Shown here piece by piece: positions 1 through 18,763 of a stretch of DNA of 18,763 nucleotides (position 1 is the stretch's first letter; each line of letters begins with the position of its first letter). The notes under the pieces were generated by a model that was given only the letters and a program-made list of their open reading frames with translations, did not search any database and had not been told where the DNA came from. The position numbers and the translations under genes were made by a program. Source of the DNA: Deltaproteobacteria bacterium (GTDB lineage: Bacteria; Desulfobacterota; GWC2-55-46; DRQE01); contig DRQE01000005.1 in assembly GCA_011371515.1 (NCBI GenBank), positions 1 through 18,763 of the forward strand, given 5' to 3'.

Positions 1-161
1 AGGGTTGAAAGTACAAGGTTATCGAGCTCTGTGCTCGTCTTTCTTGCCCAGCTGTCTATGAGTCTAAGGCAGAGTTTTCTAAGTATAAAAAGCAAAAGTG
101 CGACCGCCGTGAAGACGGTCGCAAACAGGACGAACTCTTTCCAAAAGGCCTCTGTCATCAT
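1..161 (-). CDS. MscS-family mechanosensitive ion channel, N-terminal part (runs off the left edge)
   Basis: Only about 53 codons are in the window. The reading frame starts at ATG 161 (a second ATG follows at 158) behind GGAG at 167-170; the spacing favours the second ATG slightly. The visible protein begins MMTEAFWKEF, continues as one hydrophobic helix (about residues 10-28), then a basic amphipathic stretch ending WARKTSTELDNLV. A single helix followed by a W-A-x-x-T-x-x-x-x-D-D/N-L-(V/L) segment is the usual N-terminal layout of MscS-type channels, which release solutes when membrane tension rises. The gene follows pal by 66 bases on the same strand and is probably co-transcribed with it. 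The pore helix and beta domain lie outside the window, so the family call rests on a short segment. Confidence 0.6.
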   Translation of the reverse strand, partial: MMTEAFWKEFVLFATVFTAVALLLFILRKLCLRLIDSWARKTSTELDNLVLST

Positions 162-227
162 GGTAGCTCCGTATCAGAGGGGAATTGAGCCCTTACAGAG
201 ACACGCAGGTCAACCCTCTGGCACAGA

Positions 228-800
228 TTACTCACTGATGACAAAGTGAGCCCTTCTGTTTTCCTGCCAGCACTGCTCATTGTGCTCAAAGCAGAAGGGC
301 TTTTCCTTGCCGTAACTTACGGTGGTTATACGAGAGGGGTCAACGCCGAGGTTCACGAGATACTTCTTCACCGCATCTGCCCTTCTCTGTCCCAGTGCTA
401 TGTTGTACTCCACTGTGCCACGCTCGTCACAGTGCCCTTCTATTATTATCTTTGCGTCCTTCTTGCCATTGAGCAGCACCTTTGCGTTCTCCTCAAGGGT
501 GGCTCTGGCATCTTCCCTTATGGAATAACGGTCGTAATCGAAGAATACATCCTTTATTGCCGACACAGTTGCCTCCTCAACGGCGCCTTCACCAACTGCT
601 GCGCCCTCAACAGCGCCTTCCTCAACGCCAGCGCCCTCACCGAGCTTGTCCTCTGGCAGGGTCTCCTCTGTTATAGCCTTTTCAACACCTTCACCGACGG
701 CCTTCTCTTCAGGCTTTACGGCCTTCTTGGCACAACCCGAAACCATCAGTAGTCCTGCAAAAAATGCTATTATTGTAAAGAGTGCGAGGTTTCTTCTCAT
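228..800 (-). CDS. pal: Peptidoglycan-associated lipoprotein Pal (OmpA-like)
   Basis: Outer-membrane lipoprotein that tethers the outer membrane to peptidoglycan, normally working with the Tol proteins. The 190-residue protein has a type II signal peptide ending in the lipobox V20-S-G-C23, so Cys23 should be lipidated. Residues about 24-79 form an unusually long acidic, Glu/Gly/Ala/Val-rich linker with degenerate repeats (VEEGAVEGA, GEGAVEEA). The OmpA-like domain fills residues 80-190, with FFDYD (86-90), the Pal signature EGHCDERGT (121-129), Asn133 and GQRRADAV (137-144), which bind the diaminopimelate of peptidoglycan. The ATG start has an AAAGGA site upstream and lies 16 bases after the preceding small gene. 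No tol genes are visible nearby, so this pal is separated from tolB in this stretch. The family call is secure. Confidence 0.95.
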   Translation of the reverse strand: MRRNLALFTIIAFFAGLLMVSGCAKKAVKPEEKAVGEGVEKAITEETLPEDKLGEGAGVEEGAVEGAAVGEGAVEEATVSAIKDVFFDYDRYSIREDARATLEENAKVLLNGKKDAKIIIEGHCDERGTVEYNIALGQRRADAVKKYLVNLGVDPSRITTVSYGKEKPFCFEHNEQCWQENRRAHFVISE

Positions 801-816
801 TGTTCACACCATCCTT

Positions 817-1149
817 TCATCTTTTTATTCTTATGGTTTTTGCTATTACCCTTTTATTCCTCTCATATACTATATCAACCTTGTCACCCTCTTTGACCTC
901 TTCGAGAGTGGCAGGCCTATCCCCTATCTTTATGACCGTATCGTCCTCAACCGCTGCTCCAACAATAAACTCCTGCCCCTTCCAGTTTGTTGTTCTGACC
1001 ACTATAGTGTTGGGTGTTGCCACGGTATCTGTTGCAACCACCTCTCCCGTTGCCTTTCTCACTATCACATTACCTGCTGTCGCACTAATTGAGTAAAGGG
1101 TGGTCACAGATACCATAACTACTGCAATCAAAATTGCTCGCCATTTCAT
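817..1149 (-). CDS. Small secreted protein of unknown function (110 aa)
   Basis: I do not recognise this family. The longer open frame reaches 1233, but ATG 1149 is the better start: GGAGG lies at 1156-1160, and a signal peptide follows directly (MKWRAILIAVVMVSV, with a probable cleavage after ATA-G near residue 26). The mature part is about 85 residues, lacks cysteines, and ends in a basic tail (KRVIAKTIRIKR). Its pattern of short beta-like segments, V-x-x-G-D-K-V-x-I-V-Y near the end and T-V-I-K-I-G in the middle, resembles small periplasmic beta-barrel or OB-like proteins, but that is only an impression. It is the first gene behind a candidate promoter at 1215-1244 and precedes pal by 16 bases, so it probably acts in the envelope. 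Confidence 0.75.
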   Translation of the reverse strand: MKWRAILIAVVMVSVTTLYSISATAGNVIVRKATGEVVATDTVATPNTIVVRTTNWKGQEFIVGAAVEDDTVIKIGDRPATLEEVKEGDKVDIVYERNKRVIAKTIRIKR

Positions 1150-1155
1150 AATCCA

Positions 1156-1160
1156 CCTCC
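1156..1160 (-). promoter_or_regulatory. Ribosome binding site GGAGG deciding the start at 1149
   Basis: GGAGG lies six bases before ATG 1149. It selects this start over the more distant ATG at 1233, whose extra 28 residues would hide the signal peptide and overlap the candidate promoter. Confidence 0.75.
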
Positions 1161-1214
1161 AGTACACTTTATGTTTTGATGATAAACTCGGGGGACTGCC
1201 TTTGATTTTAATTA

Positions 1215-1244
1215 AAGGTATCAAAATAGGCAATCTATTGTCAA
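1215..1244 (-). promoter_or_regulatory. Candidate sigma-70 promoter for the small secreted gene, pal and MscS
   Basis: On the minus strand a perfect -35 box TTGACA (1239-1244) is followed after 18 bases by TACCTT (1215-1220), or after 17 by ATACCT. The -35 is convincing, the -10 is poor. The 117-base gap 1150-1266 holds nothing else that I can identify. Confidence 0.45.
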
Positions 1245-1266
1245 GGCTTTTGGGCTGGTTCGGGCA

Positions 1267-1965
1267 TTAAAGATGCTCTATATGGTCCTCTTTTTTCTCG
1301 CCCTTTTTGATTCTCTCTTCAAGTATCTTTCTTGCCACATCCCTTCCGCCGAGTCCAAAGGCAAGGGCAAGGGCGAGCACTATTCCACCGAACAGTATGG
1401 AGAAGGCTATCTTTACCATTCCGGGGGCTATGTGGAGTTCCTCAAATGCCATGGCAAATATAAGTATGAGGATTAGGATCTTCACCCCGTCCGCTATGAA
1501 TCTTGCGTAGACAACCCCTGCATTAACACAGGCTATAAGGATTGCCCTTGCTATGAAACTTGCAACAAGCCAGCCTATAACGAGCAGTAGACCTGCAGAA
1601 ATCAGCCGCGGAATGTATTCAAGACTCCTCGATACTATCGTGTCGGTAATCTCTGTGCCCAGTGTACTCAATGCTGCAAGGCCGAAGACTATTAGAATAA
1701 ACCAGTATACAAGCTGCGAGGAAAACTGAGATGGACTCATAGCCACCCCACCCTTCTGTAGAAGCGAGGCAAACCCCAGCTTTGCACTCCATGTGTCAAA
1801 CCCTATGGCAGAAAGCAGCCTTGCCGTAATCGCCCTTGCAGCAAGGGCTACCACAAGCCCTATAACCACTATTACAACCAGCACCATAAGGTGGGGTATG
1901 AACATGGCAGTATTTATAAAGAATGCCTTGAGCGGGCCAATTATTGCCTCAAAGAAAGATTCCAT
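1267..1965 (-). CDS. TM-helix (MscS-like, conserved TM helix) membrane protein
   Basis: Inner-membrane protein of 232 residues with about five hydrophobic helices (roughly residues 21-45, 85-104, 117-140, 155-175 and 183-205). The last helix ends in FGLGGRDVARK, the motif seen at the end of 'conserved TM helix' repeats and at the start of the MscS domain, where a glycine-rich helix lines the pore. There is no soluble MscS beta domain, so this is a short channel-like relative rather than a full MscS. The C-terminus is charged (residues about 208-232). The open frame could begin at GTG 1968, but the AGGAGG at 1972-1977 is properly spaced (6 bases) only for ATG 1965. It follows the sugar-glycerate glycosyltransferase by 15 bases and is probably in its operon, which suggests a role in osmotic balance. 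Confidence 0.8.
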   Translation of the reverse strand: MESFFEAIIGPLKAFFINTAMFIPHLMVLVVIVVIGLVVALAARAITARLLSAIGFDTWSAKLGFASLLQKGGVAMSPSQFSSQLVYWFILIVFGLAALSTLGTEITDTIVSRSLEYIPRLISAGLLLVIGWLVASFIARAILIACVNAGVVYARFIADGVKILILILIFAMAFEELHIAPGMVKIAFSILFGGIVLALALAFGLGGRDVARKILEERIKKGEKKEDHIEHL

Positions 1966-1971
1966 CACACA

Positions 1972-1977
1972 CCTCCT
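1972..1977 (-). promoter_or_regulatory. Ribosome binding site AGGAGG deciding the start at 1965
   Basis: A full AGGAGG lies six bases before ATG 1965 but only three before the in-frame GTG at 1968, which favours the ATG. Confidence 0.7.
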
Positions 1978-1980
1978 TTT

Positions 1981-3252
1981 TTACCATAGTTCCACTAAAT
2001 ACTTCTTCTGCCTTTCAAACTCCTGACAAAGCTTCTCCACCTTCTCCTCTGCCTCATCGTTCGAAAGGCTCGCCACCTCAAGAAAGAAGGAAGCCGTCCT
2101 GCCATGATAGAGGGGCACCATCGACTTCAACAGGTGTTCCAGCGAGAGCTTTTTGTGGTGAAACGCCAGCATGTATTCGTAGACAATCCTTACCCACACC
2201 TCGTCAGGAAAGTGGAAAGTATGTCTGGTGCTTCTGGCTATGCGCTCTATCTCTCCCACAAGGTCCTCTACAAGAAATATTCCCCACACATCCTTCAGGT
2301 TGTCAACACCGAGTCTGAAGAGCTCTATCATCCTGTCTATATTCACACTTATGGGCTCAAGCCCGGTGTAGAACTTGAATCCAAAGGTGGGCACCTCCTC
2401 CGTGCCCTTGGTCTGCTTCCACACATCGTGATGCCTTTCTGTAAGTTTCATAAGGGAGCCAACCACCTGCACAAACATGTCGGTAAGATGCACCCCGGGG
2501 TCTTTTGGATCATGAATCTTTGCCCCAAGATATGCCTGACACAGATTGAATCCACCGGCAATCGCCTCGGTGGTCATCCATATGTCTATGCCAAACCTTG
2601 CAACATCCGTATCCCATGCATCTTTAAGAGAGAGGTAATGTTCTATGAGTCTTCCAGACATGCCGAACTCTCCACCTATGGGCTGGCGAATCTTCTTTCC
2701 GTAGAGTGCACGCGTGACAGGGTAGATGATTGAGTTGGTTATACTGCCGTCGTATTTGTGCCTGCTGTAGAAGGGGGCAACGAAGTCGTATCCCTCCTTG
2801 AGCACCGGTATGAGAAGAAGCTCTATCCACTCAGGGGTAATACTTCTAAGGTCTGCATCCACCACACAGCATGCCTTCACATTAAGTTGTTTTGCGAGCT
2901 CAAATATTGTCCTGAAGGCACTGCCCTTGCCCGGTATGCCGTGGTAGGGAGTGGTTATGCGGTGTATAGGATAAAGAGGATGGGAAAGGAATATGGTGCG
3001 ATGGTCAAAGTCTGTGTTCTTTACAAGCTCTGGGGTGTGGTCTGTTGAGCCACCATCAGAGTTTATTATAACGCACCTTTCCCTTGGAAAGTACTTTGCA
3101 AGCCCTGCATCCACAGCCCTCACAACATGGGTTATGGTGCTGGCGTTGTTATAGCTTGCAATACCCACCACTATGTCGGCAGAATCTATCCTTTCAATAG
3201 ACTTCTCTATGTCTTCTCTCTTCTCATCCTGCACGGTGGACTCAACTGCCAT
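1981..3252 (-). CDS. GT-A glycosyltransferase, mannosyl-/glucosyl-(3-phospho)glycerate synthase type
   Basis: Cytoplasmic enzyme of 423 residues expected to move glucose or mannose from a nucleotide sugar to glycerate or 3-phosphoglycerate. Visible motifs: NSDGGSTD (64-71) for nucleotide binding, PYHGIPGKGSAFR (102-114), the metal-binding DAD (132-134) within VDADLRSITPEWI, QPIGGEFG (190-197), FGID (220-223) and a candidate metal-ligand His247 in KIHDPKDPG. The order DADxxSxxPxWI, QPxGGE, GID, K-x-H matches the GT78 mannosylglycerate synthase layout as I remember it, and related glucosylglycerate enzymes. The C-terminal 130 residues look helical. The gene overlaps the upstream phosphatase gene by 11 bases, which argues for a phosphorylated intermediate. 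The sugar donor cannot be read from the sequence. Confidence 0.82.
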   Translation of the reverse strand: MAVESTVQDEKREDIEKSIERIDSADIVVGIASYNNASTITHVVRAVDAGLAKYFPRERCVIINSDGGSTDHTPELVKNTDFDHRTIFLSHPLYPIHRITTPYHGIPGKGSAFRTIFELAKQLNVKACCVVDADLRSITPEWIELLLIPVLKEGYDFVAPFYSRHKYDGSITNSIIYPVTRALYGKKIRQPIGGEFGMSGRLIEHYLSLKDAWDTDVARFGIDIWMTTEAIAGGFNLCQAYLGAKIHDPKDPGVHLTDMFVQVVGSLMKLTERHHDVWKQTKGTEEVPTFGFKFYTGLEPISVNIDRMIELFRLGVDNLKDVWGIFLVEDLVGEIERIARSTRHTFHFPDEVWVRIVYEYMLAFHHKKLSLEHLLKSMVPLYHGRTASFFLEVASLSNDEAEEKVEKLCQEFERQKKYLVELW

Positions 3253-4066
3253 AGCTACCCTGTTCCTGAAGCCTTCTTATAATATTTATTATAGCAGTAT
3301 TCCAGCCAGAAGGTCCTATGCCATCTGCCTTTATTATACCCTCTATGCCGAATGGCTCATAGCTTCCGTCTTTCTTTGCCACGCACACGGCTATGTCCAC
3401 GGCTCTCAACATGGGCTCGTCGTTAAGGCTGTCACCAAGCCCTATGGTAATAACCCTGCCGTAGAGCCTTCTGTAGTAGTCTGCCAACACCCTTACTGCC
3501 CTGCCTTTATCGTGCTCTCCCATTATGTGATAGAACCTGCCCCTCGTCCATCTGAAGCCCCTTTTCTCTATCTCCTTGAGCACCTCCTTTAATAATCGGC
3601 TATCTTTAGCGCAAACAAAAGGCTCAACAAAATCTCTCTTCATGCTGAGGGCTGCCTCCTGTTCGGATAGTCCCGTAAGCTCTGCCACCTCCTTTACGGT
3701 CATATCACCAAAGCCTCTTATATCCACCCCAAGGGTTGAGCCTATCTCTCTGAGCACCCTTCGCACCTCCTCGTAGGGGCGTCCAAACATTATTACCCTG
3801 TAGCCATCTATGGAAGTGCCTTCCACAGGAAAGGGAAAGTAGCCTTCAGGGATGAATATGCCGCCACCGTTCTCGGATATGAAGGGGTCTTTTATGGAGA
3901 GGCGTTCTCTGTAGAGCTCTATCTCCTTTCTCGTCTTACTCGAGGTCATAACGATGGGTATCTTCTTTTCTTTTAGCATCCTTATGGCAGGCTCTGCCTC
4001 TTTGAAGCTATAGCTGACAGGATGCAGCAGTGTGCCGTCAAGGTCTGTGAATACTACGGGCTTCAC
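3242..4066 (-). CDS. Mannosyl-/glucosyl-3-phosphoglycerate phosphatase (HAD-IIB)
   Basis: HAD-superfamily phosphatase of 274 residues that should remove phosphate from mannosyl- or glucosyl-3-phosphoglycerate, giving the compatible solute mannosyl- or glucosylglycerate. The HAD motifs are all present: FTDLDGT (6-12) with nucleophile Asp8 and acid Asp10, motif II TSSKTR (41-46), Lys187, and motif IV GLGDSLND (209-216). SENGGG (64-69) and the GRFYH segment (176-180) belong to the MPGP type of subclass IIB cap. The start is GTG at 4066, overlapping the TGA of the antiporter gene as GTGA, and the end overlaps the glycosyltransferase start. The three genes are therefore translationally linked. Generic HAD phosphatases are an alternative, but the glycosyltransferase neighbour supports this reading. 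Confidence 0.88.
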   Translation of the reverse strand: MKPVVFTDLDGTLLHPVSYSFKEAEPAIRMLKEKKIPIVMTSSKTRKEIELYRERLSIKDPFISENGGGIFIPEGYFPFPVEGTSIDGYRVIMFGRPYEEVRRVLREIGSTLGVDIRGFGDMTVKEVAELTGLSEQEAALSMKRDFVEPFVCAKDSRLLKEVLKEIEKRGFRWTRGRFYHIMGEHDKGRAVRVLADYYRRLYGRVITIGLGDSLNDEPMLRAVDIAVCVAKKDGSYEPFGIEGIIKADGIGPSGWNTAIINIIRRLQEQGSYGS

Positions 4067-5085
4067 TTAACACCTCTCGTTATGTAGAGTATGTAGAAGT
4101 TGACGATCCAGAAGAATATAAGCACTATGGAGTCCACCCCCACTCTGAATATCTTTCTTTTGGGTGGATAGGTAAGCCCTATTATGACCACACCTGTCAT
4201 TATTATTGCTACAAGTCCTGTGGTAAGGTGTGTCTGTGACACATCCGAGAGTATCGAGCCCTTTGTGTAGAAAAGGTCATCTATAGCCACTATGGCCATG
4301 TTGAACATGTTACTTCCGAGCATGTTTGATATTGCCATGTCCCTTGCACCTATCCTTACCGCAGCTATGGATACGACCACCTCTGGCAGGGATGTGGTCA
4401 TTGCAACGAATACGCTTCCCATGAATGTGGAACCAAGCCCTGTTCTCAGTGCCAGTTCTTCAGACACATAGGGAAGCAGTGTTGCTGCCACCACTATTAC
4501 GAAGGCGTGCATCGTGTAGAGTGCTATTGCCCTTCTCAGTGTGAAACCACGGTAGGAGAGCTTTTCCTCCTTCAGCTTAACTACAGACTCTTCCACATAG
4601 TCCGTTATGGTGCTTCTTTCGTAATAGTAGACAGCCCTTATACCTATTATATAGGTTATTATTATCACAGGGGTGTAAAGGCCCACATGCCATATCTGTG
4701 GCATATAGGGGGCAAGCAGTATGGAACCAAGCACCATTCCTATAAGTATCACCCCGATACCGGCAGAAAGCAGATGCCCGCTGAATGCTCTGTAGAAAAG
4801 CGGGCGCTCGCCGTTCATCATGTCCATTATGGCAAGTATGAAGAGGTTGTACACGCAGGAGCCCATAACATCTCCAAGGGCAATGTCCACGGCTCCCACA
4901 ATCGCCACAGAGCTTATTCCTGTTACAAGCTCTGGCAGGGAGGTAATACTTGCCATAAGTATCAGCCCTATCCATGCCCTTCCAATTCCACTGAGCTCTG
5001 CTATGATGTCCCCATATCTGGAAAGGCGCGAGCCACTTAAGACTATCGCCACAGAACAGAGGATAAAACCTATCCAGTACTCCAT
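4063..5085 (-). CDS. Sodium/calcium exchanger family membrane antiporter
   Basis: Inner-membrane cation exchanger of 340 residues and about ten helices. The two alpha repeats that form the ion site are visible: ITSLPE (47-52) with GSCVYN (75-80), and TTSLPE (230-235) with GSNMFN (257-262). Glu52 and Glu235 are the expected ion ligands. In repeat one a Cys stands where the family usually has Asn (GSC rather than GSN), which could alter ion preference. A long cytoplasmic loop lies at about 155-185. The open frame reaches ATG 5106, but ATG 5085 is preferred: GGGAGGAG lies at 5095-5102 and the predicted transcript starts near 5102. It is the first gene of the operon with the sugar-glycerate enzymes, consistent with ion balance under salt stress, although the ion is not proven. 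Confidence 0.88.
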   Translation of the reverse strand: MEYWIGFILCSVAIVLSGSRLSRYGDIIAELSGIGRAWIGLILMASITSLPELVTGISSVAIVGAVDIALGDVMGSCVYNLFILAIMDMMNGERPLFYRAFSGHLLSAGIGVILIGMVLGSILLAPYMPQIWHVGLYTPVIIITYIIGIRAVYYYERSTITDYVEESVVKLKEEKLSYRGFTLRRAIALYTMHAFVIVVAATLLPYVSEELALRTGLGSTFMGSVFVAMTTSLPEVVVSIAAVRIGARDMAISNMLGSNMFNMAIVAIDDLFYTKGSILSDVSQTHLTTGLVAIIMTGVVIIGLTYPPKRKIFRVGVDSIVLIFFWIVNFYILYITRGVK

Positions 5086-5094
5086 AGCCCGAGA

Positions 5095-5102
5095 CTCCTC
5101 CC
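5095..5102 (-). promoter_or_regulatory. Ribosome binding site GGGAGGAG deciding the start at 5085
   Basis: GGGAGGAG lies nine bases before ATG 5085 and actually sits inside the first codons of the longer frame that begins at 5106. Together with the predicted transcription start near 5102 it favours the shorter protein. Confidence 0.65.
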
Positions 5103-5108
5103 ACATTT

Positions 5109-5137
5109 ACTATGGCACAACACTCAAGGCTTGTCAA
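5109..5137 (-). promoter_or_regulatory. Sigma-70 promoter of the antiporter/sugar-glycerate operon
   Basis: Minus-strand -35 TTGACA (5132-5137), 17-base spacer, -10 CATAGT (5109-5114). Transcription would begin near 5102, leaving a leader of about 17 bases that contains the ribosome binding site. Confidence 0.6.
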
Positions 5138-5151
5138 AACACAACTTACAA

Positions 5152-5180
5152 TTGACTACTCTTGTGTAACCGTTTAAAAT
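5152..5180 (+). promoter_or_regulatory. Sigma-70 promoter of the amidase-rph-rdgB operon
   Basis: Plus-strand -35 TTGACT (5152-5157), 17-base spacer, -10 TAAAAT (5175-5180). The -10 ends only 8 bases before the ATG at 5189, so the mRNA should have almost no leader. The -35 boxes of this and the divergent antiporter promoter are 14 bases apart. Confidence 0.75.
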
Positions 5181-5188
5181 AGGGTCTT

Positions 5189-5983
5189 ATGAGGCATCTC
5201 CTTATAGGCCTATCGGTTCTGCTCTTTGTGGCAGCCACAGTGGCAGATGCCACCGACAGTACACAAGCCAGCACACTAAAGGTAATAGTCATAGATCCGG
5301 GCCATGGCGGTGAAGACACAGGTGCCATAGGTCCAAATGGAACCACGGAAAAGAGCATAACCCTCCAGATAGCCCTCAGGCTGAAAGATGCTATAGAAGA
5401 CAGACTTCCCTATGTAAATGTGGTCCTTACAAGAACCGATGACACCTACATCTCTCTCAAAGAACGGACAGCCATAGCAAACCGTGTAAGGGCAGACCTG
5501 TTTCTGAGTATCCATGCCAATGCCGCCTATAGAAGAGGTGCCAGCGGGGTTGAGACCTTCTTTTTAAGCCTCGAGGCAAGCGATAACGATGCCCGTATGC
5601 TCGCTGCTATAGAGAACAATATGGTGCCCATTGAGTCTGAAGACGGCATGGATAGTAAGAAAGAAGTTGACGAACTTACATCCATACTCTGGGACCTCAC
5701 CCAGACAGAGACCCACCACGAAAGCCAGCTACTTGCCGAGTTCGTCCACACCTCACTGGTAGAGGCAGTAAAGGAGGAAAACCGTGGCGTAAAACAGGCA
5801 CCTTTCATAGTGCTTGCAGGGGCAACCATGCCGGCAGTGCTTGTGGAGGTGGGCTTTATATCCAACCCCGAAGAAGAAATAAGACTTTCACGCAAAGACT
5901 ACCAAGAAAGAATAGCCCATGCAATAGCAGGGGGTATACTCAACTTTGAGAAAGAAATATCGAGGATAGCCTATGAGGAGTGA
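5189..5983 (+). CDS. N-acetylmuramoyl-L-alanine amidase (Amidase_3), secreted
   Basis: Zinc enzyme that cuts the amide bond between MurNAc and the stem peptide of peptidoglycan, acting in the periplasm during cell separation or wall turnover. The 264-residue protein starts with a signal peptide ([21 protein letters not shown]). The Amidase_3 domain covers about 30-255: [13 protein letters not shown] with zinc ligand His39, Glu54 in TEKS, His109 in LSIHAN, and catalytic Glu220 in VLVEVGF. SNPEEE (225-230) is also typical. There is no AMIN or SPOR domain, so this is a minimal catalytic form. There is no convincing ribosome binding site before ATG 5189, and the promoter lies 8 bases upstream. 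Its last 11 bases overlap rph in another frame. Confidence 0.93.
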
Positions 5984-6692
5984 TGGAAGAAGACCGGACC
6001 AGCTAAGACCCACATCTATAAAGCGGGGTGTGCTCAAGTTTGCCGATGGCTCTGCCCTCATCGAGACGGGCAACACACGGGTGATAGTATCCGCAACCGT
6101 TGAAGAGCGGGTGCCCCAGTTCCTGCAGGGCACGGGGCAGGGCTGGATTACCGCAGAGTATGCCATGCTGCCAAGGTCTGCCCCGAAGCGAATACCCCGC
6201 GAGTCCATAACAGGCAGACTCACAGGAAGAACACAGGAGATACAGCGTTTCATAGGAAGAAGTCTGCGCTGTGCGGTAGACCTTAAAAAGCTCGGTGAAA
6301 GAACCATAATCATCGATTGTGATGTACTGCAGGCAGACGGTGGCACCAGAACGGCCTCTGTAACAGCAGGGTTTGTTGCCCTGCAGGATGCAATAGGTGG
6401 TCTTATAGACTCGGGTGCCCTCGAGGCAGACCCTGTAATAGAGCCTGTATGCGCGGTTAGCGTGGGTATAGTGGATGGCACAAGGCTGCTGGACCTTAAC
6501 TACGAGGAAGACTCCGTGGCAGAGGTGGACATGAATGTAGTTATGACAGGCGGTGGCAGATATATAGAGATAGGGGCAACTGCCGAGGCACTGCCCTTTA
6601 CAGAGGAAGACCTCCACGCCCTCTTGGGGCTTGCCAGAAAGGGTATAACTGAACTTCTGGAAATACAGAAAAAAAGCCTCTCTGGGGAATAA
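5973..6692 (+). CDS. rph: Ribonuclease PH
   Basis: Phosphorolytic 3'-5' exoribonuclease that trims the 3' ends of tRNA precursors, using phosphate and releasing nucleoside diphosphates; it works as a hexamer in the cytoplasm. The 239-residue length and sequence are standard: [12 protein letters not shown] start, [14 protein letters not shown] (60-73), [15 protein letters not shown] (85-99) with Arg86, and [16 protein letters not shown] (115-130) with Arg126. These two arginines correspond to the phosphate-binding Arg86 and Arg126 of the Bacillus subtilis enzyme. The ATG overlaps the end of the amidase gene, with GAGG about 10 bases upstream. It is followed by rdgB after 5 bases, a pairing that is common in bacteria. 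Confidence 0.97.
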
Positions 6693-6697
6693 AGCCC

Positions 6698-7291
6698 GTG
6701 AAGATAGCCCTTGCAACGAAGAATCAGGGAAAGATAAAGGAGATACGCTCCATACTCGAAGGGCTCTCTGTGGAGCTTGTGAGCCTTGAGGAACTCTCCA
6801 TAGAGGAGCTTCCGCCCGAAGATGGCGGCACCTTCGAGGAAAATGCCCTTAAGAAGGCACGCTTCGTTGCCCAGAAAAGCGGGCTTCCTGCAATGGCAGA
6901 CGACTCGGGGCTTGAGGTGGATGCCCTCGATGGCAGGCCGGGTGTGTACTCTGCCCGATACGGTGGCACCACAGATAAGGAGAGATACCTTAAGCTCCTC
7001 GAGGAACTCAAAGACATACCAGAGCCAAAGCGCACCGCAAGATTTCGCTGTGTCATAGCCCTTGTAACCCCTGAAGGTGAGGAGAAGACCTTCGAAGGAG
7101 TCCTCGAAGGTAGAATCACCAGAAGACCACGGGGCAAGTATGGTTTTGGCTATGATCCTGTGTTCTACCTGCCAGATAAAGGCAAGACCCTTGCCGAAAT
7201 GCGCCCAGAGGAGAAAAACCTCGTAAGCCACAGGGCAAGGGCTCTTGAGAAACTCAGGGCATACCTTTCAACCCATCCCCACTTGACATGA
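6698..7291 (+). CDS. rdgB: XTP/dITP pyrophosphatase (non-canonical purine NTPase) RdgB
   Basis: House-cleaning enzyme that hydrolyses dITP, ITP and XTP to monophosphates and pyrophosphate, keeping deaminated purines out of DNA and RNA. The 197-residue protein shows the Ham1/RdgB signature: ATKNQGKIKEI (6-16), ADDSGLEVDALDGRPGVYSARY (67-88) with Asp68/Asp69, GFGYDPVF (149-156) and SHRA (177-180). The start is GTG 6698, supported by the family N-terminus MKIALATKN; only a weak GGGGAA site lies upstream, so coupling to rph is likely. The TTGACA at its last codons doubles as the -35 box of a downstream promoter. Confidence 0.97.
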   Translation: MKIALATKNQGKIKEIRSILEGLSVELVSLEELSIEELPPEDGGTFEENALKKARFVAQKSGLPAMADDSGLEVDALDGRPGVYSARYGGTTDKERYLKLLEELKDIPEPKRTARFRCVIALVTPEGEEKTFEGVLEGRITRRPRGKYGFGYDPVFYLPDKGKTLAEMRPEEKNLVSHRARALEKLRAYLSTHPHLT

Positions 7292-7310
7292 AGAGCTTTT
7301 GATGTAGACT
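7283..7310 (+). promoter_or_regulatory. Candidate promoter P1 of the HD-GYP response regulator
   Basis: Perfect -35 TTGACA (7283-7288), overlapping the last two rdgB sense codons, then 16 bases and TAGACT (7305-7310). Transcription would start near 7317, giving a leader of about 40 bases without a ribosome binding site. Confidence 0.45.
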
Positions 7311-7320
7311 TATTCTACAT
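7302..7320. promoter_or_regulatory. Dyad-symmetric candidate operator ATGTAGA-N5-TCTACAT
   Basis: Two perfect 7-base arms (7302-7308 and 7314-7320) separated by CTTAT. The dyad covers the -10 of P1 and reaches the -35 of P2. It is short for a terminator and has no T tract in the right place, so a regulator binding site is the better explanation. The regulator is unknown. Confidence 0.45.
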
Positions 7321-7346
7321 GACATTCCCATACAAACCCTTATCAA
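7319..7346 (+). promoter_or_regulatory. Alternative promoter P2 of the HD-GYP response regulator
   Basis: ATGACA (7319-7324), 16 bases, TATCAA (7341-7346). The -10 ends 9 bases before the ATG at 7356, which would give a near-leaderless mRNA as predicted for the amidase and PfpI genes. No Shine-Dalgarno site is seen before this ATG. Weaker match than those two. Confidence 0.35.
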
Positions 7347-7355
7347 TACACTTTT

Positions 7356-8444
7356 ATGGAAGAAAGGGAATCCACAAAGATACTCATTGCCGACGATGAC
7401 AAACTCTTCATTAGAATAACTACCGACATGCTCGAAAAGATGGGCTACCTCTGTGTAACCGCAGAGGACGGACTATCTGCCCTTGAGATGGCAGGCAGGG
7501 AGAAGCCCGACATAATACTGCTTGATGTGGTAATGCCGGGGCTCGATGGGTTCGAGGTGGTGCGCCGTCTCAAAGAGAACATTGAAACAGCACACATACC
7601 GATAATACTCGTCACCATACTCTCGGACAGAAACTCCAGAATAAGGGGGCTATCTGCAGGGGCTGACGAGCTTCTCTCGAAGCCCGTGGACGAGACTGAA
7701 CTCGGTGTGAGAATAAAGAATCTCCTTAAGATTAAAAGATACGAAGACTACCTCGTAAAACACGGCAGATTCTTGGAAAGCATGGTAAGGGATAAAACAC
7801 TTGAGCTGAAAGAGGCTTACGAGAAAACGAGAAATGCCTACATGGACACCATCTACAAACTGAGCCTTGCGGTTGAATACCGCGATAGAGAGACTGGTAA
7901 CCACATAAAGCGAATCAGCATATTCTCACGCATACTTGCCCGTCAGCTGGGACTTTCTGAAAAGAAGGTGGAAGAGATATTCTTTGCAAGCCCCATGCAC
8001 GATATAGGCAAGATCGGCATACCAGACTCCATACTGCTAAAGCCTGCAAGCCTTACTGAAGAAGAGTTCGAGACCATGAAGACCCACACAACCATAGGTG
8101 CAAGGATACTGCATGGGTCAGACTCTGAGATAGTGCGCACCGCAGAGGCAATAGCACTTACACATCACGAAAACTGGGATGGCTCTGGCTACCCACAGGG
8201 GCTCAAAGGAGAAGACATACCCCTCTCTGGAAGAATAGTCCACATAGTGGATGTATACGATGCTGCAAGGAGCAAACGCCCCTACAGAAAAGAAAGGCAC
8301 ACCCATGAGGAAACCCTGATGATTATAAAAGACATGGAGAGGGTGTTCGACCCCAAGGTGTTCGATGCCTTCTTCGAATGTGAAGAGGTCTTCAGAAGGC
8401 TCTACGACGAAAACGAAGGTGGAGAGCCAATAAGCATAGCCTGA
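7356..8444 (+). CDS. Response regulator with HD-GYP cyclic-di-GMP phosphodiesterase domain
   Basis: Two-component response regulator (362 residues) predicted to hydrolyse cyclic di-GMP when phosphorylated. The receiver domain occupies about 7-125 with acidic residues Asp13-Asp15, phosphorylation site Asp57 in ILLDVVMP and Lys109 in SKP. A helical linker (about 128-165) leads to the HD-GYP domain (about 168-345): EYRDRETGNHIKR, HDIGKIGIPD with His215-Asp216, HHENWDGSGYP (270-280) containing the GYP triad, and DVYDAARSKRPYR. All catalytic motifs are intact. No histidine kinase lies in the window, so its partner is encoded elsewhere. It is convergent with the cytochrome gene, with 6 bases between the two stop codons. 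The ATG has no recognisable ribosome binding site. Confidence 0.93.
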   Translation: MEERESTKILIADDDKLFIRITTDMLEKMGYLCVTAEDGLSALEMAGREKPDIILLDVVMPGLDGFEVVRRLKENIETAHIPIILVTILSDRNSRIRGLSAGADELLSKPVDETELGVRIKNLLKIKRYEDYLVKHGRFLESMVRDKTLELKEAYEKTRNAYMDTIYKLSLAVEYRDRETGNHIKRISIFSRILARQLGLSEKKVEEIFFASPMHDIGKIGIPDSILLKPASLTEEEFETMKTHTTIGARILHGSDSEIVRTAEAIALTHHENWDGSGYPQGLKGEDIPLSGRIVHIVDVYDAARSKRPYRKERHTHEETLMIIKDMERVFDPKVFDAFFECEEVFRRLYDENEGGEPISIA

Positions 8445-8450
8445 CCCCTT

Positions 8451-10094
8451 CTACTCGTGGCAGCTGCGGCAGAGCTCTGTCTCTTCTTTTCTTAGCACAT
8501 AGGGATGCTGGCTTCCATGGGACATATGGCATGTAACGCATAGCATCCTTCCACCACTTCCGAGTGGCAGCCCGCCAGACACTGTCGGGGTAACATCCAC
8601 CATCGGATGGGATGCCTTAAGGTGTATACTCCCTCTGTGACACTCACCACACACATAGAAGCCTGCCTCGTTGATACTCTTAAGCCCCGGGTAATGGGGA
8701 TTGGAAAGGTCTTTCCTTGAACCGGTGCTCATTATACCAATAGATATGGTCCCCTCTCGTATTCCATTGCTCTTCCACATGAGTGCCCATCTGTCTTTCA
8801 CCCTTAAGAGTTTGAGCCCCTCTATAGAGGGCAGCCCTGTGGCATCCTTCTTGGTGGTGTAGGCTTTCTTCACCTTTATCTTAACAGTATCTGAGTGCGC
8901 CTTTCTACCGTAGGGGTCCTCGGCAACTGCCCTGATGTAGTACTTCTTACCCCTTCTCAGCTTCTCTATAACTGTCCTGTGTTCTGTTGCATAATGTGTG
9001 GATGAGCGCGAAACATTACCCAGCCTTCGGCTCCTTCCGTATTCTATGTAAGAGCGGGCAGGTTTGTCGGTCTTCCATCTTACCGTTACAGAGTAGAAGA
9101 CCCCCTCTCTCACCTCTACCACCTCTGGCGTGGAGACCTGTGGAGCCTTACCATCATCGGAAAGCTCTACTGCATCCTGTGATGGCACCACCCTCAATGT
9201 CTCTGACGATGCTTCCCTGCCAAAGGAGTCTTTTCCCCTTACGGCTATGGAGTAGCTGGGATCGTCTTCCAGCTCTAAAAAGAATATGTTATCTCCCCAG
9301 CCGTCTTTGAACCTTATTAGTTTCCTCTTCTCTGCATCTTTTATGTGGCATCTGGTGCAGTTGAGCAATATATCGGGGTGTTTGTATCTTGAGGCATCCA
9401 CATACACCGGCCTGTGGCAGTCCTTGCAACCCTCTTCAGTCATGGTGGCAACCATATTGACGGGCACATCTGTTCTTGCAATGAGCTCTTCCACATAATA
9501 GTCTGGAACCTTCTGTGGTGGGGTGGGCAGACCCTCTGGGCCTACCTGCGTCATATAGCCCGACTCTATGCGCACGGTGTTGCCTGTACCTTCTGTGCCC
9601 TGCACATCCACGGTGCCATCCAGCGAGACCACCTCCGTGGCATCTTCCATGGAATTTACCACAAAGTCTGTACCCAGAACCCTTACAAGGGCTGCCTGAC
9701 TCTTGAGCTCAAGGTACGAAGCGTCTGTAAAGTGTCTGCCCGCAATGGTTCTTACCGTGCCTGCTACAATACGCAGCGAAAGCCTTCTTTTAGCGTCATC
9801 AAGACTGAGGGAGTCCACACACAGGCTGCCACCTTCACCCATGGCAACGATAGTGTCATCTGCCAGAAGTATCTTGACCGCAGACTCATCGTCTGTGGTT
9901 ATTATATCGCCCTCTCTTATGGCTGTGGTGTCTTCAACGCGTATCCTTTTCGACTCACCCTCTCTGTATATGTAGACGTTACCTTTCCATGTAACAACGA
10001 TACCCGCGTACTGTGTCTTTTCCGCCCCGACGCTTTTCTGAAGAAAAGACACAAGCAGGAGGCTTAAGACCGTAAGAAGAACCGTCTTTTTCAT
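8451..10094 (-). CDS. Secreted FecR-domain / fibronectin-III-like / pentahaem c-type cytochrome fusion
   Basis: Periplasmic or extracellular protein of 547 residues. Visible order: signal peptide (MKKTVLLTVLSLLLVSF, cleavage near 24); FecR-like domain at about 30-185 (TAIREGDIITT, VRVLGTDFVV, SLDGTVDV); two haem sites CKDCH (223-227) and CTRCH (246-250); a beta-rich stretch with a fibronectin-III-like repeat at about 320-408 (ARSYIEYG, LRRGKKYYIRAVAEDPYG); then CGECH (482-486), CVTCH (519-523) and CRSCH (542-546), ending one residue later. The last three sites resemble doubled CXXCH cytochrome motifs. Function is inferred: an electron-transfer or redox-sensing surface protein. The ATG is nine bases after the citrate synthase TAA, behind AGGAG at an unusually short 3-base spacing. 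It ends in TAG. Confidence 0.85.
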   Translation of the reverse strand: MKKTVLLTVLSLLLVSFLQKSVGAEKTQYAGIVVTWKGNVYIYREGESKRIRVEDTTAIREGDIITTDDESAVKILLADDTIVAMGEGGSLCVDSLSLDDAKRRLSLRIVAGTVRTIAGRHFTDASYLELKSQAALVRVLGTDFVVNSMEDATEVVSLDGTVDVQGTEGTGNTVRIESGYMTQVGPEGLPTPPQKVPDYYVEELIARTDVPVNMVATMTEEGCKDCHRPVYVDASRYKHPDILLNCTRCHIKDAEKRKLIRFKDGWGDNIFFLELEDDPSYSIAVRGKDSFGREASSETLRVVPSQDAVELSDDGKAPQVSTPEVVEVREGVFYSVTVRWKTDKPARSYIEYGRSRRLGNVSRSSTHYATEHRTVIEKLRRGKKYYIRAVAEDPYGRKAHSDTVKIKVKKAYTTKKDATGLPSIEGLKLLRVKDRWALMWKSNGIREGTISIGIMSTGSRKDLSNPHYPGLKSINEAGFYVCGECHRGSIHLKASHPMVDVTPTVSGGLPLGSGGRMLCVTCHMSHGSQHPYVLRKEETELCRSCHE

Positions 10095-10097
10095 TAT

Positions 10098-10102
10098 CTC
10101 CT
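10098..10102 (-). promoter_or_regulatory. Ribosome binding site AGGAG with short spacing
   Basis: AGGAG lies between the TAA of the citrate synthase frame (10104-10106) and the cytochrome ATG (10092-10094). The 3-base spacing is shorter than usual, so initiation may lean on ribosomes ending translation of the upstream gene. Confidence 0.5.
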
Positions 10103-10103
10103 G

Positions 10104-10292
10104 TTATCCTCTCTCTGCTATGGGAATGTATGGCTGTTTTCTTTTACCGATATATTTCTGTGTAGGCCTGTATATACGGTTTGTCTGGAGCTGTTCTATC
10201 CAGTGTGCGAGCCACCCTGCAACCCTGCCCATGGCAAATATGGGTGTGAATAGCTCTGTGGGTATGCCGATACCTGTAAATACTATACCAGA
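10104..10292 (-). pseudogene. gltA: 3' part of citrate synthase beyond an in-frame TAG
   Basis: Beyond the TAG at 10293-10295 the same frame stays open for 62 codons to TAA 10104-10106 and encodes the expected citrate synthase C-terminus: SGIVFTGIGIPTEL, then MGRVAGWLAHWIEQ with the conserved active-site Arg, then NRIYRPTQKYIG. Adding it gives 383 residues, the normal length for bacterial citrate synthases of this type. The TAG takes the place of the Tyr in the family motif NVDFYSG, one base from TAT or TAC. No start codon or ribosome binding site would let this part be made alone. It is either joined to the upstream part by readthrough, disabled by a mutation, or the TAG is a sequence error. 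Confidence 0.85.
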
Positions 10293-11255
10293 CTAGAAGT
10301 CCACATTTGGATAGAGCCTTTTGTGTGCCAATTTCTCCTCCACCACCTTTTCCACCTCTTCGGCAATCTCCAGCAGATGGGTAGACTCCGCACCTTCATG
10401 GTCGAACAACCTGTGGGCAAACTTTTGCAAAAGCCTTGCCCTTGGGTCTTTTGTCTTGTATACCCTGTGGCCTATACCCATTATACGCTCTTTGTTTTTG
10501 AGTTTCTCCTCTATGTAGGGGCGCACATTCTCTTTCGAGCCTATCTCCTTAAGCATATCCACCACCTTCTCGTTAGCACCGCCATGGAGGGGACCCGAAA
10601 GTGTGCCTATTGCAGAAGATACGATTGTATATGGGTCTGCAAGGGTAGAGCCCACAACCCTTGCACTGAATGTGGATGCATTCATCGTGTGATCTGCATG
10701 GAGTATCAAGATTACGTCTATTATCTTCTCCACCAGTGGATCAGGCTCTTTCTCAAAGAGCATGTAGTAGAAGTTTGCAGGAAAAGAAAGGTCATTGTTT
10801 GGCTGTATCGGTGCATCGCCGTGGCGAAGCCTGTGGCAGGCTGCCACAATGGTTGGAAGTTTTGCTATAAGCCTTACTATGGACCAGTATCTTACCTCAG
10901 GGTCCAGTGTGTTCCTTGCCGGGTAATACATGCCCATGGCAGAGGTTACGGACTGCAGATAGTCCATTGGATGGCCCGTCTCTGGCAGATACTCCATCAT
11001 CCTGAGTATCTTGAGCTTCAATCTTGTATGAAGGGTTATGTCGTTCTTAAAACGGGTGAACTCCTTTATGGTTGGAAGTTTGCCGAATATGAGAAGATAT
11101 GCCACCTCAAGGAAGGTGCTGTGTTCCACAAGCTCTTCTATTGGTATACCTCTGTACTCAAGGATACCCTTCTCTCCATCTATGTAGCTTATTGCAGACT
11201 CGGCAGCAGGTATACCCTCAAGCCCTGGGACAACTTCCATCTCTCTTTCTTCCAT
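10293..11255 (-). CDS. gltA: Citrate synthase, first 320 codons, ending at an in-frame amber stop
   Basis: Condenses oxaloacetate and acetyl-CoA to citrate in the TCA cycle. Type II-like bacterial citrate synthase motifs are clear: EGIPAAESAISYIDG at the N-terminus, ILHADHTMNAST (184-195), GPLHGGANE with His224, GIGHRVYKTKDPR with His263, and YPNVDF with catalytic Asp319. The frame then meets TAG (10293-10295) where Tyr is conserved; the remaining 62 residues follow in frame (10104-10292). A 320-residue product would keep three catalytic residues but lose the last active-site Arg and the C-terminal helices, so it should be inactive unless TAG is read through. The start is ATG 11255 behind GGGGG; ATG 11240 (M6) is an alternative. 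The cytochrome gene follows in the same operon. Confidence 0.9.
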   Translation of the reverse strand: MEEREMEVVPGLEGIPAAESAISYIDGEKGILEYRGIPIEELVEHSTFLEVAYLLIFGKLPTIKEFTRFKNDITLHTRLKLKILRMMEYLPETGHPMDYLQSVTSAMGMYYPARNTLDPEVRYWSIVRLIAKLPTIVAACHRLRHGDAPIQPNNDLSFPANFYYMLFEKEPDPLVEKIIDVILILHADHTMNASTFSARVVGSTLADPYTIVSSAIGTLSGPLHGGANEKVVDMLKEIGSKENVRPYIEEKLKNKERIMGIGHRVYKTKDPRARLLQKFAHRLFDHEGAESTHLLEIAEEVEKVVEEKLAHKRLYPNVDF

Positions 11256-11294
11256 AGTGCCCCCTTTTTTTGAATATATCGCACCCTACAGAGA

Positions 11295-11323
11295 AATCTA
11301 AAATTATTTATCCCAAAAGTCAA
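11295..11323 (-). promoter_or_regulatory. Candidate sigma-70 promoter of citrate synthase
   Basis: Minus-strand TTGACT (11318-11323), 17 bases, TAGATT (11295-11300). The leader would be about 33 bases. Its -35 faces that of the PfpI promoter (11334-11339) 10 bases away. Confidence 0.5.
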
Positions 11324-11333
11324 GTCATTATAT

Positions 11334-11361
11334 TTGACAGGACTGCCCAATGGGGTATAAT
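11334..11361 (+). promoter_or_regulatory. Consensus sigma-70 promoter of the DJ-1/PfpI gene
   Basis: Perfect -35 TTGACA (11334-11339), 16-base spacer and perfect -10 TATAAT (11356-11361). The -10 ends 8 bases before the ATG at 11370, so transcription should begin at or within two bases of the start codon. Confidence 0.85.
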
Positions 11362-11369
11362 TTATCTCT

Positions 11370-11918
11370 ATGAAGGATGCACTCCTAATACTTGCTTCTG
11401 GCTTTGAAGAGATAGAGGCCCTTGCCCCAGTGGACATACTGCGCAGAGCAGAGCTTTCTGTGGTGGTTGCCTCCACCGTTGAGGGGCCTGTTACCGGTAG
11501 ATGCGGAGTAAAGGTTGTGGCAGATACCACCCTTGATAATGTATTGGGTGAAGAGTTCAGATTGATAATACTTCCCGGTGGTGCAAAGGGCACAGAGAAC
11601 TTAAGAAGTGACACGCGCGTGCTGGAGCTTATAAGAAGGCAGTACTCTGCAGGCCGCTTCATAGCAGCCATATGCGCAGCTCCAACGGTGCTTAAGGCTT
11701 CGGGTATAATCAAGGGAAGGTGTGTAACCTCACATCCAACAGTAAGGGAAGAGCTAAAAGAGGCAACCCTCTGCGACGAAAGGGTATGCGTTGATGGCAA
11801 CATAATCACAAGTCAGGGCCCTGGCACAGCACTTGAGTTCGCCTTCAAACTGGCTGAACTCCTTGCGGGCAAAGAAGTAGTAGAGAGAATAAACCGTGGT
11901 GTGCTGGCAAGGCTCTGA
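11370..11918 (+). CDS. DJ-1/PfpI family protein (YajL/ThiJ type)
   Basis: Cytoplasmic protein of 182 residues from the DJ-1/YajL branch, linked to protection against oxidative and carbonyl stress; the exact reaction is debated for the family. The reactive Cys102 lies in the nucleophile elbow AAICAAPT, Glu16 in GFEEIE matches the Glu that pairs with the Cys in human DJ-1 (Glu18), and SHP with His122 matches DJ-1 His126. LPGGAKGTENL (68-78) and TSQGPGTALEFA near the C-terminus are also characteristic. It is a single gene behind a very strong promoter, convergent with the helicase operon. No Shine-Dalgarno site lies before the ATG. Confidence 0.93.
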   Translation: MKDALLILASGFEEIEALAPVDILRRAELSVVVASTVEGPVTGRCGVKVVADTTLDNVLGEEFRLIILPGGAKGTENLRSDTRVLELIRRQYSAGRFIAAICAAPTVLKASGIIKGRCVTSHPTVREELKEATLCDERVCVDGNIITSQGPGTALEFAFKLAELLAGKEVVERINRGVLARL

Positions 11919-11931
11919 AAGGCTCCTGCCT

Positions 11932-11954
11932 AAAGGTGGCATCACCCTTTTCTT
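11932..11954 (+). terminator. Weak intrinsic terminator after the PfpI gene
   Basis: Stem AAAGGTG / CACC(C)TTT with loop GCAT and one bulged C, followed by TCTT. The stem is short and the T tract broken, so this is tentative. It lies between convergent genes and could act both ways. Confidence 0.35.
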
Positions 11955-11993
11955 CATGACCATTCTGCAGGGAATCATCACTTTATCGCTGCT

Positions 11994-13589
11994 TTAGTCG
12001 AAAAGCCCTCTCTGGAAGGGCCGCTTCTTCTTGCGGCGAATCTGGTGTTCCTCTACGAATTCCCGTGGTATATCTCCTATAAAGCGGCTTTTCTTAAGGG
12101 TGTCCTCACAGGCTCTTCTTCTATCCGCACCTGTAAGATATAGCCTTTCGGCGGCTCTTGTCATGGCAACATAGAATAGGCGTCTTTCCTCCTCAATGTC
12201 TTCACCCTTTAGGGGTATGATACCATCGTCACAGCCTGCAACGAAGACCACCCTGAACTCAAGCCCCTTTGCAGCATGCATGGTAAGAAGGGTAACCCTG
12301 TCTGCCTCTATACCTGCCACATCGGGTATGTCCATAAGTATGAGCCTTTCGGTAAGCTCCTCTTTTGTAGCACACTCTTCTGCAAGAGAAAGGACAAAGC
12401 CCACCTGCTCCTCTGACAAACCCACCCTCTTTGCAAGCTCTACGATGGTATCAGGAGAGAGGGCTTCTTCTGCCACCTTGAGTTCATCGGCAAGTCTTCT
12501 TATACCTTCTGGAATGCTTACCACCCTGTAGGGTATGGAAGATGCCCTGAAGACCTCTTCAAAGAGGAGTATCTGCCTGTGGGTCCTGAAGAGTACGGCA
12601 AAATCACTGAAGGTGTAATCACCGCTCTCCCCTTTTGTGCCAAGGCTTGAAAGCCCTCCCATAAGGGTCTCTATCTGGTTTGCAACGAATTCTGCCTCTG
12701 CCCTGTCGCTGGGTAACCTTGCGTGCACTATTCTGTTACCACCCTTTCTTACAGCCTCGACAGGGTGGGCAATTCTATCTTTGTTGTGCTCTATAAGTCT
12801 TGTTGCAGAAAGAACTATGGGCTCAAAGGAGCGGTAGTTTCTGGTAAGTGTTACAAGCCTTGCTTCTGGATAACTCTCTTTGAACCTTAAGAAACCCTCA
12901 AGATTGGCACCCCTGAAGCCGTATATGGACTGGTCAGGGTCTCCTATGGCAAAAAGCCCTGCTCCTTTTTCTGTAAATAGTCTTATAAGGTGTGCCTGCA
13001 GTGGGTTTATATCCTGAAACTCGTCAACAAGTATGTAAGAGAAAGAGGGCCCACCACCGTCTTCAAGAACCATTGAAAGCTCAACCAGAAGGTCATCGAG
13101 GTCGAGGGCACCCCTTTGTTTGAGCTCTTTTGTATAAAGCCTCAATGCTTCTTCTTCATCCTTCGAGGGCTCTCTCAGAACCAGATTTTTTATAAGCGAA
13201 AGCCTTTCAGCCGTCCTTACGGGCTTCGTTACCCCGAGCCCTTTGAGTAGCTCTACGGTGTCTTCCCTTCCGTAAAGTCGGAAGCTCTTTAGCTTCTTTA
13301 GCACCTTAAGGGCAAGCCCGTGGAAGGTGTCTATAAATGGCAGGCTCACAGGTTTTCCAAGGGCTTTTTCTATACGATGACGCATCTGGCAGGCTGCCCT
13401 GTTGGTAAATGTTATTGCGCATAGCTCTTCGGGGCTATAGCCCTCTTCAAGGCATCTGATGTAGCGTGCGGTAAGCACCGTGGTCTTGCCACTTCCCGGG
13501 CCTGCCACAACGAGTGTGTGCTGTGCAGTGCTCTCTACTGCCTCTTTCTGCTCCTTATCGAGCCTATCTGCGGGATGGTCTCTCTTCAT
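11994..13589 (-). CDS. Short UvrD/Rep-family (SF1A) DNA helicase
   Basis: ATP-driven 3'-5' DNA helicase or translocase. All main SF1A motifs are present: AGPGSGKTT (29-37), TFTNRAA (60-66), DEFQD (189-193), GDPDQSIYGFRGA (216-228), LTRNYRS (248-254), TMHAAKGLEFRVV (436-448) and EEERRLFYVAMTRA (466-479). At 531 residues it is clearly shorter than UvrD or PcrA (about 700); the stretch between motifs IV and V is only about 180 residues, so the 2B subdomain looks reduced. The C-terminus ends in a basic patch then QRGLFD, a fit to the QxxLF sliding-clamp binding pattern. Its ATG overlaps the TGA of the CDF gene (ATGA) and no strong ribosome binding site is seen, so it is translationally coupled. 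Function in repair is inference. Confidence 0.9.
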   Translation of the reverse strand: MKRDHPADRLDKEQKEAVESTAQHTLVVAGPGSGKTTVLTARYIRCLEEGYSPEELCAITFTNRAACQMRHRIEKALGKPVSLPFIDTFHGLALKVLKKLKSFRLYGREDTVELLKGLGVTKPVRTAERLSLIKNLVLREPSKDEEEALRLYTKELKQRGALDLDDLLVELSMVLEDGGGPSFSYILVDEFQDINPLQAHLIRLFTEKGAGLFAIGDPDQSIYGFRGANLEGFLRFKESYPEARLVTLTRNYRSFEPIVLSATRLIEHNKDRIAHPVEAVRKGGNRIVHARLPSDRAEAEFVANQIETLMGGLSSLGTKGESGDYTFSDFAVLFRTHRQILLFEEVFRASSIPYRVVSIPEGIRRLADELKVAEEALSPDTIVELAKRVGLSEEQVGFVLSLAEECATKEELTERLILMDIPDVAGIEADRVTLLTMHAAKGLEFRVVFVAGCDDGIIPLKGEDIEEERRLFYVAMTRAAERLYLTGADRRRACEDTLKKSRFIGDIPREFVEEHQIRRKKKRPFQRGLFD

Positions 13590-14437
13590 ACCGGATCTAT
13601 ATGGACAAATGCCTTCTCTATGGAGTCTATCCTTTCTATTGCCTTTTCCACCTCGTTACCTATCCTGTGAGACTCGTAGGTTGATATGTCCTTTGGCACC
13701 TCAACATGAATCTCCACATGTATAAATGGCCCCACATAGTGTGCCTTTATGGTGTTCGTTGCCAGAACACCTTTGACAGAAACAGCGGCACTCTTTATCT
13801 GCTGCAACAGTTCATCCGGCGGTGCCTTGCCCATGAGGTAGTCTATGTTCTCCATGCCTATCCTATAACCCGTGTATATTATCCATATGCTTACCACAAA
13901 CCCCACGATGGCATCCACATATTCGTATCCCCAGCTTACTCCCACAAGCCCTACCACAACAACGAACGACACGAGCACATCACACAGGGAATCCACGCTG
14001 CTTGCGATTATCCCCGGGCTTTTAACCCTTTCGCCAACCTTCTTAAAGTACCATGCCATGTAGCCCTTAAGCACTATCGTTACAAGAGGCACCACAAGTG
14101 CTGCGGTGGTCACCGTTACATGGTCTCCAACTATAATCCTTTCTATGGAGGTCTTTATTATCTCAAAACCGAGGATGCCCGCAAATATTGCCACCATTAT
14201 GCCGGCAATTGGTTCTGCCCTTGAGTGTCCGAAGGGATGCCCTTCGTCTGCCTCTTTATCGGAAATCTTTACACATATGAATATGGCTATGGAGGCTATT
14301 GTATCAAGAAGGGAGTTGAACGAGTCGGACAGAAGGGCGATGCTACCTGAAAGAAGGGCAACCCAGAGCTTTATCGTAAAAAGAAAGGCGTTTGCTCCTA
14401 TGTTTAAAAGGGTTGCCCTTCTTGATACAGGGTTCAT
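13586..14437 (-). CDS. Cation diffusion facilitator (CDF) metal transporter, NDDD-type site
   Basis: Inner-membrane metal/proton antiporter of 283 residues that exports divalent metals. It has six helices and a cytoplasmic C-terminal ferredoxin-like domain (about 208-283; HYVGPFIHVEIHVEV, FVHIDP). The transport site is read from helix 2, SDSFNSLLD (37-45), and helix 5, SSVDSLCD (146-153): the four ligands are Asn41, Asp45, Asp149 and Asp153. Zinc CDFs usually have His/Asp here; the NDDD set is the type described for the manganese exporter MntE of Streptococcus pneumoniae. Mn2+ export is therefore the best guess. The ATG overlaps the GH15 gene stop as ATGA, with AGGAGAGG upstream. The link to its operon neighbours is not obvious. 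Confidence 0.9.
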   Translation of the reverse strand: MNPVSRRATLLNIGANAFLFTIKLWVALLSGSIALLSDSFNSLLDTIASIAIFICVKISDKEADEGHPFGHSRAEPIAGIMVAIFAGILGFEIIKTSIERIIVGDHVTVTTAALVVPLVTIVLKGYMAWYFKKVGERVKSPGIIASSVDSLCDVLVSFVVVVGLVGVSWGYEYVDAIVGFVVSIWIIYTGYRIGMENIDYLMGKAPPDELLQQIKSAAVSVKGVLATNTIKAHYVGPFIHVEIHVEVPKDISTYESHRIGNEVEKAIERIDSIEKAFVHIDPV

Positions 14438-15663
14438 ATCCTTCGGACCTCTCCTGTTAGCTCGTATATACGCTCAAGGCTCTGACTGGCTATCACATAG
14501 AAGCTCTGTGCCCATGCAAGGGGTACATTCCAGTTCATCTTTCCGTCGCTGTATAGCTCTGGCACCTTGCCGTCATGGGTCATAACCTCTTCCAGTTTCG
14601 AAAGATAGTAGCGTGCCTTCTCGATGAGCTCTGTGGGCTTGCCGAACATATCGCCCATCCTTTTCATAGCCTTGTAGGCAAGTTTTGAGTAGACTATACT
14701 GAGCCAAGCAAACCCCAGTGGCCACTGTGCCTCGTTGCCCTCTGGTTCGTCGGGGTTTGCGTTGTGGAAGAGATCCCCCGGATATCTTACAACACCCTTC
14801 TCGCGTACGAGATTCTCTTCTACATTTTTAAGTATGGTGTGTGCCTGTCCCTCTGTAACGATATTGTAGGGCCATATGAGGCTCAGCTGGGCAAGGTCAT
14901 AGGGGCGGCTCTCTGACTCACGGGGCAGTATCCTGTTGAGCGATTCTCTACCAATCTCTATAAACTCTTGAGGTATGGGCAGATAACGGTATAGTTCCAC
15001 CTGATGGCGGTACTTGTGGTGGTAGTATCCGTCGTCGTGCCACATGGTAAGCCCTGCAAGCACAGAGCCCACACTTGACGAGTGCACCTCTGGGCCCTCC
15101 TCCCACACGCCGAAGTCAGGGTCTGAGTACCACCTCACAGTGGTAAGATAGAGCACGATGTCTCTTAAAAGTATCAGCGTTTCCGCATAGTCTGTGCCCA
15201 GCACATTGAAGCCCTTCTTCATGAGGTCTCCTGTCTTGTATAGAAACAGGCCAAATATGTCGAGCTGATGGTGTCCCCACTCGCTGGTTATCTCCTCAAG
15301 GGTTACAGGATGAACCCTTGCGTGTATGACCTCGTCGGCACAGCTGCCAAGGTAATGGCGTTTTCTTGCCCCGCTCGAGATCTTCTGCCTGTATTTACGA
15401 AATATGCTGAGTATGAGCCTGTAGCTCTCTATCATCTTCTCGTAGGAACCTATGTACTCGTTGGCATAGGTGGCATACATTATGTCTCTGAGCCAGAAGA
15501 CATCATAACGGTTTCCACCGCGCTCGCCCCTGTATGGGGAAGCTATGTAGCCACCATTGAGCTGTCTGAGACTCTCAAGGTGGGTATATGCAACGAGGAG
15601 TTTCTCCCTTGGGCTTAAGTCTCTGAACCTGCGTCCTGATGTGGCCAGTAGATTGTCTGCCAC
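14434..15663 (-). CDS. GH15-like (glucoamylase / phosphorylase-kinase alpha type) protein
   Basis: Protein of 409 residues with an (alpha/alpha)6-barrel type sequence of glycoside hydrolase family 15. No signal peptide is visible, so it is probably cytoplasmic. Signals: YDVFWLRDIMYAT (53-65), WGHHQLDIFGLFLY (129-142), FGVWEEGPEVHSSSVGSVLAGL (184-205) with candidate general acid Glu188/Glu189, and PLAWAQSFYVIASQSL near the C-terminus. The last segment reads W-A-Q-S where hydrolysing glucoamylases carry a catalytic Glu region, and it resembles the W-x-Q-S-L-Y of phosphorylase-kinase alpha/beta subunits. It could bind or trim glucans in glycogen metabolism; catalysis is not certain. The start is GTG 15663 behind a strong AAAAGGAGG (15672-15680). 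Confidence 0.8.
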   Translation of the reverse strand: MADNLLATSGRRFRDLSPREKLLVAYTHLESLRQLNGGYIASPYRGERGGNRYDVFWLRDIMYATYANEYIGSYEKMIESYRLILSIFRKYRQKISSGARKRHYLGSCADEVIHARVHPVTLEEITSEWGHHQLDIFGLFLYKTGDLMKKGFNVLGTDYAETLILLRDIVLYLTTVRWYSDPDFGVWEEGPEVHSSSVGSVLAGLTMWHDDGYYHHKYRHQVELYRYLPIPQEFIEIGRESLNRILPRESESRPYDLAQLSLIWPYNIVTEGQAHTILKNVEENLVREKGVVRYPGDLFHNANPDEPEGNEAQWPLGFAWLSIVYSKLAYKAMKRMGDMFGKPTELIEKARYYLSKLEEVMTHDGKVPELYSDGKMNWNVPLAWAQSFYVIASQSLERIYELTGEVRRI

Positions 15664-15682
15664 TTTTAAAACCTCCTTTTTT

Positions 15683-16561
15683 TCAATATGCCCACACCCT
15701 CAATGCCCCTGCAAGCACCCTGAAGGCAAGCCTTGCAGGTGCCATAATCGGCTCTCCATCGAGCTGTATCAGACCTTCAGATGGTCTTTCCACCGTCATC
15801 TGCCTTATCTCAAGAGTTCTGTAACCTTTTGCCCTGTGGATGTTACCTTTAAGTAGCTTGAGCCCTGCTGCAAGCCCTCCTGTAAATGATACCCCATCTA
15901 CAATGCATACTTCAAACACTCCGTCGTAGGGCTCTGAATAGGGCGATATGACAAACTCACCCCCGAACACACCCGTGTTTGCCACCGTAAAGACAAGGGG
16001 AGAGAGGGTGAAGGTTTCCTCCTGTGTCTTTACGGTAATCCTCTGTGGACGGTATCTCAGGTATTCAAAGAGTGCTATGGGTATGTAGGGAAGTATTCCC
16101 CGCGGGTTAAACTTCATACTGTTATAGGTCTTGCATATCTGGACTTCGATGGCAAGACTTGCAGTGGTAAAAAAGAACCTCTGGGCGACAGAACCCACAT
16201 CTACATTGATAATTCTGCCCTTCTTCACGACCGCAACTGCCTGTTCTGCATCCTGTGGTATGTTCAGTGCGCCTGCCAGTGCGTTTCCAGAGCCTGCAGG
16301 CACCACACCAAGGACCGTGCCTGTGCCGACAAGAGCAGAGGCAACATGGTGCACTGTGCCATCCCCACCACAGGCAAACACATAGTTGTAGCCAAGCGAT
16401 AGTGCCTCTTCGGTAAGAGCTCTGGCATGGAGGTCATCCTTTGCAACCCTTACCTCGAATATACCCCTGTCAGAGGAGAATACCTTTCTTACCACAGCCG
16501 TAAGTTTTTCAAGCCCTATGGCTCTGCCAGAGAGAGGGTTCAGAATGAATCTTATCTTCAA
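15683..16561 (-). CDS. Diacylglycerol/lipid kinase (YegS/DgkB family)
   Basis: ATP-dependent kinase that phosphorylates diacylglycerol or a related lipid at the inner membrane. The 292-residue protein has the family order: NPLSG (8-12), GGDGT (65-69) for ATP binding, PAGSGN (88-93), FNPRGILPYI, and GGEFVISPYSEPYDGVFEV with the metal-linked Asp region; the C-terminus has LDGEPI. The longer open frame starts at TTG 16651, but that codon lies in the -35 box of the promoter. TTG 16561 gives the normal family N-terminus (L/MKIRFILNPLSG), with AAGG upstream at suitable distance. It is the first gene of an operon with the GH15-like protein (19 bases downstream), CDF transporter and helicase. Confidence 0.88.
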   Translation of the reverse strand: MKIRFILNPLSGRAIGLEKLTAVVRKVFSSDRGIFEVRVAKDDLHARALTEEALSLGYNYVFACGGDGTVHHVASALVGTGTVLGVVPAGSGNALAGALNIPQDAEQAVAVVKKGRIINVDVGSVAQRFFFTTASLAIEVQICKTYNSMKFNPRGILPYIPIALFEYLRYRPQRITVKTQEETFTLSPLVFTVANTGVFGGEFVISPYSEPYDGVFEVCIVDGVSFTGGLAAGLKLLKGNIHRAKGYRTLEIRQMTVERPSEGLIQLDGEPIMAPARLAFRVLAGALRVWAY

Positions 16562-16587
16562 ATCCTGACACCTTCTTTCACTGTAAT

Positions 16588-16603
16588 AAGGGGAGGCCCC
16601 CTT
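16588..16603 (-). other. Small hairpin in the lipid kinase mRNA leader
   Basis: Six-base stem AAGGGG/CCCCTT with a four-base loop lies in the roughly 55-base leader between the predicted transcription start (near 16615) and TTG 16561. No T tract follows, so it is not a terminator. A role in RNA stability or translation is possible but unproven. Confidence 0.35.
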
Positions 16604-16621
16604 TGAAGAGCTGAGACTATC

Positions 16622-16651
16622 AGTATAAAGGGGTTTCAACCGGCTTTTCAA
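16622..16651 (-). promoter_or_regulatory. Sigma-70 promoter of the lipid kinase-GH15-CDF-helicase operon
   Basis: Minus-strand TTGAAA (16646-16651), 18 bases, TATACT (16622-16627). It sits directly after the lon terminator, which supports a new transcript here. Confidence 0.6.
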
Positions 16652-16669
16652 GGCTATTTTGAAGACAAC

Positions 16670-16701
16670 AAAAAGGGGCTGGATTCAAAACTTCCAGCCC
16701 C
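16670..16701 (-). terminator. Intrinsic terminator of lon
   Basis: On the minus strand a perfect 9-base stem GGGGCTGGA/TCCAGCCCC (16675-16701) with a 9-base loop is followed at once by TTTTTG (T tract 16670-16674). It begins about 30 bases after the lon stop codon. Confidence 0.9.
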
Positions 16702-16732
16702 GATGGTTTCTGTTCAGGTATCACCCGAGGGT

Positions 16733-18763
16733 TCAGTGTCTTATGACCACATCGTCTCTGCCTGTCCTTCCTGCCTCTTTCCGCTTGACGAACTCCCTGC
16801 CCTCTTCTTCTACCTCCTTGAATATTTCCTCTTTCTTCTCAACCCTCAGTGCGTTGCAAAGAACCTGATCCATGTGATCCACGAGCACTATGTTGAGTTT
16901 CTTGAGTACCTGTGGGGGTATCTCCTTGAGGTCTTTTTCGTTCTCTGCAGGAATTATCACTGTAGATACCATTGCCCTGTGGGCTGCCAGTATCTTTTCC
17001 TTGAGTCCACCCACAGGCAGTACCTTTCCTCTGAGCGTTATCTCACCTGTCATTGCAACATCCTTCCTTACGGGTATCTTCAGCAGTGCCGATGCTATGG
17101 CTGTTGCCATGGTTATACCTGCAGAGGGACCATCCTTTGGTATGGCGCCTTCTGGCACATGGATGTGTATGTCGAGCTTCTGGTAGAAGTCCTTCTCGAG
17201 CCCAAGGCGGGCTGCCCTGCTCCTTATGTATGTAAGGGCTGCCTGTGCGCTCTCCTGCATCACATCGCCCAGCTTACCAGTTATTGTGAGCTTGCCCCTT
17301 CCCGGCATCAGTGCAACCTCTGTTGCCAGTATCTCTCCGCCAGCCTCTGTCCATGCAAGACCGAGTGCCACACCAATCTCGTCCTTCTCCTCTGCCCTGC
17401 CGTAGCGATACCTTGGCACACCAAGGTATCTAAGAAGGCTCTTCGATGTAACCTTGACCTTCGTGTCCCTGCCCTTCTTTATGACCGTTCTTGCCACCTT
17501 TCTTAAGACAGCGGCAATCTGGCGCTCAAGCTCCCTTACGCCTGCCTCACGGGTATAGCGCCTTATTATGGTAAGTATGGCAGACCTTGTGAAGTCCACA
17601 TTGTCAGCTGTAAGCCCGTGATACTTGAGCTGCTTGGGTATGAGAAACTCCTCTGCTATGTGGAGTTTCTCCTGCTCCGTGTAACCGGGTATCCTTATTA
17701 TCTCCATCCTGTCAAGCAGCGGATAGGGTATACCCTGCATGGAGTTTGCCGTGGTTATAAACATCACCTTCGAGAGGTCATAGTCGCAGTCGAGGTAGTG
17801 GTCGTTGAAGGTGTGGTTCTGCTCCGGGTCCAGAACCTCAAGTAAGGCACTTGCAGGGTCACCCCTGAAGTCATGGCTCATCTTGTCCACCTCATCGAGC
17901 AGTATGAGCGGGTTGCTTGAGCCAGCCTTCTTTATGGACTGTATGATTTTACCGGGCATGGAGCCTATGTAGGTCCTTCTGTGTCCCCTTATCTCTGCCT
18001 CATCCTTCACGCCACCAAGGGATACCCTGACGAAGTTTCTGCCCGTTGCCCTTGCCACACTCTTTGCGAGCGAGGTCTTACCAACACCCGGAGGACCGAC
18101 CAGACAGAGTATGGGCCCCTTCATCTCGTCAACAAGCCCTCTTACGGCCAGATACTCGAGTATCCTCTCCTTAACATTCTTGAGCCCATAGTGGTCCTCG
18201 TCGAGTATACGCTCTGCCTCTTTTATGTCCTTCTTCTCTTCTGTGTACTCATTCCACGGTAGATTCACCAGCCAGTCTATGTAGTTTCTAACCACCGTTG
18301 CCTCTGCAGACATTGGAGGCATGAGCTTGAGTTTCTTCAGTTCATGGGTGGCCTTCTTCTTTGCCTCCTCGCTCATCTTCTTGCGTTTTATCTTCTCCTC
18401 AAGCTCCTGTATCTCGCTCTTGAACTCGTCCTTTTCACCGAGCTCCTTCTGTATTGCCTTCATCTGCTCGCTCAGGTAGTACTCCTTCTGGGTCTTTTCC
18501 ATCTGCTTTTTCACTCGCTGGCGCAGACGCTGCTCCACTTCGAGTATCTCTATCTCACCTTCGAGCAGTGTGTAGAGCTTTTCGAGTCTCTTTACAGGGT
18601 CCATGGTCTCAAGGAGCTTCTGTTTCTCTTCGAGTTTAACCGTAAGGTGGGTAATTATGGTATCTGCAAGTTTACCCGGCTCGTCTATCGAGGCAACACT
18701 CATAAGAAGTTCTGGTGGCACCTTCTTGTTGAGCTTCACATAGTCCTCGAAGCCCTTTATGAC
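16733..18763 (-). CDS. lon: ATP-dependent protease Lon (LonA), 5' end beyond the right edge
   Basis: AAA+ protease that degrades misfolded and regulatory proteins in the cytoplasm. The frame is open to the right edge, so 676 residues are seen and about 130 N-terminal residues are missing. The visible part holds the end of the N-domain, a long coiled coil rich in Lys and Glu, Walker A GPPGVGKT, Walker [10 protein letters not shown], sensor ITTANS, then the protease domain with catalytic Ser in PKDGPSAG and Lys in GGLKEK. These two are 43 residues apart, as in E. coli Ser679 and Lys722. The apparent GTG at 18739 is an internal Val codon, not the start. A clear terminator follows. The C-terminus carries a short charged tail ([17 protein letters not shown]). 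Confidence 0.97.

Follow-up and report, generated by a model that had tools for sequence, protein, structure and literature searches.

Some deltaproteobacteria use pyrrolysine. Such organisms, like genomes in which TAG has been reassigned, share with the locus described here an in-frame TAG inside a conserved gene. A second class of comparison is provided by interrupted coding sequences, lone lesions in conserved genes that may be errors or authentic: in Mycobacterium smegmatis, Deshayes et al. (2007; PMC1852416) re-sequenced 73 interrupted genes and traced 28 of them to sequencing errors. Finally, Belinky et al. (2021; PMC7918605) propose on dN/dS grounds that in-frame stops in bacterial genes are frequently read through, with a focus on stops common to two or more species. 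In the literature searched, no paper joins citrate synthase and a premature stop codon with metagenome-assembled genomes, and a search on amber suppression or stop reassignment in metagenome assemblies brought up phage and code-engineering work.

The locus considered here comes from an uncultured bacterium known only as a draft genome, 92.2% complete, whose 200 contigs total 1,303,883 bases. Within the window, which is the whole stretch of 18,763 nucleotides that was analysed, a type II citrate synthase gene is interrupted by one TAG. Like the M. smegmatis cases, this is a lone lesion in a conserved gene; it differs in being a nonsense codon in a metagenome draft, whose strain is not simply re-sequenced. 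Like the stops described by Belinky et al. as under purifying selection, it has low dN/dS on both sides, but it was seen in one genome only. Most likely it is an isolated single-base event, either a draft base error or a very recent nonsense mutation, and not a change of the genetic code.

A TAG codon within a citrate synthase frame

The minus-strand frame from 11255 to 10104 runs from ATG to TAA and encodes a single citrate synthase apart from the one TAG. The features are as follows:

10104..11255, minus strand: type II citrate synthase gene with a single internal TAG; 383 codons, then the TAA terminator
10296..11255, minus strand: codons 1-320, 5' of the TAG, containing His224, His263, and Asp319
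10293..10295, minus strand: in-frame TAG, codon 321; Tyr in 28 of 29 relatives, His in 1 of 29
10107..10292, minus strand: codons 322-383, 3' of the TAG, containing Arg344 and Arg363
8451..8453, minus strand: TAG as terminator of the neighbouring gene (8451-10094), called a cytochrome gene in the sequence-only reading

That reading, made before any database search, took the frame to be one citrate synthase of 383 residues, and family profiles bear this out: the two pieces, searched separately, match the same families in register. They cover positions 3-316 and 318-378 of NF010639 (379 positions), and positions 1-312 and 314-357 of PF00285. Homology to type II citrate synthase, by NF010639 and TIGR01800, spans the full length of the frame, and the top matches of the same-genus protein among solved structures, which cover residues 10-382, are citrate synthases. 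No uninterrupted frame here reaches the curated cut-offs: the truncated frame scores 463.9 bits on NF010639, below the cut-off of 502, and 346.1 bits on TIGR01800, below 421.3.

The frame carries the motifs GPLHGG and GHRVYK. His224, His263, and Asp319, which we take to be the catalytic residues of citrate synthase, precede the TAG; Arg344 and Arg363, presumably involved in substrate binding, follow it. Asp319 and the two arginines are identical in all 30 aligned rows. The gene is therefore like other type II citrate synthases (NF010639, TIGR01800, PF00285) in its register, its presumed catalytic residues, and its C-terminal arginines; it differs in its one in-frame TAG, at which the decoded product stops. 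Termination there ends the protein at residue 320, with loss of 62 residues including both arginines. A stop at codon 321 of 383 truncates a conserved protein, as in a pseudogene; the relaxed selection and further lesions also expected of a pseudogene were not found in this frame.

The TAG stands in the context NVDF-stop-SG, with Asp319 two residues upstream, and a one-letter change in the DNA separates it from an amino-acid codon. The motif and its tyrosine had been named in the sequence-only reading, and the relatives agree. Among 29 citrate synthase genes of relatives, that of the same-genus genome G001 included, the site codon is TAT in 15, TAC in 13, and CAC in 1, so it encodes tyrosine in 28 and histidine in one and is never a stop. 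Likewise, the best 80 of 311 named-genome loci, which partly overlap the genomes of the 29-gene set, have TAT (40), TAC (38), or a His codon (2), and no stop; three of the 80 (L181, L201, and L223) were omitted by the motif test and were read by eye. The G001 citrate synthase is intact, with tyrosine at the site and 94% identity over the frame, and the contig that encodes it also carries relatives of other window genes.

TAG as a terminator in the draft genome

The neighbouring gene ends in TAG, as the sequence-only reading had noted, and it is the only one to do so among the 18 window genes whose ends were checked (citrate synthase by its terminal TAA); TGA or TAA closes each of the rest. A wider survey took 59 contigs, which with 390,813 bases make up about 30% of the draft, and compared them with 1,140,825 bases of G001. 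Alignments were dropped if they had less than 50% identity, fewer than 10 differences, or less than half of their differences at third positions, or if they overlapped a higher-scoring alignment. This left 240 coding-like alignments, among which some shadow frames remain, comprising 74,433 codons. Where the gene end agrees with G001 (212 genes), the terminator is TAA in 85, TGA in 76, and TAG in 51. A first survey of 41 contigs agrees with the larger one (TAG at 21 of 82 concordant termini). A longest-frame variant gave TAG at 45 of 187 termini; it missed the citrate synthase, picking an antisense frame instead.

In-frame stops were then judged by a two-sided test that required at least four differences on each side, half or more of them at third positions. 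Two stops passed. One is the citrate synthase TAG; the other, on L103, was rejected as a second case, being the antisense shadow of a 427-codon frame. The remaining stops, judged by the test alone, failed it; most are close to where their alignment begins or lack third-position bias around them. The citrate synthase TAG is the sole confirmed two-sided stop in the 74,433 aligned codons, and a stop with a coding pattern on both sides is more than chance.

These results bear directly on whether TAG is decoded as pyrrolysine or has been given a sense meaning throughout the genome. Neither the disappearance of TAG as a terminator, nor the loss of release factor 1, nor, in the contigs compared, many conserved in-frame TAGs were found. 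TAG ends about a quarter of the compared genes, and release factor 1 is intact (561.7 bits over positions 3-358 of 361, with no internal stops). General recoding, already thought unlikely in the sequence-only reading, is rejected on these grounds. The use of pyrrolysine by other deltaproteobacteria speaks for that amino acid. However, the pyrrolysyl enzyme PylS is above cut-off in none of 59 genomes, among them this one, about 8% of which may be missing. The weak match in this draft reaches 23.8 bits, where the cut-off is 178.15. Matches of that kind are widespread, with 53 of the 59 genomes having one, as do 13 of the 14 control genomes; one of the controls passes the cut-off. The site, moreover, is tyrosine in nearly all relatives examined. 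Pyrrolysine, which the sequence-only reading had listed among its options, is accordingly rejected; together with general reassignment it is already contradicted, and we regard the chance of either as negligible.

A suppressor tRNA is a separate matter. None of the 14 tRNA genes found in the draft has a CTA anticodon, but tRNA-Tyr was also not found, which makes this a weak test. ARAGORN, applied to 62 contigs including the window, found five tRNAs, all within the 14 and none with CTA. A pattern search for CTA tRNAs gave four matches, against 25 for a reversed-pattern control. One of the four falls in a known tRNA-Trp gene (anticodon CCA), and ARAGORN finds no tRNA around the other three; these candidates were rejected. 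With the G001 tRNA-Tyr as query, only tRNA-Ser genes were matched in the draft. The draft is rated 92% complete yet yielded 14 tRNA genes; G001 has 39. Because the draft is this poor in tRNAs, a suppressor could lie in its missing part, and the corresponding option of the sequence-only reading is only partly addressed by these searches.

Error and readthrough as possible explanations of the stop

Selection on either side of the TAG was compared with G001 by the Nei-Gojobori method. Codons 1-320 give a dN/dS ratio of 0.044 and codons 322-383 one of 0.037, values that come from one species pair. Four further relatives were also compared, but their rows were left out: synonymous change is mostly saturated in them, and L160 appears to lose register following an indel. 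The alignment has 124 columns that do not vary among the 29 other rows, 22 of which lie 3' of the TAG, and the TAG-bearing gene alters none. In the same comparison, G001 and L005 alter none of their own columns, L012 alters one, and L015 alters two. There is no frameshift or further lesion in the citrate synthase frame, which runs on to its terminal TAA, in keeping with the earlier impression that nothing else in the gene was decayed. Since the gene is otherwise undamaged, with low dN/dS and no shift, the stop is recent, or not real, or passed by the ribosome. The conservation measures, which may mostly reflect the time before the stop, do not choose among the three.

Other drafts of the group provide a base rate. 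Citrate synthase was matched, in some cases partially, in 49 genomes, and in three of these the gene is interrupted: by TAG in the present draft, by TAA in G021, and by a frameshift in G035. The G035 frameshift lies in the last third of the gene (G035:C3:26312-27351, L243) and is seen as three out-of-frame TAGs. G021 has one TAA in citrate synthase (G021:C13:2620-3681, L242) and another in an aconitase-family gene (G021:C60:1944-2789, L282); two of the three gene families surveyed thus carry a stop in this one draft, which suggests errors in it. A draft of the same family as the present one has a single in-frame TAG in its aconitase gene (G003:C12:38510-39349, L281), in the context VRT-stop-LSVSYVDHN with the frame open on both sides. 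At least two aconitase-family rows, those of G003 and G021, have one stop each among the matches listed; phosphoglycerate kinase has none in 55. An excess of broken citrate synthase genes in the group is not claimed, the numbers being small, some of the matches partial, and the drafts uneven in quality. Because other drafts show isolated stops in conserved genes, such stops are not peculiar to this citrate synthase.

The explanation that we favour, at slightly better than an even chance, is a lone consensus error: the assembly is a fragmented metagenome draft, and at this single base it would show either a wrong letter or that of a minority strain. The living population would then most likely carry a sense codon at this site and make an ordinary full-length type II citrate synthase. 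That the base is wrong we infer from several observations: the draft is fragmented and poor in tRNAs; coding constraint continues across the stop; no second lesion appeared in the sampled genes; the same-genus gene, the 28 other relatives, and the best 80 named-genome loci have no stop here; and isolated stops occur in G021 and G003. The M. smegmatis re-sequencing supplies a precedent. There are also difficulties. The aligned coding sequence amounts to about 220 kb, and a single stop within it would imply roughly 1e-4 substitution errors per base, a rough figure that assumes that about 5% of random changes create a stop, and this is high for a well-covered short-read consensus. Split matches, which would mark frameshifts, were not seen in the alignments of the genome with G001. 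Moreover, a recent, real nonsense mutation would look identical.

A real TAG that is partly read through, by a near-cognate Tyr-tRNA or an amber suppressor tRNA, would yield a little full-length enzyme. Low dN/dS persists past the stop, as in the proposal of Belinky et al., and a suppressor could be among the many tRNAs not found. But the draft encodes an intact release factor 1, the searches turned up no CTA tRNA, and a strong suppressor would be expected to disturb the 51 concordant genes that end in TAG. No examined relative has a stop at the site, and so there is no sign of the stop being kept; the dN/dS values, from their single species pair, may mostly predate it. We consider readthrough improbable. 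Still less probable, to the point of being far-fetched, is a more specific version: that an amber codon is kept in the sole citrate synthase of a possibly autotrophic bacterium and is partly read as tyrosine. In that case UAG readthrough would hold back the cycle in its oxidative direction, and an ATP-citrate-lyase-like enzyme would work in the reductive direction. A central enzyme made by readthrough would be of note if this were true, but nothing points specifically to such a mechanism.

Other citrate enzymes and possible loss of citrate synthase

A search with PF00285 found no second ordinary citrate synthase in the draft, a possibility that the sequence-only reading had raised. The only other match, on contig C184, is an ATP-citrate-lyase-like protein of 906 amino acids. 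Its first part resembles the citryl-CoA synthetase small subunit and the succinyl-CoA synthetase alpha subunit, and its later part is citrate-synthase-like. An adjoining frame of at least 291 amino acids resembles the large subunits of ATP-citrate lyase and citryl-CoA synthetase. The pair (L241:12078-15692) may be an unusual ATP-citrate lyase and as such hints at a TCA cycle run reductively. G001, G050, and G053 likewise have frames, each of about 910 codons, that match PF00285 weakly.

Citrate synthase is not universal among these genomes. Of the 59 genomes of the group, 10 have no match. When the count is restricted to the 42 genomes with completeness of 90% or more and contamination of 5% or less, 7 have none. 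Several genomes without a match are rated 93-100% complete (G048, G054, G055, G056, and G058). The gene may thus be absent from some members of the class, and its loss there is conceivable.

This gives some weight to the other main explanation, a real and very recent nonsense mutation, which we consider a serious possibility though somewhat short of even. Because translation ending at residue 320 removes Arg344 and Arg363, the enzyme would probably be dead. The loss may be tolerated because of the lyase-like enzyme, with which the organism may run the cycle reductively. One lesion per 212 concordant genes would, in addition, be an ordinary rate for pseudogenes. Against this, there is no decay 3' of the stop, so that the mutation would have to be young. 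G001, moreover, has a lyase-like protein yet keeps an intact citrate synthase; because it has both, the lyase does not make citrate synthase superfluous there, and a lyase-like protein alone does not explain the loss.

Of the options that the sequence-only reading had listed, an error and a recent mutation thus stand, and pyrrolysine falls. If the favoured consensus error is the answer, the case counsels caution about stop codons in draft metagenome assemblies, and about annotating citrate synthase as lost on their account. If the mutation is real, the genome would show the loss of citrate synthase just as it begins, and would do so in a class of which ten of 59 genomes gave no match to the gene.
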